A DNA stretch of 64,000 bases from an uncultured Pelagibacteraceae bacterium (GTDB taxonomy: Bacteria > Pseudomonadota > Alphaproteobacteria > Pelagibacterales > Pelagibacteraceae), in assembly GCA_902599335.1 (NCBI GenBank), contig CACKFA010000006.1, positions 1 through 64,000 on the forward strand. Reading direction: 5' to 3'. Made by a program: the position numbers and the translations under genes. Positions 1-64,000 of this stretch are shown here, one piece after another. The first letter of the stretch is position 1, and each line of letters opens with the position of its first letter. The notes beneath the pieces were generated by a model. It had not been told where the DNA came from and made no database searches. It was given only the letters and a program-made list of their open reading frames with translations.

Positions 1-639
1 AAAAACGGAAATTCAAATAAACTTATTAATGGACCAATTTCAAAATCTACTTTTTTGAATAAAAAATATCTAGGTATAACAGAATACATCTGTTCTAAAT
101 TTTCTATAAAAGAAAATGCAATGTTAATATTCAATAAAAAATTAGCAGTTTGTCCTTTAACAACACATGTGCCTATTAAATTGGTTTCGAACAAAATTAA
201 TAAACGTTTAATCTTTGAAAAAGTAAGTTTAATAAATAATTTTTATAAAAAAAATATTGGAAAAATTCCTAAAATTGGAGTTCTAGGTCTTAATCCTCAT
301 TGCGAAAGTACTCTTAAAAGAAATGAGGATGATGCAATTTTAAGGCCTTCTATAAAAAATTTAAAAAATTTAAAATATAAAATTTCTGGACCATACGCAG
401 CTGATACATTATTTTTAAAACAAAATAGAAAAAAATTTGATGTAATAATTGGAATGTATCATGACCAAGTACTTACACCTTTAAAAACATTATTTGAATA
501 TGACGCTATAAATGTAACTTTAGGACTGCCATTTATAAGAATTTCTCCTGATCATGGACCTAATGAAAAAATGATGGGAAAAAATATCTCTAATCCATTA
601 AGCCTAATTAGAGCGATAGAATTTATGGATAAAAATTGA
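1..639 (+). CDS. pdxA: 4-hydroxythreonine-4-phosphate dehydrogenase PdxA (5' end cut off by window)
   Basis: PdxA oxidises 4-phosphohydroxy-L-threonine in the DXP-dependent pyridoxal-phosphate pathway. The open frame runs to base 1 with no start: upstream of the listed TTG at 55 the same frame reads NGPISKSTFLNKKYLG, a typical PdxA stretch, so the gene begins outside the window. The C-terminal half carries the family blocks MYHDQVLTPLK and NVTLGLPFIRISPDHG, whose His and Asp residues bind the divalent metal and substrate. It runs straight into rsmA: the TGA stop overlaps the TTG start of the next gene. The pdxA-rsmA order is common in Alphaproteobacteria. Confidence 0.93.
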   Translation, partial: KNGNSNKLINGPISKSTFLNKKYLGITEYICSKFSIKENAMLIFNKKLAVCPLTTHVPIKLVSNKINKRLIFEKVSLINNFYKKNIGKIPKIGVLGLNPHCESTLKRNEDDAILRPSIKNLKNLKYKISGPYAADTLFLKQNRKKFDVIIGMYHDQVLTPLKTLFEYDAINVTLGLPFIRISPDHGPNEKMMGKNISNPLSLIRAIEFMDKN

Positions 640-1421
640 TTAAAGCAAAAAAAAGTTTAGGTCAAAATTTTTTAATTGATAAAAATATTTTAGATAAAAT
701 TACTAATGTAACTAATATTGAAGACCAAATAATCCTTGAAATAGGGCCCGGAACTGGAAACCTTACTTCGTTTATTCTTAAAAAAAAACCAAAAAAATTT
801 TTTGTAATCGAAAAGGATGATAATTTAGCAAACGATCTTATTAAAAAATTTAATAAACAATTAACAATTATAAATGAGGATATTTTAAAAATTGATGAAA
901 CTTCTCTTTTTAAAGAGAAGGTAAAAGTCTTTGGAAATTTGCCCTACAATATTTCAACAGAAATATTGACTAAATGGATAATAAATTTAAAGAGTAAATT
1001 TTGGTTTGATTGTTTAGTTTTAATGTTTCAAAAAGAAGTTGCTGATAGAATAATTGCTAAATTTAACACATCAAATTATGGAAGATTATCAATTATTTGT
1101 AACTGGAAACTTAATATAAAAAAAATTTGTGATATAAAACCGGAAGCGTTTTCTCCAAAACCAAAAATAGATAGCTCATTACTCTTATTTTATCCTAAGA
1201 AAAATTTTATAAAAATTAAAAATCCAAATAAACTAGAAAAAATTACTAGAATTTTTTTTAATCAAAGAAGAAAAATGTTAAAAAAACCTTTTAATCAACT
1301 TTTTAATGGTGATCAAAAAATCCTAGATAAACTTAAAATTGATTTAACGATGAGGCCACAAAATCTAGATTTAGAAACTTATTACAAAATAGCTTGTGAA
1401 TATGAAAACTTAAGCTGTTAA
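636..1421 (+). CDS. rsmA: 16S rRNA (adenine1518/1519-N6,N6)-dimethyltransferase RsmA/KsgA
   Basis: RsmA dimethylates two adjacent adenosines in helix 45 of 16S rRNA late in 30S assembly. The N-terminus [10 protein letters not shown], the SAM-binding [10 protein letters not shown] (about residues 36-45) and the catalytic NLPYNIST motif (about 100-107) are all present, and 261 aa is normal length. The start is TTG at 636, overlapping the pdxA stop by four bases, which suggests translational coupling. The last 12 bases overlap the end of gmk on the other strand, a convergent overlap with no room for a terminator. Confidence 0.95.
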
Positions 1422-2042
1422 TTTATCAACGTGACTTCTTATATAATCTAGATCATAATCTTTAGAGCCATTATTAATTACTGCATCTATCAATTTTGAT
1501 ATTTTGTTATAACATTCATTTAAATCATTATTAATAACTACATAATCATAATTTATCCAATGCAATACATCTCTTTCAAATTGTTTCATTCTTTCTTCGG
1601 CAATTAACTTATCGCTTGCATGTCGTTTAGATAATCTCTCAAACAAAACTTCTTTGCTAGGTGGAAGTATAAAAAAAGTAATTAATTTATAATCTAACTT
1701 TTTATTTTTTATTTGATCAGCTCCCTGCCAGTCAATATCAAAAAGTACATTTTTACCTTTGCTTAATTTGTCTATTACCGGTGTTCTTGTAGTTCCATAA
1801 AAATTATTGAAAACTTTTGCATACTCTAGAAATTCTTCATTCTTAATTAATCTTTTAAATTCTAACTCATCAACGAAAAAATAATCCTCATCTTGATTTT
1901 CGTTAGGTCTGGGTTGTCTAGTTGTATGTGATATAGAAATTTCGAAATTATCTTTTCCAGATAATTTTTTAACTAGAGTAGTTTTACCTGCTCCTGATGG
2001 AGAGGATAAAATTATCATTACCCCATCTTTTTCTGATGGCAT
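1410..2042 (-). CDS. gmk: Guanylate kinase
   Basis: Phosphorylates GMP to GDP, supplying GTP and dGTP. The P-loop [11 protein letters not shown] is close to the N-terminus, followed by the GMP-binding stretch [11 protein letters not shown] and the [11 protein letters not shown] region. 210 aa is typical. Two starts are possible: ATG at 2042, or the ATG eight codons later ([11 protein letters not shown]), which is nearer to the usual N-terminus; the longer one is kept. It follows acpP by eight bases. In many Alphaproteobacteria fabF, mltG and a YicC gene lie between acpP and gmk; none is here. Confidence 0.94.
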
Positions 2043-2050
2043 TAAAACTT

Positions 2051-2290
2051 CTAGTTTGCTTTTCCTTCGATAAACTTAACTGCATCACCTACAGTTAAAA
2101 TTTTCTCAGCTTCACTGTCTGAAATTTCAGATCCGAATTCTTCTTCGAAAGCCATCACTAATTCTACTGTATCTAAACTATCAGCACCTAAATCGTCTAT
2201 AAAACTAGATTCTTCAGTTACTTTTGCTTCATCGATACCTAAGTGATCTGCTACAATTTTTTTAACTTTGCTTGAAACGTCTTCTGACAT
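2051..2290 (-). CDS. acpP: Acyl carrier protein
   Basis: Small acidic carrier that holds growing fatty-acyl chains on a 4'-phosphopantetheine arm. The attachment motif [16 protein letters not shown] is intact (Ser near residue 40). 79 aa and strongly acidic, as usual. It sits downstream of fabD and fabG on the same strand, 48 bases after fabG, in the usual fatty-acid synthesis order. The upstream sequence AAAAGGATCAAT (complement strand) looks like a ribosome binding site. Confidence 0.97.
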
Positions 2291-2338
2291 ATTGATCCTT
2301 TTTGTTATAAATTCTTAATAGTTTAAAAACCTATTTTG

Positions 2339-3076
2339 TCAAGCCATATACATGCCTCCATTAACATGCAAGGTTTCGCCATTTATATAACTTGATTGAC
2401 TCGAGCATAAAAAAAGTACTGCATTTGCAATATCATCAGGCTCTCCTAGACGTGCTGAAGGTATTTTTGATATTATAGCCTCTTTGAATTTATCATCTAA
2501 TTTATCTGTCATGGCTGTTTTAATAAAGCCTGGCGAAATACAATTTATATTTATATTTTTTTTTGCATATTCCATTGCCAAACTTTTTGACATCGCAATT
2601 ATAGCTGCTTTAGAAGCAGTGTAATTGGCTTGTCCTAGGTTCCCTGTATGACCAACAACTGATGTAATATTAACAATCTTTCCAGATTTATTTTTAAGCA
2701 TTTTTTTTATTGCTGATTTGCTCATTAAAAAAGTTGATGTCAAATTAATATTAATTACTTTTTGCCATTCCTCTAAACTCATTCTAATTGCTAAATTATC
2801 TTGAGTAATTCCTGCATTGTTAACTATGCAATCTAATCTGCTACCAAGTTCTTTAGTTGCGTTTTCAACAAAATCTTCAATTTTATCGCTTTGAGAAATA
2901 TCAAACTTTAATATTTTAATATTTCCATATTTAGCTTTTAGTTCTTCAAGTTTTTCCGTTCTTGTGCCTGTAGCTAAAATATTTGCCCCTGCTTGATGTA
3001 ATTTTTCAATTATTGAATTTCCAATTCCACCTGAAGCACCTGTAACGATAATATTTTTATCTTTCAAATCTGTCAT
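2339..3076 (-). CDS. fabG: 3-oxoacyl-[acyl-carrier-protein] reductase FabG
   Basis: NADPH-dependent short-chain dehydrogenase that reduces 3-oxoacyl-ACP in fatty-acid elongation. It shows the TGASGGIG nucleotide-binding motif (residues 12-19), NNAGIT, the catalytic Ser in NITSVVG and the YTASK (YxxxK) pair, and ends in the typical HVNGGMYMA. 245 aa is standard. Its ATG overlaps the fabD stop by four bases, so the two are probably translated together. Confidence 0.95.
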   Translation of the reverse strand: MTDLKDKNIIVTGASGGIGNSIIEKLHQAGANILATGTRTEKLEELKAKYGNIKILKFDISQSDKIEDFVENATKELGSRLDCIVNNAGITQDNLAIRMSLEEWQKVININLTSTFLMSKSAIKKMLKNKSGKIVNITSVVGHTGNLGQANYTASKAAIIAMSKSLAMEYAKKNININCISPGFIKTAMTDKLDDKFKEAIISKIPSARLGEPDDIANAVLFLCSSQSSYINGETLHVNGGMYMA

Positions 3077-3999
3077 ATTTTTAAACCTTCAATATCACCT
3101 TGGCTATTAATTGTATCAATTTTTACATTTCTATTAATTCTTTTTACCAAACCTGACAAAACTTTCCCAGGTCCAATTTCTATAAAATGATCTATATCAT
3201 TTTCTATCATATTTATAACGCTTTCTCTCCATCTAACCCTATTCTCTATTTGCTTTATCAATAGATTTTTAAGCTCATCAGGATCTTTAATTTCATTAGC
3301 AGTTACATTTGAAATTAATGTATTTTGTCCATTTTTAAAATTGAGTTTATTTAACTCTTCTGTCATTATTTTTGTAGCATTATTCATTAAATCGCAGTGA
3401 AAGGGAGCGCTTACAGGAAGCTTTATGTTTTTTATTGAACTATCCGTTAATACTTTAATTAACTTTTCTAAATCTTCCGTTTTTCCACTTAAAACAATTT
3501 GACCTTCAGAATTATCATTAGCAATTTGTGCTTTTAAATTTTCTTTATTTTGTTTCAAAATTTTTTCAATCATATCAACTGTTGTACCCAATACAGCAAC
3601 CATTCCTCCTTGTCCTTTAGGCACAGAGTTTTGCATAGCATCCCCTCTAATTCTTAATATTTTTAAAGTATCTGAATAATCTAGATATCCTGCACATGAT
3701 AAAGCTGAATATTCACCTAAAGAATGTCCTGCAAAGTATTTCGCTTTATTTAAATCTAAGTTAAATTCATTTTTTGCTAAATTAAATATTGAATAGCTAA
3801 TTAAAAATATTGCAGGTTGTGTATTTGCGGTTAAATCCAATTCTTCTTTTGGACCATCTAAAATAAGCTTAGAAATAGGAAAGTTTAATGTTTCATCTGC
3901 TTGTTTAAACAGGTTTTTAACTATACCAAATTTATCATACAGCTCTTTTCCCATACCCACTATTTGAGATCCCTGCCCTGGAAAAATTACTGAAAACAT
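3073..3999 (-). CDS. fabD: Malonyl-CoA:ACP transacylase FabD
   Basis: Transfers malonyl groups from CoA to ACP, priming each elongation round. The N-terminal FPGQGSQ and the nucleophile motif GHSLGEYSA (Ser near 93) are intact, as is the catalytic His in SAPFHCDLM. 308 aa is normal. It is first in a fabD-fabG-acpP-gmk run on the minus strand and is divergent from the rpsF operon across an 87-base gap. Confidence 0.95.
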   Translation of the reverse strand: MFSVIFPGQGSQIVGMGKELYDKFGIVKNLFKQADETLNFPISKLILDGPKEELDLTANTQPAIFLISYSIFNLAKNEFNLDLNKAKYFAGHSLGEYSALSCAGYLDYSDTLKILRIRGDAMQNSVPKGQGGMVAVLGTTVDMIEKILKQNKENLKAQIANDNSEGQIVLSGKTEDLEKLIKVLTDSSIKNIKLPVSAPFHCDLMNNATKIMTEELNKLNFKNGQNTLISNVTANEIKDPDELKNLLIKQIENRVRWRESVINMIENDIDHFIEIGPGKVLSGLVKRINRNVKIDTINSQGDIEGLKI

Positions 4000-4026
4000 A
4001 TAAAAAAAACTAATTATTTTGCCTTT

Positions 4027-4061
4027 TTAACTATTGTAATTGAACTTTTATAATAGTATAT
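4027..4061 (+). promoter_or_regulatory. Candidate promoter of the rpsF-rpsR-rplI operon
   Basis: In the 87-base gap between divergent fabD and rpsF, a perfect TATAAT lies at 4049-4054, with TTAACT (4 of 6 matches to TTGACA) at 4027-4032 and a 16-base spacer. Transcription would start near 4061, leaving a leader of about 25 bases before the rpsF ATG. The sequence is so AT-rich that chance TATAAT boxes are common, so this is tentative. Confidence 0.4.
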
Positions 4062-4086
4062 CCTCACTTTTTATTAAAGAACTTAA

Positions 4087-4440
4087 ATGAATTTATACGA
4101 ACATACTATTATAGCTAGGCAGGATGCTTCACCAAGTGAATTAAAGCAATTAACAGAAAAATATTCTAAAATTGTTGAAAAAAATGATGGTGAAGTTGTT
4201 AAAACTGAAAACTGGGGATTACTTAACTTATCTTATTTAATTAAAAAAAATAAGAAAGGAAGTTACATACACTTTAAAATAAAAGGTAAAGGTAATGTTA
4301 TTGATGAATTGGAAAAAAATGAAGCTATAGATAAAAAATTACTGAGATATTTAACAGTTAGAGTAAAAAAATTTGACTTAAAAACAAGCTATTTTGGAAA
4401 AAAAGAAGATAGCGAAAAAAAAGAAAGTGTTAAAAACTAA
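4087..4440 (+). CDS. rpsF: 30S ribosomal protein S6
   Basis: S6 binds 16S rRNA in the platform as a heterodimer with S18, which is encoded next. The family signature is seen in [16 protein letters not shown] and in the segment [20 protein letters not shown]. 117 aa, with a Lys/Glu-rich C-terminal tail as in many bacteria. Its stop and the rpsR ATG share a base (TAATG), so translation is probably coupled. Confidence 0.96.
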
Positions 4441-4712
4441 TGCCAAAAAGACAAAGTGGAAATAAAAAAGGTAAACAAAGTAACTTTGCAAAATTAAGTA
4501 TTTTTCAACCAAATAAATATAAATTTAAAAAAACTTGTCCATTGTCGGTAAAGGGTGCTCCTGAAGTGGATTATAAAAACATAAAACTTTTAAAAAAATA
4601 TGTTTCTGAGAATGGTAAAATTTTGCCTTCAAGGATTACAAATGTATCTCAAAAAAAACAAAGAGAACTGTCTCTTTCAATCAAAAGAGCTAGAAATTTA
4701 GCATTAATATAA
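4440..4712 (+). CDS. rpsR: 30S ribosomal protein S18
   Basis: Small basic protein partnering S6 on the 30S platform. The core blocks [21 protein letters not shown] and [17 protein letters not shown] are diagnostic. 90 aa, with a basic N-terminal extension usual for the family. It overlaps the rpsF stop by one base and is one base from rplI. Confidence 0.96.
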
Positions 4713-4713
4713 A

Positions 4714-5172
4714 ATGAAAGTAATCTTATTAGAAAATGTAAAAAGAATTGGGTCTATTGGCGAAGTAATAGATGTGAAAAGAGGTTTTGCTAGAAACTTT
4801 CTAATCGCTAATAAAAAAGCTCTCTATGCATCAAAAGAAAATATAAAAGAAGTTGAAAAAATGAAAACTGAGTTATCTAAAAAAGATAACGAAAAGAAAA
4901 AAGAAGCCTCTCAAATTGCTGAGCAAATAAATGGTAAAGAGTATTCTGTCAAAAAACTAAGTACAGAAAATAATGAATTATATGGTTCAGTTAAACCAAC
5001 TGAAATTTCAAAACTTATTAAAGAAGAAAATAAAATCGATATAAAGCCTTCAATGATACAACCAGTTGAAGAAATAAAAGCTTTAGGAAAGTTTAAAGTT
5101 AAAATTTCTTTACACTCAGAAGTTGATGCTGAAATTACAATCAATGTTTCTTCTGCTGATACAATTCAATAA
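4714..5172 (+). CDS. rplI: 50S ribosomal protein L9
   Basis: L9 binds 23S rRNA and reaches out from the L1 side of the 50S subunit. The N-terminal domain MKVILLENVKRIGSIGEVIDVKRGFARNF-type signature is clear, followed by the long Lys/Glu helix (about residues 45-75) and the C-terminal domain. 152 aa is typical. The ORF listed on the opposite strand (4911-5144) is a shadow of this gene. Confidence 0.96.
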   Translation: MKVILLENVKRIGSIGEVIDVKRGFARNFLIANKKALYASKENIKEVEKMKTELSKKDNEKKKEASQIAEQINGKEYSVKKLSTENNELYGSVKPTEISKLIKEENKIDIKPSMIQPVEEIKALGKFKVKISLHSEVDAEITINVSSADTIQ

Positions 5173-5239
5173 TTATACATTCTTTTCCCCAGTAGAAATA
5201 TACAATTTGATTTAATTATTATTTATGTAGATTCATTCT

Positions 5240-6658
5240 ATGGAAAATAATTTAAGTATAGTCAAAGATCAATTTAAAGAGTTGCCAAATAATATTGAGG
5301 CGGAGCAAGCTGTAATAGGTTCTATCCTTGTAAGCAATGATATTTTTGATGAAATAAATACAATAATTTCCAATATTAACTTTTACGATCCAATGCATCA
5401 AAAAATATTTGAGGCAGTTGAAAGTCTTATATACAAAGGAATGTTAGCTAACCCAATTACTTTAAAAAATTATTTTGAAGATGAAAAAGATGATCTAAAT
5501 GTTCCAGAATATTTGGTAAAAATCACAAAGTTTTCTACTTCAGTTAGGCAAGCAATAGAATACTCAAAAATAATTTATGATATGTTTGTTAGAAGAGAAT
5601 TAATAAAAATTTCTGAACAAACTATTGATAGCGCAAAATTAAATGATCTTGATACTAACGGACAGTCTATAATTGAAAGTTCTGAAAGATTATTATTTGA
5701 TTTAGCTGAAAAAGGTTCTTTCAATTCTTCTTTAGTAAAATTTGATGAGGCAATGAAACAAACAATTGAAATGGCTTCAGCTGCTTATAAGAATGAAGAA
5801 GGAATCGTTGGTGTTCCAACTGGTTTAAGAGACCTAGATGATAAGCTCGGTGGTTTACATCAATCAGATTTAATTATTATTGCTGGTCGACCATCAATGG
5901 GTAAAACTTCACTAGCAACAAATATTGCATTTAATGCTGCTCAAAAACTACAAGAGAGTGGTAAGAAATCATCTATAGCTTTCTTTTCACTTGAAATGTC
6001 TTCAGAACAATTGTCTACAAGAATTATATCTGAACAAGCTAGAATTAGTTCTAATGATATTAGAAGAGGAAGAATATCAGATGATCAATTTGATAAATTT
6101 TTAGAAACATCAAAAAATATTTCTGAACTGCCCCTTTATATTGATGAAACTCCAGCAATAAGTATAGCTGCTCTCAGTAATAGAGCGAGGCGTATTAAAA
6201 GGCTTTTTGGCCTTGATATGATAGTAGTTGATTACATCCAATTAATGAGAGGAACTACATTCAATAAAGATGGAAGAGTTCAAGAGATTTCACAAATTAC
6301 TCAAGGGCTTAAAGCAATAGCCAAAGAACTCTCAGTTCCTGTGGTAGCTCTATCGCAGCTTTCTCGACAAGTAGAACAAAGAGATGATCACAAACCACAA
6401 TTGGCAGACTTAAGAGAATCTGGATCTATTGAACAAGATGCCGATGTTGTAATGTTTGTTTATAGAGAAGGATATTATTTGCAAAGAAAAGAACCAAGAG
6501 AAGCAACAGTTGAACATGCTGAATGGCAAGCAAAAATGAATGAAGTTGCACATTTAGCTCAAATTATAATTGGAAAACAAAGACATGGTCCTATTGGTAA
6601 TGTAACTCTTGAATTTGAGGAAAGATTTACAAAATTTAAGGATACTCAATCAAGTTAA
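5240..6658 (+). CDS. dnaB: Replicative DNA helicase DnaB
   Basis: Hexameric helicase that unwinds DNA at the fork. It has the N-terminal DnaB domain (LPNNIEAEQAVIGSIL, residues about 15-120) and a RecA-like C-terminal ATPase with Walker A GRPSMGKTS (about 210-220), Walker B MIVVDYIQLM, and the LSQLSRQVEQR and SGSIEQDADVVMF blocks. 472 aa, with no intein. rplI-dnaB adjacency is common in bacteria. It follows rplI by 67 bases. Confidence 0.96.
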   Translation: MENNLSIVKDQFKELPNNIEAEQAVIGSILVSNDIFDEINTIISNINFYDPMHQKIFEAVESLIYKGMLANPITLKNYFEDEKDDLNVPEYLVKITKFSTSVRQAIEYSKIIYDMFVRRELIKISEQTIDSAKLNDLDTNGQSIIESSERLLFDLAEKGSFNSSLVKFDEAMKQTIEMASAAYKNEEGIVGVPTGLRDLDDKLGGLHQSDLIIIAGRPSMGKTSLATNIAFNAAQKLQESGKKSSIAFFSLEMSSEQLSTRIISEQARISSNDIRRGRISDDQFDKFLETSKNISELPLYIDETPAISIAALSNRARRIKRLFGLDMIVVDYIQLMRGTTFNKDGRVQEISQITQGLKAIAKELSVPVVALSQLSRQVEQRDDHKPQLADLRESGSIEQDADVVMFVYREGYYLQRKEPREATVEHAEWQAKMNEVAHLAQIIIGKQRHGPIGNVTLEFEERFTKFKDTQSS

Positions 6659-6679
6659 ATTCCAATATAAAGAGCTTGA

Positions 6680-9076
6680 ATGATAGCTCATTTTTATCAA
6701 AACGTTATCCTTAAAAATCCCAAAGCAATATTTGTATTGTTAATTATTGCTATTTTAAGTTTTGGATACTATTCAAAAAATTTTAGGCTAGATGCTTCAT
6801 CAGAAACCTTATTAATAGAGGGTGACCCAGATTTAGCATATTTGAAAGAAGTCTCTGAAAGATATGGATCTAAAGAATTTTTAATTCTTACCTATACACC
6901 AAATGAGGGAATGGTAACTGACACTTCAATTAACAATTTATTAAGTTTAAAATATAAAATTCAGAGCCTAAATTGGGTCCATAGTGTAATTACATTATTA
7001 GATATTCCTCTTTTAAATAATTCTGATGCACCCCTTCAAAAAAGACTTGAAAGCTTTAAAACATTAAAAGATGAAGATGTTGATAGGGATCGAGGTTTTA
7101 AAGAAATTTTAAATAGTCCTGTTTTTCGTAATTTTGTCATTAGCGAAGATGGTAAAACTAGTGGGATTATTGTTAACATTAAACGGTCTCAAAAATTAAA
7201 AGATATAGAAAATAAATCAAAAGAAGAAGTTGAACTAATTAAAGATCAAATCAAAAAACAAAACCATCAGAATATTTTAGAAATAAGACAAGTTATTCAA
7301 AGTTATGGTGATGTTGGAAAAATTTATCTTGGTGGAATACCAATGATTGCTGATGATATGATGACTTTTATCAAAAGCGATATAATAGTTTTTGGTTTGG
7401 GAGTTCTATTATTTATCATTGCTACTTTATGGTTTGTTTTTAGAAACCTGCTTTGGATTGTGGTTCCTATAAGTAGTTGTCTTTTTTCCGTGATAATTAT
7501 GATGGGGTTACTTGGACTACTAGGATGGAAAGTTACAGTCATTTCATCAAATTTTATTGCACTTATGTTGATTTTAACAATGGCAATGAATATTCATATG
7601 AGCACTAGATTTCTTCAGCTTAAAAAAGATTTTCCATCAAAAAATAATTTTGAAATTATTTCCTTAACAACTTCAAAAATGTTTTGGCCAATTCTTTATA
7701 CTGTTCTAACTACAATTTTTGCATTCTTATCTTTAATTTTTAGTGAAATAAAACCTATTATTGATTTTGGTTGGATGATGACTTTTGGGTTAATTACATC
7801 ATTTATGATCACATTTACTTTATTACCTACCCTTTTAAACTTTGCACCCACAAATAATATTTCAGTTAAAAAAGAACAAAAATCTAAAATTACAAATTTA
7901 CTTGGTCTAATTTCTCTTAATAATAAAAACTCAATTTTCTTGGTAACTGTAATAGTTATAATATTCAGTATTACTGGAATAAGTAAGCTTGAGGTTGAAA
8001 ATAGTTTTATAAATTACTTTGATAAAAATACTGAAATTTACAAGGGCATGAAGCTTATAGATGAAGAGCTAGGCGGAACCACTCCTTTAGAGGTTATTAT
8101 AAAGTTTCCAAAGAAAGAAAAGGTAAAAAAATCTAAGGAAGATGATGAATTTGACGATTGGGGTGATGAAGAAGATACTAATGATGAAAAATACTGGTTT
8201 ACCAAAGATAAAATTGATCTAATTACATCTATTCATAATTACTTGGATAGCTTACCTGAAATTGGCAAAGTTCTATCTTTTTCATCTATTATTGAGGTTG
8301 CTACTCAATTAAACAACAATAAACCTCTAGGTACTTTAGAAATGGGAGTGCTTTACTCTAAAATTCCTGAGAGCATTAAAACTGAAATTATCGATCCTTA
8401 TCTTTCAATTAAAGATAATGAAGCTCGAATTAGTTTAAGAATTATAGACTCGCAGGAAGATTTAAGAAGAAATGATTTAATTAACAAAATTAATTTTGAT
8501 TTAAAAGATAAATTTGGTTTAGAAGAAAAAGATTACAAATTAGCAGGTGTATTAATATTATTTAATAACTTATTACAAAGCTTGTTTAAATCTCAAATTT
8601 TAACATTGGGATTGGTTATGATTGGAATATTTTCAATGTTCATAATCTTATTTAGAAATATCAAGCTTTCATTAATTGGTGTTGTTCCAAATTTTATTGC
8701 CGCCTTTTTTATACTAGGAATAATTGGATTGTTAGGAATACCTTTGGACATGATGACGATAACAATTGCAGCAATCACGATAGGTATCGCAGTAGATAAC
8801 AGCATTCACTATATCTACAGATTTAAAGAAGAGTTTAATAAAATAAAGGATTACAGCAAAACATTAAAAACGTGTCATTCAACTGTTGGAGTTGCTATAC
8901 TAAACACTTCAATTACGATTGTTTTTGGATTTTCTATTTTAGTGTTATCAAAGTTTATCCCAACGATTTATTTTGGTGTGTTTACTGGCCTGGCTATGTT
9001 ATTAGCTATGATATCGGTATTAACACTACTTCCTGCATTAATTTTAATTATTAAACCTTTTGGTAAATCATCTTAA
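6680..9076 (+). CDS. RND-superfamily (MMPL/SSD-type) membrane protein, predicted exporter
   Basis: A 798-aa protein with the duplicated RND layout: one N-terminal membrane helix (about 14-30), a periplasmic loop, five helices (about 235-395), a helix near 418-435, a second large loop, and five more helices (about 630-795). It matches the family described as predicted exporters of the RND superfamily, related to the hopanoid transporter HpnN and mycobacterial MmpL proteins; the cargo cannot be told from sequence. The second loop has an unusual stretch of Lys then Asp/Glu (about residues 474-513, including DDEFDDWGDEED). It lies 22 bases after dnaB and its stop overlaps the start of the CvpA gene. 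Confidence 0.8.
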   Translation: MIAHFYQNVILKNPKAIFVLLIIAILSFGYYSKNFRLDASSETLLIEGDPDLAYLKEVSERYGSKEFLILTYTPNEGMVTDTSINNLLSLKYKIQSLNWVHSVITLLDIPLLNNSDAPLQKRLESFKTLKDEDVDRDRGFKEILNSPVFRNFVISEDGKTSGIIVNIKRSQKLKDIENKSKEEVELIKDQIKKQNHQNILEIRQVIQSYGDVGKIYLGGIPMIADDMMTFIKSDIIVFGLGVLLFIIATLWFVFRNLLWIVVPISSCLFSVIIMMGLLGLLGWKVTVISSNFIALMLILTMAMNIHMSTRFLQLKKDFPSKNNFEIISLTTSKMFWPILYTVLTTIFAFLSLIFSEIKPIIDFGWMMTFGLITSFMITFTLLPTLLNFAPTNNISVKKEQKSKITNLLGLISLNNKNSIFLVTVIVIIFSITGISKLEVENSFINYFDKNTEIYKGMKLIDEELGGTTPLEVIIKFPKKEKVKKSKEDDEFDDWGDEEDTNDEKYWFTKDKIDLITSIHNYLDSLPEIGKVLSFSSIIEVATQLNNNKPLGTLEMGVLYSKIPESIKTEIIDPYLSIKDNEARISLRIIDSQEDLRRNDLINKINFDLKDKFGLEEKDYKLAGVLILFNNLLQSLFKSQILTLGLVMIGIFSMFIILFRNIKLSLIGVVPNFIAAFFILGIIGLLGIPLDMMTITIAAITIGIAVDNSIHYIYRFKEEFNKIKDYSKTLKTCHSTVGVAILNTSITIVFGFSILVLSKFIPTIYFGVFTGLAMLLAMISVLTLLPALILIIKPFGKSS

Positions 9077-9621
9077 TGTTAGAAATCATAAACGATTTTT
9101 ATAAAGCAATATCAATAATTGATTTAATTTATTTAATTTTGACAATCCTTTCTTTGATTAATTGTTACAAAAAAGGTTTTATTTTAAGTATTCTTTCAAT
9201 GGCTAAATGGTTGCTGGCATACATAATTACATTAATTCTATTTCCAAAAATGAAACCCTATGTAAAAGACATAATTGATAATGAGTATGTGCTCGATGTT
9301 GGTTTAGGAATAGTAATATTTATTGTTGTTATCTTTTTGGTTTTATTAGTTAATAAGGGAATTAGTAAAGCAGTCAGATATACGGGAATCGGTGGCTTAG
9401 ATAAGACGTTTGGATTCTTTTTTGGTTTTATAAGAGCTTACATTATTTCTGTATGTATCTTTTCAGGTGTTCATATCGTTTATAATTATGATAAATGGCC
9501 AATAAATTTTGACAAATCATACGTCTTTCCATATTTAGAAAAAGGTAGTAGTTATCTGATAAAAGAATTTCCTAATGAAAAAACATATCAAGATTCTAAA
9601 GAAAAAATTACAGATCTATAA
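9076..9621 (+). CDS. CvpA family membrane protein
   Basis: A 181-aa protein with four predicted membrane helices (about residues 14-30, 38-58, 75-97, 115-138), fitting the CvpA/colicin V production family. The conserved GGLDKTFGFFFGFIRA block (about 110-125) is typical. Function in cells is poorly known; in Enterobacteria it affects colicin V export and envelope stress tolerance. It lies directly before purF as in E. coli, and its 3' end overlaps the purF reading frame by 47 bases. Confidence 0.85.
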   Translation: MLEIINDFYKAISIIDLIYLILTILSLINCYKKGFILSILSMAKWLLAYIITLILFPKMKPYVKDIIDNEYVLDVGLGIVIFIVVIFLVLLVNKGISKAVRYTGIGGLDKTFGFFFGFIRAYIISVCIFSGVHIVYNYDKWPINFDKSYVFPYLEKGSSYLIKEFPNEKTYQDSKEKITDL

Positions 9622-11056
9622 TCCAAGACTTAAGGAAGAATGCGGAGTTTTTGGTATTAGCAATGCAAAGGATGCTTCAGCTCTAACAGCACTTGGACTT
9701 CACGCTCTACAACACAGGGGTCAAGAAGGTTGTGGAATAGTTACTTTTGATGGAGAAAAATATTATTCTGAGAAAAGATTTGGTTTAGTTGGTGATAATT
9801 TCAACAAAGAAAAGGTGCTTAATAATCTTAAGGGAAATTATGCGATTGGCCATAACAGATATAGCACTACTGGAAATAATATATTAAGAAACATTCAGCC
9901 TTTTTTTGCTGACACCAATGCAGGTGGAATTGGAGTTGCACATAATGGAAATCTTACTAATTCAATTGCTTTGAGAAATAAACTAGTTGAAGATGGAGCT
10001 ATATTTTACACTACTTCAGATACTGAGACGATTGTTCAATTAATCGCTAAATCAAAAAGACCAAAAACAATTGACAAAGTAATTGATGCAATTTTTCAAA
10101 TTCAAGGTGGTTATGCATTAGTAATGTTAACGCAAAACTCATTAATTGGGGTTAGAGATCCTTATGGAATTAGACCTCTAGTAATCGGTAAGCTTGGTAA
10201 TAGTTATGTCTTAGCTTCTGAAACTTGTGCATTTGACATTATTGGTGCTAAATTTGTAAGAGAAGTTGAAAATGGAGAGATAGTTTTAATTGAAAATAAC
10301 GAACTAAAAAGTATTAAACCATTCCCTGCTAAAAAAGTAAGGCCTTGTGTTTTTGAATATATTTATTTTTCAAGACCAGATAGTTTAATAGGAGGCAAAA
10401 CAGCATATGAACATAGAAAAAATATTGGTAGAGAGCTAGCAAAAGAAAATGATACTGATGCTGATATAGTGGTTCCTGTTCCAGACTCTGGAAATGCTGC
10501 AGCTATGGGTTTTGCTCAAGAATTAAAAATGAATTTTGAGCATGGATTAATTCGAAACCATTATGTTGGAAGAACTTTCATTGAACCAAGCCAAAAAATT
10601 AGAAGTTTAGGTGTCAAATTAAAATTAAATGCTAATCAAACGACAATTAAAAATAAAAAAATAATTCTAATTGATGACTCACTTGTTCGAGGAACCACAT
10701 CATATAAAATAGTTAAAATGCTTTATGATGCTGGTGCAAAAGAAGTTCATGTCAAAATTGCATGCCCTGAAATAAGGTACCCAGATTTTTATGGTGTAGA
10801 TACACCTACAAAAAAAGAATTGTTGGCAGCAAATAAAACAAATGATGAAATTTGCGAATATATTGGAGCTAAAACTTTAGGATTTTTAACAATTGAGGGT
10901 TTGTATAAAGCAATTGGTTTTGAAAAAAGAAACGAAACATATCCACAATTAACAGATCATTATTTTACAGGCGAATATCCTGTTAAATTAGTAGATGAAT
11001 TAGGAGATAATAAAATAACTCAGTTATCTTTACTAAGTACCGGATCAAACAATTAA
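9575..11056 (+). CDS. purF: Amidophosphoribosyltransferase PurF
   Basis: First committed step of purine synthesis: PRPP plus glutamine to phosphoribosylamine. The Ntn glutaminase domain begins ECGVFGI; Cys23 would become the N-terminal nucleophile after removal of a 22-residue propeptide. The PRPP loop reads IILIDDSLVRGTT. No ATG, GTG or TTG lies in frame between 9575 and the Cys codon, so the start inside cvpA is the only conventional choice. Two Cys residues suited to a 4Fe-4S cluster are visible (near FYGVDTP and DEICEYIG), but cluster binding is not certain. Confidence 0.95.
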   Translation: MKKHIKILKKKLQIYNPRLKEECGVFGISNAKDASALTALGLHALQHRGQEGCGIVTFDGEKYYSEKRFGLVGDNFNKEKVLNNLKGNYAIGHNRYSTTGNNILRNIQPFFADTNAGGIGVAHNGNLTNSIALRNKLVEDGAIFYTTSDTETIVQLIAKSKRPKTIDKVIDAIFQIQGGYALVMLTQNSLIGVRDPYGIRPLVIGKLGNSYVLASETCAFDIIGAKFVREVENGEIVLIENNELKSIKPFPAKKVRPCVFEYIYFSRPDSLIGGKTAYEHRKNIGRELAKENDTDADIVVPVPDSGNAAAMGFAQELKMNFEHGLIRNHYVGRTFIEPSQKIRSLGVKLKLNANQTTIKNKKIILIDDSLVRGTTSYKIVKMLYDAGAKEVHVKIACPEIRYPDFYGVDTPTKKELLAANKTNDEICEYIGAKTLGFLTIEGLYKAIGFEKRNETYPQLTDHYFTGEYPVKLVDELGDNKITQLSLLSTGSNN

Positions 11057-11059
11057 ATT

Positions 11060-11617
11060 ATGAAAACAGTAAATTTTACTGAAATGAAAAACGGAACTAA
11101 GGAAGATTATGAGCTTCTTGAAAAATTTGAGAAAAACTTTGAAAGACAAACAGCTGAGAGAGTTTTAAATTATTTATCTAAACAAACTACTACTTTAGAA
11201 GGTTATAAAATCACTAGACTAGAACACTCATTACAAGCCGCAACAAGAGCTTTTAAAAATAAAGAAAGTGATGAAATGGTTGTTGCAACTTTACTACATG
11301 ATATTGGAGATGATCTAGCGCCAATGAATCATTCCCAATATGCTGCATCCATACTTAGACCTTATGTTTCGGAAAGAACTTATTGGATTGTTCTACATCA
11401 TGGTCTTTTTCAAACTTACTACAGTGCTCATCATTTAGGTGGCGATAGAAATGCAAGAGATAAATTTAAAGACCACAAGTATTATCAAGATACGATAGAT
11501 TTTTGTGAAAAATATGATCAATGCTCTTTTGACCCTGATTACAAAAGCATGACTTTGGATGATTTTAAGCCATTAGTTAAAAAAATATTCGCAAAAGAGC
11601 CTTATTATTATCTTTAA
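11060..11617 (+). CDS. HD-domain protein with PhnZ-like diiron ligand set
   Basis: A 185-aa single-domain HD protein. The six metal ligands of the mixed-valence diiron oxygenases (PhnZ, myo-inositol oxygenase) can all be placed: H56 (RLEHSLQAA), H80-D81 (LLHDIG), H91 (MNHSQYA), H113 or H114 (VLHHGLF) and D153 (EKYDQCSFD). In PhnZ, which cleaves the C-P bond of hydroxylated aminoethylphosphonate, the pattern is H-HD-H-H-D in the same order. The lid residues Tyr24 and Glu27 of PhnZ are not matched (Leu46, Tyr49), so a different substrate is likely. TmpB, which acts on a trimethylammonio-phosphonate, is another relative. It could still be a phosphohydrolase. It sits between purF and gshA. Confidence 0.75.
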   Translation: MKTVNFTEMKNGTKEDYELLEKFEKNFERQTAERVLNYLSKQTTTLEGYKITRLEHSLQAATRAFKNKESDEMVVATLLHDIGDDLAPMNHSQYAASILRPYVSERTYWIVLHHGLFQTYYSAHHLGGDRNARDKFKDHKYYQDTIDFCEKYDQCSFDPDYKSMTLDDFKPLVKKIFAKEPYYYL

Positions 11618-11646
11618 ATTTAGTTATAAACCACTACTTACAGCAC

Positions 11647-12942
11647 ATGATTGATTCAAAAGAAAAAATTATAAACTATTTCAAATCGGGTATTAAAGAA
11701 CCCAAAAATTTTAAAATTGGAATAGAGCATGAAAAGTTTTTATTTAATAATTCGGACAATAAAAGGATTGATTATTCAAAAATAAAAGAAATGTTTGCAG
11801 CTTTACTTGAATTTGGCTGGAATCCAGTTTTTGAAAAAGAAAATATCATTGCTCTTAATAAAGGTGGAAAAAATATAACTCTTGAACCAGGTAATCAGAT
11901 AGAATTATCAGGAGATAAATTAAACCATATTCACGAAGCTTGTGCAGAGTCTCAAGACTATTTGTTTGAATTAAAACAAGTTACAAAAAAATTAGATATA
12001 AAAATTGTTAGTGCAGGATTCGATCCAATATCCAAATTAAGTGAAATCCCAAACAATCCTAAACAACGATATGAATTGATGACTAAGGATATGCCTATAG
12101 ATGGAGAACTTAGTTTAGATATGATGTATAGAACATGCGGTACACAGTTAAATATAGATTATAGTTCAGAAGAGGATTTTATTAAAAAGTTTAAAGTAGC
12201 AAACTCAATTGTACCTATTGCAATTGCTTTATTTGCTAATTCCTCAATTGTTGAGAAAAAAAATAGCAACTATTTATCTTATAGATCTAAAGTATGGCAA
12301 AGTACTTCTAGAGGTGGATTGCCTAAATTATTTTTCGAAAATATGAATTTTGAAAAATATGCAGATTTTGTAATTAATTTTCCTATATTATTTATACAAA
12401 ATAAAGATCAGTATATTTCAGGAAGGAAATATATTTTTAAAGATTTTATGGAAGGAAAAATTCAAGAAATTGGAAATAGACTTCCAACTGAAGCAGACTT
12501 AACAACTCACTTAAGTACAATATTTACTGAAAACAGAGTTAAGAAATATATTGAATTGAGATCGATGGATACCTGTGGTTGGGATTGTTTATGTGCAGGG
12601 CCAGCTTTTAATATAGGCATGCTTTATGGAAATTTAAATGAAGTTTATGAACTAATTTCAACATGGGAGATCGATAAAATAATTAATGCTTATCTAGAGG
12701 CGCCGCGAAAGGGATTTAACACTCAATTAATGGGTAAAGATCTTCTTTATTGGTCATCTTCACTTTTAGACCTTTCAAGAAAAGGTTTAGAGAGTAGAGA
12801 TGTTTTAAGTAAAAAAGGTAATAATGAGACTGTATTCCTAAACCATCTACAAAAAGTAATTGATAATAAGACAACAAACGCAGATCATATGATTAGTAAA
12901 TTTTCAAAAAACGAAAATTTAGACGAATTGTATGATAAATAA
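11647..12942 (+). CDS. gshA: Glutamate-cysteine ligase, plant/alphaproteobacterial type
   Basis: Joins glutamate and cysteine, the first step of glutathione synthesis. The sequence matches the GCS2/plant-type class rather than E. coli GshA: IGIEHEKFLF near the N-terminus, LEPGNQIELSG, MYRTCGTQLNIDY and ELRSMDTCG. 431 aa is usual for this class. It overlaps the start of gshB by 11 bases, so both glutathione genes form one unit. Confidence 0.93.
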   Translation: MIDSKEKIINYFKSGIKEPKNFKIGIEHEKFLFNNSDNKRIDYSKIKEMFAALLEFGWNPVFEKENIIALNKGGKNITLEPGNQIELSGDKLNHIHEACAESQDYLFELKQVTKKLDIKIVSAGFDPISKLSEIPNNPKQRYELMTKDMPIDGELSLDMMYRTCGTQLNIDYSSEEDFIKKFKVANSIVPIAIALFANSSIVEKKNSNYLSYRSKVWQSTSRGGLPKLFFENMNFEKYADFVINFPILFIQNKDQYISGRKYIFKDFMEGKIQEIGNRLPTEADLTTHLSTIFTENRVKKYIELRSMDTCGWDCLCAGPAFNIGMLYGNLNEVYELISTWEIDKIINAYLEAPRKGFNTQLMGKDLLYWSSSLLDLSRKGLESRDVLSKKGNNETVFLNHLQKVIDNKTTNADHMISKFSKNENLDELYDK

Positions 12943-13858
12943 AATTGTTGCTGTTCAAGGAAACCATCCTTCTAAACTAAATCCTTTAACGGATACAAGT
13001 GTTTTTTTAGCAAACGAAATTCAGAGCAAAAAATATAAAATTTTCTATTACGATCCAAAAGACTTATCAGTTGTTAATTCAAAAGTTACAGCTAAAGGTT
13101 TTTTCATTAAATTTAATTACAGTAATAAAAAATTCTATGAAATCATAAAAAAACAAAATCTAGACTTAAGTATATGTAAATTTATTCTTATTCGCCAAGA
13201 TCCACCTTTTAATCTTGAGTATATTTCAACAACATACATTTTAGATACAATTAAGACTAAAGTTAAAATAATTAACAACCCTACCTCTGTAAGGAATATT
13301 TCTGAAAAATTGTATTCATCTAAATATCAAAAATACATGCCAGCTACTATTTTTACTCAAAATATGGATGAAATAAAAAAATTTTTCAAAAAAAACAAAA
13401 AAGTCATTTTAAAGCCCATCCATAGTTTCAGTGGAAATGATATTCATTTACTAACCAAATTTAACTCAAAATTGGTTAATAAATTTATAAAAAAACATGA
13501 TCATATCATGTGCCAAAAATTTCTTCCTAAAATAAGTAAAGGAGACAAAAGGGTTTTTATTATTAATGGGAAAGTATGTGGTGCAATTTCGAGAGTTCCA
13601 AAAAAAGGTTCAATTTTAAGTAATATGAGCAAAGGAGCAAAACCAACTACTATCAAATTAACAAGTAAAGAAAATAAAGTTTCAAAACTTATTGCAAAAG
13701 ATTTAAAAAAAGAAAATATTTTTTTTGCAGGAATAGATTTTATAGATCAAAAACTCAATGGAGATATAAATGTTACCTCTCCAACCGGACTTAAAACACT
13801 TTATGATCTATCGGGAAAAAATCTAGCTAAAACTTTTTGGAAAGAGCTAAAAGCGTGA
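12932..13858 (+). CDS. gshB: Glutathione synthetase
   Basis: ATP-grasp ligase adding glycine to gamma-glutamylcysteine. Recognisable blocks: LIRQDPPFNLEYIS (prokaryotic GshB N-domain), NNPTSVRNISEKLY, VILKPIHSFSGNDI (ATP-grasp), KFLPKISKGDKRVFIINGKVCGAISRVP-like core, and the C-terminal GIDFI and NVTSPTG. 308 aa is typical. The GSH made here would feed GloA, encoded at about 60 kb. Confidence 0.93.
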   Translation: MINKIVAVQGNHPSKLNPLTDTSVFLANEIQSKKYKIFYYDPKDLSVVNSKVTAKGFFIKFNYSNKKFYEIIKKQNLDLSICKFILIRQDPPFNLEYISTTYILDTIKTKVKIINNPTSVRNISEKLYSSKYQKYMPATIFTQNMDEIKKFFKKNKKVILKPIHSFSGNDIHLLTKFNSKLVNKFIKKHDHIMCQKFLPKISKGDKRVFIINGKVCGAISRVPKKGSILSNMSKGAKPTTIKLTSKENKVSKLIAKDLKKENIFFAGIDFIDQKLNGDINVTSPTGLKTLYDLSGKNLAKTFWKELKA

Positions 13859-14730
13859 ACAATTTAACTAATCAGCAAAAAGGTTCATTGATGGCTTTTA
13901 TAGGGGTTATGTTTATAACTCCTGACTCTTTGTTAATTAGATTATCAAATATTGATACTTGGGGAATGCTGTTTTACAGAGGGGCAATACCGTTTGTGGT
14001 AGTTCTAATCGGTCTTCTTTTATTTTATAAAAATAATTTCTTAAAAGCTTTGTTTAAAATTGGTTATCCAGGAATTTTTTATGTAATTAGTTTTTCTATA
14101 TGTAATATTACTTTTATTATCTCAATTCAAAACACTAATGTAGCTAATACTTTATTAATGGTAGCTCTTGCACCAATGCTCTCAGCTATCTTAGGAGCTA
14201 TTTTCTTAAAAGAAAAACCGGATAATAAGACTTGGTTCGCTATAATAATTACCTTCATTGCTTGTATTTATATTTTTTACGACTCATTAAGCCTTGGAAA
14301 TTTTTATGGAGATTTATTTGGTTTAATTACTTCTTTCGGATTAGCCTGCAACGCAAATATTGCAAGATACGCTAAATCTACTGATTTAGTGCCTGCTGCT
14401 GTAATTGGAAAATCATGCGTTGCTATATTTGCTTTTTTCTTTGTTAAAGATTTTGCTTTAGTGGAAAATGATCTTTTTTATGTGCCTTTAATGTGCGTGA
14501 TGTGTGTAGCTATACCATTTGTTTTGGTCACCATAGCACCAAGATTTATAACAGCAGCTGAAGTTAATTTATTTTTCCTATTAGAAACTATCCTTGGACC
14601 AATATGGGTTTGGATGGTTATTAAAGAACAGCCCTCTAATGAGACTATCTATGGAGGTATAGTTATCATTATCACGATAGCAATTCATTCTTTGTTGGCC
14701 ATAAAAAAAACACAAACCAAAACTACGTAG
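13855..14730 (+). CDS. DMT superfamily (EamA) permease
   Basis: Ten predicted membrane helices in two EamA repeats, with no signal peptide. The ORF track starts at TTG 13837, but GTG at 13855 overlaps the gshB stop (GTGA) and has AAAGAG eight bases upstream, so it is preferred. Substrate unknown; such permeases usually move small metabolites or amino acids. Coupling to gshB might suggest a thiol or peptide substrate, which is only a guess. It is one of three EamA genes in this window. Confidence 0.85.
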   Translation: MNNLTNQQKGSLMAFIGVMFITPDSLLIRLSNIDTWGMLFYRGAIPFVVVLIGLLLFYKNNFLKALFKIGYPGIFYVISFSICNITFIISIQNTNVANTLLMVALAPMLSAILGAIFLKEKPDNKTWFAIIITFIACIYIFYDSLSLGNFYGDLFGLITSFGLACNANIARYAKSTDLVPAAVIGKSCVAIFAFFFVKDFALVENDLFYVPLMCVMCVAIPFVLVTIAPRFITAAEVNLFFLLETILGPIWVWMVIKEQPSNETIYGGIVIIITIAIHSLLAIKKTQTKTT

Positions 14731-14759
14731 CCAGAATTATTAAAATTTAAAAACTAAAT

Positions 14760-16046
14760 ATGCAAAAAGAGGTAAAAAAATCCTGGGCCCTTTTTATAGG
14801 AATTGGAACTATGATGATAGCTCATGGATTGCAAATGCAAATTATGGGTATTCGTTCAGTAATTGAGGATTTTAGTGTTTTTACAACTGGTATCTTTATG
14901 TCTGGATATTATATCGGTTACTTTGTAGGCTCTAGAACTACTCCAAACTTTGTATCAAATGTGGGTCACATTAGAGTTTTTGCGGCTTTTGCTTCACTTG
15001 CATCGCTTAGCGCATTACTTGCAGTGGTTTATGTAAATCCAGTTATGTGGACTATCAGCAGATTTATAACTGGTATTAGTTTAGTTAGTTGCTATGTGGT
15101 TACTGAAAGCTGGTTAAATGATAGAGCAACTAATAAAAATAGAGGACAACTATTGTCTGCTTATATGATGGTAATCTATTTTGGATTAGCTATAGGTATG
15201 TTGCTACTTAATGTTAGCAAACCAGAAAACTATGAACCATTTATTTTAGTTTCTATTTTACTATCTGTTGCTCTTGTTCCTATTTTATTAACTAAAAGAA
15301 CCGCCCCTAAATTTAAAAAGATTGAAACGATAAGTATTAAAGAACTGTATAAAATTTCTCCACTTGGAGCTCTTAGCTCATTTTTCACTGGAATAATTCA
15401 TGCTGCATTCTTTTCTTTAATTGCTGTTTATGCAACAAAAGCAAATTATACTCTGCTTGAAACTTCTGTTTTACTTTTCATTGCAACAATAGCTGGTGTG
15501 ATTGGGCAAGGTCCTATAGGGTATCTTTCAGATACTTTTGATAGAAGAAAAGTTATTGTGATCACTACTTTTGGAAGTTCTTTATTAGCGTTTCTTTCAA
15601 TCTTAACTTCAAATGATCCATTTCAAAATATTTATCACTTAGACGAGTTTGCATTTAAGAAAATTTTATTTTTTATTTTCGTTGGACTATATACATGTTT
15701 ATGTCTTCCTTTGTTTTCATTAAACCTTGCACATACAAATGACTTTGTTCCGAAATCAAAATTCGTAGCAGCTGGAGGTGGTTTGCAGTTTATCTTTGGT
15801 GTAGGCGCAATTAGTGGTCCTATTTTATGTTCTATATTTATGGAATGGTTTGGTTTAAATGGTTTATTTGTTTTCTTAATTATTGCGCATGCAATAATTG
15901 GTGGATTTGGTTTGTATAGGATGAAAGTCAGAGAAACTGTTGAAAACCCAGACTCAACTTTTACACCTGTACCAGCAACAATTACACCTGCTGGATTAGA
16001 ATTAGATCCGGATACTCAACCTATTGAGGAAACAAATAATGATTAA
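14760..16046 (+). CDS. MFS transporter (YcaD-like)
   Basis: A 428-aa major facilitator with 12 predicted helices and a soluble Pro/Thr/Glu-rich C-terminal tail. The loop between helices 2 and 3 is GYYIGYFVGSRTTPNFVSNV, and the motif-A-like loop between helices 8 and 9 reads GYLSDTFDRRKVI. This resembles the YcaD-type MFS family. Substrate unknown. It is preceded by a 29-base gap and converges with the oxygenase gene at 16060. Confidence 0.85.
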   Translation: MQKEVKKSWALFIGIGTMMIAHGLQMQIMGIRSVIEDFSVFTTGIFMSGYYIGYFVGSRTTPNFVSNVGHIRVFAAFASLASLSALLAVVYVNPVMWTISRFITGISLVSCYVVTESWLNDRATNKNRGQLLSAYMMVIYFGLAIGMLLLNVSKPENYEPFILVSILLSVALVPILLTKRTAPKFKKIETISIKELYKISPLGALSSFFTGIIHAAFFSLIAVYATKANYTLLETSVLLFIATIAGVIGQGPIGYLSDTFDRRKVIVITTFGSSLLAFLSILTSNDPFQNIYHLDEFAFKKILFFIFVGLYTCLCLPLFSLNLAHTNDFVPKSKFVAAGGGLQFIFGVGAISGPILCSIFMEWFGLNGLFVFLIIAHAIIGGFGLYRMKVRETVENPDSTFTPVPATITPAGLELDPDTQPIEETNND

Positions 16047-16059
16047 TAAAAATAAATAT

Positions 16060-16833
16060 TCAGGAATAATTTAAATTAATATTTATACTTCTTCTCACAT
16101 AACCATCAAAAACATCGATTTTTTCTACTGAATGCCAGCTTTTATCATTCTTAATAAAACCGTAAGCGTTATTTTCATTGAATGCTGTTCTAGTACTCAT
16201 TGAGGATTGATTTAAAAATTTTTTGCTTAAATTTTCAAAATTATCATTATCATAATTTCTTAAGGAAGAATTCCAAAATTGTGTACCTATTTTCTTTTCA
16301 AGTAATTTATGATTTTCATCAAGTTTTCGATCGGGAAAGTATAGCAGCAAAGCACATAATTTTGACCTACTATCTGTATGAGGTTTAATATATGCACCAT
16401 TTGTCATAAAAGATAATTCAAAATTTACAGAAACTCTTTTAAAAAATAATCTCTCCAAAAGATTAAGTTTTTTAAAAGTAAACTTTGATTTTTTAAAAAT
16501 TTTCAAAAAATCAAAAACATTACTTTTTTTTGCAGCAATAATTTCATATTTAAAAATATTAAAAATTTTATCAAAAAATCTTTTGTTAGAAATTTCTGAA
16601 AAAAAATTTTTAAACACTTCAGATGAATTTATTAATTCATTATAATATTCTGTAGAAATATTAATACAGTATTTTCCATCTCCACGATTAATTAATTTGC
16701 TTTTATCTAGGGAATTAAAATCTGGAAAATCTTTTTCTAAATTTTCGTAAATATCTTTATCAAGAAAATTCTCAATACTAAATGAATAGAAATTTTCTGT
16801 ATTTAAAGAATTTATTTTATTTAAATTTATCAT
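16060..16833 (-). CDS. 2-oxoglutarate/Fe(II) oxygenase-like protein
   Basis: A 257-aa protein with a plausible facial triad: H152 and D154 in YIKPHTDS, H234 in KSWHSVEK, and an Arg at 247/248 (YVRRSININ) that could hold 2-oxoglutarate. The upstream FELSFMTNGAYIKPHTD fits the double-stranded beta-helix seen in prolyl-hydroxylase-like oxygenases, some of which hydroxylate peptides or sugars. Very Lys/Asn/Phe-rich. No substrate can be assigned. It is on the same strand as the MOSC gene, with a 30-base gap. Confidence 0.68.
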   Translation of the reverse strand: MINLNKINSLNTENFYSFSIENFLDKDIYENLEKDFPDFNSLDKSKLINRGDGKYCINISTEYYNELINSSEVFKNFFSEISNKRFFDKIFNIFKYEIIAAKKSNVFDFLKIFKKSKFTFKKLNLLERLFFKRVSVNFELSFMTNGAYIKPHTDSRSKLCALLLYFPDRKLDENHKLLEKKIGTQFWNSSLRNYDNDNFENLSKKFLNQSSMSTRTAFNENNAYGFIKNDKSWHSVEKIDVFDGYVRRSININLNYS

Positions 16834-16863
16834 TTTAATTTAAATTTATATTTAAAATCATAA

Positions 16864-17310
16864 TTAATATAAAATATTTATTTTATCACCAATTTTTATA
16901 CTTGAAGAGGATTTTATTTCACATCTAAGACCTCCTTTTCTCATAAATTCTTTAAGGATATTTTTTTGATCAAGCATTTCAGTCAAATGTCTACACGGAC
17001 GGCATAATTCAACTCCCTCCAATTCAACTTTTCCTATCTTAAATTTTTTTCCAATTAAATCGTTCAATTGAATACCTTTTGTAACTATATTTCGTCTAAA
17101 ATCGACATAAGGTATATCTAGCCCAAATTTAACATTATATTCGTCAATATTCTCAGACTCTATTAAAGATAATTGACTGTAAGGATCATTAAAATCATGA
17201 AAATGTCTATCGCCTACTACTCCTTTATTTGCTAAAACCTCAATTGAATTTACTTCCTTGATTGGTTGATTGTTGTTAGCAGCAATTCCTAATTTAAATA
17301 CTTCGGCCAT
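16864..17310 (-). CDS. MOSC domain protein
   Basis: A 148-aa stand-alone MOSC domain. The conserved Cys of MOSC proteins is seen in GVELCRPCRHL, and NKGVVGDRHF near the N-terminus is typical. MOSC domains bind sulfurated molybdenum cofactor or transfer sulfur in molybdoenzyme reactions. The window also encodes MoeA, MobA, FdhD and a molybdenum formate dehydrogenase, but those are 15 kb away; a direct link is not shown. Confidence 0.85.
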   Translation of the reverse strand: MAEVFKLGIAANNNQPIKEVNSIEVLANKGVVGDRHFHDFNDPYSQLSLIESENIDEYNVKFGLDIPYVDFRRNIVTKGIQLNDLIGKKFKIGKVELEGVELCRPCRHLTEMLDQKNILKEFMRKGGLRCEIKSSSSIKIGDKINILY

Positions 17311-17357
17311 AAATTATTGAAGAAATAGTTGAGCTCATATAATCTTTTTAAAATAAT

Positions 17358-18182
17358 ATGACTTATCTATCTTCAAATCAACTTAAACAGTATGAAGATC
17401 AAGGTTACATATCCCCTATCGAAGTTTTGTCTAGTCGTGAAGCATTAGAGGCAAAAGAAGAAATAGAATTAATTGAAAAAAAAATGCCAAATGAAATAGA
17501 TAAGTCTGGAAGATATAATGTTCATTTAATATCTCCAAAACTTGATTCGATTGTTCATAATTCGAAAATTTTAGATGCTGTAGAAAGTATTATCGGAAAA
17601 AATATCTTAGTTTGTAGCACCACTTTATTTATTAAAAACCCTAACGAGCAAGGTTTTGTAAGCTATCACCAAGATGCAAAGTACATAGGATTAGAGCCTC
17701 ACAATTGGGTCACAGCATGGGTCGCATTAACAGACTCGAATGAAAACAACGGATGTATGAAAATGTGGCCTAAATCACATTTAAATATTAAAGATCACAA
17801 TGAGAAATTTAATGAAGGCAACTTACTTACTAGGGGTCAAACAGTAGATAATGTACCTGAAGACGAAGTTAAGTCTATAGAACTAAAAGCTGGTCAAATG
17901 TCTTTGCATCATCCAAGAGTAGTGCATGGGTCAGGAATAAATAAGAGTAATGATAGAAGAATAGGATTTGTTATTCAAAGTTATATAGGGACAAACGTAA
18001 AACAAACCTTAGGTAAAAATGGTGTTCAAGTTGCAAGAGGAAAGGATAAATACCATCATCATGAAATTATAAATAGAACTAATGCTTTAATGAGCGAAGA
18101 AAGTATTTTACTTCGAAAAAAAGAAAATGATTATTTGCAGGAAATTTTTTATAAAGGTGCAAAACAAAAAGGTTCTTATTAG
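17358..18182 (+). CDS. Phytanoyl-CoA dioxygenase (PhyH) family protein
   Basis: Fe(II)/2-oxoglutarate oxygenase of the PhyH family, 274 aa. The iron triad is H104 and D106 (VSYHQDAKY) and H190 (RVVHGSG); R200/R201 (NDRRIGF) would bind 2-oxoglutarate. PhyH relatives in marine bacteria hydroxylate very different molecules (phosphonates, ectoine, betaines), so the substrate is open. It is followed after 3 bases by two Gfo/Idh/MocA dehydrogenases on the same strand, suggesting a hydroxylate-then-oxidise route for a polyol, sugar or amine. Confidence 0.85.
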   Translation: MTYLSSNQLKQYEDQGYISPIEVLSSREALEAKEEIELIEKKMPNEIDKSGRYNVHLISPKLDSIVHNSKILDAVESIIGKNILVCSTTLFIKNPNEQGFVSYHQDAKYIGLEPHNWVTAWVALTDSNENNGCMKMWPKSHLNIKDHNEKFNEGNLLTRGQTVDNVPEDEVKSIELKAGQMSLHHPRVVHGSGINKSNDRRIGFVIQSYIGTNVKQTLGKNGVQVARGKDKYHHHEIINRTNALMSEESILLRKKENDYLQEIFYKGAKQKGSY

Positions 18183-18185
18183 TGT

Positions 18186-19196
18186 ATGAAAAAAACACTT
18201 AACCTCGGAGTAGTCGGAATAGATCATGGTCATATTTTCGATATGCTAGATGAAATGATCAAAGAAGGCTGTAGCTGTGATTATTTTTGGACAGATGGGG
18301 ACCCTTTAACTCTTCAAGAATTTAATAAAAAATATCCAAATATTAAAAGAAAAGAAAATAAAGAGGAAATATTAAATGACTCATCTATTGATATGATTTT
18401 AATATCTTCAATCCCTGTAGATAGAGCTGGTCATTCAATAGATGCATTAAAAGCAGGGAAAGATGTTATGGTAGATAAACCAGGCTGTACTACCTTGAAT
18501 CAATTAAATAATTTGAAAAATACTGTTAAAGAAACTGGAAAGATCTGGTCTGTAAATTTTTCTGAAAGATTTCATGTTGCTGCAGTTGCTAAAGCTGAAG
18601 AATTAGTCAATGAGGGAAAAATAGGAAAAGTAAAACAAACGATTGGTACAGGTCCCCATAGACAAGGTAACTATGAAAGACCTGATTGGTTTTATAATCG
18701 TCAAAGTTATGGAGGAATTATTACCGATATTGGTTCTCACCAAATTCATCAATTTTTAGTATTCACAAATTCAAATGAAGCAAAAATCAATCATGCCCTT
18801 GTAGAAAATACTACAAAAAAAGATAAGCCTGGCTTTCAAGATTTTGGTGAAGTGAACCTTAGTGGAAATGGTGGGCATGGTTATATTCGTCTGGATTGGT
18901 TTACTCCAGATGCCCTTCCAACCTGGGGAGATGGAAGATTGTTAATCCTGGGAGATAAAGGTTTTATTGAAATAAGAAAGTATACAGACTTAGCAAAATC
19001 AGAAAAAGGTAATCATTTATTTTTAGCAAATAATGATGAAGTGAAACATATTGACTGCTCTAATGTTAAGTTACCCTACTTTAGTAATTTAACAAACGAT
19101 GTTTTGAACAGAACTGAAACTGCATGCCCTCAAGAACTAACCTATCTTTCAATGGAACTTGCTATTAAAGCTCAGGAGCAAGCTGAAAAAAAATGA
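18186..19196 (+). CDS. Gfo/Idh/MocA family oxidoreductase
   Basis: NAD(P)-dependent dehydrogenase, 336 aa. N-terminal Rossmann fold (LGVVGIDHGHIFDML), the conserved VDKPGCTT in place of the usual EKP motif, and the substrate-side DIGSHQIHQFLVF. The domain order and length fit the family; substrates are usually cyclitols, sugars or related alcohols. Its 3' end overlaps the next gene by four bases. Confidence 0.86.
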   Translation: MKKTLNLGVVGIDHGHIFDMLDEMIKEGCSCDYFWTDGDPLTLQEFNKKYPNIKRKENKEEILNDSSIDMILISSIPVDRAGHSIDALKAGKDVMVDKPGCTTLNQLNNLKNTVKETGKIWSVNFSERFHVAAVAKAEELVNEGKIGKVKQTIGTGPHRQGNYERPDWFYNRQSYGGIITDIGSHQIHQFLVFTNSNEAKINHALVENTTKKDKPGFQDFGEVNLSGNGGHGYIRLDWFTPDALPTWGDGRLLILGDKGFIEIRKYTDLAKSEKGNHLFLANNDEVKHIDCSNVKLPYFSNLTNDVLNRTETACPQELTYLSMELAIKAQEQAEKK

Positions 19197-20266
19197 AAAA
19201 ATATCAAGTAGCTATAATTGGAACTAATATAGGAGCAAAACATTTCGAGGATTTTCAAAAAATATCTCAGAGGTTTAATGTTCACACCATATGTGGTTTA
19301 ACCAGAGAGTCTATTGATAAAATATTAAAGTCAAATACAGAAACAAAAGTTTCTCTTAATTTTGAAGATGTATTAAAAGTTAAAGAAATTGATATAATTG
19401 ATATTTGTCTTCCACCTCACTTACATTTTTCTGCTTGTAAAAAAGCTATGGAGGCTGGAAAGCATGTAATTTGTGAAAAACCTTTAGTCTCTAGTCTTAA
19501 AGAAGTAGATGAATTAGAAAAAATTAGCAAAGAAACTAGTAAAATTATTTTTCCAGTATTTCAATATCGATATGGTCTAGGATTTTCAAAGTTAAAAGCA
19601 TTAATCAAATCAGGTTTGGCAGGAAAACCATTAGTTGCATCTTTAGAAACCCACTGGAATAGAGGAAAAGATTACTATTCAAAACCATGGAGAGGAACCT
19701 GGAAAGGTGAACAAGGTGGAGCAATTTTAAGTCACTCTATTCATATTCATGATTTAGTTAGTATGATCCTGGGTCCTGTATCAAATGTTTTTGCAAAACT
19801 AACGACTAGAGTAAATGATATTGAGGTTGAGGATTGTGCTGCTCTTTCAATTGAAATGGAAACTGGAGCTCTTGTTACAAGTTCTATTACATTGGGTGCT
19901 GCAAACGACACTAGTAGACTTAGATTTTGTTTTGAGGGATTAACTGCTGAGTCTGCTGCTTCTCCTGAAAAACCCTATAGCCCAGCTGATGATGAGTGGA
20001 CTTTTTTACCAAGAGCACCAATAACACAAAGTCAAATTGAAGATGTATTATCTAAAGTAAAACAAACTAAATCCTGGTATGCTGGTATGTTTGAGGAAAT
20101 AGCAAATAAACTTAATGGTTTGCCTAGTGATGAGGTAACCTTAACGGACGCTAGAAATTCTTTAGAATTTGTCACCGCAGTCTATGCTTCATCAAGACAA
20201 AATAAAACAATTGAAATTCCAATAGATAAAAAAAATAAACTCTATAATTCCTGGCTCCCTAATTAA
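19193..20266 (+). CDS. Gfo/Idh/MocA family oxidoreductase
   Basis: Second dehydrogenase of this family in the run, 357 aa, overlapping the first by four bases. It has the Rossmann start VAIIGTNIGAKHF, the classical CEKPLVSS motif (Lys contacts the cofactor), and LSHSIHIHDLVSMILG with the catalytic His region. The two paralogues are clearly divergent, so they probably act on different substrates or oxidation states in one pathway. It converges with pcs five bases downstream. Confidence 0.88.
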   Translation: MKKYQVAIIGTNIGAKHFEDFQKISQRFNVHTICGLTRESIDKILKSNTETKVSLNFEDVLKVKEIDIIDICLPPHLHFSACKKAMEAGKHVICEKPLVSSLKEVDELEKISKETSKIIFPVFQYRYGLGFSKLKALIKSGLAGKPLVASLETHWNRGKDYYSKPWRGTWKGEQGGAILSHSIHIHDLVSMILGPVSNVFAKLTTRVNDIEVEDCAALSIEMETGALVTSSITLGAANDTSRLRFCFEGLTAESAASPEKPYSPADDEWTFLPRAPITQSQIEDVLSKVKQTKSWYAGMFEEIANKLNGLPSDEVTLTDARNSLEFVTAVYASSRQNKTIEIPIDKKNKLYNSWLPN

Positions 20267-20271
20267 AATAA

Positions 20272-21009
20272 TTAATTTTTGAAAGTTTTAAATATGCTTA
20301 CAGATATAAAATAAATATTTGAAACAACCCATAAAAACATTAAGAAAACCTCATATACTGGGTTTATGTTTAAATCCTTTATTAAAATTAACAAAATTGA
20401 AGTAATAAACCAAAATATTGCAAAAATAATTGATAAACTTTTAAATTTTTTAACTCTTAAAGGATGAATACATTTTAAAGGAGAAAATTTTAATAATATT
20501 AATAAAATTAAAAATATTAAGTTAAAATTTTGGCTAGTGCCAAAAATATAAAAGTAAAGTACGATTACATTCCAAATAGCTGGAAAACCATTATAGTAAT
20601 TATCATTTGTTAAAATATTCAAATTCACATAAGAATAAATAGAAATAAAAATCAAAATTACAGGAATTAATAAAATAAACTGGTCTGGTACATACCTAAA
20701 CCAATAAATCATTACTGATGGTATTATAACATAGTTAAAAAAATCAATTATACTATCCAGCATTTTACCATCAATATGTGGTAAATTTTTTTTCACATTA
20801 AATTTTCTAGCTAAAGTTCCATCAACACTGTCTATTAAAAATGCAAACCCAAGCCAAAGAAAAGCCGCTTTTTGGTTATTATTCATAACAGCAATTAAAG
20901 CAAAAAAACCAGAAACAATTCCTAATCCAGTCAATAAGTGAACAAGAATACCAAGAAATCTATCTTGTTTAAAAAGTTCATAGGTTTTAATATTTTTTTC
21001 TTTACTCAT
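20272..21009 (-). CDS. pcs: Phosphatidylcholine synthase (CDP-alcohol phosphatidyltransferase)
   Basis: Integral membrane enzyme, 245 aa, about eight helices. The CDP-alcohol phosphotransferase signature is complete (D63-G64, A67-R68, G81, D85, D89 in VDGTLARKF and DGKMLDSIID). Its spacing and the later GFPAIWNVIV and CIHPLRVKK blocks match rhizobial Pcs, which joins CDP-diacylglycerol and choline directly, rather than PgsA or PssA. Phosphatidylcholine made this way depends on choline uptake. It lies on the same strand as two secreted-protein genes, 13 bases after the Cys-rich one. Confidence 0.85.
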   Translation of the reverse strand: MSKEKNIKTYELFKQDRFLGILVHLLTGLGIVSGFFALIAVMNNNQKAAFLWLGFAFLIDSVDGTLARKFNVKKNLPHIDGKMLDSIIDFFNYVIIPSVMIYWFRYVPDQFILLIPVILIFISIYSYVNLNILTNDNYYNGFPAIWNVIVLYFYIFGTSQNFNLIFLILLILLKFSPLKCIHPLRVKKFKSLSIIFAIFWFITSILLILIKDLNINPVYEVFLMFLWVVSNIYFISVSIFKTFKN

Positions 21010-21022
21010 TTTTTTTCTAAAT

Positions 21023-21715
21023 TTATCTTGCCAATTTTATGAAAATATCTCCCATCCCACTTTGTAATTGTTCATCAGGCGTATTGTTTCTAAATTCACA
21101 AAATAAACCAGTCACTTGATGATCATCTATTTTGACAATTTCGGATTTATCACAAGATTTAGCTTGATGGAATAATCCAATAACTAGCCTATTATTTAGT
21201 TCTACAACTTGATCTTTTGATAAACTTTCACCATCACAAAAATAATCTCTATTTACTTGATTAGGAAAATTTTTTTTACCACACGGGTTTTTAATGGTTA
21301 AAACATAAAACTCTTTTTCTACATCTTTAAATTTATGTTTCATTTTATCAACTTTTGAATATTTCATTACATCACAAGAACATGGAATACAGCATCTGTA
21401 ATAATCCCCACAAATTTTTTTATTTGTACCAACTTCTTGTAAATATACTTTTTCAGGATCAGCATTAGGATCTATTAAAGAACCAGATACAGCACAATAA
21501 AGTTTATTAAACTCTACAAACTCTTGATAAGTAATGTCTTTATTTAATATATGTTTAAAAAATTTTGGACCAGCAGCGTTTCTATTTCTATCTGGAAATA
21601 TCTTACTCCACTCATTTACTAATTCTTGATAATAATTTCTTTCTTGTGCTTCTAAACTTGAGTTATAAGAAAAAACTAAAAATATGGTAATTATTATAAA
21701 AAAAAATTTTTTCAT
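21023..21715 (-). CDS. Secreted cysteine-rich protein of unknown function
   Basis: 230 aa with a clear signal peptide (MKKFFFIIITIFLVFSYNSS, cleavage near residue 23). The middle has a cluster of cysteines (ICGDYYRCCIPCSCDVMK) and further Cys pairs around NPCGKK and YFCDGE, which suits disulfide bonding or metal binding in the periplasm. I do not recognise the family. It is seven bases downstream of the FG-GAP gene on the same strand and may work with it. Confidence 0.62.
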   Translation of the reverse strand: MKKFFFIIITIFLVFSYNSSLEAQERNYYQELVNEWSKIFPDRNRNAAGPKFFKHILNKDITYQEFVEFNKLYCAVSGSLIDPNADPEKVYLQEVGTNKKICGDYYRCCIPCSCDVMKYSKVDKMKHKFKDVEKEFYVLTIKNPCGKKNFPNQVNRDYFCDGESLSKDQVVELNNRLVIGLFHQAKSCDKSEIVKIDDHQVTGLFCEFRNNTPDEQLQSGMGDIFIKLAR

Positions 21716-21722
21716 AAAAACA

Positions 21723-23150
21723 TTAATTATTTTGTTTAATTTCCAATGTTTTATTTAATTCATTAATTTCAAAAGTGTTTTCTTCTCCATTAGTCCAAGT
21801 AACAATAATCTTAATATTTCTCTCATTTTTTCGAATTCCGTAATGTGCCACTGGCTCCATTTGACACAAGTATCCTGAGCCTGAATCTATTGTTTTAGAA
21901 TGAGTTCTTAAATTTGAAACAAGAGTTACAGTAGCTCCTCTTGCTGGAGCACCGTGCATATTAATTGGCTTTATCCTTAAGAAATTATTTTTTTTTGAAT
22001 TTGCCTTATATAAAGTTAAAGGCTGATAACCAGATTCTCCATGAGATATTAAAAGCTCAAGTATTCCATCACCGTCTATATCGGCTACTGCAGCTCCTGT
22101 TCCTAATCCATTAGTTTCTAAAGCATTTCCAATATTTATTTCTTTGAATTCACCATTATCAAAAATTTTAAATAATTTATTTGGCTCGCCAATATTATTC
22201 ATGAATACTTCGTCATAACCATCATTATCAAAATCAGCAGAGATTACTGTTCTAATTCTCGATGGGGCGCTAAATTGTTTGTCAGCTATATCTACAAACT
22301 TATTATTTTTTAAAACAAATGCTCGATGAGGCCCTTCCCAATTTGAAGTTAATATATCTAATCTACCTCTATAATAAATATCACTTAGCGCAGTTCCACG
22401 GCCGTTTTGAAAGGTATCATCAACAGCATAATCTTTCGCAAGTTCAACAAAATTTCCATTATTATTATAATATAAAAAATTCTCCCCTCTTTCATTTGCA
22501 GCAAAAATATCAGATCTTCCAGATAAAATATTACCTGAAATAACCGCTCTACCTCCAGTAATTTTATCAATACCTAGCTCTGAAGCTTTGTCTATTATTT
22601 CATTTCCATCTTTTTCATAAAATCTTGTAGGCCCTCCATAATTTGCAACATATATTCCGTAAGCTCCATTTCCATTTCTATCTACACATACAACTGATCT
22701 ACCTGCTGTAAGATTTAAATTTTCCTGGTTTATTTCTAATTCAAATAAATCAAAAAATTTATTTCCATCAAAATCTAATAATCTGTCTGAATATCTTTTG
22801 TTTCCACTATAAGTGTCTGTATTTAAAAAATATATTTCCTCATAACCATCCTGATCAATATCACACGATGCTACTCCTATAGTTTTACGATTTTTGTCTA
22901 TAAATATACTTTGGTTAATTGAATTGAACAAAATACCCTTTTTATGAGCTAGGGCTAAATTATTAAATCCAAATCCAGTTACAATAAATTCAAAATTTCC
23001 ATCGTTGTTTACATCTGAAACGGACACACCATAACTTAATCTAGGTTGATTTTCTAATATTTGGTAAGTTATATCTTCAAAGAAATCATCTGATTTTGAA
23101 TAATTAACAATATTCAAAAATATTAATAAAAATATAAATAATTTTTTCAT
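21723..23150 (-). CDS. Secreted FG-GAP/VCBS repeat protein with ASPIC/UnbV C-terminal domain
   Basis: 475 aa with an N-terminal signal peptide (MKKLFIFLLIFLNIVNYSKS). At least five blade-like repeats carry Asp-rich calcium-loop motifs: DVNNDGNFE, DIDQDGYEE, DRNGNGAYG, DFDNDGYDE and DIDGDGILE, so a beta-propeller is expected. The C-terminus has the ASPIC/UnbV pattern GAPARGATVTL and GSGYLCQMEP. Related proteins are extracellular, often in binding or adhesion; a precise role is unknown. It is divergent from the gene at 23252. Confidence 0.82.
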   Translation of the reverse strand: MKKLFIFLLIFLNIVNYSKSDDFFEDITYQILENQPRLSYGVSVSDVNNDGNFEFIVTGFGFNNLALAHKKGILFNSINQSIFIDKNRKTIGVASCDIDQDGYEEIYFLNTDTYSGNKRYSDRLLDFDGNKFFDLFELEINQENLNLTAGRSVVCVDRNGNGAYGIYVANYGGPTRFYEKDGNEIIDKASELGIDKITGGRAVISGNILSGRSDIFAANERGENFLYYNNNGNFVELAKDYAVDDTFQNGRGTALSDIYYRGRLDILTSNWEGPHRAFVLKNNKFVDIADKQFSAPSRIRTVISADFDNDGYDEVFMNNIGEPNKLFKIFDNGEFKEINIGNALETNGLGTGAAVADIDGDGILELLISHGESGYQPLTLYKANSKKNNFLRIKPINMHGAPARGATVTLVSNLRTHSKTIDSGSGYLCQMEPVAHYGIRKNERNIKIIVTWTNGEENTFEINELNKTLEIKQNN

Positions 23151-23251
23151 TTAATTTCCAACTAGACTAAAAATTAAAAATTAAAACTGTTAATATTGGC
23201 ATAGTTAATTTATTGTAATTTCAATAGTAAATATAAAAAATTTAGTTAAAT

Positions 23252-23719
23252 ATGAGTGATCTCAACAAAGCGCCAAACGATTTTTTCAATAATTGGAATA
23301 AAATTAATTCCATGTCATATAAAAATGTTATTGAACTACATGTTAAGAGAAGTAGTGAAAAAAAGATATTAGCTTTAATTCAATTTGAATTAGATCAGTT
23401 TTCAGAAAATGTTCAAAAGGATTTGGTTATTTCTGAAACAAGTTTTTTCTATCAAGAAATATCAAATCTTTTCAGAGACTCAAACTGGTGGTCAACTGCT
23501 ACAGTAACAGATGCTTGTAAATATTATTTAAACTGTGCAAGAAATAATATTTCTTATTTTGAAAACTATATAGAGGCAGATAGTAATTTGTCTCAAAATC
23601 AAAAAAATGAGATATTTGCTTTATATCAATTATGCACTCTATTTGTTTCTTGGAATGCTATTAAAGACAAACAAATAAGAGAAATTATAGATATTAGAAA
23701 AAGTTTATTTTTTAGATAA
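23252..23719 (+). CDS. Hypothetical protein, unknown family
   Basis: 155 aa, no signal peptide or membrane helix, predicted mostly helical. Contains WNKINSMSYKNVIELH, FRDSNWWSTATVTDACKYYLN and an aromatic-rich C-terminal half. I do not recognise the family. Codon use matches neighbours, and the frame is intact over its full length, which supports a real gene. The overlapping minus-strand ORF (23626-23808) is a shadow. Confidence 0.6.
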   Translation: MSDLNKAPNDFFNNWNKINSMSYKNVIELHVKRSSEKKILALIQFELDQFSENVQKDLVISETSFFYQEISNLFRDSNWWSTATVTDACKYYLNCARNNISYFENYIEADSNLSQNQKNEIFALYQLCTLFVSWNAIKDKQIREIIDIRKSLFFR

Positions 23720-23728
23720 ATATTTAGA

Positions 23729-23935
23729 TTAATAATATTCATACTTTTTTTCTTGTCTTTTATATCTTTCAGAGCGAATACTGACATAATTACCTTGTTC
23801 ATAGGCATTGCACCAAAAAATACGTCTTTGTTCTCAAGCTAGTGCAGCACGATTACGCTCTATTCTCTCCTTTTCTTTCATTTCTTTAGTAAATTCTCGA
23901 TGTCAAAATAATCCCAAAGTCTTAAATGAAACTTA
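23729..23935 (-). pseudogene. Probable decayed small gene
   Basis: The 259-base gap between 23719 and 23979 reads like broken coding sequence on the minus strand. One frame gives FTKEMKEKERIERNRAALA, a TGA stop, then EQRRIFWCNAYEQGNYVSIR and a tail ending KYEYY before TAA at 23729-23731. Upstream, LRLWDYFDIE lies in another frame, so one frameshift plus one stop would join about 65 residues. The composition (charged helix, aromatic tail) looks protein-like, but without a relative this cannot be proved. Confidence 0.4.
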
Positions 23936-23978
23936 TGTCACAGAGACAGATAATAAATATATTTGTAATTAAAATCTC

Positions 23979-24170
23979 ATGAAAACAATATTTGTTATAG
24001 GTTCAAAAAAACATACACTGAAGTACACAAGAAAAATGCCCGAAGGTGAAGTTAAGAAAATGAAATCATTTGTTACAAACAAAGGTCAAAAGCTTGAGAA
24101 AACTTCAAAATTTAAAATTTTAAAAGTATCAGACGACAATACTTCAAGAACTTTCAAAATCAGTCTTTAA
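23979..24170 (+). CDS. Small basic hypothetical protein
   Basis: 63 aa, Lys-rich (MKTIFVIGSKKHTLKYTRKMPEGE), no membrane segment. It lies nine bases before the photolyase ATG and is probably cotranscribed with it. Function unknown. The basic charge might suit nucleic acid binding, which is only a guess from composition. Confidence 0.55.
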   Translation: MKTIFVIGSKKHTLKYTRKMPEGEVKKMKSFVTNKGQKLEKTSKFKILKVSDDNTSRTFKISL

Positions 24171-24179
24171 TTATTTAAA

Positions 24180-25637
24180 ATGAACAAAATCGTATGGTTC
24201 AGGAACGATCTACGTGTATCTAATAATGATGCTTTTAACGAAGCTATAAAATCAGGAAAGATTTTACCAATTTACATATTTGATAAAGAATATCACAAAT
24301 TACCTACATCAAGCTCATTCCATTTAGATTTTTTAAAATCATCATTAGACGATTTATCAAAAACACTAAGTGAAAAATATAATGCTAAACTCAATATATA
24401 TTATGGAGATACATTAGAAATTTTAAGTCATTTAACTGATATATATAAAATAAATGATGTTTATTCAAATATAATATTCAAGAACATGTATATAACTAAC
24501 TTAGATAAAGAAGTTAGTTTTTTATTTAAAGAAAAAAATATTAACTGGAGAATATCAAATCAATTTGGCGTTCAACTAAATCATAGAATTAGAAATAAAT
24601 GGTCATATAATTGGAATAAATTTATAGATAGTAAAAGCGCTAATTCAAATTTAAATTGTGAGTTTATTTCAGATGATTATGTAGAAGATTTATCGAAAAT
24701 AAAAACAAATAATTTAGAATATGGAAAAATTCAAATTGGCGGAAGACAAAATGCACTTCAACTTTTAGACTCATTCCTTAATGACAGATCAGAAAATTAC
24801 CAAAAAGAAATGTCTTCACCAATAACTGGAGAAACTTCTTGTTCTAGATTAAGTCCTCATATTGCATTCGGAAATATTTCTATTAAAGAAATTTTTACAA
24901 AAACTAACCATAAATTAAAATCCAAATTGTCTTTTTCAAAAAAGAAATCTTTAATTGCATTTAAAAGTCGATTAGCTTGGCACTGTCATTTTATTCAAAA
25001 GTTATATGATGAACCAGAAATTGAATTTAGAAATATGAATAGCGCTTATAATGGAATAAGAGAAAATGATTTTAATGAAGATTATCATTTAGCATGGAAA
25101 AATGGAACTACTGGTTATCCCTTTGTTGATGCTTGTATGAGGTACCTTAGAACTAATGGATGGATTAATTTTAGAATGAGAGCAATGTTAGTTTCATTTG
25201 CGTCTTATCAATTATGGCTTGATTGGAAAAAAACATCAAAACATTTAGCAAAATTATTTACAGATTATGAGCCAGGCATTCATTATTCACAATTTCAAAT
25301 GCAATCAGGAACAACAGGAATAAATTCAATAAGAATTTACAATCCAATTAAACAATCAATTGATCAAGATCCTAACGGAGATTTTATCAAAAAATGGGTG
25401 CCAGAATTAAAAGAAATACCCAATAAATTAGTCCATGAGCCATGGAAACTAACCTATATTGATCAAAAGGGCCTAGGTATTGAGATAGGAAAACATTATC
25501 CAAATCCAATTGTTGATCACCATTCTTCATCAAAGATTGCAAGAGATAAGATTTGGATGGTTAAAAAAACAGAAGAGGCAAAGTTTAATGCCAAAAAAAT
25601 CTTAGAAAAGCACGCAAGTGTTAAGGGAAGACGATAA
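24180..25637 (+). CDS. phrB: Deoxyribodipyrimidine photo-lyase / cryptochrome family
   Basis: 485 aa. N-terminal alpha/beta antenna domain (IVWFRNDLRVSNNDAF) and C-terminal FAD domain (SRLSPHIAFGNIS, FVDACMRYLRTNGWINFRMRAMLV-type core, HYSQFQMQSGTTG). These blocks fit class I CPD photolyases and close cryptochrome-like relatives, which use light to reverse UV pyrimidine dimers. The region after HYSQFQMQSG reads TTGINSIRIYNP rather than the common STGTD...RIFNP, so it may belong to a distinct subgroup. Repair activity is likely but not certain. Confidence 0.86.
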   Translation: MNKIVWFRNDLRVSNNDAFNEAIKSGKILPIYIFDKEYHKLPTSSSFHLDFLKSSLDDLSKTLSEKYNAKLNIYYGDTLEILSHLTDIYKINDVYSNIIFKNMYITNLDKEVSFLFKEKNINWRISNQFGVQLNHRIRNKWSYNWNKFIDSKSANSNLNCEFISDDYVEDLSKIKTNNLEYGKIQIGGRQNALQLLDSFLNDRSENYQKEMSSPITGETSCSRLSPHIAFGNISIKEIFTKTNHKLKSKLSFSKKKSLIAFKSRLAWHCHFIQKLYDEPEIEFRNMNSAYNGIRENDFNEDYHLAWKNGTTGYPFVDACMRYLRTNGWINFRMRAMLVSFASYQLWLDWKKTSKHLAKLFTDYEPGIHYSQFQMQSGTTGINSIRIYNPIKQSIDQDPNGDFIKKWVPELKEIPNKLVHEPWKLTYIDQKGLGIEIGKHYPNPIVDHHSSSKIARDKIWMVKKTEEAKFNAKKILEKHASVKGRR

Positions 25638-25695
25638 TATTTTAAAAGTGCAATTAAATTAACAACATTTAAGATTAAACAAGAAAAGTAAAGAT

Positions 25696-25764
25696 GTGAA
25701 TAAAGAAAACTCGCAGAAACTCTGGAAAATTATTCAGGAAGCTGGCGATTATTTGGGGTGCTAG
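25696..25764 (+). pseudogene. Truncated copy of the small gene at 27538
   Basis: GTG-started frame reading VNKENSQKLWKIIQEAGDYLGC then stop. This aligns without gaps to the first 20 residues of the intact 75-aa protein encoded at 27538 (MNKENASKLWKMIQEAGDYL). Nucleotide identity is high up to about 25756 (GATTATTTGG) and then ends abruptly. It is either a relic left by a rearrangement or, less likely, a tiny peptide gene. Confidence 0.65.
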
Positions 25765-25776
25765 TGGTACACCCGA

Positions 25777-25806
25777 CTTCACACTACCTCACACTACTTC
25801 ACACTA
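25777..25806 (+). repeat. Three tandem copies of a 10-mer (CTTCACACTA)
   Basis: Direct repeat CTTCACACTA, CCTCACACTA, CTTCACACTA with one mismatch in the middle unit. The run is bracketed by CTAGTG (25761-25766) and CACTAG (25802-25807), which are reverse complements. It lies just after the truncated gene copy and is locally GC-richer than its surroundings. Confidence 0.85.
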
Positions 25807-25871
25807 GTTATGCGGATAATTAAAATTTGATTGAAAATAATTCGCATAAAGACTCATCAATTTAAGCAAAA

Positions 25872-25909
25872 AACTATACCCCAAACTATACCAAGTTGAG
25901 ATAAATCAA
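25872..25909 (+). repeat. Left copy of a 38-bp imperfect direct repeat flanking lrp-DHDPS
   Basis: AACTATACCCCAAACTATAC... matches 27487-27524 at 34 of 38 positions, same orientation. Each copy contains two AACTATACC elements 12 bases apart followed by TTGAGATAAATCAA. The two copies bracket the Lrp-type regulator and the DHDPS-family gene, about 1.6 kb apart. The nature of the repeat (attachment-like site, duplicated leader or other) is not known. Confidence 0.8.
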
Positions 25910-25924
25910 CTTAATGTAATATCT

Positions 25925-26377
25925 TTATTCTACTCGTGAATATTCTGATTTAACTCTACGTAAAGGTATGGACGTTTCAACTGAAGAAACACCATCTATT
26001 ACAGTAAGTTTTTTTGTTAAAAAATCTTCAAATTCCTCAACGTCTTTAACCGCAATTCTAATTAAGTAATCCTTAGCACCTGTCATTAACCAACATTCAA
26101 CAACTTCAGGAAAATTTAAAATTTTTTTCTCAAATTTATCAAAATTTTTTGATTGTTGTTTTTCTAAGCTTATAAATATAAATGCAGGAAATTTGTAACC
26201 AAGTGAAGTTTCATCAATATTTATTGAATAATTTTTAATTATATTATTTTCTTCTAATTGGTTTATTCTTCTTGCGGTAGGAGCAATACTTAAATTTATT
26301 TTCTCACTAATATTTTGAAGTGTAGTTTTGCTGTTATTTTTAAGTATTTTTACAATCTTTTTATCAACTTCATCCAT
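25925..26377 (-). CDS. Lrp/AsnC family transcriptional regulator
   Basis: 150 aa with an N-terminal helix-turn-helix (VDKKIVKILKNNSKTTLQNI, then ISEKINLSIAPTARRINQLE) and a C-terminal RAM/ligand domain (AFIFISLEKQ through CWLMTGAKDYLIRIAV). It is divergent from the DHDPS-family gene across a 117-base AT-rich gap, the usual layout for a local regulator responding to an amino acid or the enzyme's substrate. Confidence 0.9.
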   Translation of the reverse strand: MDEVDKKIVKILKNNSKTTLQNISEKINLSIAPTARRINQLEENNIIKNYSINIDETSLGYKFPAFIFISLEKQQSKNFDKFEKKILNFPEVVECWLMTGAKDYLIRIAVKDVEEFEDFLTKKLTVIDGVSSVETSIPLRRVKSEYSRVE

Positions 26378-26422
26378 ATTTTTAATAAATTTTATTAATA
26401 TTTATAAAATATCTTATAAAAT

Positions 26423-26450
26423 TTACTAATATTCAACTATAAATTAGTAA
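26423..26450. promoter_or_regulatory. Inverted repeat, candidate Lrp-type operator
   Basis: TTACTAAT (26423-26430) and its exact reverse complement ATTAGTAA (26443-26450) are separated by 12 bases in the gap between the divergent regulator and DHDPS-family genes. Location and symmetry fit an autoregulatory operator. The high AT content makes chance palindromes more likely, so confidence is limited. Confidence 0.42.
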
Positions 26451-26494
26451 TAATAGAGAAAATTTATTTTTAATTTCATGTAATTAATAATTAT

Positions 26495-27463
26495 ATGAAT
26501 AAATCTAAATCATTTGATCCAATCTGGGTTCCAATTATTTCTCAATATCAAAACACAAAAAATTTAGAGCTAGATGAAAAGCTTATTCAAAAACATATCA
26601 ATTGGTTAGACCCACATGTAAAACAATTCTTGGTATGCGGAACTACAGGAGATGGATGGAATTTAACTGATAAATTAATTTTTAATTGGTTAGATATATT
26701 AAATGATAACTCTTTAATCAAAAAAGATAACAAAATATTATTTGGAGCATTTGGAAAAACAACAGAAGATGTTCTAAGACGTGCAGATATCATAGAAAGA
26801 TATATAGATAAAAATGGATCATCTGCTGGTTTTTTTGGATTAACTTTGTGTGCTCCCGTTGACGAAAACATCAAACAAGAAGGAATTATTTCACATTTTA
26901 AGCTTATCATTGAAAATACACATTTACCAATTTCTATCTATCAATTACCTCAAGTAGTAAAATGTAAAATTGAACCTGAAACATTAAAAATATTAAAAGA
27001 TAATTTTCAAGATAGAATTCAATTATTTAAGGATACTAGTGGTGAAGATGATGTTGTGAATTCTAGAATTAATTTTAATGATTTAATATTTTTAAGAGGA
27101 GCAGAAGAAAATTATTTTGATCATTTAAAACCTAATGGGAAATATGATGGATTTTTATTAAGCTCAGCAAATTGTTTTGGTAAAATTTTAAGAGAAATTT
27201 ATAATAATGTTGCAAAGGGTAATTTTAAAGATGCAGAAAAAATGTCTGAGGAACTAAGCGATATAATTAGAATTTCATTCTCAGAAGGTCAAAAACTAGA
27301 TTTTGGAAACCCTTTTTCTAATGTAAATAAAGCATTTGCTCATGTCTTGATTAATAAAGATAATCTTAGTTGCAAAACATGTTTTGACAGAAATATACCT
27401 AATGAATTTTTAAATGATATGTTTCTATTGCTATCTAAATATAACTTAAGAAAATCCTTATAG
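26495..27463 (+). CDS. DHDPS/NAL family class I aldolase-type protein
   Basis: 322 aa, TIM barrel of the dihydrodipicolinate synthase family. Visible landmarks: CGTTGDGWNL (pyruvate-binding GTTGE variant), SIYQLPQVV with the catalytic Tyr, and LFKDTSGE with the Schiff-base Lys. Family members act on pyruvate-type keto acids (lysine synthesis, sialic acid, hydroxyproline, sugar acid breakdown). The GDG variant and the divergent Lrp regulator point to a catabolic role rather than DapA. It lies between the two 38-bp repeats. Confidence 0.82.
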   Translation: MNKSKSFDPIWVPIISQYQNTKNLELDEKLIQKHINWLDPHVKQFLVCGTTGDGWNLTDKLIFNWLDILNDNSLIKKDNKILFGAFGKTTEDVLRRADIIERYIDKNGSSAGFFGLTLCAPVDENIKQEGIISHFKLIIENTHLPISIYQLPQVVKCKIEPETLKILKDNFQDRIQLFKDTSGEDDVVNSRINFNDLIFLRGAEENYFDHLKPNGKYDGFLLSSANCFGKILREIYNNVAKGNFKDAEKMSEELSDIIRISFSEGQKLDFGNPFSNVNKAFAHVLINKDNLSCKTCFDRNIPNEFLNDMFLLLSKYNLRKSL

Positions 27464-27486
27464 GAATTTGTAAAATTTTGTGGGAT

Positions 27487-27524
27487 AACTATACCCAGAA
27501 CTATACCAGATTGAGATAAATCAA
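27487..27524 (+). repeat. Right copy of the 38-bp imperfect direct repeat
   Basis: AACTATACCCAGAACTATAC... matches 25872-25909 at 34 of 38 positions. It falls 23 bases after the DHDPS-family stop and 13 bases before the start of the intact 75-aa gene. See the left copy. Confidence 0.8.
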
Positions 27525-27537
27525 GGTTTGAAGTAGT

Positions 27538-27765
27538 ATGAATAAAGAAAACGCAAGTAAACTGTGGAAAATGATACAGGAAGCTGGTGATTATTTGGTG
27601 GGGCAATTACCTGACCACCCAAATCACCCAAAAGGAAGAAACCCCTATGCTCATGTTGCTATATGTGTAAAAAGTAAATTCAGTGCAAGCTACAAAGATA
27701 TTCCTGATGAAAAATATAATGATGTTATTAAGTACATTGAATTTTTAAAACAAAATCCAAGTTAA
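27538..27765 (+). CDS. Small hypothetical protein (intact copy)
   Basis: 75 aa, MNKENASKLWKMIQEAGDYL, then a Pro/His-rich centre (QLPDHPNHPKGRNPYAHV) and a helical C-terminus. No signal peptide or membrane segment. The His/Pro cluster could bind metal but nothing proves it. A truncated second copy lies at 25696. I do not know the family. It converges end to end with the amidinotransferase gene. Confidence 0.68.
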   Translation: MNKENASKLWKMIQEAGDYLVGQLPDHPNHPKGRNPYAHVAICVKSKFSASYKDIPDEKYNDVIKYIEFLKQNPS

Positions 27766-28881
27766 TTATTGTTTTGGAAAATAATCTTTGAGCTCACCTT
27801 CTCGGTAAACATCAGCTGTACAACAATGAAGGCCTCCTCCAAAAGCATATGCATCTCTAAGTTCAACTGGTATAACTTCCATTCCTAATTTGTCCAACTG
27901 TTCAGCTTGATAAGTTTCGCTTTTTTCCACACATACAGTCTTAGGATCTAATACTAAAACATTCATTGATAGCCATGTTGATGAATAACATAATGGTGGT
28001 GGTTCGTTATGCGCTGGTTGTGCGCTGTCCACTATTTCCCAACCATTATCCTCAAATAATTTTCTTTGTTCTTTAGGAAGTCTTCTTTGTGGGTTATTAA
28101 TAATTAAACCCTCCTTTATTGGTGTAAAAGTTGCATCAATATGAATTGGATAAGGATCACCTGGGAAGTTGACTGCATGAACTCTGTGATCTTTATAATG
28201 TCTTTTAAGCCAATCTATTCCTTTTAAATTTGTTGTAAATCCATGCTGAACAACTAAATCTTTACCAAATCTCAATACATCTGCAGCATCAAACAATGGC
28301 TCTTCTTCAGTAGTTACGAAATATTTTTTTTCTGTCCACTCTAATCTTTTTTGAACACCAATTTTATCTGATAAATAGTCTTTTCTGTAATCTGCATCAG
28401 TTAGTCTTGGTTTTGGAGCAGACTCGTGTCTCATATTAGGATCTTGATTATAATAATCTTTTAAAAGTGGTCGGTAACATAAGTATTCAAACCAACGACA
28501 ACGATAACTCATTGTTGCTTCTAAAATTTCGTTTCCTACTGTCAACAAAACATCTCTTGGAGGCATGCAGCCAAACATTGTTTCAGCCTCCCAATCAGGA
28601 GTGGATGTTTTTTGATTAAAATCTATTGGTATTGGTCGATCAACTTTTATACCTCTTTTTTCAAGTATGTTTGAAAAGTTATCTAATAATTCATTTGCTT
28701 TATCGACAGTATCTTTGGTTCTTGGTCCAAACTGACCTCGCATATCACTGTCTTCTGGAACTTTTGCATCTAATGCTGGCTCTGGTGCTGGTATACAAGT
28801 GCCATCCGCTCTTCCAACAATCACATGTTTTAACGGATCCCATTCATTCCAACTATTAACAATAGTTTTGTTCTTGCTCAT
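27766..28881 (-). CDS. Glycine amidinotransferase-like protein (amidinotransferase family)
   Basis: 371 aa, very similar along its length to L-arginine:glycine amidinotransferase (AGAT/GATM), which makes guanidinoacetate and ornithine. Catalytic residues line up: Asp in LFDAADVLR (198/201), H247 in PIHIDATF and Cys353 in GGGLHCCTADV. WLSMNVLVLD is also an AGAT block. StrB-type and other amidinotransferases share this fold, so the acceptor is not certain. The creatinase gene lies five bases upstream on the same strand, which strengthens a role in guanidino-compound metabolism. Confidence 0.85.
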   Translation of the reverse strand: MSKNKTIVNSWNEWDPLKHVIVGRADGTCIPAPEPALDAKVPEDSDMRGQFGPRTKDTVDKANELLDNFSNILEKRGIKVDRPIPIDFNQKTSTPDWEAETMFGCMPPRDVLLTVGNEILEATMSYRCRWFEYLCYRPLLKDYYNQDPNMRHESAPKPRLTDADYRKDYLSDKIGVQKRLEWTEKKYFVTTEEEPLFDAADVLRFGKDLVVQHGFTTNLKGIDWLKRHYKDHRVHAVNFPGDPYPIHIDATFTPIKEGLIINNPQRRLPKEQRKLFEDNGWEIVDSAQPAHNEPPPLCYSSTWLSMNVLVLDPKTVCVEKSETYQAEQLDKLGMEVIPVELRDAYAFGGGLHCCTADVYREGELKDYFPKQ

Positions 28882-28886
28882 AAAGA

Positions 28887-30104
28887 TTAGTTTTTTATAA
28901 TATTATGCTCAGGACCAAAAGGAAATTTTGTAATATTTTCTACTCCATCTTTACCAATCACCAAAATATCGTGTTCTCTATATCCACCTGCACCAGGATT
29001 ACTCTCTGGTATCATTATCATTGGTTCCATAGAAACCACCATATTTTCCTCAAGAATAGTATCAATGTCTTCTCTTAATTCTAAACCTGCTTCTCTACCA
29101 TAAAAATGAGAAAGCATACCAAATGAATGTCCGTAACCAAAAGTTCTATACTGAAGGTAACCAAGTTCAGCAAACAATTCATTTAACTCATGACAAATAT
29201 CTGAACATTTAACACCTGGTTTAATCAATTCTAATCCTCGCTTATGCACTTTTACGTTTGCTTCCCATGCTTTAAGTGAGGCATCATTAGCATGATCTAA
29301 AAATAAAGTTCGCTCTAGCGCAGTGTAGTATCCTGAGATCATTGGAAAAGTGTTTAAAGATAAAATATCTCCTTTAACTAATTTTCTATTAGTCTTTGGA
29401 TTGTGAGCTCCATCTGTATTGATACCAGATTGAAACCATACCCAAGTGTCCATGTACTCAGCCCCTGGATAACTTTTAACAATCTCTCTTTCCATTCTAT
29501 CTCTTGCTGCAATTGCTACTTCGATCTCTGTATTATCTTCTCTAATATTTTTAACTACTTCTTCACCACCAATGTCTGCAATTCTTGCTCCATTTTTGAT
29601 AATCTCAATTTCTTCATTCGATTTAATCATTCTAAGTTTCATTAGATCTTTTGAAACATCACTAAAAACAGAGAAAGTAAAAATAGACCCTATTTTTTCT
29701 CGCATATCTAACGTGACATGATCATTTTCTATTCCAATATTTTTTGGAGGATCATCCCTTCCAATAATTGAGACAATAGCTCTTAAGAAATTATCTCTTT
29801 TCCAATCAGTATAAATAACGTTATCACAATGAGATCTACGCCATGGTTGACTTGCATCAATGTTGGCTGAAATTGTTGAGATTTTATTTTGAGTGATCAC
29901 ACATCCGTAAGGTCTACCAAAAGAGCAATAAATAAATCCGGTGTAATATGCAACGTTATGCATAGATGTTAAGATAACCATATCAAGACCATTTTGGTCC
30001 ATCACTGATCTAAGTTTACTTACTCGATTGTTATATTCTTTATCTGTAAAAGGTAATTTTACTTTTTCACCGTTTTTAAGCTCAAAAAAATCTGGTCGTT
30101 CCAT
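28887..30104 (-). CDS. Creatinase (creatine amidinohydrolase), M24 family
   Basis: Hydrolyses creatine to sarcosine and urea. The 405-aa protein follows Pseudomonas creatinase from end to end, from NGEKVKLPFT to FPFGPEHNIIKN. Substrate residues known from that enzyme are present: F62 and R64 (SFGRPYG), H234 (GINTDGAHNP), Y260 and E264 (GYYTALERT), R337 (FYGREAG) and E360 (VVSMEPMIM), with a constant offset of two after R64. M24 peptidase metal ligands are absent, as in true creatinases. A closely related guanidino acid is the main alternative substrate. It is the middle gene of a DMT permease-creatinase-amidinotransferase run. Confidence 0.9.
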   Translation of the reverse strand: MERPDFFELKNGEKVKLPFTDKEYNNRVSKLRSVMDQNGLDMVILTSMHNVAYYTGFIYCSFGRPYGCVITQNKISTISANIDASQPWRRSHCDNVIYTDWKRDNFLRAIVSIIGRDDPPKNIGIENDHVTLDMREKIGSIFTFSVFSDVSKDLMKLRMIKSNEEIEIIKNGARIADIGGEEVVKNIREDNTEIEVAIAARDRMEREIVKSYPGAEYMDTWVWFQSGINTDGAHNPKTNRKLVKGDILSLNTFPMISGYYTALERTLFLDHANDASLKAWEANVKVHKRGLELIKPGVKCSDICHELNELFAELGYLQYRTFGYGHSFGMLSHFYGREAGLELREDIDTILEENMVVSMEPMIMIPESNPGAGGYREHDILVIGKDGVENITKFPFGPEHNIIKN

Positions 30105-30105
30105 A

Positions 30106-31011
30106 TTAATTTAATGCTATATATCTTTTGTTCCATCTCATTATCAAACTGTAATAAAATATAGATACAAAAAGAAAAAAACCGCCGATTATTGTATTTG
30201 TGGATGGTACTTCATTAATACCAAATAATGGCAACCAAACCCAAAAAATTCCACCTACAACTTCAGTTAAAGATAATAAAGTCAATTCTGCTGCTGGTAT
30301 CGCTTTAGATCCAATTGAATATAAAATTAAACCAAAACAAACTAGTGTCCCGTGCAAAGAAAATAAAGCTCCATTATAGCTTGATGAAAAGAAAACTAAG
30401 TTGTTTGATAAAATCATAATTGTTGCAAACACAAAACAAAAGAAACCTGCAAAAGCTACTGTTGTGAATTTTGGTGTTTCTTTTCTCCATCTTAAAGTTA
30501 CAGAAAAAACTGAGAAACCAATTGAGGCAGTTAAACCAAACACGAAACCAATTAATGATTTTTCACCAGTGTTTCCAAGTGCCATAATAATGATACCAGC
30601 TGTTGCAATTATTATTGATATCCACACATTAAGAGAAATTTTTTCTCTTAAAAATAAAAATGCCAATAATGCTGTAAAAAAAGGCATGGCTGCTAAACAA
30701 AGCAAAGTAACTGCAGCACTAGTATTTGTAATTGAATAAATAAATGAAATCATAGCGATCCCCAATCCAGATCCACCGATGACTCCAGATAAACCTATTT
30801 TATAATAGTTTTTGTAAAAATTTTTTCCTTCCTCAAAAAATAAATAAAGATTTAATAGAATAAAAATCGTTAAACCTCTGCCAAAAATGTACTGCCAAGG
30901 TACCAATTGAGGATTATCCATGTATCGAACTACTAATGGGCCAAACGACCATAATAGACCAGCAAAAAGTACAACGGGAATGGCTATTCTTGGATTTCTC
31001 AACTCTAACAT
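30106..31011 (-). CDS. DMT superfamily (EamA) permease, first gene of the creatinase operon
   Basis: About 301 aa with ten membrane helices in two EamA repeats. The ORF track begins at TTG 31050, but the ATG at 31011 gives MLELRNPRIAIPVV, close to the first helix, and is preferred; neither has a strong ribosome binding site. It is one base from creatinase, so the likely cargo is a substrate or product of that route (creatine, guanidinoacetate or sarcosine); this is inference from position only. Confidence 0.82.
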   Translation of the reverse strand: MLELRNPRIAIPVVLFAGLLWSFGPLVVRYMDNPQLVPWQYIFGRGLTIFILLNLYLFFEEGKNFYKNYYKIGLSGVIGGSGLGIAMISFIYSITNTSAAVTLLCLAAMPFFTALLAFLFLREKISLNVWISIIIATAGIIIMALGNTGEKSLIGFVFGLTASIGFSVFSVTLRWRKETPKFTTVAFAGFFCFVFATIMILSNNLVFFSSSYNGALFSLHGTLVCFGLILYSIGSKAIPAAELTLLSLTEVVGGIFWVWLPLFGINEVPSTNTIIGGFFLFVSIFYYSLIMRWNKRYIALN

Positions 31012-31060
31012 ATTCAGAAATCTAATTGTAAATAGAATTTTCCACAACAAAAATACGTTT

Positions 31061-32305
31061 CTAAACTAAGTTTTGATTTGAAAGATTGGGGAAAAAACAA
31101 TCAACGATATCTCCTTTTTTAAATTTTGATTTACCTGCTGGTAACAAAACCCAAATATTTGATTTTACAAACGATTTAATTCTAAAAGACTCTTGACCTT
31201 TTAAAATTTCAACATTTATTTTTCCATTTTTAGTTGTGCTTAGTTGGCTCTTTACAAATCTTGTGAAATTTTTTTTTTTATCAAAACCGTTCATCAAAAT
31301 AGCTTTAATAGATTTTTCTTCAGATAAACCTAAAGCATTTAAAATATATGGAATTACAAAAAATCTAAAACATGCGGCTGAAGAGATTGGATTTCCAGGG
31401 AGCCCAAATATTGCCTTTTCTTTTCCTTTAATTTTCGCAAACATTATTGGTTTACCAGGCCTTATTGCAGCACTTTTAAAGTAGCTTGATAACTTAAATT
31501 TTTTAACAACATCAGGTATAAAATCAAACTTACCAGCAGATACTGCGCCTGAAGTAATAATAATATCATCTTTAGATTTAATTAATTTATTTATTTTTTG
31601 TTTAAAAATATTTTGATGATTATCTCTCAGTATGCTTCCATTTTTAAAATTAAACAAAAAATTTTGATTTAGGTTTTTAATATAGTGTGTGTTTGAATTT
31701 CTTACCATCCAATTTGGAATATTGTCTTTATTTGATATTTCGTTTCCAGTTGAAAAAAATAATATATTAATTCTTTTTTTTACTTTAATTTGTTTAATAC
31801 CTAAACTTTTAAAGGCTAAAATATGGTTTGGTTGAACAATTGTATTTTTTTTTATTACAACCTCCCCTTTTTTATAATCTGAACCTGCAAACCTAACGTG
31901 ATCAAATTTTTTTATTTTTTGGTCAATTAAAATATATTTTTTATTTGGCGCAAAAATTATTTGTTCTATAGGAATAATTGTATCAAAACCCTTTGGTATA
32001 ATTCCTCCGGTCATTATTTCGGCAGTATCAAATTTTGTTATCTTTTTTTTAAATGGTTTCATTCCTGCTGAAATTGAGCCAATAATTTTAAATTTTTTTG
32101 GGAATTTTTTTTTTATTCCATTAGTATCTTTTGAATTAATTGCATAACCATCAAATGCAGCATTATTCCCTGCTGGATAATTTATATTAGAATAAATATT
32201 AGTAGAAACTACTCTATTAAGAGAATTTATACTCTTTATAATTTCCTCTTTAATTTTAATTTTTGCTTTTTTTAAAATTGTCTTGGATTTTTCGTAACTA
32301 ATCAT
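31061..32305 (-). CDS. moeA: Molybdopterin molybdenumtransferase MoeA
   Basis: Inserts molybdenum into adenylylated molybdopterin. 414 aa with the family blocks GYAINSKDT, GGIIPKGFDTIIPIE, FFSTGNEI, ITSGAVSAGKFDF and GLPGNPISSAACF. It overlaps mobA by eight bases and is likely in the same operon. Its product would be needed by the formate dehydrogenase encoded a few kilobases away on the other strand. Confidence 0.93.
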   Translation of the reverse strand: MISYEKSKTILKKAKIKIKEEIIKSINSLNRVVSTNIYSNINYPAGNNAAFDGYAINSKDTNGIKKKFPKKFKIIGSISAGMKPFKKKITKFDTAEIMTGGIIPKGFDTIIPIEQIIFAPNKKYILIDQKIKKFDHVRFAGSDYKKGEVVIKKNTIVQPNHILAFKSLGIKQIKVKKRINILFFSTGNEISNKDNIPNWMVRNSNTHYIKNLNQNFLFNFKNGSILRDNHQNIFKQKINKLIKSKDDIIITSGAVSAGKFDFIPDVVKKFKLSSYFKSAAIRPGKPIMFAKIKGKEKAIFGLPGNPISSAACFRFFVIPYILNALGLSEEKSIKAILMNGFDKKKNFTRFVKSQLSTTKNGKINVEILKGQESFRIKSFVKSNIWVLLPAGKSKFKKGDIVDCFFPNLSNQNLV

Positions 32306-32906
32306 TTTTGAGTATTTCTTCGGCTTTTTTTAAATCTTCTTTTGTATTTATATTAAAGAAAGGATCGTTGTTTGAAAACTCCATATTAATTATTTTTACC
32401 CCAGTATTATTAGCCCACAACTCTACTTTTCTTTCTCCATTCTTTAAATCCTTCTCTAACTTATCTAGTATATTAATCGACCATAAGCCAAATATATTAT
32501 GTCGTGTGTTGTTTGACTTAATAAAAAATAAATCGCTTTCATTAAAATTAATATATTGAATAAAATCTTTAAGTATTTGTCTCTTAAAAAAAGGTGTATC
32601 AACAGGGAAAGTTGCTATCCATTTGTAGTCTTTTTGATTTTCTTTTATCCATTTCATAGCTGATAAAACTCCACCTAACGGACCATGACCTTTTTCAAAA
32701 TCTTCAATTATTGAAATTTTTTCTGAATTATGAAAATTAATTTTATTATTTGATACTATTAAGAGTTCCTTGAATTCATCAATAATTTCGGTCAACATAT
32801 GATCAATTAATAATTTACCGGCTAACTTTACCTGGGATTTATCTTCCCCAAACCTTTGTGACTTACCGCCTGCTAGCACAGTGCCTAAAATATTGTTATG
32901 ATCCAT
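32298..32906 (-). CDS. mobA: Molybdenum cofactor guanylyltransferase MobA
   Basis: Adds GMP to molybdopterin to form the bis-MGD cofactor used by DMSO-reductase family enzymes. 202 aa with the nucleotidyltransferase signature VLAGGKSQRFGEDKS, GPLGGVLSAM and FPVDTPFF. Needed for the FdsA-type formate dehydrogenase here. It is divergent from the IscU/NifU-like gene at 32949 with a 42-base gap. Confidence 0.93.
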   Translation of the reverse strand: MDHNNILGTVLAGGKSQRFGEDKSQVKLAGKLLIDHMLTEIIDEFKELLIVSNNKINFHNSEKISIIEDFEKGHGPLGGVLSAMKWIKENQKDYKWIATFPVDTPFFKRQILKDFIQYINFNESDLFFIKSNNTRHNIFGLWSINILDKLEKDLKNGERKVELWANNTGVKIINMEFSNNDPFFNINTKEDLKKAEEILKND

Positions 32907-32948
32907 CTATAAAATATAAAACATTCAAACTTGAATTAAAGAAATTAA

Positions 32949-33347
32949 ATGGATTTAAGAATTTTAGAAATAGCAGCCCATACTGAAAACAATAAAGTTG
33001 TTGAAAACTATACTCATAAATCAAAACACAAAAATCCATTATGTGGTGATGAAATGGAAATAAGCTTAATTGTCAAAGAAGATGTTGTTAAGGATATGGG
33101 TTATCAGTGTAAATCGTGTGTTTATTGTCAGGCATCAGTCAGTCTATTATCCAGAAAAATTAAGGAAAAAAAAGTTGACGATATAAAAAGATTTATAAAA
33201 GTTGGTGAGCAACTTTTTGAGGATGCAAAAGTAAGTATGGAAAAACATTGGAAAGATTTTAAAGAAATTTTAGATAAAAAAAATCTTTCAAGAAAAGAAT
33301 GTTTGCTTTTACCATTAAGAACTATTGCCAAAGCATTAAAAATATAA
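32949..33347 (+). CDS. IscU/NifU N-terminal-like iron-sulfur scaffold protein
   Basis: 132 aa. The three cluster ligands of the IscU/SufU fold are in place: C32 with D34 (NPLCGDEM), C57 (QCKSCVYCQAS) and C118 (SRKECLLLPLRTI). Two extra Cys at 54 and 60 make an unusual CxxCxxC. It starts a plus-strand run ending with formate dehydrogenase, which needs many Fe-S clusters, so a dedicated scaffold is a fair inference. Confidence 0.78.
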   Translation: MDLRILEIAAHTENNKVVENYTHKSKHKNPLCGDEMEISLIVKEDVVKDMGYQCKSCVYCQASVSLLSRKIKEKKVDDIKRFIKVGEQLFEDAKVSMEKHWKDFKEILDKKNLSRKECLLLPLRTIAKALKI

Positions 33348-33824
33348 ATGATCAAAATTACAAAACCATTATTACAAAAAGCATTAATTGCAGGTTTTTT
33401 TTCAGCATTTACAATTGGTGTACTAACAGTCCTTACTTATAAAAGTACACTGGGATATTTTATTGCAGCCTCATTCGGTTCCTCAATGGTTTTACTATTT
33501 GGTTTCCCTGAAAGTCCATTTGCACAACCAAAGAATGTTTTCTTTGGACATTTAGTAACAGCTTTAGTAGGAGTAATTTTTGTAAACTATATTCCGCTTC
33601 CTATCTATATCAGTATTGCAATCGCTACTGGAGCTGGAGTTTTTTTAATGATTTTATTTAATATTGTTCACCCACCTGCTGGTGGAAACCCAATTATAGT
33701 TATTATTGGAAGTGCCTCTTATGATTATTTAATTAATCCAATAATTTTTGGTTGTACAATTATATTGTTATTAGCAATTATAATTAACAAATATTTATTA
33801 AAAAAAAACTATCCATTAAAATAA
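33348..33824 (+). CDS. HPP family integral membrane protein
   Basis: 158 aa with about four membrane helices and the diagnostic NIVHPPAGGNPIIVI block. It lacks the C-terminal CBS domains some members carry. HPP proteins in cyanobacteria and chloroplasts have been linked to nitrite transport. The gene abuts the Fe-S scaffold gene and is four bases from fdhD, so formate movement across the membrane is a reasonable guess here. Confidence 0.82.
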   Translation: MIKITKPLLQKALIAGFFSAFTIGVLTVLTYKSTLGYFIAASFGSSMVLLFGFPESPFAQPKNVFFGHLVTALVGVIFVNYIPLPIYISIAIATGAGVFLMILFNIVHPPAGGNPIIVIIGSASYDYLINPIIFGCTIILLLAIIINKYLLKKNYPLK

Positions 33825-33828
33825 TTTA

Positions 33829-34668
33829 ATGAATTCTAAATACAAAGTTTTTAAATATTCATCTAATAAGTTTGAGAATATAGATGATTTAATTTCAATT
33901 GAAGAACCATTGGAGATTTCATTAAAATATAATGAGTCTAGTAAATGGATAAATCAAAGTTTATCTATAACAATGAGAACTCCAGGTGATGATGAGGATC
34001 TTGTAAGAGGATTTTTATATAATGAACAAATTATAAAAAATATTGATGATATTGATTCAATAGAAAGTTATGGAGATAAAGTTGGTCAATATAATATTCA
34101 AAATAAAATATTAGCAACTTTAAATAATTCTGAAAATGTGAATATTTCAAAAATAAAAAGAGATTTTTTAATTAATTCATCGTGTGGTGTATGTGGAAAA
34201 TCTTCACTTGATGCTCTAGAAATAATAAAAAAAAATAAAACAAATCCATTAGAACCCAAAATCAAAAAAGAGGTAATTGTTAAATCGCCAGACACATTGA
34301 GGGAAGGCCAATCAGAATTTAGTAAAACAGGTGGAATTCATGCTAGTGGTCTTTTTAATAGTAATGGAGAATTGGTTGCTGTCAGAGAGGATGTAGGAAG
34401 ACATAATGCTCTAGATAAACTTATTGGCTGTGCATTAAAGAGCAACCAAATTGATCCTAAAAACCAATTTATAACATGCTCAGGCAGACTAAATTTTGAA
34501 TTGGTTCAAAAGGTTTTGATGACAGATATAGGTATTATGATAGGCGTTGGTGCGCCAACTAGTCTTGCTATCGATTTAGCGAATAAATTTGACATTACCC
34601 TTGTTGGTTTCGTAAAGAGGGACAGTTTTAATATTTACACAAATAACAAAAAAGTTATTGTGGACTAA
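33829..34668 (+). CDS. fdhD: Formate dehydrogenase accessory sulfurtransferase FdhD
   Basis: Transfers sulfur from a cysteine desulfurase to the bis-MGD cofactor, required for formate dehydrogenase activity. 279 aa with the Cys motif SSCGVCGK (two catalytic Cys), TGGIHASGLF and REDVGRHNALDKLIG. It lies immediately before the catalytic subunits. Confidence 0.93.
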   Translation: MNSKYKVFKYSSNKFENIDDLISIEEPLEISLKYNESSKWINQSLSITMRTPGDDEDLVRGFLYNEQIIKNIDDIDSIESYGDKVGQYNIQNKILATLNNSENVNISKIKRDFLINSSCGVCGKSSLDALEIIKKNKTNPLEPKIKKEVIVKSPDTLREGQSEFSKTGGIHASGLFNSNGELVAVREDVGRHNALDKLIGCALKSNQIDPKNQFITCSGRLNFELVQKVLMTDIGIMIGVGAPTSLAIDLANKFDITLVGFVKRDSFNIYTNNKKVIVD

Positions 34669-34686
34669 ATTAATAAAAGGGTATTT

Positions 34687-36342
34687 GTGTCAAAAAATAT
34701 AAGTAATTTATCAGGCAGAATAGGCTTAAAAGATAACCTATTTAAGCAAATCTCAGAAAATACCTTAAGCGATAGTCCAAAAAATATTAAAGAAATTGCC
34801 AAAAAACACAACCTAGGTGTTTCAACTCTCCATGGTGCAGAATCCTTTTATGAATTTTTAAGACCTTCTCATAGAGAAAAAAAAGCGTTCGTTTGTAACG
34901 GTAGTGCATGCATGTGTGCAGGTACTCAAGACAAATTAAAAGATAAACTTAAGGAAAAACTAGGTGATGACAAAGTTGGAGAAATGTTCTGCTTAGGTCA
35001 TTGTTATGAAAACCATGCATTTCACTATGATGGAGAAAATTATGCTGGTAAAGATATAGAAAAAATTGATCAGATTTTAAAAGGTGAGGAAATTAAGCAA
35101 GAAAAATTTTTTTCTAAGAGTTATGCGACAACAAGTTTTTTAATGGATGATAAACTTTCTTCTATAGATCAATTCAAAGATCAATTAAGTAATTTTTTAA
35201 AATCAGATAAAAAAGAAATAATAAAATCGTTATTGGACTCAAATTTAACAGGAAGAGGTGGTGCAGGTTTTCCAACAGGAATGAAATGGGATTTCTGCAG
35301 TAAAGCAAAAGGAGATAAAAAATATGTTATATGTAATGCAGATGAGGGTGACTCTGGTGCTTTCTCAGATAGATATTTATTAGAAGACCAACCTTTAAAA
35401 GTTATTTTTGGAATGGTAATATGTGGTTATGTAATTGGGAGTGATGAGGGTGTTTTATATATAAGGGGAGAATATCCAAAATCAATTGAAGCATTAAATG
35501 GTAGTATAAACGAACTTAAAAACTTAGGATTATTAGGTGAAAATATTTTAGGAACAGATTTTTCATTCGATTTAGGAATTTGTATTGGTCAAGGTGCGTA
35601 TATCTGCGGAGAGGAAACAGCTTTGATTGCATCTATTGAAGGAAGAAGAGCAGAAGTTGATGTTAGACCTCCTTTTCCTGTTACAGAAGGATTATATAAA
35701 AAACCAACTGTTGTTAACAATGTTGAAACTTTAGCAGCTGCAACTGGAATTTTAATAAATGGTTCTGAAAAGTTTTCATCTATAGGAAATAAAAAATCAG
35801 CAGGTACTAAATTAGTTTGTTTGGATAGTTTCTTTAATAACCCAGGTGTTTATGAAATTGATATGGGTACTCCAATGAAAAAAATATTTAATGAAATTGG
35901 TGGAGGGTATAAAGAACCATTAAAAGCTTTTCAAATTGGTGGGCCACTTGGTGGTGTGGTTCCATTAAGTGAAATAGAAAATCTTAATTTAGATTTTCAG
36001 GAGTTTACTGCAAAAGGTTTCATGTTAGGTCATGCTAGTGTGGTGAGTATTCCTAAAGATTTTTCTATGGCTGAATACATTCATCATCTTTTTGAATTTT
36101 CCGCTGAAGAATCATGTGGAAAATGTTTTCCAGGAAGACTTGGATCTTACAGAGGTAAAGAAATGTTTGACCAAGCTAAAAAGAAAACTGCCAAAATACC
36201 TTTGAAATTGCTTGAAGAATTGCTTGTTACAATGAAAAAAGGTTGTTTATGTGCTTTATGTGGAGCTATACCCACGCCTATTCAGAACATTCTAAAGTAC
36301 TTTGGGGATGAAATGAAAAATGATATGGTTAAAGATAATTAA
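34687..36342 (+). CDS. fdsB: NAD-dependent formate dehydrogenase, NuoE-NuoF fused (beta-type) subunit
   Basis: 551 aa, GTG start at 34687. Residues 1 to about 130 form a NuoE-like thioredoxin fold with Cys for a 2Fe-2S cluster (CNGSACMCAG, CLGHCYEN). The rest is NuoF-like: GRGGAGFPTGMKW (NADH site), CNADEGDSGAFSDR and GAYICGEETALI (FMN), and SCGKCFPGR plus CLCALCG for the 4Fe-4S cluster. It passes electrons from formate to NAD+. No separate FdsG gene is present nearby. Its stop overlaps the next ATG by one base. Confidence 0.9.
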   Translation: MSKNISNLSGRIGLKDNLFKQISENTLSDSPKNIKEIAKKHNLGVSTLHGAESFYEFLRPSHREKKAFVCNGSACMCAGTQDKLKDKLKEKLGDDKVGEMFCLGHCYENHAFHYDGENYAGKDIEKIDQILKGEEIKQEKFFSKSYATTSFLMDDKLSSIDQFKDQLSNFLKSDKKEIIKSLLDSNLTGRGGAGFPTGMKWDFCSKAKGDKKYVICNADEGDSGAFSDRYLLEDQPLKVIFGMVICGYVIGSDEGVLYIRGEYPKSIEALNGSINELKNLGLLGENILGTDFSFDLGICIGQGAYICGEETALIASIEGRRAEVDVRPPFPVTEGLYKKPTVVNNVETLAAATGILINGSEKFSSIGNKKSAGTKLVCLDSFFNNPGVYEIDMGTPMKKIFNEIGGGYKEPLKAFQIGGPLGGVVPLSEIENLNLDFQEFTAKGFMLGHASVVSIPKDFSMAEYIHHLFEFSAEESCGKCFPGRLGSYRGKEMFDQAKKKTAKIPLKLLEELLVTMKKGCLCALCGAIPTPIQNILKYFGDEMKNDMVKDN

Positions 36343-39110
36343 TGAGTTCAGAGAAAAGAAAAATTGCTTATATTGATGGAAAACCGTATGAAATCGGACC
36401 AAATCATTCGTCTATTTTAAAATTTGTAAAAAGCTATGTAGGTGAAAAAAAAGTTCCTACTTTATGTGATGATCCAAATTTAGCACCTTATGGAGCTTGT
36501 AGAGTATGTTCGGTCGAAGTTGCTTTAGAAAAAGATGGTCCTACAAGAGTAGTTGCTTCTTGCCATACTCCAGTTGCTGAAAATCAACATATTTTCACGT
36601 CTAATGAAAGTTTAAAAAGTCTAAGAAAAAATATTGTTGAATTAGTATTAACAGACCATCCAATGGAATGTGATAGCTGTGAGGTAAATAATAATTGTGA
36701 ACTTCAAACTGTTGCTAATGATCTAGGAATTAATGACCATAGATATAATAGTCCAAAACAACATAAAGGTATTCCTAGAGATACATCTCATGATTACATG
36801 AGAATGAATTTAGACAATTGTATCAATTGTGGAAGATGTGTCAGAGCTTGTGATGAAATCCAAGGTTCATTTGTACTTACAATGAGTGGAAGAGGATTTG
36901 AGTCAAGAATAACAACTGATAACGACATGATGTTTGGAGATAGTTCATGCGTTTCTTGTGGTGCATGCGCTCACACTTGTCCAACAGATGCAATTTCAGA
37001 TGTTTTTCAATCAAAATCTGCTGCAGTAGATAAAAAAGTTAGAACAACTTGTTCATACTGCGGTGTTGGTTGTAATTTAGAGGCTTCGATTAAAGATGAT
37101 AAGGTTGTGGCTATTGATACACCTAAACAAACAGAAGTTAATGCTGGACATACGTGTATTAAAGGAAGATATGCATTTAGTTTTTATGATCATCCAGACA
37201 GATTAAAAACACCTTTAATTAAAAGAAATGGAAAATTTGAAGAAGCTTCTTGGGATGAAGCTTATGATTTTATAAAAAAGGAAATGAACAGAATTACAAA
37301 AGATAATGGTCCAGATGCTTTTGCTGGAATTTCTTCTGCAAGATGTACGAATGAAGAAAATTATGTTTTCCAAAAGATGATTAGAGCTGCAGTTGGAACA
37401 AATAGTGTAGACTGTTGTGCAAGAATTTGTCATTCACCAACAGCTTGGGGAATGCAACAAACTTTTGGGACTGGAGCAGCAACTAACTCTACGGAAGATA
37501 TTTATCATGCAGATTTATTTTTGGTAATTGGAGCTAATCCAACAAATGCTCATCCTGTTACAGGCGCAAAAATAAAACAGCAAGTCATGAAAGGTAAAAA
37601 ATTAATTGTACTTGATCCAGTTACAACTGAACTAGCGAAACTTGCTGATTATCATATTAAACTAAGACCTGGAACTAACGTTGCAGTTCTAAATATGATG
37701 TTGCACTTTATTATTAAATCAAAACTTTATAATGCAGATTTTGTTAGAGATAGAACTGAAGGTTTTGATAATTTCTTAAAAGAAATTGAAAGACAAGATG
37801 TTGATCATTTAGCAAAAGTAGCTGGAGTAGATAAACAACTAGTTAAAGAAGCAGCAATTGCATATGCAACTGCTAAAAATTCAATGGAGTTTCATGGTCT
37901 TGGAGTTACTGAACACGAACAAGGATCTAAAACTGTAATGTTAATTGCAGATCTAGCAATGATTACAGGAAACATTGGACGAAAAGGTGTTGGAGTTAAT
38001 CCTTTGAGAGGCCAAAATAATGTTCAAGGTGCAGCAGACATGGGATGTCAACCACACCAGGGTGCTGGATATTTTCCTGTAGCTGATGAAAAACATCAAG
38101 AATTTTATACTGAAAAATATGGAGTAACACATCCGACTAAACCAGGATTAAAAATTCCTCAAATGTTTGAAGCTGCAATAAACAAGGAATTAAAAGGTTT
38201 ATGGATCATAGGAGAAGATATTGTTCAAACAGATCCTAATAGCGCACATGTTATTGAAGCTATGAACTCTTTAGAACTTTTAGTTGTACAGGAAATATTT
38301 ATGAGTGAAACAGCAAAATTAGCAACTGTTGTATTGCCTGGTACAACTTTCTTAGAAAAAGATGGAACTTTTACAAACACTGAGAGAAGAATTCAAAGAG
38401 TGAACAGAGCTGTACCTCCTCTTCCAGGAACTAAACCTGATGGATTAATTGTAACTGAGATGATGCAGAAATTAGGTTTTGACCAGCCAACTTATGATGC
38501 AGATCAAGTTCTAGCAGAAATTGCTGATATTGTTCCCTTCTTTAAGGGAGTTACTAGAGAGAGACTTGGAAAATTTGGATTACAATGGCCAGTTCAAGAA
38601 GATGGAACTGATACGAAAATTTTACATACAGAAACATTTAAATTAGGTAAAGGCAGACTTAAAAACTTTGATTGGAAAGAATCATCAGAAATTGAAGCTA
38701 ATCAAAAAGACTATCCTTTGATTTTGACAACTAGTAGAGTTTTACAACATTACAACGCCGCAACAATGACTAGAAGAACAAAAAATATAAATATTGTAGA
38801 TGAAGATGTTTTATTAATTCATCCTAAAGATGCTGAGTATAGAGATCTAAACACTGGTGATATTGGAAGACTTTATTCAGGTAGAGGAGAGGTTGCTCTT
38901 AAAGTTGAAGTTACAGATAAGGTTAAAGAAGGAATTGTTTTTACTACATTCCATTTCCCAGAACATATGGTTAATATGGTTACAGGTCATGGTAAAGATG
39001 AAGAAACAATGTGTGCAGAATACAAAGTATCTTCTGTTGAAGTACAAAAAATTTCTAATCAATTTAAAACAGAAGTTAAACCAAAAGAAAATCAAGCCGA
39101 AGTTAGTTAA
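36342..39110 (+). CDS. fdsA: NAD-dependent formate dehydrogenase, molybdenum catalytic (alpha) subunit
   Basis: 922 aa. In order: 2Fe-2S ferredoxin domain (CDDPNLAPYGACRVC), His-Cys3 cluster (HPMECDSCEVNNNCELQ), two 4Fe-4S motifs (CINCGRCVRAC, CVSCGACAHTC), the cluster of the Mo domain (CSYCGVGC) and the bis-MGD domain with C363 in ARICHSPTAWG as the Mo ligand, not selenocysteine. The layout matches cytosolic FdsA of alphaproteobacteria. It oxidises formate to CO2 with NAD+, giving NADH from C1 units. Confidence 0.93.
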   Translation: MSSEKRKIAYIDGKPYEIGPNHSSILKFVKSYVGEKKVPTLCDDPNLAPYGACRVCSVEVALEKDGPTRVVASCHTPVAENQHIFTSNESLKSLRKNIVELVLTDHPMECDSCEVNNNCELQTVANDLGINDHRYNSPKQHKGIPRDTSHDYMRMNLDNCINCGRCVRACDEIQGSFVLTMSGRGFESRITTDNDMMFGDSSCVSCGACAHTCPTDAISDVFQSKSAAVDKKVRTTCSYCGVGCNLEASIKDDKVVAIDTPKQTEVNAGHTCIKGRYAFSFYDHPDRLKTPLIKRNGKFEEASWDEAYDFIKKEMNRITKDNGPDAFAGISSARCTNEENYVFQKMIRAAVGTNSVDCCARICHSPTAWGMQQTFGTGAATNSTEDIYHADLFLVIGANPTNAHPVTGAKIKQQVMKGKKLIVLDPVTTELAKLADYHIKLRPGTNVAVLNMMLHFIIKSKLYNADFVRDRTEGFDNFLKEIERQDVDHLAKVAGVDKQLVKEAAIAYATAKNSMEFHGLGVTEHEQGSKTVMLIADLAMITGNIGRKGVGVNPLRGQNNVQGAADMGCQPHQGAGYFPVADEKHQEFYTEKYGVTHPTKPGLKIPQMFEAAINKELKGLWIIGEDIVQTDPNSAHVIEAMNSLELLVVQEIFMSETAKLATVVLPGTTFLEKDGTFTNTERRIQRVNRAVPPLPGTKPDGLIVTEMMQKLGFDQPTYDADQVLAEIADIVPFFKGVTRERLGKFGLQWPVQEDGTDTKILHTETFKLGKGRLKNFDWKESSEIEANQKDYPLILTTSRVLQHYNAATMTRRTKNINIVDEDVLLIHPKDAEYRDLNTGDIGRLYSGRGEVALKVEVTDKVKEGIVFTTFHFPEHMVNMVTGHGKDEETMCAEYKVSSVEVQKISNQFKTEVKPKENQAEVS

Positions 39111-39115
39111 TTAAA

Positions 39116-40561
39116 ATGACCATTGGTTGGCATTTTGATAATACGTATTCAAAGTTATCAAATACTTTTAAAGAAAATATTAAACCAACTCCTGTTCATG
39201 ATCCTGAATTAGTAATTTTAAATGAGGAACTAGCGTCTACTTTAAATTTAGATTTTTCAAAAACTGACAAAAAAAAATTAGCAGAAATATTTTCTGGAAA
39301 CTCTATACCGGAAGAAACTAATACCATTGCACAAGCATATGCGGGTCATCAATTCGGACACTTTACAATGTTAGGAGATGGTAGAGCAGTTTTATTGGGT
39401 GAGCATTTAGTTAATAATGACAATCGTTTTGATATTCAGTTTAAAGGTTCAGGAAGAACTTCTTTTTCTAGAGGGGGTGATGGAAGAGCAGCACTTGGAC
39501 CTATGCTAAGAGAATATATTATCAGTGAAGCGATACATTCATTAAATATTCCGACTACGAGAAGCCTTGCTGTAGTAAAAACAGGAGAAAAAGTTGTAAG
39601 AGAAAATCTTTTACAGGGTGCTATATTAACAAGAGTTGCATCAAGTCATCTTCGAGTCGGAACATTTCAATATATTGCTGCAACTCAAAACATTGAAAAT
39701 TTAAATACTTTAGTCGACTACACTATAAACAGACATTATCCAGAAATTAAAACATCAAATTCAAAAGCATTAGACTTGTTAAATCTTGTTATGGAAAAAC
39801 AATGTCAGCTTGTAATCAATTGGATGCGAGTTGGATTTATTCATGGGGTTATGAATACTGATAATATGGCAATTTCAGGTGAAACTATTGATTACGGTCC
39901 TTGTGCATTTATGGACCATTATGATCCAAAAACTGTCTTTAGCTCAATCGATAAGTTTGGAAGATATGCCTTTTCTAATCAACCGCCAATTACAAAGTGG
40001 AATTTAGCGAGATTTGCTGAATGTTTGATCCCTCTAATTGATAAAGATGAAGATACTGCAATAAAATTAGCTACAGATTTAATAGATAATTTCCAAAATA
40101 TTTATGAAGATAAGTGGTTAAATATGATCAGAGATAAGCTTGGTCTATTTGGTGAGGAAAAAAATGATAAAAAATTAATTAATGATTTGTTTAATTGGAT
40201 GGAAAAAAATAAAGCAGATTACACAAATACTTTTTGTCATTTAATGGGTATTAATTCTGATGAAATTTACAAAAATGTTGGATTTATCAATTGGAAAAAT
40301 GAATGGAAAAAAAGATCTGAGTTAAATAATTCAACTAAGGAAAAACAAATCAAACTTATGAAAAAAAATAATCCAACTGTTATTCCTAGAAATCATAAAG
40401 TAGAGGAAGCCTTAGCTGAAGCAGACAAAGGAAGTTTAGATAAAATGAAAAAGTTTTTAGCTATTTTAAAAAATCCTTACGACAATCAAAATAATATTCA
40501 GGAATATCAAACGCCTGCTCCATCAAACAATGAAAAATATCAAACTTTTTGTGGAACTTAA
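39116..40561 (+). CDS. selO: Protein adenylyltransferase SelO (YdiU/UPF0061)
   Basis: Pseudokinase-fold enzyme that AMPylates proteins, linked to redox stress. 481 aa with the family blocks QAYAGHQFGHF, GRAVLLGE, FKGSGRTSFSRGGDGRAALG and HGVMNTDNMAISGETIDYGP. The end reads YQTFCGT, so one Cys remains near the C-terminus where animal SelO has CxxU. It begins five bases after fdsA, but whether it acts on formate dehydrogenase is unknown. Confidence 0.92.
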   Translation: MTIGWHFDNTYSKLSNTFKENIKPTPVHDPELVILNEELASTLNLDFSKTDKKKLAEIFSGNSIPEETNTIAQAYAGHQFGHFTMLGDGRAVLLGEHLVNNDNRFDIQFKGSGRTSFSRGGDGRAALGPMLREYIISEAIHSLNIPTTRSLAVVKTGEKVVRENLLQGAILTRVASSHLRVGTFQYIAATQNIENLNTLVDYTINRHYPEIKTSNSKALDLLNLVMEKQCQLVINWMRVGFIHGVMNTDNMAISGETIDYGPCAFMDHYDPKTVFSSIDKFGRYAFSNQPPITKWNLARFAECLIPLIDKDEDTAIKLATDLIDNFQNIYEDKWLNMIRDKLGLFGEEKNDKKLINDLFNWMEKNKADYTNTFCHLMGINSDEIYKNVGFINWKNEWKKRSELNNSTKEKQIKLMKKNNPTVIPRNHKVEEALAEADKGSLDKMKKFLAILKNPYDNQNNIQEYQTPAPSNNEKYQTFCGT

Positions 40562-40562
40562 T

Positions 40563-41666
40563 TTATAGAACGTAGGGCTCTGGCCTAGCTGATTTACCCA
40601 AAACTCTTTCAACTGCAAAATCACTTATATCAATTGTTTGGTATGATCCTGTTGTGATTAATTCAGTTAAGGCCCTACCGATACCTGGTGCCTGCATTAA
40701 GCCTCGTCCGGTAAACCCAGATGCCATGTATACATTCTCATATTTTGGATGTTTACCAACTACTGCATTATTATCCAATCTATTACAATCATAGTAACCT
40801 GCCCATCCACCAGTTAACTTTAATTCCTCAAAAGCAGGTATTCGTTTAGCTAGAGCTGGCCAAACTAATTCCTCAAAATCATTCCAAGCTGGTTCTAAAT
40901 CATCAGCGTCAAATACAGATATAGGTGAGCCTGCTAAATATTCTCCCCCTTCTGGTCTCCAGTAAACACCTGTTGTTAAGTCTCCACTTAGAGGCATCTC
41001 TTTTATATATGTTGGGCATTTAACTCTGAAAACTGTATGCTTTTGTGGAACAACTGGAATATCCTCTAATAATTCTTTTGTCCAACAACCAGCAGCTGAA
41101 ACAATTGTTTTAGCATTAATTTCGGAAATGTTTTTTACCTCACCTTTAATAAATTCAGCTCCAAGCTCTATAGCTTTGCTCTTTAAAGCGCTATGAAACA
41201 TAAATGGATCAATCCATCCTTCACTTTGGTTATCTGTATAAGTTGCTGTTTCAATTCCCTCACTATTAACATAAGGAAAAACTTTTGATAATTCTGAGCC
41301 TTTAATATTTTTTGTTCCTGCATCACAATCTTTATGATTTTCTAATGCTCTATATTGCTCTTCAGCATGCTCAGGGCCAAACATTAAAAGATATCCATTG
41401 GTTACCATACTAGCTGTAGGATTAGGATTTTTTTCTGTTTTTAATAATTCTGGTATTTGAAAAATAAATTCTCTAGCAAATTTTCCTAATAAAATATTTT
41501 CTTTTTGGAAAAATTGTCTTCGAAATCCACCTAGGGATAATGGAAATGAAGCTGTTTTATAAGTAGGATCTCTTTCAATGACTTTTACTTTTCTACCTTC
41601 TTTGGATAAAAAATAAGCAGTTGCCGCCCCTATTATTCCACCACCAATTACTACAACATCATCCAT
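40563..41666 (-). CDS. FAD-dependent oxidoreductase, DAO (D-amino acid/sarcosine oxidase) family
   Basis: 367 aa. FAD-binding start VVVIGGGIIGAATAYFLS with an Asp/Glu-ended ribose site (KVIERD), SAAGCWTKELL and the C-terminal YMASGFTGRGLMQAPGIGR block. Family members oxidise secondary or tertiary amino groups such as sarcosine, dimethylglycine or D-amino acids. Given creatinase in the window, sarcosine is an attractive substrate, but the gene is 10 kb away and unlinked in transcription. Confidence 0.85.
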   Translation of the reverse strand: MDDVVVIGGGIIGAATAYFLSKEGRKVKVIERDPTYKTASFPLSLGGFRRQFFQKENILLGKFAREFIFQIPELLKTEKNPNPTASMVTNGYLLMFGPEHAEEQYRALENHKDCDAGTKNIKGSELSKVFPYVNSEGIETATYTDNQSEGWIDPFMFHSALKSKAIELGAEFIKGEVKNISEINAKTIVSAAGCWTKELLEDIPVVPQKHTVFRVKCPTYIKEMPLSGDLTTGVYWRPEGGEYLAGSPISVFDADDLEPAWNDFEELVWPALAKRIPAFEELKLTGGWAGYYDCNRLDNNAVVGKHPKYENVYMASGFTGRGLMQAPGIGRALTELITTGSYQTIDISDFAVERVLGKSARPEPYVL

Positions 41667-41668
41667 AT

Positions 41669-42151
41669 CTAATTTAACATAATTAAGCTTGTATTCAGAA
41701 TTAGTGCAAAGCTACACCAAAGTAAATATGGAATCATTAAGTAGGCGCTCAACATCTTGACGCGTTTAAATCTTAAAATTAGGTTAATTATCAATGCTAT
41801 TAGAATGATTAATACTATTACAGCCAAGACCATATTATGAAAAACAAAAAAAACTACACTCCAAGTTGTATTGAAAATTAAATGAATAAAGTAAATATAA
41901 ACAGTATTCATTTCTCTACTTTTAGTATGCCAATAAAGCCATATAGAGAAAGTCATCATTAAATAAAGAGATGTCCAGACAGGACCAAATATCCAATCTG
42001 GAGGATTAAAAGTTGGTTTATTTAATAGTGAGTACCAAGGTTCTTTAAATGTAATTGTAGACAAACCTCCAATGAATGAGGCAGAGAATGTAATAGCAAG
42101 AAACAACAAAAATGTTAAAAATTTGTTTTTAAGCATATTAAATATATACAT
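41669..42151 (-). CDS. TspO/MBR family protein
   Basis: 160 aa with five membrane helices and the TspO signature: FTPPDWIFGPVWT-like (here FNPPDWIFGPVWTSLYL) and a Trp-rich core (IHLIFNTTWSVVFF). TspO proteins bind porphyrins and steroids and in Rhodobacter dampen photosynthesis gene expression under oxygen. The family also occurs with photolyases and stress genes. It lies two bases after the DAO gene start and is divergent from the SDR gene by eight bases. Confidence 0.92.
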   Translation of the reverse strand: MYIFNMLKNKFLTFLLFLAITFSASFIGGLSTITFKEPWYSLLNKPTFNPPDWIFGPVWTSLYLMMTFSIWLYWHTKSREMNTVYIYFIHLIFNTTWSVVFFVFHNMVLAVIVLIILIALIINLILRFKRVKMLSAYLMIPYLLWCSFALILNTSLIMLN

Positions 42152-42159
42152 AACAAAAA

Positions 42160-42918
42160 ATGAGTAAAAAAACTATTTGGATTACTGGAGGAAGTACTGG
42201 CATTGGTAAAGCTTTAGCGATTAAGTTTGCAAGTAAGGGATGGAACGTTGCTATATCTGCAAGACGATCTGAATTATTGAATGAGCTTTCAAATTCTTAT
42301 GAAAATATTTCAGGTTTTCCTTTAGATGTGACTAACAAAGAAAAGTGTAAAGAAGTATTTAATGAAATTAAAAACAAATTTGAAAATATAGATATTTGTT
42401 TTTTTTCAACAGGAACATGGGATCCAAAAAAAGAGAAAGAAATAGATGTCGAGCAAATGGAAGATGTATTCAAGGTAAATTTTTTTGGAACAGTTAATTG
42501 TATTAAAGCTGTTGAACAGTACTTTAGAGATAAAAAAAAAGGAATAATAACTATTGTGTCATCAATTGCGGGATATAGAGGATTACCTAATTCAACTGGA
42601 TATGGACCATCAAAGTCGGCATTAAATAACTTGGCTGAAAGTTTGTACTTTGATTTTAAAAGACACAATGTACGTGTTTGTTTAGTGTCTCCTGGTTTTA
42701 TTAAAACTCCAATGACAGATAAAAATGATTTTAAAATGCCTTTTTTAAAAACACCTGAGTATGCAGCAGATCAAATTTTTGAAGGTTTAGTAAACAAAAA
42801 TACATTTGAAATACATTTTCCAAAATCACTTACAATAACATTAAAGCTGCTTAGTTTTTTACCAAGTAAAATTTATTTTGGATTAGTTGGAAAACTCACA
42901 AAATATCAAAAAAAATAG
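42160..42918 (+). CDS. Short-chain dehydrogenase/reductase
   Basis: 252 aa. Cofactor motif TGGSTGIGKALA (residues 10-21), catalytic Ser in TIVSSIAGYRG, YGPSK (YxxxK) and VSPGFIKTPMTD. A hydrophobic C-terminus (TLKLLSFLPSKIYFGLVG) may touch the membrane. Substrate unknown. It converges with the DUF3833 gene and sits beside a lipid-modification set; in Rhodobacter a similar SDR is part of a stress-induced group with Cfa-like and DUF1365 genes (from memory). Confidence 0.87.
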   Translation: MSKKTIWITGGSTGIGKALAIKFASKGWNVAISARRSELLNELSNSYENISGFPLDVTNKEKCKEVFNEIKNKFENIDICFFSTGTWDPKKEKEIDVEQMEDVFKVNFFGTVNCIKAVEQYFRDKKKGIITIVSSIAGYRGLPNSTGYGPSKSALNNLAESLYFDFKRHNVRVCLVSPGFIKTPMTDKNDFKMPFLKTPEYAADQIFEGLVNKNTFEIHFPKSLTITLKLLSFLPSKIYFGLVGKLTKYQKK

Positions 42919-43467
42919 TTAATCTTTTACAAATACAACTGTTAATTCTGCTACTTTAAAACCAAATTTTGTCATAGTTGCTCTATTTATTGCAACTCTA
43001 TCATCTTGTTTAAAAATCCAATCATCAAAAGTGATTTTTATCTCTTTACCTTTGACTGGAACTAATAAAACATATTCAAATTTAAATGCAGGTCCATAAG
43101 AATAACCTTTCGCTTTACCTACAACATCACCTGCTGTTCCCTCATAATTGTGCTCATCAATTTTATTTATTTTCCATTCTCGGTCTTGAACCTCACCATC
43201 ATCCCAATTAAATTTTTCTTTAAGAATTAGCTGCTTTCCATCCCATGTTCCATTTAAGTCTGCAGAAAATTGTCTTGTAACTTTTCCTGATCTATTTTGT
43301 AGAACACCCCAAGCCTTAACATTTCCAGATAAATATTCCTCAATGATTAATCTTGGTTCTTTATTTTTAAAATCTTCTGGTTTCATAGCGCTATTATTCG
43401 AGCAACTTGTAGTTAAGAATAATAAAATTATCAACGAAATTGGCTTAATAATTTTTATATGTCGCAT
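42919..43467 (-). CDS. DUF3833 family lipoprotein-like protein
   Basis: About 182 aa with an N-terminal lipoprotein signal (IILLFLTTSCSNN, Cys as candidate lipidation site). The core resembles DUF3833: EEYLSGNVKAWGVLQNRSG, LNGTWDGKQLILKE and FNWDDGE. The ORF track starts at ATG 43479, but the ATG at 43467 has GGAGA five bases upstream and gives the better signal peptide, so it is chosen. It ends the flavin oxidase-DUF1365-Cfa operon and is probably an envelope partner. Confidence 0.8.
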   Translation of the reverse strand: MRHIKIIKPISLIILLFLTTSCSNNSAMKPEDFKNKEPRLIIEEYLSGNVKAWGVLQNRSGKVTRQFSADLNGTWDGKQLILKEKFNWDDGEVQDREWKINKIDEHNYEGTAGDVVGKAKGYSYGPAFKFEYVLLVPVKGKEIKITFDDWIFKQDDRVAINRATMTKFGFKVAELTVVFVKD

Positions 43468-43483
43468 AAATATCTCCATTATT

Positions 43484-44662
43484 TTATTTATTTTGCATTG
43501 AAAACTGAATTAGATCTATATTTTTTGACTTAAATCCAGCCTCACAATAAGAAAGGTAAAACTCCCACATTCTTTTAAATGTTGAGTCAAAACCTTGATT
43601 TTTTATTAAATCCCATTTTTTTAAAAACTCATTTCTCCATATAGCCAATGTATTTGCATAATGATCAGCGTAAGAAATATATGAATTAACAGTTAAACCG
43701 TTGTCAGAAACGTATCGATTAATGCTATTTTTATTTGGCAAAAAACCACCTGGAAAAATATATTTTTGAATAAAATCTTGTTTGTTTTTATATCTATCAA
43801 ATAACCTATCATCGATAGTAATTGCTTGAATAGCTGCTTTGCCACCATCAGATAAGTTATTTTTAATAGTTTTAAAATAACCCTCTAAATAATTTTGACC
43901 AACTGCCTCAATCATCTCTATAGAAGCAATTGAATTGTATTTGCCTTTAAGATCTCTGTAATCTTTTATTTCAATATTTACTTTTTCGTTTAAACCACAA
44001 TTAAAAATTCTTTCTTTTGCGTATTCAAATTGTTTTTTTGATATTGTAATACAGTCTAGTTTAACATCGTATTTTTTACCTAGATACTCGGCAAAACCTC
44101 CCCAACCACATCCTATTTCTAAAATTTTGTCACCATTATTTGGTCTTATTAGATCAATTAATTTTTGATATTTGTTATTTTGAGCATCAGATAGATTTTT
44201 TGATTTATCATCAAAAATAGCGCTAGAGTATGTAAGTGTGTCATCTAACCAAAGAGAAAAAAAATCATTACCTAGATCATAATGTCTAGCAATATTTTCT
44301 TTGCTTCTACTTTTTGTATTTTTAATAATTTTATTTTTTACAAAATTAATTATTGGAAAATCAAGAAGGCCTGAGAATTTATGTATTACTTCTATATTTC
44401 TTGCAGTTAATTCGATTAAATTTGATAAGTTATTAGTTTCAAATTCACCTCTCATGTAGCTCTCAGCAAATCCAATACTACCACCTCTAATTAAATTATA
44501 ATTAAAATCTGGTTTTTTGATTGAAATATTTGCATGCAATTTTTCATTTGGATTTCCAAACTTTAAAACTTTTCCGTCATGTGTAGTAAGCTCTAGATAA
44601 CCATAATTTATTTTATTAAGAAATTTAAAAACTAATTTATCTGCAGTGTTATTTAAAAACAT
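43484..44662 (-). CDS. Cyclopropane-fatty-acyl-phospholipid synthase-like methyltransferase
   Basis: 392 aa. SAM motif LEIGCGWGGFAEYL (181-194) and E252 in MIEAVG follow E. coli Cfa, which acts on unsaturated chains of membrane phospholipids. Two bicarbonate ligands differ by my alignment: E. coli C139 (YSCAYW) is S147 here (YSSAIF), and H266 (LLHTIG) is Q279 (IQAITI). That suggests a product other than a cyclopropane, such as a methyl-branched chain. It overlaps the DUF1365 stop by one base. Confidence 0.86.
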   Translation of the reverse strand: MFLNNTADKLVFKFLNKINYGYLELTTHDGKVLKFGNPNEKLHANISIKKPDFNYNLIRGGSIGFAESYMRGEFETNNLSNLIELTARNIEVIHKFSGLLDFPIINFVKNKIIKNTKSRSKENIARHYDLGNDFFSLWLDDTLTYSSAIFDDKSKNLSDAQNNKYQKLIDLIRPNNGDKILEIGCGWGGFAEYLGKKYDVKLDCITISKKQFEYAKERIFNCGLNEKVNIEIKDYRDLKGKYNSIASIEMIEAVGQNYLEGYFKTIKNNLSDGGKAAIQAITIDDRLFDRYKNKQDFIQKYIFPGGFLPNKNSINRYVSDNGLTVNSYISYADHYANTLAIWRNEFLKKWDLIKNQGFDSTFKRMWEFYLSYCEAGFKSKNIDLIQFSMQNK

Positions 44663-45426
44663 TAATTTTCTACTGTTATATTATTTTTAATTTTAAATTT
44701 TTTCTTAATTAATTTAATTCCTTTAAACCACAATTTAAACGCTTCAAAATGTATCGCAGAGATAATTTTAAATGTCATTAAAGGGTGTTGAAGATAAGAA
44801 TTCATTAAGTTTTTACTTGTCAAAGCAGATCTTTCACCATCTTGAGATGCAAAAAGAATTTTTCCTTCTTGATCATATTGATTAATTACAACTGACAACT
44901 TCTGGTCTGGATTTAATATTCTAAAAAAATAATTACAATCCATTTCAATGAATGGTGAAACATGAAATTTTTTTGAGCAATTATTTTGAATTAATTTATT
45001 TTGTCCCTCAACTTTAAAAACATATGTGTGTTGCTCACCAAATGTATTTTTAACCTCATATAATATAGAAATTAAATTATCATTATTATCGTATACAAAA
45101 AAAATACTTAGTGGATTAAAAACATAACCAAATATTCTTGGATAGCATAAAAGTTTAATTTTTATATTATCTGTTGTGATTTCGTTACTAATTAGATTTT
45201 TTTTTACCCACTCAAAAAGAGATGAACCATCACGGTCACCATGATCTTTTTCGTAAAAACTAATAAGATTAAATTTATTTAATGAAAAAAATTTTAATTT
45301 ATTATTAAGCTCATTTAACTCTGATAGATCAATGAAAAGTGAAAATACTTTATATTTAAAAAAATGTTCTTTTGGTTTAAATCTCTTATGGATTACGTTT
45401 CCATTATATATACAAGAACTAATCAT
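44662..45426 (-). CDS. DUF1365 family protein
   Basis: 254 aa. Typical blocks: YNGNVIHKRFKPKEHFFKYK at the start, ERDHGDRDG-like loop (here EKDHGDRDGSSL), YPRIFGYVFNPLSIFF and HVSPFIEMDC. DUF1365 genes almost always lie beside Cfa-like genes and a flavin amine oxidase, as here, and are thought to act in fatty-acid modification; biochemical function is not established as far as I know. It overlaps both neighbours. Confidence 0.88.
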   Translation of the reverse strand: MISSCIYNGNVIHKRFKPKEHFFKYKVFSLFIDLSELNELNNKLKFFSLNKFNLISFYEKDHGDRDGSSLFEWVKKNLISNEITTDNIKIKLLCYPRIFGYVFNPLSIFFVYDNNDNLISILYEVKNTFGEQHTYVFKVEGQNKLIQNNCSKKFHVSPFIEMDCNYFFRILNPDQKLSVVINQYDQEGKILFASQDGERSALTSKNLMNSYLQHPLMTFKIISAIHFEAFKLWFKGIKLIKKKFKIKNNITVEN

Positions 45427-46657
45427 TAAGGTTTTTCAGCATTTCAAGAGATGATTTTATTCCATCTTCATGAAATCCGTAACCAAAATAACTGCCACAA
45501 AAAAGTAAATCTTTTTGATTTTGTATTTTAATCAGCTCTGATTGAGCATCTAATGCTTTTTGATCGTAATATGGATGTGTAAATTTTACTTTTTTCAATA
45601 TTTTTTTCTCATCAATATTGAAGTAAGGATTTAGTGTTAAGAAAATATTTTCATCACACTTTAAATTTTGCAATAAATTTAACCAGTAGGTTATTGAATT
45701 TTTCTCTAAATTCTTGTCATCTATAGATGAATTCCAAGAAGACCAAGCCTTTTTATTTTTTGGCATGGCCCGCTGATCTGTATGTATGTAAGCTATATTT
45801 TCTTTGTAGCTAAAATTCGAAAGAATATTTCTCTCATCCTCAGTTGGATTTTCAATTAACTTTAAGGCTTCATCAGCATGTGTTGCCAAAATAACCTTGT
45901 CGTAATCAAAAAATTCACTTTCTCCACCGTAATATAAATCTAGTCCTGACATTTTTCTTTTTATTTTTGTAACTTTATAATTTTTATAATGTTCCCCACT
46001 TAATTGTGAAATTATTTTACTAACATAGGTTCTGCTTCTATTGGTTACTGTGTACCACTGTGGTCTATTTTTCAATTTAAACAAACCATGATTTTGGAAA
46101 AATCTAAGAAAAAAACTAATTGGCATTTTGCTTGCTTCATAAGGAGGCATAGACCAAATTGCAGATACCATTGGTATTATATGATAATCAACAAATGTTT
46201 TGGATAATTTATTAATTTTTAAATATTCACCTAAGGTAATTTTGTCATTGGATATGATTGCTTGATCACTTTTTTTATAAAATTTAATTATATCAAAAAA
46301 CATTTTTAAGAAATCAATGTTAAATAGATTTGATTTATTGCAGAAAATCCCACTCAATCCTTTTCCACAATATTCAAATTTCGTATTATCTACTGAAACT
46401 GAAAAAGACATGTTGCTTTTTTCAATTTGAATATCATTTTCCTTAAAAAAATTAATTAAATTTGGATAAGTTTGAAAATTAAAAACAATAAAGCCAATAT
46501 CAACTGATACTTTTTTTTCATCAAAAAACAAATCTATAGTATGAGAATGTCCACCAAAATGGTCTTCTCTTTCGAAAAGATCTACATGATGTTTTTTAGA
46601 TAAATAATAAGCAGCACTTAGTCCAGAAATACCTGACCCAACGACAGCAATTTTCAT
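45419..46657 (-). CDS. FAD/NAD(P)-binding amine-oxidase-like flavoprotein
   Basis: 412 aa with the FAD motif VAVVGSGISGLSAAYYL (about residues 3-19), then VDLFEREDHFGGHSHTID. This is the predicted NAD/FAD-binding protein type that accompanies DUF1365 and Cfa-like genes. A role in desaturating or oxidising acyl chains is plausible; flavin-dependent steps of this kind are known in furan fatty-acid synthesis in alphaproteobacteria. First gene of the four-gene minus-strand set; six bases from gcvP. Confidence 0.84.
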   Translation of the reverse strand: MKIAVVGSGISGLSAAYYLSKKHHVDLFEREDHFGGHSHTIDLFFDEKKVSVDIGFIVFNFQTYPNLINFFKENDIQIEKSNMSFSVSVDNTKFEYCGKGLSGIFCNKSNLFNIDFLKMFFDIIKFYKKSDQAIISNDKITLGEYLKINKLSKTFVDYHIIPMVSAIWSMPPYEASKMPISFFLRFFQNHGLFKLKNRPQWYTVTNRSRTYVSKIISQLSGEHYKNYKVTKIKRKMSGLDLYYGGESEFFDYDKVILATHADEALKLIENPTEDERNILSNFSYKENIAYIHTDQRAMPKNKKAWSSWNSSIDDKNLEKNSITYWLNLLQNLKCDENIFLTLNPYFNIDEKKILKKVKFTHPYYDQKALDAQSELIKIQNQKDLLFCGSYFGYGFHEDGIKSSLEMLKNLND

Positions 46658-46663
46658 TAATTA

Positions 46664-49534
46664 TTATGCTGCATCTTCTTTAAACTCATCCATACTTGGA
46701 CAAGTACAAAAAATATTTTTATCTCCATACACGTTATCAACTCTTGCAACTGGAGGCCAAAATTTATTTGCTTTTAAGAATTTTGCAGGATATGCAGCTT
46801 GCTCTCTTGAATATTTATGTTTCCATTCATCTGAAGCTAATTCAATATCGGTGTGAGGTGCATTTTTAATAGGGTTATCTACTTTGTCAAACTTACCGGA
46901 CTTAACCATATCTATTTCCTCTTTAATGCTAATCAAAGTATCACAAAATCTATTCAGTTCAGATAAACTCTCGCTCTCTGTTGGCTCTATCATCATTGTT
47001 CCAGCAACTGGCCATGACATTGTTGGTGCATGAAATCCATAATCTATTAATCTTTTAGCTATATCTTCTTCTGTAATTCCTGTTTCAGTTTTAATAGATC
47101 GAATATCAATTATACATTCATGAGCTACATTGCCATTTGAACCTTTATAAAGAATTGGATAATGGTCTTTTAATCTATTTGCAATGTAATTTGCATTGAG
47201 TATTGCAATTTGTGTTGCAAGTTTTACACCCTCTGATCCCATCATCTTAATATACATCCAAGAAATTGATAATATACTTGAGCTTCCCCACGGAGCTGCT
47301 GAAACGGCACCTATTCCACTTGCAGGTCCACAATCTTTTACAACTGGATGATTAGGTAGATAAACTTGTAAATGTCTTTTACATGCTATAGGTCCCATTC
47401 CAGGTCCTCCTCCACCATGTGGGATACAGAATGTTTTATGTAAGTTTATATGACAAACATCAGGACCAAAATTTCCTGGTTTCGCAACTCCAACAAGTGC
47501 GTTTAGGTTTGCTCCATCCATATAAACTTGACCACCATGTTTATGAATTACTTCACATATATCTTTAATTTTTTCCTCAAATACACCATGTGTTGATGGA
47601 TAAGTTACCATCAATGCACCAAGATTGTCTGAATGCAATTCAGCTTTTTTCTTTAAATCCTCAAAATCAACATTTCCTTCTTTATCACAATCAACAACTA
47701 CAACTTTCATTCCAACCATCTGTGCACTTGCTGGATTAGTTCCATGTGCTGAGCTTGGAATTAAACATATATTTCTATTTTCATCCCCTCTATCTAAATG
47801 ATACTTTCTTATTACCATTAAGCCAGCATACTCACCTTGGGCTCCCGCATTTGGCTGAAGTGAAACACCAGAAAAACCAGTAATAGATCTTAACCAATTT
47901 TTAAGATCTGTGAACATTTCTCTATATCCCTCCATCTGTTCGACAGGTACGAATGGGTGGGGCTCAGCCAATTCTCTCCACGAAATAGGTATCATTTCTG
48001 CAGTAGCATTTAATTTCATAGTACATGAACCTAGAGCAATCATTGTTCTATTAAGAGCTATATCCTTATCCTCTAACTTTTTAAGATATCTAAGCATTTC
48101 TGTCTCTGAATGATATGAATTAAAAACAGGGTGTTCTAAATATTTTGAAGTTCTTAATAAATTGTTTGGTAGATTTGGTAAACTAACAGTTGGATCCTCT
48201 TTTTTAATTGACTCTGCAGCATTAAATATTTTTAGTAGTTGGTTTACTCTATAAACATTTTTTCTTTCGTCGAAAGAAACAGCCAGCATCTCTGAATTTA
48301 CTTTTCTAATATTAACTTTTTGGTCTAAAGCATTTTTGAAAATCTGATCTGTCTTTTCTTTGGTTATAATAGTTACAGTATCAAAAAAATAATCTGAGTA
48401 TAATTCATATCCAGATTGTTTTATTTTATCTGCAAAATTTTTTGCTAGTTGAGATACTCTTTCGGAAATACTTTTAATTCCATCAGGGCCGTGATAAATG
48501 GCATATGCTGCTGAAACAATTGCTAGTAAGGCTTGAGCAGTACAAATATTACTTGTAGCTTTGTCTCTTCTAATATGTTGCTCTCTAGTTTGTAATGACA
48601 ATCTATAGGCCTGGTTTCCATGCCTGTCCACTGAAACCCCAACAATTCTACCTGGCATAGATCGTTTGTATTCATCTTTTGTTGCAAAAAAGGCTGCATG
48701 AGGTCCTCCATAACCCATTGGAATACCAAATCTTTGGGAACTACCGACTGCAATATCTGCTCCAAGCTCTCTTGGTGTTTTTAGCATAGAAAGTGCAAGG
48801 AGATCACAAACTAAAATTGCTTTTCCATTTTTTTTATGAATTTTACTTATGGCCTCACTAGGATCTTTAATATCACCTAAAGTTCCTGGATATTGTAAAA
48901 CTCCGCAAACAATATCTTCTTTTAACTGCTCTAGAACTTTATCCTCGTTTCCAACAAGTACTTTAAGACCCATTGGCTCTGCTCTAGTTTGAATAACGTC
49001 AATTGTTTGTGGGTGGCAGTTCTCTGAAACAAAAACTAAATTACTATCACTTTTATCAAGTCTATGACTTAAACCCATAGCTTCGGCAGCTGCTGTTCCT
49101 TCATCAAGTAAAGACGCGTTTGCTATATCCATTCCTGTAAAATCAACAATCATTTGTTGAAAGTTTAATAGCATCTCTAATCTACCTTGTGCTACTTCAG
49201 GCTGATAAGGTGTGTATGATGTGTACCATCCAGGATTTTCTAATATATTTCTTAAAATTACATAAGGTGTGTAGGTTCCATAATAACCCATGCCTATAAA
49301 ATTTGAGTAAATTTGGTTTTTTTTTGAAATTGCTTTTAATTTTCTTAAAGCTTCATATTCTGAATTTGGTTCACCGATATTTAATTCACCTTTAAACTGA
49401 ATCTTTTCTGGTATGGTACTATTAATAAACTCATCTAATGACTTAAAGTTAAGATCTTTAAGCATTTTTTCTTGGTCCTTCTCAGATGGACCTATGTGTC
49501 TTCTAATAAAATCTTTTTGTGAATTATGTAACAT
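46664..49534 (-). CDS. gcvP: Glycine dehydrogenase (decarboxylating), GcvP
   Basis: P protein of the glycine cleavage system, single 956-aa chain. The PLP-binding Lys is in INLHKTFCIPHGGGGPG; the N-terminal FIRRHIGPSEKDQEKML and SNFIGMGYYGTYTP are family signatures. It decarboxylates glycine and passes aminomethyl to lipoyl-GcvH. Its ATG overlaps the gcvH stop by one base. Under control of the glycine riboswitch ahead of gcvT. Confidence 0.97.
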   Translation of the reverse strand: MLHNSQKDFIRRHIGPSEKDQEKMLKDLNFKSLDEFINSTIPEKIQFKGELNIGEPNSEYEALRKLKAISKKNQIYSNFIGMGYYGTYTPYVILRNILENPGWYTSYTPYQPEVAQGRLEMLLNFQQMIVDFTGMDIANASLLDEGTAAAEAMGLSHRLDKSDSNLVFVSENCHPQTIDVIQTRAEPMGLKVLVGNEDKVLEQLKEDIVCGVLQYPGTLGDIKDPSEAISKIHKKNGKAILVCDLLALSMLKTPRELGADIAVGSSQRFGIPMGYGGPHAAFFATKDEYKRSMPGRIVGVSVDRHGNQAYRLSLQTREQHIRRDKATSNICTAQALLAIVSAAYAIYHGPDGIKSISERVSQLAKNFADKIKQSGYELYSDYFFDTVTIITKEKTDQIFKNALDQKVNIRKVNSEMLAVSFDERKNVYRVNQLLKIFNAAESIKKEDPTVSLPNLPNNLLRTSKYLEHPVFNSYHSETEMLRYLKKLEDKDIALNRTMIALGSCTMKLNATAEMIPISWRELAEPHPFVPVEQMEGYREMFTDLKNWLRSITGFSGVSLQPNAGAQGEYAGLMVIRKYHLDRGDENRNICLIPSSAHGTNPASAQMVGMKVVVVDCDKEGNVDFEDLKKKAELHSDNLGALMVTYPSTHGVFEEKIKDICEVIHKHGGQVYMDGANLNALVGVAKPGNFGPDVCHINLHKTFCIPHGGGGPGMGPIACKRHLQVYLPNHPVVKDCGPASGIGAVSAAPWGSSSILSISWMYIKMMGSEGVKLATQIAILNANYIANRLKDHYPILYKGSNGNVAHECIIDIRSIKTETGITEEDIAKRLIDYGFHAPTMSWPVAGTMMIEPTESESLSELNRFCDTLISIKEEIDMVKSGKFDKVDNPIKNAPHTDIELASDEWKHKYSREQAAYPAKFLKANKFWPPVARVDNVYGDKNIFCTCPSMDEFKEDAA

Positions 49535-49914
49535 TAGCTTGATGTCTCCTTTGCAAATTTATCGTATTCTTCTTTGTTCATTAAAGTATCTAGCTCAGAT
49601 GTGTCTTTAATTTTCAATTTAAAAAACCATGCACCACCTTCAGGGTCCTCATTTATTTTGGCAGGATCATCCACTATAGACTGATTGGTATCTACCACTT
49701 CACCACTTACTGGAGTATAAACATCACTAGCAGCTTTCGTAGATTCTACTACTCCTGCTGTACCATCTTTTTCAACATTAGATCCTTTTTCAGGCAGTTC
49801 TGCAAAAACTATGTCTCCAAGCATTTCAGTTGCATGTTTTGTAATTCCTATTGTGGCTACATCTCCCTCCAAAGTAATCCACTCATGTTCTTTAGAAAAT
49901 TTTACTTCACTCAT
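49534..49914 (-). CDS. gcvH: Glycine cleavage system H protein
   Basis: 126-aa lipoyl carrier that shuttles the aminomethyl group among P, T and L proteins. The lipoylated Lys is K60 in [15 protein letters not shown]. Length and fold are standard. It overlaps gcvT and gcvP by one base each, giving a compact gcvT-H-P operon. Confidence 0.97.
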
Positions 49915-51017
49915 TAATTTACTCCTTTCACATAATTTTTTTTATAAAATGGTAATGCGCAAACATTTGCTGGATGTTTTTTTCCTCTTACCTCAAGCAA
50001 AATTTTAGTATCAACCTTTGAAAACTCTTTATCAACATAACCCATCGCTATAGGACCGTTTACACTTGGTCCAAACGTTCCACTAGTTATCTCACCAATT
50101 TGTTTATCTGTATCATCAAATATTTTTGTTTTTTCTCTTGCAATCAGTCTACCTTCAGGCTTAATCCCTACTCTTATTTTGCTTGCTCCATCTTGCATTT
50201 GGTTCATAATTTTTTTTGATCCAATAAAACCTCCATTAGATAATCTAGATTTTGAGATTGCCCATCTAAGGTTTGCCTCAACTGGTGTTTTATTAATATC
50301 TAATTCGTGACCATATAAACATAATCCAGCTTCTAATCTCAAGGTATCTCTTGCCCCAAGTCCTATAAGTTGTGCTCCCTTTTCTATTAAATTTTCAACG
50401 AATTTTTCCGCTTTATCGTTAGAAATTGAAATTTCAAACCCGTCTTCCCCTGTATAACCTGATCTTGTTACAAATAATTTTTGATTATCAGAATCAAACC
50501 AATTTCCTGTCATAAAACTTAGTTGATCAACCCCATTTATAATTGAGTTTAAAATTTCAACAGACTTAGGTCCTTGAATTGCTATTAAAGATCTATTGTT
50601 ATCTAAGTTCATTTTAAATTTTGAACCTAGTAAATTAGATAAAATCTCAAAATCTTTATCTTTGCATGCAGCATTTAAGATAATTAAATACCCCTCCTCT
50701 ATTTTAGTGATAATTAAGTCATCATAAATTCCAGCATCTTCATTCATTAAAAAACTATACTTAGAGCAGTTTTGTTTTAAATTTTTTAAATCTAATGGAA
50801 AAATTTTTTCTAATTCTTCTGTTAAACTTTCATCGCCATATATAAATAATTGACCCATATGAGATACATCAAATATTCCAGAATTAGATCTTGTGAATTT
50901 ATGTTCTTCAATAATGCCTTTGCTATACTGAATTGGCATTTCATAACCAGCGAATTCAACAAACTTAGCTTTGTTACTTTGATGAAGTTTATTTAGTGAT
51001 GTTTTTTTTATTTCCAT
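49914..51017 (-). CDS. gcvT: Aminomethyltransferase GcvT
   Basis: T protein: moves the methylene group to tetrahydrofolate and releases ammonia. 367 aa with [32 protein letters not shown] and [20 protein letters not shown]. The ATG lies four bases downstream of the second aptamer of the glycine riboswitch, so the ribosome site overlaps or directly follows the regulatory fold. It could in principle also belong to the sarcosine/DMG branch of the family, but the operon settles it as GcvT. Confidence 0.96.
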
Positions 51018-51020
51018 ATT

Positions 51021-51172
51021 AACTCTTCTTTGCCCCCTCTGTCTTGGTGCCTGAGAGATTTGCTCCTTCGGCGAGAATAATTCTCTTTCCAGAGTTAATA
51101 TGTACGGTCCTTTTGCCTGAGAGTTTCCGGGGTGGTTGCTCCTTCGGCGCTACAAAAGTAGTCTCTCCCGTA
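51021..51172 (-). ncRNA. Tandem glycine riboswitch upstream of gcvT
   Basis: Read on the minus strand, two aptamers follow each other. The first has GGGAGAGACTAC, GCGCCGAAGGAGCAA and CTCTCAGGCAAAAGGACCG. The second has TCTGGAAAGAGAA, CGCCGAAGGAGCAAA and CTCTCAGGCACCAAGACAGAG. These are the conserved cores of the glycine aptamer. The 3' end is about four bases before the gcvT ATG, favouring control of translation or of a short terminator; gcv operons are usually switched on by glycine. The plus-strand ORF 51044-51436 is spurious. Confidence 0.95.
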
Positions 51173-51210
51173 AATAAATTTATAGCACATTTAAAATGTT
51201 TGTGTAAAAT

Positions 51211-52083
51211 TTATTTAGCTACCTTTTTGACAAGTAATGGAGACAAAAACTGTATAACTACTGCCGTTATAACTACGGCTCCCCCAAAAAGTACAGTAAG
51301 TGGTGGGTTTTCGTTTGCAAACATCCATGCCCACAAAGGTCCTAAGACAGCTTCAGTTAACATAATTATTCCAACAAATGCTGAAGGAGTTGATCTTGCT
51401 CCAATTGTTATAAGTATAAAACCAATTCCAACTTGAAAAAATCCCGCAACAAAACCTAAAAAAATATCATTCGTTGAAACAATAATACTTGGTGACATAA
51501 ATAAACCTATTAACGTTGCAAAAATTCCAGCAACCAATTGTAAAGGTATCATGTCGACTTTTGGATATTTTCTGACAATTAAAATTAAGATCGCAAACGA
51601 TATTGGCATAATAAATGCAACTAAGTTTCCAGTCATTTGACCTGGTGTTAGTGAGCTTCCTAACATTAAAATGATACCAACTACTGCTGTAATAATACAA
51701 GTTAATGTAATTTTTGAAATTTTTTCTTTTAAAAACACATAACCAAAAATTGCTAAAAACAAAGCTTGAGTTTGAATTATAAAGTTTGCATTAGCTACTG
51801 TTGTTTCATACATAGCAAATACATAGCTAGCAAATCCAATGGATAAAATTATACCTCCAAATAAACCTGGAATTCCAGATTTATAAACAGCACTGAAAAT
51901 TTTTCCTTTGTAAGTAAATATTAAAAAAATTGTAATTACTCCAATAAAGAAAAGTGATCTCCAAAATAATATTTGCCATAGTGTAGATCCATCAAAAGAC
52001 TTAACAATTAAACCTCCAAAACTTAATGCACAAGCTCCTAAAAAAACTAAAAAAGGACCTGGTATTTTTGATAAAAAATTCAT
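51211..52083 (-). CDS. DMT superfamily (EamA) permease
   Basis: 290 aa, ten helices in two EamA repeats (GPFLVFLGACALSFGGLIVKS at the start; PLWAWMFANENPP before the last helices). Substrate unknown. It overlaps the pxpC stop by one base on the same strand, so it is cotranscribed with the 5-oxoprolinase genes and might move oxoproline, glutamate or a related compound. It lies upstream of, and in the same direction as, the riboswitch and gcv operon. Confidence 0.85.
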   Translation of the reverse strand: MNFLSKIPGPFLVFLGACALSFGGLIVKSFDGSTLWQILFWRSLFFIGVITIFLIFTYKGKIFSAVYKSGIPGLFGGIILSIGFASYVFAMYETTVANANFIIQTQALFLAIFGYVFLKEKISKITLTCIITAVVGIILMLGSSLTPGQMTGNLVAFIMPISFAILILIVRKYPKVDMIPLQLVAGIFATLIGLFMSPSIIVSTNDIFLGFVAGFFQVGIGFILITIGARSTPSAFVGIIMLTEAVLGPLWAWMFANENPPLTVLFGGAVVITAVVIQFLSPLLVKKVAK

Positions 52084-53027
52084 TAAATTTGAGAAAGTAA
52101 ATTTTGAGTTTCCATTTCATATAGCTTAAAGAGAGTCTCTGCATCTGATAAATTAATCTCTTTAAATTTTATTTTTGATCCTGGTGCCATTTGTACTAAT
52201 CGGTCGTAATCAACACTAGCCACAACTCCAATTTTTGGATAACCACCAATAGTACCATGATCTGAAAGCATTATAATTGGATTTCCATCAGCTGGTACTT
52301 GAATTACACCTTTAATCAAACCCTCTGATTTTATGTTGGTATTAACGATATTCTCTATTTTAGGACCCTCAAGCCTCATACCCATTCTGTCTGAAAGTTT
52401 AGATACTGTGAATTCCTTTTCATAAAATATTTTTTTACCTTCTTCAGAAAAGTAATCAAAATTAGTACCTTTAATTACCCTTATGTTTTCTATTTTGGTA
52501 TTAATGTAATTAGTTTTTTTAATATCCTTATTTGAATTTATATTTTTAAGATTAATTCTTTGCCCTACATCTAATTTTTTTCCATTATTAGATCCAATAT
52601 TTGCTTTAGTGTTTATAGAACAACTATTCCATTGGAATTTTACATCGAACTCTCCACCTAATGCTAAATATCCATAAACTGATTTATTTGTAGATATGAT
52701 ATTTATCTCATCTCCATTTTCAATTTGATAACTTTCGTAACATTTACCCTCAATTTCAGTATCTTTTTTTTTAATTGAAAAAATTACATCTCCAGTGATG
52801 GCACAATTAATTTTTTCTCCGGAATATTTTATATGAGGACCTTGATATGCAAACTCTATGACTGCAGAGTCTAAATTATTGTTAACGAGTTTGTTAGCTA
52901 TAAGATGATTTCTATTATCCATAGCACCACTAAAAGGAATACCAATATGATAAAGATGATCCCTACCTTTATCTTGAAAGGTAGTATTAATTCCAGGTCT
53001 GATTATATCTAGATAATTACTACTCAT
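52083..53027 (-). CDS. pxpC: 5-oxoprolinase subunit C (PxpC/KipA-like)
   Basis: 314 aa of the biotin-dependent carboxyltransferase-like family: DIIRPGINTTFQDKGRDHLYHIGIP, DNRNHLIANKLV, and SDRMGMRLEGP plus IKGVIQVPADGNPIIML. With PxpA and PxpB it forms ATP-dependent 5-oxoprolinase, turning pyroglutamate into glutamate. It overlaps pxpB by eight bases. Confidence 0.92.
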   Translation of the reverse strand: MSSNYLDIIRPGINTTFQDKGRDHLYHIGIPFSGAMDNRNHLIANKLVNNNLDSAVIEFAYQGPHIKYSGEKINCAITGDVIFSIKKKDTEIEGKCYESYQIENGDEINIISTNKSVYGYLALGGEFDVKFQWNSCSINTKANIGSNNGKKLDVGQRINLKNINSNKDIKKTNYINTKIENIRVIKGTNFDYFSEEGKKIFYEKEFTVSKLSDRMGMRLEGPKIENIVNTNIKSEGLIKGVIQVPADGNPIIMLSDHGTIGGYPKIGVVASVDYDRLVQMAPGSKIKFKEINLSDAETLFKLYEMETQNLLSQI

Positions 53028-53694
53028 TATAATTTTTATACTGATCTAAAGTAATTTCCTTGAAAACTACTGTATCTCCTGGGTTAATTAGATTTGGTTT
53101 GTCTTCTTTTGAACTATCAAAAACATCTAAAGGAGTATTTCCCAAAATATTCCATCCACCTGGACTTTCAAATGTATAAATGTTTGCAAATTGCTCAGTT
53201 AATGCAACTGATCCTTTCGGCACTTTTACTCTTGGGGTTTCTAAACGTTGAGCTCGCATATTCTCATCTAAGTCACCAAGAAAAGGCATGCCAGCAATAA
53301 ACCCTGTCATATAACAAAAATATTCCTTATTTAAAAAATTCTCTAAAATTTTTTCTCTACTTAATTTTAATATTTCTTCCAATCTTTTAATATCCATTGA
53401 AAAATTTTCATGACAACAAACTGGTATTTCTAATTTTTTAGAATTTATATCTATTGAGTCTTCAACATTTATATTTTCAACAAAACTTTTTACTTCTTTA
53501 AAATTTGTTTTTTTTAGATCATAAGAAATAATTAATTTATTATAAGAAGGTGTTAAATTATTTATCCCTTCAAATTTTTTTTCTTTAATAGTTTTAAAAT
53601 ATTTTATAACTTGTGAATTAATTGATTTATTTACTTCATTACCAAAATCACAGTACAAAGCTGCGTCACCAAGATTTGATATATTTTTTATCAT
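53020..53694 (-). CDS. pxpB: 5-oxoprolinase subunit B (PxpB/KipI-like)
   Basis: 224 aa. Typical blocks: LGDAALYCDFGNEV, the CYMTGFIAGMPFLGDLD region, LETPRVKVPKGSVALTEQF and ESPGGWNILGNTPL. Partner of PxpC. It is divergent from pxpA with the ATG codons only 27 bases apart, so the three subunits share a promoter region instead of one operon. Confidence 0.92.
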   Translation of the reverse strand: MIKNISNLGDAALYCDFGNEVNKSINSQVIKYFKTIKEKKFEGINNLTPSYNKLIISYDLKKTNFKEVKSFVENINVEDSIDINSKKLEIPVCCHENFSMDIKRLEEILKLSREKILENFLNKEYFCYMTGFIAGMPFLGDLDENMRAQRLETPRVKVPKGSVALTEQFANIYTFESPGGWNILGNTPLDVFDSSKEDKPNLINPGDTVVFKEITLDQYKNYNE

Positions 53695-53721
53695 GTCATG
53701 TTATACTTAACATTAGAGACT

Positions 53722-54495
53722 ATGGAAATTAATATAAATTGTGATTTAGGTGAAAAATCAAAACATCATTCAAATAAGTATGATCCTGATTTACTAGAAA
53801 TAGTTAATTCTGCAAATGTCGCATGTGGTTATCATGCTGGTGATGATGAATCGATGAACCAAGTAGTTCAAATTTCAAAAAAAAATGGTGTCAGTATTGG
53901 AGCGCATCCTTCATTTAATGACCCTGAAAATTTTGGAAGGCAAAGAATGAATCTTCCACCTAATGATGTAAGAGTATTGATTATTGATCAATATGAAATT
54001 CTTCAAAAAATTGCTCAAGATCATGGAGAGAATGTTACACACATAAAACCACATGGTGCTTTAAATAATATGGCTTGTGAGGATATAGATTTAGCTACTA
54101 CTTTAGCAAAAGCTATAAACGAAATTAGTAAAGATTTAATTTATTTGGTTCCTACAGGATCTAAAATGGAAAAAGCAGCCAAAAAACTAAACATGCGTAT
54201 AGCTTGTGAAATTTTTGCAGATAGAAATTATGAGGATGATGGCAATTTAGTTTCTAGAAAAAAACCACACGCTCTTATTACTGATCCAGAAGAAGCTAAA
54301 AAACACGTATTAAATATGGTAAAAAATCAGTCACTTAATTGTCACAGTGGAAAGCAGATACCTTGTGAAATAGACTCTGTGTGCATACATGGGGATAATG
54401 CTAGTTCGCTTGCTACTGCAAAATCTATAAAAAAAAATTTAATAGATAACGGACTAACTTTAAAACCTTTAACTGAAATGGAGAAATTTAGATAA
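53722..54495 (+). CDS. pxpA: 5-oxoprolinase subunit A (PxpA, LamB/YcsF family)
   Basis: 257 aa. The ORF track begins at ATG 53698, but the family start is M-(E/K)-I-x-(I/L)-NCDLGE, which is the ATG at 53722 (MEININCDLGE); AGAGA is just upstream. Further blocks: NVACGYHAGDD, GVSIGAHPSFNDPENFGR, HIKPHGALNN and FADRNYEDDGNLVSR. The metal and substrate residues (Asp, His) sit in these blocks. Its TAA overlaps the start of the TPR gene. Confidence 0.92.
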   Translation: MEININCDLGEKSKHHSNKYDPDLLEIVNSANVACGYHAGDDESMNQVVQISKKNGVSIGAHPSFNDPENFGRQRMNLPPNDVRVLIIDQYEILQKIAQDHGENVTHIKPHGALNNMACEDIDLATTLAKAINEISKDLIYLVPTGSKMEKAAKKLNMRIACEIFADRNYEDDGNLVSRKKPHALITDPEEAKKHVLNMVKNQSLNCHSGKQIPCEIDSVCIHGDNASSLATAKSIKKNLIDNGLTLKPLTEMEKFR

Positions 54496-54986
54496 TGATA
54501 AAAAATACATTAATCACTTTTTTTTTATTAATTCTTTTATCTACTAATTCATATTCTGCAGGTACTAGCTCTGGTTCAGACTCCAGTAGTACTAACAACT
54601 ACAGTAAAGCTGTAAAATTAGTAAAAGCAGCAAAAAAATATGAAAATGACGGTAAAGTAGAGAAAGCAAATAAGAGATATATGAAAGCTTTAAAACTTTT
54701 AATTAAATCAAACAAAAGCAAACCAAATAAAGCAGATACATTAAACTACTTAGGTTTTACAACAAGGAAGCTTGGAGATTTCGAAACTGGAGAAAAATAT
54801 TATCTTCAAGGTCTTGCAATTGAACCAAATCATATAGGTATTAATGAGTATTTAGGAGAGCTTTATGTTGCAACAAATAGAATTGATTTAGCTAATGAAA
54901 GATTAAAAATTCTGGAAAGTTGTAACTGTAAAGAATACGAAAGTTTAAAACAAATAATTGCTGGCACAAAAAAATCAAAATATTAG
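54495..54986 (+). CDS. Secreted TPR-repeat protein
   Basis: 163 aa with a signal peptide (MIKNTLITFFLLILLSTNSYSA), a Ser/Asn-rich linker (GTSSGSDSSSTNN), then about three tetratricopeptide repeats (ADTLNYLGFTTRKLGDFETGEKYY and following). Probably a periplasmic interaction module of unknown partner. One base overlap with pxpA; converges with dctM, overlapping its end by four bases. Confidence 0.75.
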   Translation: MIKNTLITFFLLILLSTNSYSAGTSSGSDSSSTNNYSKAVKLVKAAKKYENDGKVEKANKRYMKALKLLIKSNKSKPNKADTLNYLGFTTRKLGDFETGEKYYLQGLAIEPNHIGINEYLGELYVATNRIDLANERLKILESCNCKEYESLKQIIAGTKKSKY

Positions 54987-56293
54987 TTAATGTTTTGAAC
55001 CATTTGTTCTGGCATCCATAAAGCTATCTCTGGAAAGATAACAACAAGAATTACTGCAAGGATCATTAACATAAATAATGGGAATGCGCTCCTTGCAATA
55101 AATCCCATATCTTTATTAGCCATTCCTTGCAAAACAAATAAATTAAATCCTACGGGTGGTGTGATTTGAGCCATCTCAACTACAATAACTAAAAATATTC
55201 CAAACCAAATCATGTCAAAACCAGCCTGTCTAATCATTGGTTCGATGATTGCCATTGTTAATACTACTGCTGAAATTCCATCAAGAAACATTCCAAGAAT
55301 AATATAAAAAATCATTAATACAAAAATTAATACATAAGGTGATAGCTCCATATTTTGTATCCAGATAGCTAGATTTCTTGGAAGACCAGTAAATCCCATA
55401 GCTAGTGATAAGAATGTAGAGCCAGCTAAAATAAAAGCAATCATACAAGATGTTTTAGTTGCTCCTAATAATGATTGTTTAAATGTTTCAATGGTTAAGC
55501 TTTTTTGAAAGTAAGATAAAATTAAAGCCCCTACTACACCTAAAGAAGCAGCCTCAGTTGCTGTTGCAACTCCAGTGTATATTGATCCAATCACAGCTGA
55601 TATTAAAATAATTACTGGTAATAATTGTTTTGATTTTCTTATTTTTTCTATAAAGGAAAAACTTTCTACATATTTTGGCATACTTTTTTTATTTATTAAA
55701 GACCAAATCATCACGTAGGACATAAATATAAGTGCAATCATTATTCCTGGAATAATTCCAGCAATAAATAGCTTTGCTATAGACTCTTGAACAGTTACTC
55801 CATAAATTATTAATATTATTGAAGGGGGAATAAGAAGTCCTAAAGTTCCTGAGCCTGCTAGACTACCTAACAAAATTTTTTCTGGATATTTTCTTTTTCT
55901 TAGTTCTGGGATAGACATCTTACCTACTGTTGCAACGGTTGCAGCAGAAGAGCCAGAAATTGCTGCAAAAAGTGCACAACCAACAACATTTACATGAATT
56001 AATCCACCAGGTAATTTTTGCATCCATGGTGATAGTCCAGCAAATAAATTTTCAGATAACTTTGTCCTAAATAATATTTCACCCATCCAAACAAACAAGG
56101 GTAAAGCTGTTAATGTCCATGATGATGAGGTTCCCCATATTGTAGTTGCCATGGCATCGCCTACTGGTCTTGTAGTAAATAACATCATTCCAATTGTCGA
56201 AACTCCTATCATACTTATTGCTACCCAGACGCCAGATCCAAGAAAAAATAAAAGTACACTTATAAAAAATATTATGAGAAATATTTCAGTCAT
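54983..56293 (-). CDS. dctM: TRAP transporter large permease DctM
   Basis: 436 aa, about 12 membrane helices, with the DctM blocks LPLFVWMGEILFRT, HVNVVGCALFAAISGSSAATVATVGKM, LAGSGTLGLLIPPSIILIIYG and QITPPVGFNLFVLQG. It forms the channel of a sodium-driven TRAP transporter with the small subunit, whose gene it overlaps by eight bases. Substrate is an organic acid or related solute, not identifiable here. Confidence 0.93.
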   Translation of the reverse strand: MTEIFLIIFFISVLLFFLGSGVWVAISMIGVSTIGMMLFTTRPVGDAMATTIWGTSSSWTLTALPLFVWMGEILFRTKLSENLFAGLSPWMQKLPGGLIHVNVVGCALFAAISGSSAATVATVGKMSIPELRKRKYPEKILLGSLAGSGTLGLLIPPSIILIIYGVTVQESIAKLFIAGIIPGIMIALIFMSYVMIWSLINKKSMPKYVESFSFIEKIRKSKQLLPVIILISAVIGSIYTGVATATEAASLGVVGALILSYFQKSLTIETFKQSLLGATKTSCMIAFILAGSTFLSLAMGFTGLPRNLAIWIQNMELSPYVLIFVLMIFYIILGMFLDGISAVVLTMAIIEPMIRQAGFDMIWFGIFLVIVVEMAQITPPVGFNLFVLQGMANKDMGFIARSAFPLFMLMILAVILVVIFPEIALWMPEQMVQNIN

Positions 56294-56774
56294 TCTTACT
56301 TAAAATTGTTAAAATAAATTTATGTAAAACAGCTATAAAAAAAATTAATGATCCGATAGCAACACTAGTTTGAGGTATCCAAATTAAGATCTCATCTGCA
56401 CCTTCGCTTCTCTCTTGAAAGTCATAAGAGATTAATAACATTTTCCATAAGTAAAAAGACAAATAACCTGAAAAAATTGTTGCTACCATCAGACACCATA
56501 TTTCTAAAAATCTCTTATAAGATGAAGAGGCTTTTTCTAAAAAAAGAGTAATTCGAATATGTCCACCCTCAACAAAAGTAAAAGCTAAAGCATAAAAAGA
56601 GGCTGCAGCCATGCAGTAGCCTGAGTACTCAGCTAAACCCCTTATGTAAAAACCAAAAATCCTTGAGGAAATTCCAATTAAAATAAAAACCGCAACAAGT
56701 ATTAAGAAAAAAGCAGCTAAATATCCTGAAAATTTATAAAGTTTATTTAGATTATTGTTTATTGATTGAAACAT
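56286..56774 (-). CDS. dctQ: TRAP transporter small permease DctQ
   Basis: 162 aa with four membrane helices. Conserved landmarks are LAEYSGYCMAAASFYALAFTF and HIRITLFLE. It partners DctM. It is separated from dctP by a strong hairpin that could lower its expression relative to the binding protein. Confidence 0.88.
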   Translation of the reverse strand: MFQSINNNLNKLYKFSGYLAAFFLILVAVFILIGISSRIFGFYIRGLAEYSGYCMAAASFYALAFTFVEGGHIRITLFLEKASSSYKRFLEIWCLMVATIFSGYLSFYLWKMLLISYDFQERSEGADEILIWIPQTSVAIGSLIFFIAVLHKFILTILSKND

Positions 56775-56780
56775 TTAGTA

Positions 56781-56811
56781 AAAAGGCCAACTTACTACAA
56801 GTTGGCCTTTT
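56781..56811 (-). terminator. Hairpin between dctP and dctQ (intra-operon terminator/attenuator)
   Basis: AAAAGGCCAACTT and AAGTTGGCCTTTT pair perfectly over 13 bases around the loop ACTAC. On the minus strand the stem is followed by a short T run, so part of dctP transcription should stop here. Binding-protein genes in TRAP operons are often followed by such a hairpin, giving more DctP than permease. On the plus strand the T run is longer, but no plus-strand gene reads into it. Confidence 0.75.
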
Positions 56812-56823
56812 TTTTAAGACTAT

Positions 56824-57795
56824 TTATTTGTAAGCAGATAAAACTGCAGCACCTCTGTCTCCAGCTTTTGCTTTCCATTCTTCAGACATTGTTGCTCCAA
56901 CTTTTTCAAAATGTTTTTTCAAAGCTGAATTAACTTCGCCTACTTCCATTCCAGCATCTGCTAAAGCTTTCTTGTCTCCAGTATTACCTTGTTTAGATAA
57001 TTCCCAACCCTTTTCTTCAGCAATTGCTGCTTGGTTCATTACTAGATCTTGAGTTGCTTTATCAAGTTTATTCCAAGCTGCTTTATTAGCTATGATCATA
57101 TTTTTTGGAAACCATGCTGCTATATCATAAAAATATTTAACACCATTTTCCCAAATCTTGCTATTTTTTCCAGTTGTAGGAGAAGTAATCATACTTTCAA
57201 CGGCACCTGTAGAAAATGCTTGGCTAATTTCAGCTGCTTCAATTTTAGTTGGCGCCATTCCTGTTAACTCCGCAATTCTAATTGTTGCAGAGTTGTATGC
57301 TCTAAATTTTAATCCATTTAGATCACCAACTTTTTTAATTTGCTTTTTACTGTAAAGTCCTTGAGCAGGCCATGGTACTGCATAAAGAAATACCAATCCT
57401 TTTTCATCGAGACTCTTAACAATATATGGCTTTGAAGCTTCATATAATTTCATAGCATCATCATAAGTAGTTGCTAGGAAAGGTAATGAGTCAATTTCAT
57501 ATAAAGGATCTTCTTTTCCAAGAGCAGACATAAATCTTTCACCAATAGGTGCTTGACCTGTTCTTACAGCTCTGAAAATTTCACCACCTTTAAATAATGA
57601 ACCACCTGGGTGAGTAACAATTGTAAGTTTTCCACCACTTTTTTCAGTTACATTCTTTGCAAATTCTGTTGCATTAGCAGAATGAAAGTTTCCAGCACCA
57701 TAAGCTAGTGCCATATCCCATTTTTCAGCTAAAGAAACGTTTGCAAATAATAATACTGAAGTAATTATAGATATAAATAATTTGAATAATTTCAT
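56824..57795 (-). CDS. dctP: TRAP transporter solute-binding protein DctP
   Basis: 323 aa periplasmic binding protein with signal peptide (MKLFKLFISIITSVLLFANVSLA). Family landmarks: GGEIFRAVRTGQAPIGER, LKFRAYNSATIRI (the Arg normally binds a substrate carboxylate) and ISQAFSTGAVESMITSP. AAAAAGGAGGATAG upstream of the ATG is a near-perfect ribosome binding site, the strongest I noticed in the window, fitting high expression. Confidence 0.92.
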   Translation of the reverse strand: MKLFKLFISIITSVLLFANVSLAEKWDMALAYGAGNFHSANATEFAKNVTEKSGGKLTIVTHPGGSLFKGGEIFRAVRTGQAPIGERFMSALGKEDPLYEIDSLPFLATTYDDAMKLYEASKPYIVKSLDEKGLVFLYAVPWPAQGLYSKKQIKKVGDLNGLKFRAYNSATIRIAELTGMAPTKIEAAEISQAFSTGAVESMITSPTTGKNSKIWENGVKYFYDIAAWFPKNMIIANKAAWNKLDKATQDLVMNQAAIAEEKGWELSKQGNTGDKKALADAGMEVGEVNSALKKHFEKVGATMSEEWKAKAGDRGAAVLSAYK

Positions 57796-57906
57796 CTATC
57801 CTCCTTTTTAAAATTAACATTTAATTATCTCTTAGAGGTTAAATCAATAAAATTATCATTATGGTCTCATTGAAAAATTGTCAGATTATACTATTATAAT
57901 GTTATC

Positions 57907-58518
57907 TTGATTGAAGAGCTCATAATTTTAACCAATATAATTTTTATCACAATTATATTAACAGCAGATAATGCAGTAATAGTTGGGTCTATTGCTTCAA
58001 ATTTTGTTCCAAAAAATAGAAAACAAATAATTCTTTGGGGTGTAATTGGAGCCTTTGTTTTTAAAATTTTTTTTGCAATTTTTGCGACTTTTTTATTTGA
58101 ATTTTATTTCATTAAGATTTTAGGTGGTTTGTTATTAATTTGGATTGTAAATGATTTAAGGAAAGATTTACTAGACATCAAAAAAGTAAAACCCACTACT
58201 AAAAAAGGTAAAGAGCCTTCATTCATTAGTAGCATTGGAAAAGTTTTATTTGCAGATATCATGATTAGTTTTGATAATGTCATTGGTGTAGTTGCAGCAG
58301 CAAAAGGATATTTTGGATTTATGATATTTGGTCTTATGCTATCAGTTGTTTTGACTGGTGCTTTAGCTACATATATGGCTAATTATATTCAAAGACATAT
58401 TTGGATAGCTTATATCGGCTTAGTATTTATCTTAATCGTTGGTCTACAATTGGTAATTGGTGGATTGGTTGATCTTGAAATATTAAATATTAATGAAGAA
58501 TTTAAAAAATACTTTTAA
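57907..58518 (+). CDS. TerC family integral membrane protein
   Basis: 203 aa, about six helices. TerC landmarks are the early Asp pair motif LTADNAVIVG and the later FADIMISFDNVIGVVAA. Such proteins bind or export metal ions (Mn efflux in some bacteria). The start is TTG at 57907; no ATG lies nearby in frame. A TATAAT at 57895-57900 is so close that it is unlikely to be its promoter unless the message is leaderless. Confidence 0.85.
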   Translation: MIEELIILTNIIFITIILTADNAVIVGSIASNFVPKNRKQIILWGVIGAFVFKIFFAIFATFLFEFYFIKILGGLLLIWIVNDLRKDLLDIKKVKPTTKKGKEPSFISSIGKVLFADIMISFDNVIGVVAAAKGYFGFMIFGLMLSVVLTGALATYMANYIQRHIWIAYIGLVFILIVGLQLVIGGLVDLEILNINEEFKKYF

Positions 58519-59289
58519 TTAAAAAGAATTTTTTTTATTAGGAAATTTAATTTTTCTAACTTCTTTTGAATAATTTGAAACAGCTTTAGAAATCTCATTT
58601 CTAATATTGGCATATTTTTTTACAAATTTGTAATTCATTGGATTTAAGCCAATTAAATCATCAAAAACTAATATTTGACCATCACAATGTTTAGAAGCTC
58701 CAATACCAATAGTTGGTACTTTTAAATTTTGTGTGACAAGTTTTGCTAAAGAAGTTTCAACACATTCCAAAACAATTGAAAATACTCCAGCTTTTTCCAG
58801 TAATTGTGAGTCTCTTATAATTTTATCTCTCTCAAACTTTTTTTTGCCTTTAAATTTGAAAGTTTTATCTGACTGAGGAAGTAACCCCAAATGACCCATA
58901 ACTGGAATTTTATTTTTAACTAAAGTTTTGACTGTTCCATAAATTTTTTTTCCACCTTCTAATTTTACTCCATCACATTTAGTTTTTTTCATTATCTGTT
59001 TTGCATTTTTCAAAGCTTCTTTAGGATTTCGATAGGTGTTATGTGGCATATCAACAATCATTAAACTTTTTTTTATACCCATTCTGACACTTTTAGAATG
59101 TTCAATCATTGTATTCAAAGTTACTTCTTTAGTAGATTTATAATTATACAAAACAGATCCAAGAGAATCTCCAACAAGTATAATATCGCAATAATTATCT
59201 AAAATAGATGCAACATTTTTTGAATAGGCAGTTAGACTAACTATTTTTGACTTATTTTTTTTTGAAATAAATTTTTTAATTTTACTCAT
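58519..59289 (-). CDS. panB: 3-methyl-2-oxobutanoate hydroxymethyltransferase PanB
   Basis: Makes ketopantoate, an early step toward pantothenate and CoA, using methylene-THF. 256 aa with SLTAYSKNVASILDN, LVGDSLGSVLYN, VDMPHNTYRN, KLEGGKK and PVMGHLGLLPQS; metal ligands are the Asp in GDS and the Asp in VDMP. No panC is seen beside it. It overlaps the upstream small gene by eight bases and uses a C1 unit of the kind GcvT makes. Confidence 0.94.
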   Translation of the reverse strand: MSKIKKFISKKNKSKIVSLTAYSKNVASILDNYCDIILVGDSLGSVLYNYKSTKEVTLNTMIEHSKSVRMGIKKSLMIVDMPHNTYRNPKEALKNAKQIMKKTKCDGVKLEGGKKIYGTVKTLVKNKIPVMGHLGLLPQSDKTFKFKGKKKFERDKIIRDSQLLEKAGVFSIVLECVETSLAKLVTQNLKVPTIGIGASKHCDGQILVFDDLIGLNPMNYKFVKKYANIRNEISKAVSNYSKEVRKIKFPNKKNSF

Positions 59290-59683
59290 TTATAAATTCT
59301 TGGCTCTTATAAGCTTTCAAAAGCTTTTTAGATATAGATAGTTTCTTTGCAATAGGAGATTTTTCGTCAATAATTCTCCAGAAAGGAAGTTTTGGTTTTT
59401 TAGTTTTTTTTTTAATTTGTTCCTCTAATGATGCCTCTATAGCAATTCTTAAAAAAATCCCTGTAGATACTGGGCACGTTTTGTTAGCTTTGGCTTTTTT
59501 AGCTAAAGCTTCTCTCATTTCAATAACTGTTTTTTTTTTACCTTTAGGAATTTTATGAATATATTTTGCTATTGAACTTGGAGATGAAACTAACATCGTT
59601 TCACCTTTCTTAATATCTGCAAAATTGAAATTTAATTGTTTAATTTTTTCCTTGTATGGTTTGTTAAACTTAGCAATCCACAT
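59282..59683 (-). CDS. Small conserved protein, possibly alkyltransferase-like (ATL) fold
   Basis: 133 aa, basic. The pattern MLVSSPSSIAKYIHKIPKGKKKT, then TCPVSTGIFLRIAIEA and LPFWRIIDEKSP, resembles the C-terminal helix-turn-helix and active-site region of O6-alkylguanine methyltransferases, with PFWRII where the alkyl-acceptor motif PCHRV would be. Without the Cys it could not take an alkyl group but might bind damaged DNA, as ATL proteins do. This is fold-level inference; the family is otherwise uncharacterised to me. Likely in operon with panB and gloA. Confidence 0.6.
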   Translation of the reverse strand: MWIAKFNKPYKEKIKQLNFNFADIKKGETMLVSSPSSIAKYIHKIPKGKKKTVIEMREALAKKAKANKTCPVSTGIFLRIAIEASLEEQIKKKTKKPKLPFWRIIDEKSPIAKKLSISKKLLKAYKSQEFINE

Positions 59684-59693
59684 TAGAAAAATA

Positions 59694-60113
59694 TTACCAG
59701 ATACCAGTATTCTCCATTGAGGACCAAGGTTCTTGAGGATCTAAATATCCATCTTGAAGTAATTCTATTGAAATTTTATCCGGTGATCTAACAAAAGCCA
59801 TATGACCGTCTCGTGGCGGTCTATTGATAGTATAACCCATGTCCATAAGTTTTTGGCATGTTTCATAAACATTATCTACTCTATAAGCTAGATGACCAAA
59901 GTTTCTTGATCCCTCACCTAGATCATCACCATCCCAATTATATGTTAATTCAATCTCTGCATTTTTGTCATTTGGTGGGGCAAGAAAAATTAAAGTGTAT
60001 CTTCCTTTTTCACTATCTTTTCTTCTTGTTTCTTTAAGTCCAAGACCTTCACAAAAAAACCTTAGAGATGCATCAACATCACTAATTCTAATCATCGTAT
60101 GTAAATATTTCAT
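59694..60113 (-). CDS. gloA: Lactoylglutathione lyase (glyoxalase I)
   Basis: Converts the methylglyoxal-glutathione hemithioacetal to S-lactoylglutathione. 139 aa with metal ligands matching E. coli GloA: H5 (KYLHTMIRI), E55 (EIELTYNWD), H74 (NFGHLAYRV) and E117 (ISIELLQDG). The window also encodes both glutathione synthesis genes. It lies 21 bases after guaA on the same strand. Confidence 0.9.
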   Translation of the reverse strand: MKYLHTMIRISDVDASLRFFCEGLGLKETRRKDSEKGRYTLIFLAPPNDKNAEIELTYNWDGDDLGEGSRNFGHLAYRVDNVYETCQKLMDMGYTINRPPRDGHMAFVRSPDKISIELLQDGYLDPQEPWSSMENTGIW

Positions 60114-60134
60114 ATCAATATTTATAGTTAAAAA

Positions 60135-61697
60135 TTACTCTAATTCAATAGTACTTGGTGGCTTTGATGTAACATCATATACAACTCTATTAATACCTCT
60201 AATAGTATTCACTATTTTATTTGATATAGTTTGCATAAAAGACTTTTTAAATTCATAATAGTCAGCTGTCATCCCATCTTCAGATGTAATTGCTCTTAAT
60301 AAACATAAGTATTCATAAGTACGATTATCTCCCATAACACCCACTGTTTTTACTGGAAGTAATGCTGCATAAGCTTGCCAAATCTTATGATAAAGACCGT
60401 GATCTTTTAAAGCTTGAATAAAGTAATAATCAGCCTCTTTTAGAATTTTAATTTTTTCATTTGTTATTATGCCTGGCATTCGAATTGCTAAACCTGGTCC
60501 AGGAAAAGGATGTCTTGAAATAATTTCTTTACTTAAATTTAACTCTAATCCTAATTTTCTTACTTCGTCCTTAAATAAGAATTTTAGTGGTTCTACTAAT
60601 TTTAAATTCATTTTTTTGGGTAAGCCACCTACATTATGATGTGATTTAATTTTAGAAGTTTGACTTCCAGTAACAGATTTGCTCTCAATTAAATCTGGAT
60701 AAAGAGTACCTTGGGCTAAAAACTTAACATTTTTAATTTTCTTAGCATAACGCTCAAATATTTTGATAAATAAATTACCGATTATTTTTCTTTTTTTTTC
60801 TGGATCAGAAACATTTCTTAATTTTTTTAAGAATTCTTTTTCAGCATTTACATAAATTAAATTCATTTTTAAACGCTTCTTAAAGGTTTGGACTACCTGT
60901 ACTTCCTCATTTTTTCTTAAAAGGCCTGTGTTTACAAAAATACAATAAAGTTTTTTACCAATAGCCTTATTAAGTAATTGAGCAACTACGCTACTATCCA
61001 CGCCTCCTGATAATGCACAAATAACTTTGTTATTTCCAACTTGTTTTCTAACATCTTTGATAAGCTGATTTTTTTGATCCTTAGAAGACCAATTCCTTTT
61101 AATTTTACAAATTAAAAAAATAAAATTACTTATTAACTTTTTTCCGTTCTCTGTATGAGTTACTTCTGGATGGAATTGTACCCCATAATATTTTTTAATT
61201 TTATTTTCAACGATTGCAAATTTTGAATTAGTACTCGATGCAACAACTTTAAAATTCTTAGGAAGTTTTGAAACTTGATCAGCATGGCTCATCCAAACTT
61301 GTTTGGATTTTTTATTTCCAAAAAAATTAGTTGTTAAAAGACTATTATTTTTTTTATAAACATTAGCTAGACCAAATTCTCTATGTTTTGACTGTTTTAC
61401 CTTTCCACCATTAAGTTTTGATAAAATTTGATGCCCAAAACATATTCCAAGAACTGGTACCTCAAGTTGTAAAATTTTTTTATCAAATGAATATTTATTT
61501 ATTTGATAAACATTTAATGGACCACCAGATAATACTATTCCTTTAATACTTTGATTTATATCTTTTAGTTTTATTTTCTTGTGACTAACTATTTCTGAAA
61601 AAACACCTAATTCTCTTACTCTTCTTGCAATTAATTGGGTAAATTGAGAACCAAAATCTATTATTAAGATTTTATTCAAATTTTGATCAAGACTCAT
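60135..61697 (-). CDS. guaA: GMP synthase (glutamine-hydrolysing)
   Basis: Aminates XMP to GMP. 520 aa: class I glutamine amidotransferase domain ([10 protein letters not shown] with nucleophile Cys; [11 protein letters not shown] with His/Glu), PP-loop ATPase ([11 protein letters not shown]) and the C-terminal dimer domain ([11 protein letters not shown], ending [10 protein letters not shown]). Overlaps the TPR gene by one base. Confidence 0.97.
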
Positions 61698-62128
61698 TAT
61701 TTTTCTGGTTCTATATTTTTTAATGACTCTTGAATATCTTTATTTTCATCGCACAAATTTTTACAAACTTTCATAAAACTCTCTGAAAGATCTTTGACTT
61801 TTTCGTAATTAGATTTTTCTAAAGCTATTTTCATTAACATTAATAAAGCTTCTTCGTTGTCAGGCTCAATTAAAAGTGTTGTTTCTAAATTGTATTCTTC
61901 TTTTCTTTGATTTTCTTCTTGGTTATAAATTTTTGCTAAATATAAATATGAGTTTGCATCTTTTGGATTAAAAACAATATTTCTCTCAAATAAAAAACGT
62001 GCATCTTCATATTTTTCTTTTTTAAACAATTCTAAAGCTTCATTAAAAAAATTTTCTTTACTAAAAGACACGCTGTTAAAGAAAGTTATTAAAAGTATTA
62101 ATCCAATTAATTTGAAAAATTTGCTCAT
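61697..62128 (-). CDS. Exported TPR-repeat protein between guaB and guaA
   Basis: 143 aa with a signal peptide ([18 protein letters not shown]) and two to three TPR units ([41 protein letters not shown]). It overlaps guaB and guaA by one base on either side, so it is translated with the two GMP-synthesis genes although an exported TPR protein has no obvious part in that pathway. Function unknown. Confidence 0.75.
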
Positions 62129-63204
62129 TAATATTTACTATCTTTTTTTACCACATCTACATTATGAACCATACTTTCGTAAAATCCAGCTTTTGTAATT
62201 TTCACAAATTGTGGTTTATTTCTTAATTTAATGATTGTTTTTGACCCAAGATAACCCATGGAAGATTTCAATCCACCAATTAATTTATAAATAATACTCC
62301 CAACATCTCCTTTATATTTTACAAAACCTTCAACACCTTCAGGCACATATTTTGAGGAGTCTTTTTGTTTTTTTTGAAAGTATCTATCTGCTGATCCTTT
62401 GTTCATGGCTCCAACAGACCCCATGCCTCTAAAACTTTTAAAAAGCTGTCCATTTTTTTTAATTAATTTACCTGGGGTTTCGTTTGTACCCGCAAATAAT
62501 GAACCAATCATTACAGCATCTGCTCCTGCAGCAAAGGCTTTTGCTAAATCACCAGAATATTTTATTCCCCCATCTGAAATTATTTTAACATTTTTATTCT
62601 TTAAACCACTTCTTACAGCTAAAATTGCGCTTAATTGTGGAACTCCTATTCCAGCAACTAATCTTGTTGTGCAAATAGAACCTGGCCCAATACCGATTTT
62701 AATTATATCTACTCCTAATTTTATTAAGAATTTTGCAGCTTCAGGTGTAGCAATATTTCCTGCACACAAAGCAATTCTGTTAGTTTTTATTTTTTTAATA
62801 TATTTGATTATTTCGGCAACTTTCTTTGTATGACCATGTGCTGTGTCTACTACGATTAAATCTACGCCTTCTTTAATTATTTCTTTAGCTCTAATAAATT
62901 CATTAGGTGCTGCACCTACTGCTGCTCCAACAATTAATTTTTGTTTTTTTACTTTTTTTATCTCTGATAATTGTTTTTTTATATCAAGGTTTCTGTGAAT
63001 TACTCCAATACCTCCTGCTTTTGCTATAGCTATTGCCATTCTGCTCTCTGTGACTGTATCCATTGCAGATGATAAAAGTGGAATTTTAAGTTTCAAATGC
63101 TTTGTTAAAAATACACTAGTGTCTGCATCAGAAGGTAATATTTCAGAATACTTTGGAGCTAATGTAACATCATCAAAGGTAAGTGCTTCTTTTATGGGAA
63201 CCAT
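62128..63204 (-). CDS. guaB: IMP dehydrogenase lacking CBS domains
   Basis: Oxidises IMP to XMP, the rate-setting step to guanine nucleotides. 358 aa against about 490 in most bacteria: after GGIGVIHRNLDIKKQLSEIK the sequence goes directly to IVGAAVGA, so the paired CBS regulatory domains are missing. The catalytic parts are intact: DDVTLAPKYS, C178 in GPGSICTTR, DGGIKYSGD, and the mobile flap with RYFQKK and YVPEGVEG, which separates it from GMP reductase. Streamlined genomes can lose the CBS module. Confidence 0.94.
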   Translation of the reverse strand: MVPIKEALTFDDVTLAPKYSEILPSDADTSVFLTKHLKLKIPLLSSAMDTVTESRMAIAIAKAGGIGVIHRNLDIKKQLSEIKKVKKQKLIVGAAVGAAPNEFIRAKEIIKEGVDLIVVDTAHGHTKKVAEIIKYIKKIKTNRIALCAGNIATPEAAKFLIKLGVDIIKIGIGPGSICTTRLVAGIGVPQLSAILAVRSGLKNKNVKIISDGGIKYSGDLAKAFAAGADAVMIGSLFAGTNETPGKLIKKNGQLFKSFRGMGSVGAMNKGSADRYFQKKQKDSSKYVPEGVEGFVKYKGDVGSIIYKLIGGLKSSMGYLGSKTIIKLRNKPQFVKITKAGFYESMVHNVDVVKKDSKY

Positions 63205-63241
63205 AATCTTTTATATACGATTCCTTTTAAATTAAAAGTCT

Positions 63242-63853
63242 CTATCGGATTTTTCTACAAATTATAAAACTTTCTTTTGAATCTTTTCTGCTAGATTTTG
63301 GTTTAAAAACCTTAACTTCTTTAAAATATTTTTTTCCCTCTGCGACGATTTCGTTAAATGTTCCTCCCATAAAAATTTTTGAAATAAAATATCCATTTTC
63401 TTTCATTAAATCTTTTGCAAAAAACATTGCCTCTTTGCATAGTTCTCCAGTTTGAATTGAGTCAATATTTTTTATACCAGTTGTATCCACGGCCATATCA
63501 GACATTACGACGTCAACTTTACCGTTTATATGTATTTTAATTTCTTCTTGAGTTTTTTCTTCAGTAAAATCTCCTTGGATTTGAACACTATTACCTATGG
63601 GTTCCATTTTTTTTAAATCCACAGATATCAATTTGCCACTTTTCGCTGCTTTGAGAGCATATTGAGACCAACTTCCTGGTGCAGCCCCAATATCAATTAC
63701 TGATAATCCACCTTTAAAAATTTTAAATTTTTCATCAATTTCAATTAATTTGTAAGCTGATCTAGCTCTGTAACCATCTACCTTTGATTGTCGAACATAA
63801 ATGTCTCTTCTCTGTTTATTTACCCAGTTTTTTGAAATTTTATTTTTTTTCAA
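63242..63853 (-). CDS. rlmE: 23S rRNA (uridine2552-2'-O)-methyltransferase RlmE
   Basis: FtsJ/RrmJ family enzyme modifying U2552 in the A-loop of 23S rRNA. 203 aa with YRARSAYKLIEID, SAM motif IDIGAAPGSWSQYAL, Asp in VMSDMAVDTTG and the Lys/Glu catalytic residues (ISKIFMGG, SSRKDSKESF). The start is TTG at 63853, directly after the stop of the preceding gene. Confidence 0.94.
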   Translation of the reverse strand: MKKNKISKNWVNKQRRDIYVRQSKVDGYRARSAYKLIEIDEKFKIFKGGLSVIDIGAAPGSWSQYALKAAKSGKLISVDLKKMEPIGNSVQIQGDFTEEKTQEEIKIHINGKVDVVMSDMAVDTTGIKNIDSIQTGELCKEAMFFAKDLMKENGYFISKIFMGGTFNEIVAEGKKYFKEVKVFKPKSSRKDSKESFIICRKIR

Positions 63854-64000
63854 TTAATTATTAAACCTAAGTTTCATTTCAACTAAACTACCATCGGTAG
63901 CTTTTACTTTTGAAATAAAATTTTTATCATTTCTTATAAGGTCGTTATTTTTTCCTGCAAAATGTAAGATGCCTATTTGATGATTTGGAAGATAAGGTTC
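63854..64000 (-). CDS. Unidentified protein, C-terminal 48 residues only
   Basis: An open frame on the minus strand enters from the right edge and ends at TAA 63854-63856, abutting the rlmE start. It reads EPYLPNHQIGILHFAGKNND and ends MKLRFNN. The tail is too short to place in a family. An exopolyphosphatase gene often precedes rlmE in this class, but this tail does not look like one. Confidence 0.5.
   Translation of the reverse strand, partial: EPYLPNHQIGILHFAGKNNDLIRNDKNFISKVKATDGSLVEMKLRFNN

What the first reader, a model, noticed from the sequence alone, without database searches (positions are those of the whole stretch)
43484..44662. Cfa-like enzyme with two altered bicarbonate ligands
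Cyclopropane synthases hold bicarbonate as the base that closes the ring. By my alignment, E. coli C139 and H266 are S147 and Q279 here, while the SAM motif and E252 remain. The enzyme may methylate or methylenate acyl chains without forming a ring.
Basis: partly seen in the sequence, partly recalled or inferred. Interest (0 to 1): 0.57.

Follow-up and report, generated by a model that had tools for sequence, protein, structure and literature searches.

The report
Furan fatty acid methylase (UfaM)
The gene is a small-genome, probably marine, bacterium's version of UfaM, a known enzyme that adds a methyl group to a membrane fatty acid without making a ring, and it sits beside the two partner genes that finish a furan fatty acid; the two odd residues are normal for this enzyme family.

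Summary
In detail: S147 and Q279 stand where E. coli Cfa has C139 and H266, while E252, I281 and Y335 are kept. It is not a peculiarity of this protein. Every full-length Cfa-like protein I sampled next to a DUF1365 gene (37 of 37) has Ser/Ala/Gly plus Gln. 63 of 77 unlinked ones have Cys plus His. In a tree built without those two columns, the window protein lies in a 75-row, all-Gln clade (support 99) with the only Cfa-like protein of three close relatives of Rhodobacter sphaeroides, where UfaM was characterised. Directly upstream are UfaO (DUF1365) and UfaD (FAD oxidoreductase) genes, in the proven R. palustris order ufaD-ufaO-ufaM. Best reading: UfaM, which methylates cis-vaccenoyl lipid to 11-methyl-12-trans-18:1, the first step to a furan fatty acid. 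The stated reason fails: cotton GhCPS1 carries the same Ser and Gln and makes cyclopropanes. A separate Cys/His paralog is the likely true Cfa. New details are modest: further clade-defining residues (E249, A253) and linkage to the glycine-cleavage operon.

The parts
43484..44662 (-). UfaM orthologue: SAM-dependent cis-vaccenoyl methylase (CMAS family), 392 aa; S147, E249, E252, A253, Q279, I281, Y335
44662..45426 (-). UfaO orthologue (DUF1365, 261 bits), 254 aa; 1 bp overlap with ufaM
   Evidence: about 29% identity to the Cereibacter UfaO
45419..46657 (-). UfaD orthologue (FAD-binding amine-oxidase fold), 412 aa; overlaps ufaO by 8 bp
   Evidence: about 36% identity to the Cereibacter UfaD
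42919..43479 (-). DUF3833 protein, 186 aa (R. sphaeroides RSP1088 is also 186 aa), directly downstream of ufaM
   Evidence: conserved next to ufaM in the genus and in Azospirillum; RSP1088 length from PMC7380195
42160..42918 (+). SDR oxidoreductase, convergent with the operon, a common companion of the cluster (R. sphaeroides RSP1087 is similar in size, 245 aa)
41669..42151 (-). TspO/MBR protein, conserved neighbour in the genus
46664..51017 (-). gcvT-gcvH-gcvP directly upstream on the same strand (6 bp gap to ufaD)
   Evidence: conserved in six of seven genus members examined

Best explanation
The gene encodes UfaM, the first enzyme of the bacterial furan fatty acid pathway. [quoted passage not shown] UfaD then desaturates this to the 10,12-diene, and UfaO uses O2 to close a monomethyl furan. 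Shown here: family, clade, residue states, gene order, partner genes, and a FabA route to unsaturated chains. Shown by others in relatives: the chemistry. Inferred: that this orthologue does the same. Speculative: that the clade-specific carboxylate E249 takes over the role of bicarbonate.
For: Operon order ufaD-ufaO-ufaM identical to R. palustris RPA2571-2570-2569, which are necessary and sufficient for the furan fatty acid (PMC7380195); same cluster across the genus and in Azospirillum beside RpoE/ChrR. The window protein falls in an all-Gln clade (SH-aLRT 99) containing the only Cfa-like proteins of three Cereibacter species close to R. sphaeroides, which carry Ser/Gln too. 37 of 37 full-length DUF1365-linked homologues share Ser/Ala/Gly plus Gln. 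Expression of Halomonas UfaM in E. coli gives 11-methyloctadec-12-enoate (PMC12089945). The genome has a separate Cys/His paralog for cyclopropanation and FabA with an adjacent FabB-like gene.
Against: No activity has been tested for this protein. It shares only about 39% identity with the Cereibacter UfaM. I compared with close relatives of R. sphaeroides, not with the RSP2144 sequence itself. Plant cyclopropane synthases carry the same Ser/Gln residues and a UfaD-like domain yet make rings, so membership alone does not strictly exclude ring closure.
Confidence: 0.9

Rival explanations
1. It is a cyclopropane synthase after all, like the plant-type enzymes that carry the same Ser/Gln pair.
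For: Cotton GhCPS1 (S602, Q737) and GhCPS2 make C17 and C19 cyclopropanes in yeast, and E. coli C139S keeps 31% activity (PMC3132707).
Against: The gene lies in a furan operon with ufaD and ufaO; the genome already has a Cys/His Cfa paralog; the Agrobacterium oxidase-linked homologue gave no cyclopropanes in yeast (PMC3132707); characterised bacterial UfaM yields the methyl-alkene (PMC7380195, PMC12089945).
Confidence: 0.05
2. It is a methylenating 10-methyl fatty acid enzyme (BfaB/TmsB type), with the flavoprotein acting as a reductase.
For: Both systems pair a Cfa-like protein with an FAD protein (PMC7791843).
Against: BfaB candidates were chosen because they conserve the Cfa bicarbonate site (PMC7791843), which this clade does not; a DUF1365 (UfaO) gene lies between the two here; the protein's own clade groups with UfaM. 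BfaB sequences were not placed in the tree.
Confidence: 0.03
3. The S147/Q279 changes are a lineage-specific decay or neofunctionalisation in a reduced genome.
For: The host genome is small and AT-rich (1.27 Mb, window 27-31% GC).
Against: The changes are fixed throughout the UfaM clade, in large genomes as well; the ORF is intact and 64-99% conserved in the genus.
Confidence: 0.01

Closest known systems
UfaM (R. sphaeroides RSP2144; R. palustris RPA2569), cis-vaccenate 11-methyltransferase
   Same: Same clade, same Ser/Gln active-site state in the Cereibacter orthologues, same operon order as R. palustris, all three pathway genes present.
   Different: About 39% identity to the Cereibacter proteins; no ChrR found in the genome; the cluster follows gcvTHP instead.
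E. coli Cfa (6BQC) and other bacterial cyclopropane synthases
   Same: CMAS family, SAM motif, E239, I268 and Y317 equivalents kept.
   Different: C139, Y141, G236, H240 and H266 are replaced by S147, I149, E249, A253 and Q279; no operon link to DUF1365.
Cotton and Sterculia plant cyclopropane synthases (GhCPS1/2)
   Same: Ser and Gln at the same two positions (GhCPS1); an FAD oxidase domain fused to the Cfa domain (PMC3132707); the Arabidopsis relative resembles UfaD and UfaM (PMC10940516).
   Different: They form rings; fused proteins; no sequence was available here to place them in the tree.
MmaA4/Hma hydroxymycolate synthase of M. tuberculosis (2FK7)
   Same: Non-ring-forming CMAS member with Glu146 and Gln at the positions of window E249 and Q279.
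   Different: Keeps the Cys; acts on mycolate chains and adds a hydroxyl; not placed in the tree.
BfaB/TmsB 10-methyl stearate methyltransferase
   Same: Cfa-like methyl transfer without a ring, paired with an FAD protein.
   Different: Reported to conserve the Cfa bicarbonate site (PMC7791843); product reduced to a methyl branch; no UfaO.

Membership tests
UfaM (furan fatty acid methylase) | CMAS-family SAM methyltransferase | tested here: met
   PF02353 at 280 bits, SAM motif kept; N-terminal DUF7884 match is below its cut-off
UfaM (furan fatty acid methylase) | Groups with UfaM of R. sphaeroides relatives, apart from Cfa | tested here: met
   75-row clade, SH-aLRT 99, holding Cereibacter L168-L170; RSP2144 itself not held
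UfaM (furan fatty acid methylase) | Partner genes ufaD and ufaO in the genome | tested here: met
   DUF1365 and FAD protein directly upstream; related to the ufaD-ufaO pair of Cereibacter
UfaM (furan fatty acid methylase) | Converts cis-vaccenoyl lipid to 11-methyl-12-trans-18:1 | not testable with these tools
   needs expression and GC-MS
UfaM (furan fatty acid methylase) | Host has the FabA/FabB route to cis-vaccenate | tested here: met
   FabA over the NCBIfam cut-off in a 170-codon open frame, with a beta-ketoacyl synthase (FabB-like) ORF alongside; lipid content itself not tested
Cyclopropane fatty acid synthase (Cfa) | Cys139 and His266 bicarbonate ligands | tested here: not met
   Ser147 and Gln279; the genome's other paralog has Cys/His
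Cyclopropane fatty acid synthase (Cfa) | Glu239, Ile268, Tyr317 | tested here: met
   E252, I281, Y335
Cyclopropane fatty acid synthase (Cfa) | Passes the NCBIfam Cfa equivalog cut-off | tested here: not met
   258 bits against a cut-off of 400 (NF008686); 260 against 600 (NF053839)
BfaB/TmsB 10-methyl fatty acid methyltransferase | Conserved Cfa bicarbonate site, as reported | tested here: not met
   Ser/Gln in place of Cys/His; criterion from PMC7791843

The most novel reading that the evidence does not exclude
In the UfaM clade the bicarbonate base of cyclopropane synthases has been replaced by a protein carboxylate: Gly236 to Glu249 together with His266 to Gln279. The same Glu/Gln pair occurs in MmaA4, a non-ring-forming mycobacterial member, so this pair, not the Cys-to-Ser change, may help steer the reaction from ring closure to alkene or alcohol.
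Probability: 0.2. Interest if true: 0.5.

Novelty: new member of a known kind. Interest (0 to 1): 0.25.

Why it matters
It corrects an annotation that reads as cyclopropane synthase and gives a simple sequence rule (Gln at the His266 position, Glu at the Gly236 position) that separated UfaM-clade proteins from Cfa-type proteins in the set compared. It also predicts that a lineage of small-genome, low-GC bacteria, probably marine plankton, makes furan fatty acids, a possible bacterial source of the furan acids found in fish. I found no paper in the held library linking furan fatty acids to such plankton, but that library is incomplete.

Tried and rejected
Viral contigs: no encoded relative found. 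ChrR anti-sigma factor in the window's genome: none, so R. sphaeroides-style control is not supported. One tree row with an apparent Ser/Gln state (L157) lies among the Cys/His proteins and looks like an alignment shift (HQ in place of H). Six short DUF1365-linked methyltransferases carry His, not Gln; they form their own branch and may be FufM-type second methylases, not UfaM.

Full report
OBSERVATION. The ORF at 43484-44662 on the minus strand is intact (392 aa) and a clear member of the cyclopropane synthase family (PF02353, 280 bits). phmmer alignments against solved structures and a multiple alignment put S147 at E. coli C139 and Q279 at H266. The SAM motif, E252 (E239), I281 (I268) and Y335 (Y317) are kept.

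HOW GENERAL IT IS. In the genus, every orthologue that covers both sites has Ser and Gln; the more distant paralog in the same genomes (window genome C2:130037-131161, 33% identity) has Cys and His where examined. In an evenly drawn sample of 150 genomes of the same phylum I located DUF1365 and CMAS genes and fetched 120 regions. Of 43 CMAS genes near a DUF1365 gene, 37 are full length, and all have Gln with Ser (30), Ala (6) or Gly (1). The other six are short, divergent methyltransferases that keep His and form their own branch. Of 77 unlinked CMAS genes, 63 have Cys and His, 3 have Met and His, 10 have the window's Ser/Gln state and one is an apparent alignment shift. Seven of the ten unlinked Ser/Gln genes are in genomes that hold a DUF1365 gene elsewhere, as in R. 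sphaeroides, where ufaM is remote from ufaD and ufaO (PMC7380195, PMC12089945).

PHYLOGENY. A maximum-likelihood tree of 153 sequences, built without the two columns in question, places the window protein in a 75-row clade of Gln-bearing proteins (SH-aLRT 99; quick search, LG+G4, no bootstrap). To anchor that clade I reached three genomes of close relatives of R. sphaeroides (Cereibacter johrii, Luteovulum azotoformans, C. ovatus). Each has one match to the window protein, with S and Q in the two positions, and it falls in this clade. Their ufaD and ufaO homologues sit together elsewhere in the genome. The R. sphaeroides and R. palustris sequences themselves were not held.

GENE CONTEXT. Upstream on the same strand are a DUF1365 protein (UfaO family) and an FAD amine-oxidase-like protein (UfaD family); reading frames overlap by 1 and 8 bp. 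Downstream are DUF3833, a convergent SDR gene and TspO. The order ufaD-ufaO-ufaM equals R. palustris RPA2571-2570-2569, which are necessary and sufficient for the monomethyl furan fatty acid (PMC7380195). The same cluster occurs across the genus, in Azospirillum next to RpoE and ChrR, and on Burkholderia, Pseudoalteromonas, Plesiomonas and Streptomyces plasmids. The window's genome has no ChrR match. In six of seven genus members examined the cluster directly follows gcvT-gcvH-gcvP with gaps of a few bases, which suggests co-transcription; that is an inference.

FUNCTION. UfaM methylates cis-vaccenate to 11-methyl-12-trans-18:1; UfaD makes the 10,12-diene; UfaO adds O2-derived oxygen to give the furan (PMC7380195). 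Halomonas UfaM in E. coli gave 11-methyloctadec-12-enoate (PMC12089945; that host kept its own cfa). The window's genome has FabA in an open frame and, beside it, a beta-ketoacyl synthase ORF that looks like FabB, the usual route to cis-vaccenate. No FufM-like second methylase was seen: the only other CMAS matches in the genome are the Cys/His paralog and two weak partial hits, in a genome 92.6% complete. So a monomethyl furan is predicted. All functional steps for this protein are inferred.

Cotton GhCPS1 has Ser602 and Gln737 at the same two positions, and GhCPS1 and GhCPS2 produce C17 and C19 cyclopropanes in yeast (PMC3132707). The paper prints "Q737, I729 and Q734" for the three cotton enzymes, so the GhCPS2 residue is ambiguous in its text. 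E. coli C139S keeps 31% catalytic efficiency (same paper). The substitutions therefore mark the clade but do not by themselves decide the product. In the same study an Agrobacterium oxidase-linked homologue gave no cyclopropanes, as would be expected of a UfaM; the authors did not identify it as such.

FURTHER RESIDUES. Comparing 86 UfaM-clade with 68 Cfa-type sequences, the sharpest differences are S147/C139, I149/Y141, E249/G236, A253/H240 and Q279/H266. E249 and Q279 were invariant in the UfaM-clade set. MmaA4, a mycobacterial family member that makes a hydroxylated methyl product, also has Glu and Gln at these two positions, whereas the other mycolic acid synthase sequences aligned (CmaA1, 1TPY, 1L1E, UmaA) have Gly and His. 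In MmaA4 fragment structures Glu146 and Glu149 bind a water together with Ser178 (PMC8708032). This makes E249 a candidate replacement for bicarbonate. It is untested; UmaA, which has Gly and His, is itself reported to make a methyl-branched trans alkene (PMC8708032), so the pair cannot be the only route to a non-ring product, and the plant residue at that position could not be checked here.

VERDICT. Correct observation, known enzyme, new member in a lineage with small genomes. The host was not identified: genome 1.27 Mb in 23 contigs, window GC 27-31%, one genus alone in its family among the sampled relatives. SAR11/AEGEAN-169-like marine plankton is a guess from these features.

Noticed in passing
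46657-46664 and 46664-51017: ufaD starts 6 bp after gcvP on the same strand; gcvTHP-ufaD-ufaO-ufaM-DUF3833 looks like one transcription unit and is conserved in six of seven genus members examined (L180 is the exception).
   Followed up: partly
L001 and L100 (window genome C2:130037-131161): The same genome has a second Cfa-like gene with the canonical Cys/His ligands, the likely true cyclopropane synthase; sampled relatives in the neighbouring family usually have only a match of this weaker kind.
   Followed up: partly
L047, L057, L064, L069, L078, L086: Short CMAS-like methyltransferases near DUF1365 in other genomes form a separate branch and may be FufM-type second methylases making dimethyl furans.
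   Followed up: no
L035, L038, L043: On Burkholderia, Pseudoalteromonas and Plesiomonas plasmids the furan cluster also carries a chalcone isomerase-family gene (and DUF2878 in the latter two) of unknown role.
   Followed up: no
L039: A Streptomyces plasmid carries FAD oxidase-DUF1365-UfaM-like-DUF1295, the furan gene order in an actinomycete, with Ser/Gln in the methylase.
   Followed up: no
L038 (Pseudoalteromonas): This UfaM-clade protein is the one sampled case with Cys kept but His changed to Gln, which shows the two changes are separable.
   Followed up: no
24180-25637: An ORF that reads like a cryptochrome/photolyase lies in the same window; a photolyase gene sits beside the furan cluster in Pseudoalteromonas (L038), in line with a light-stress role.
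   Followed up: no
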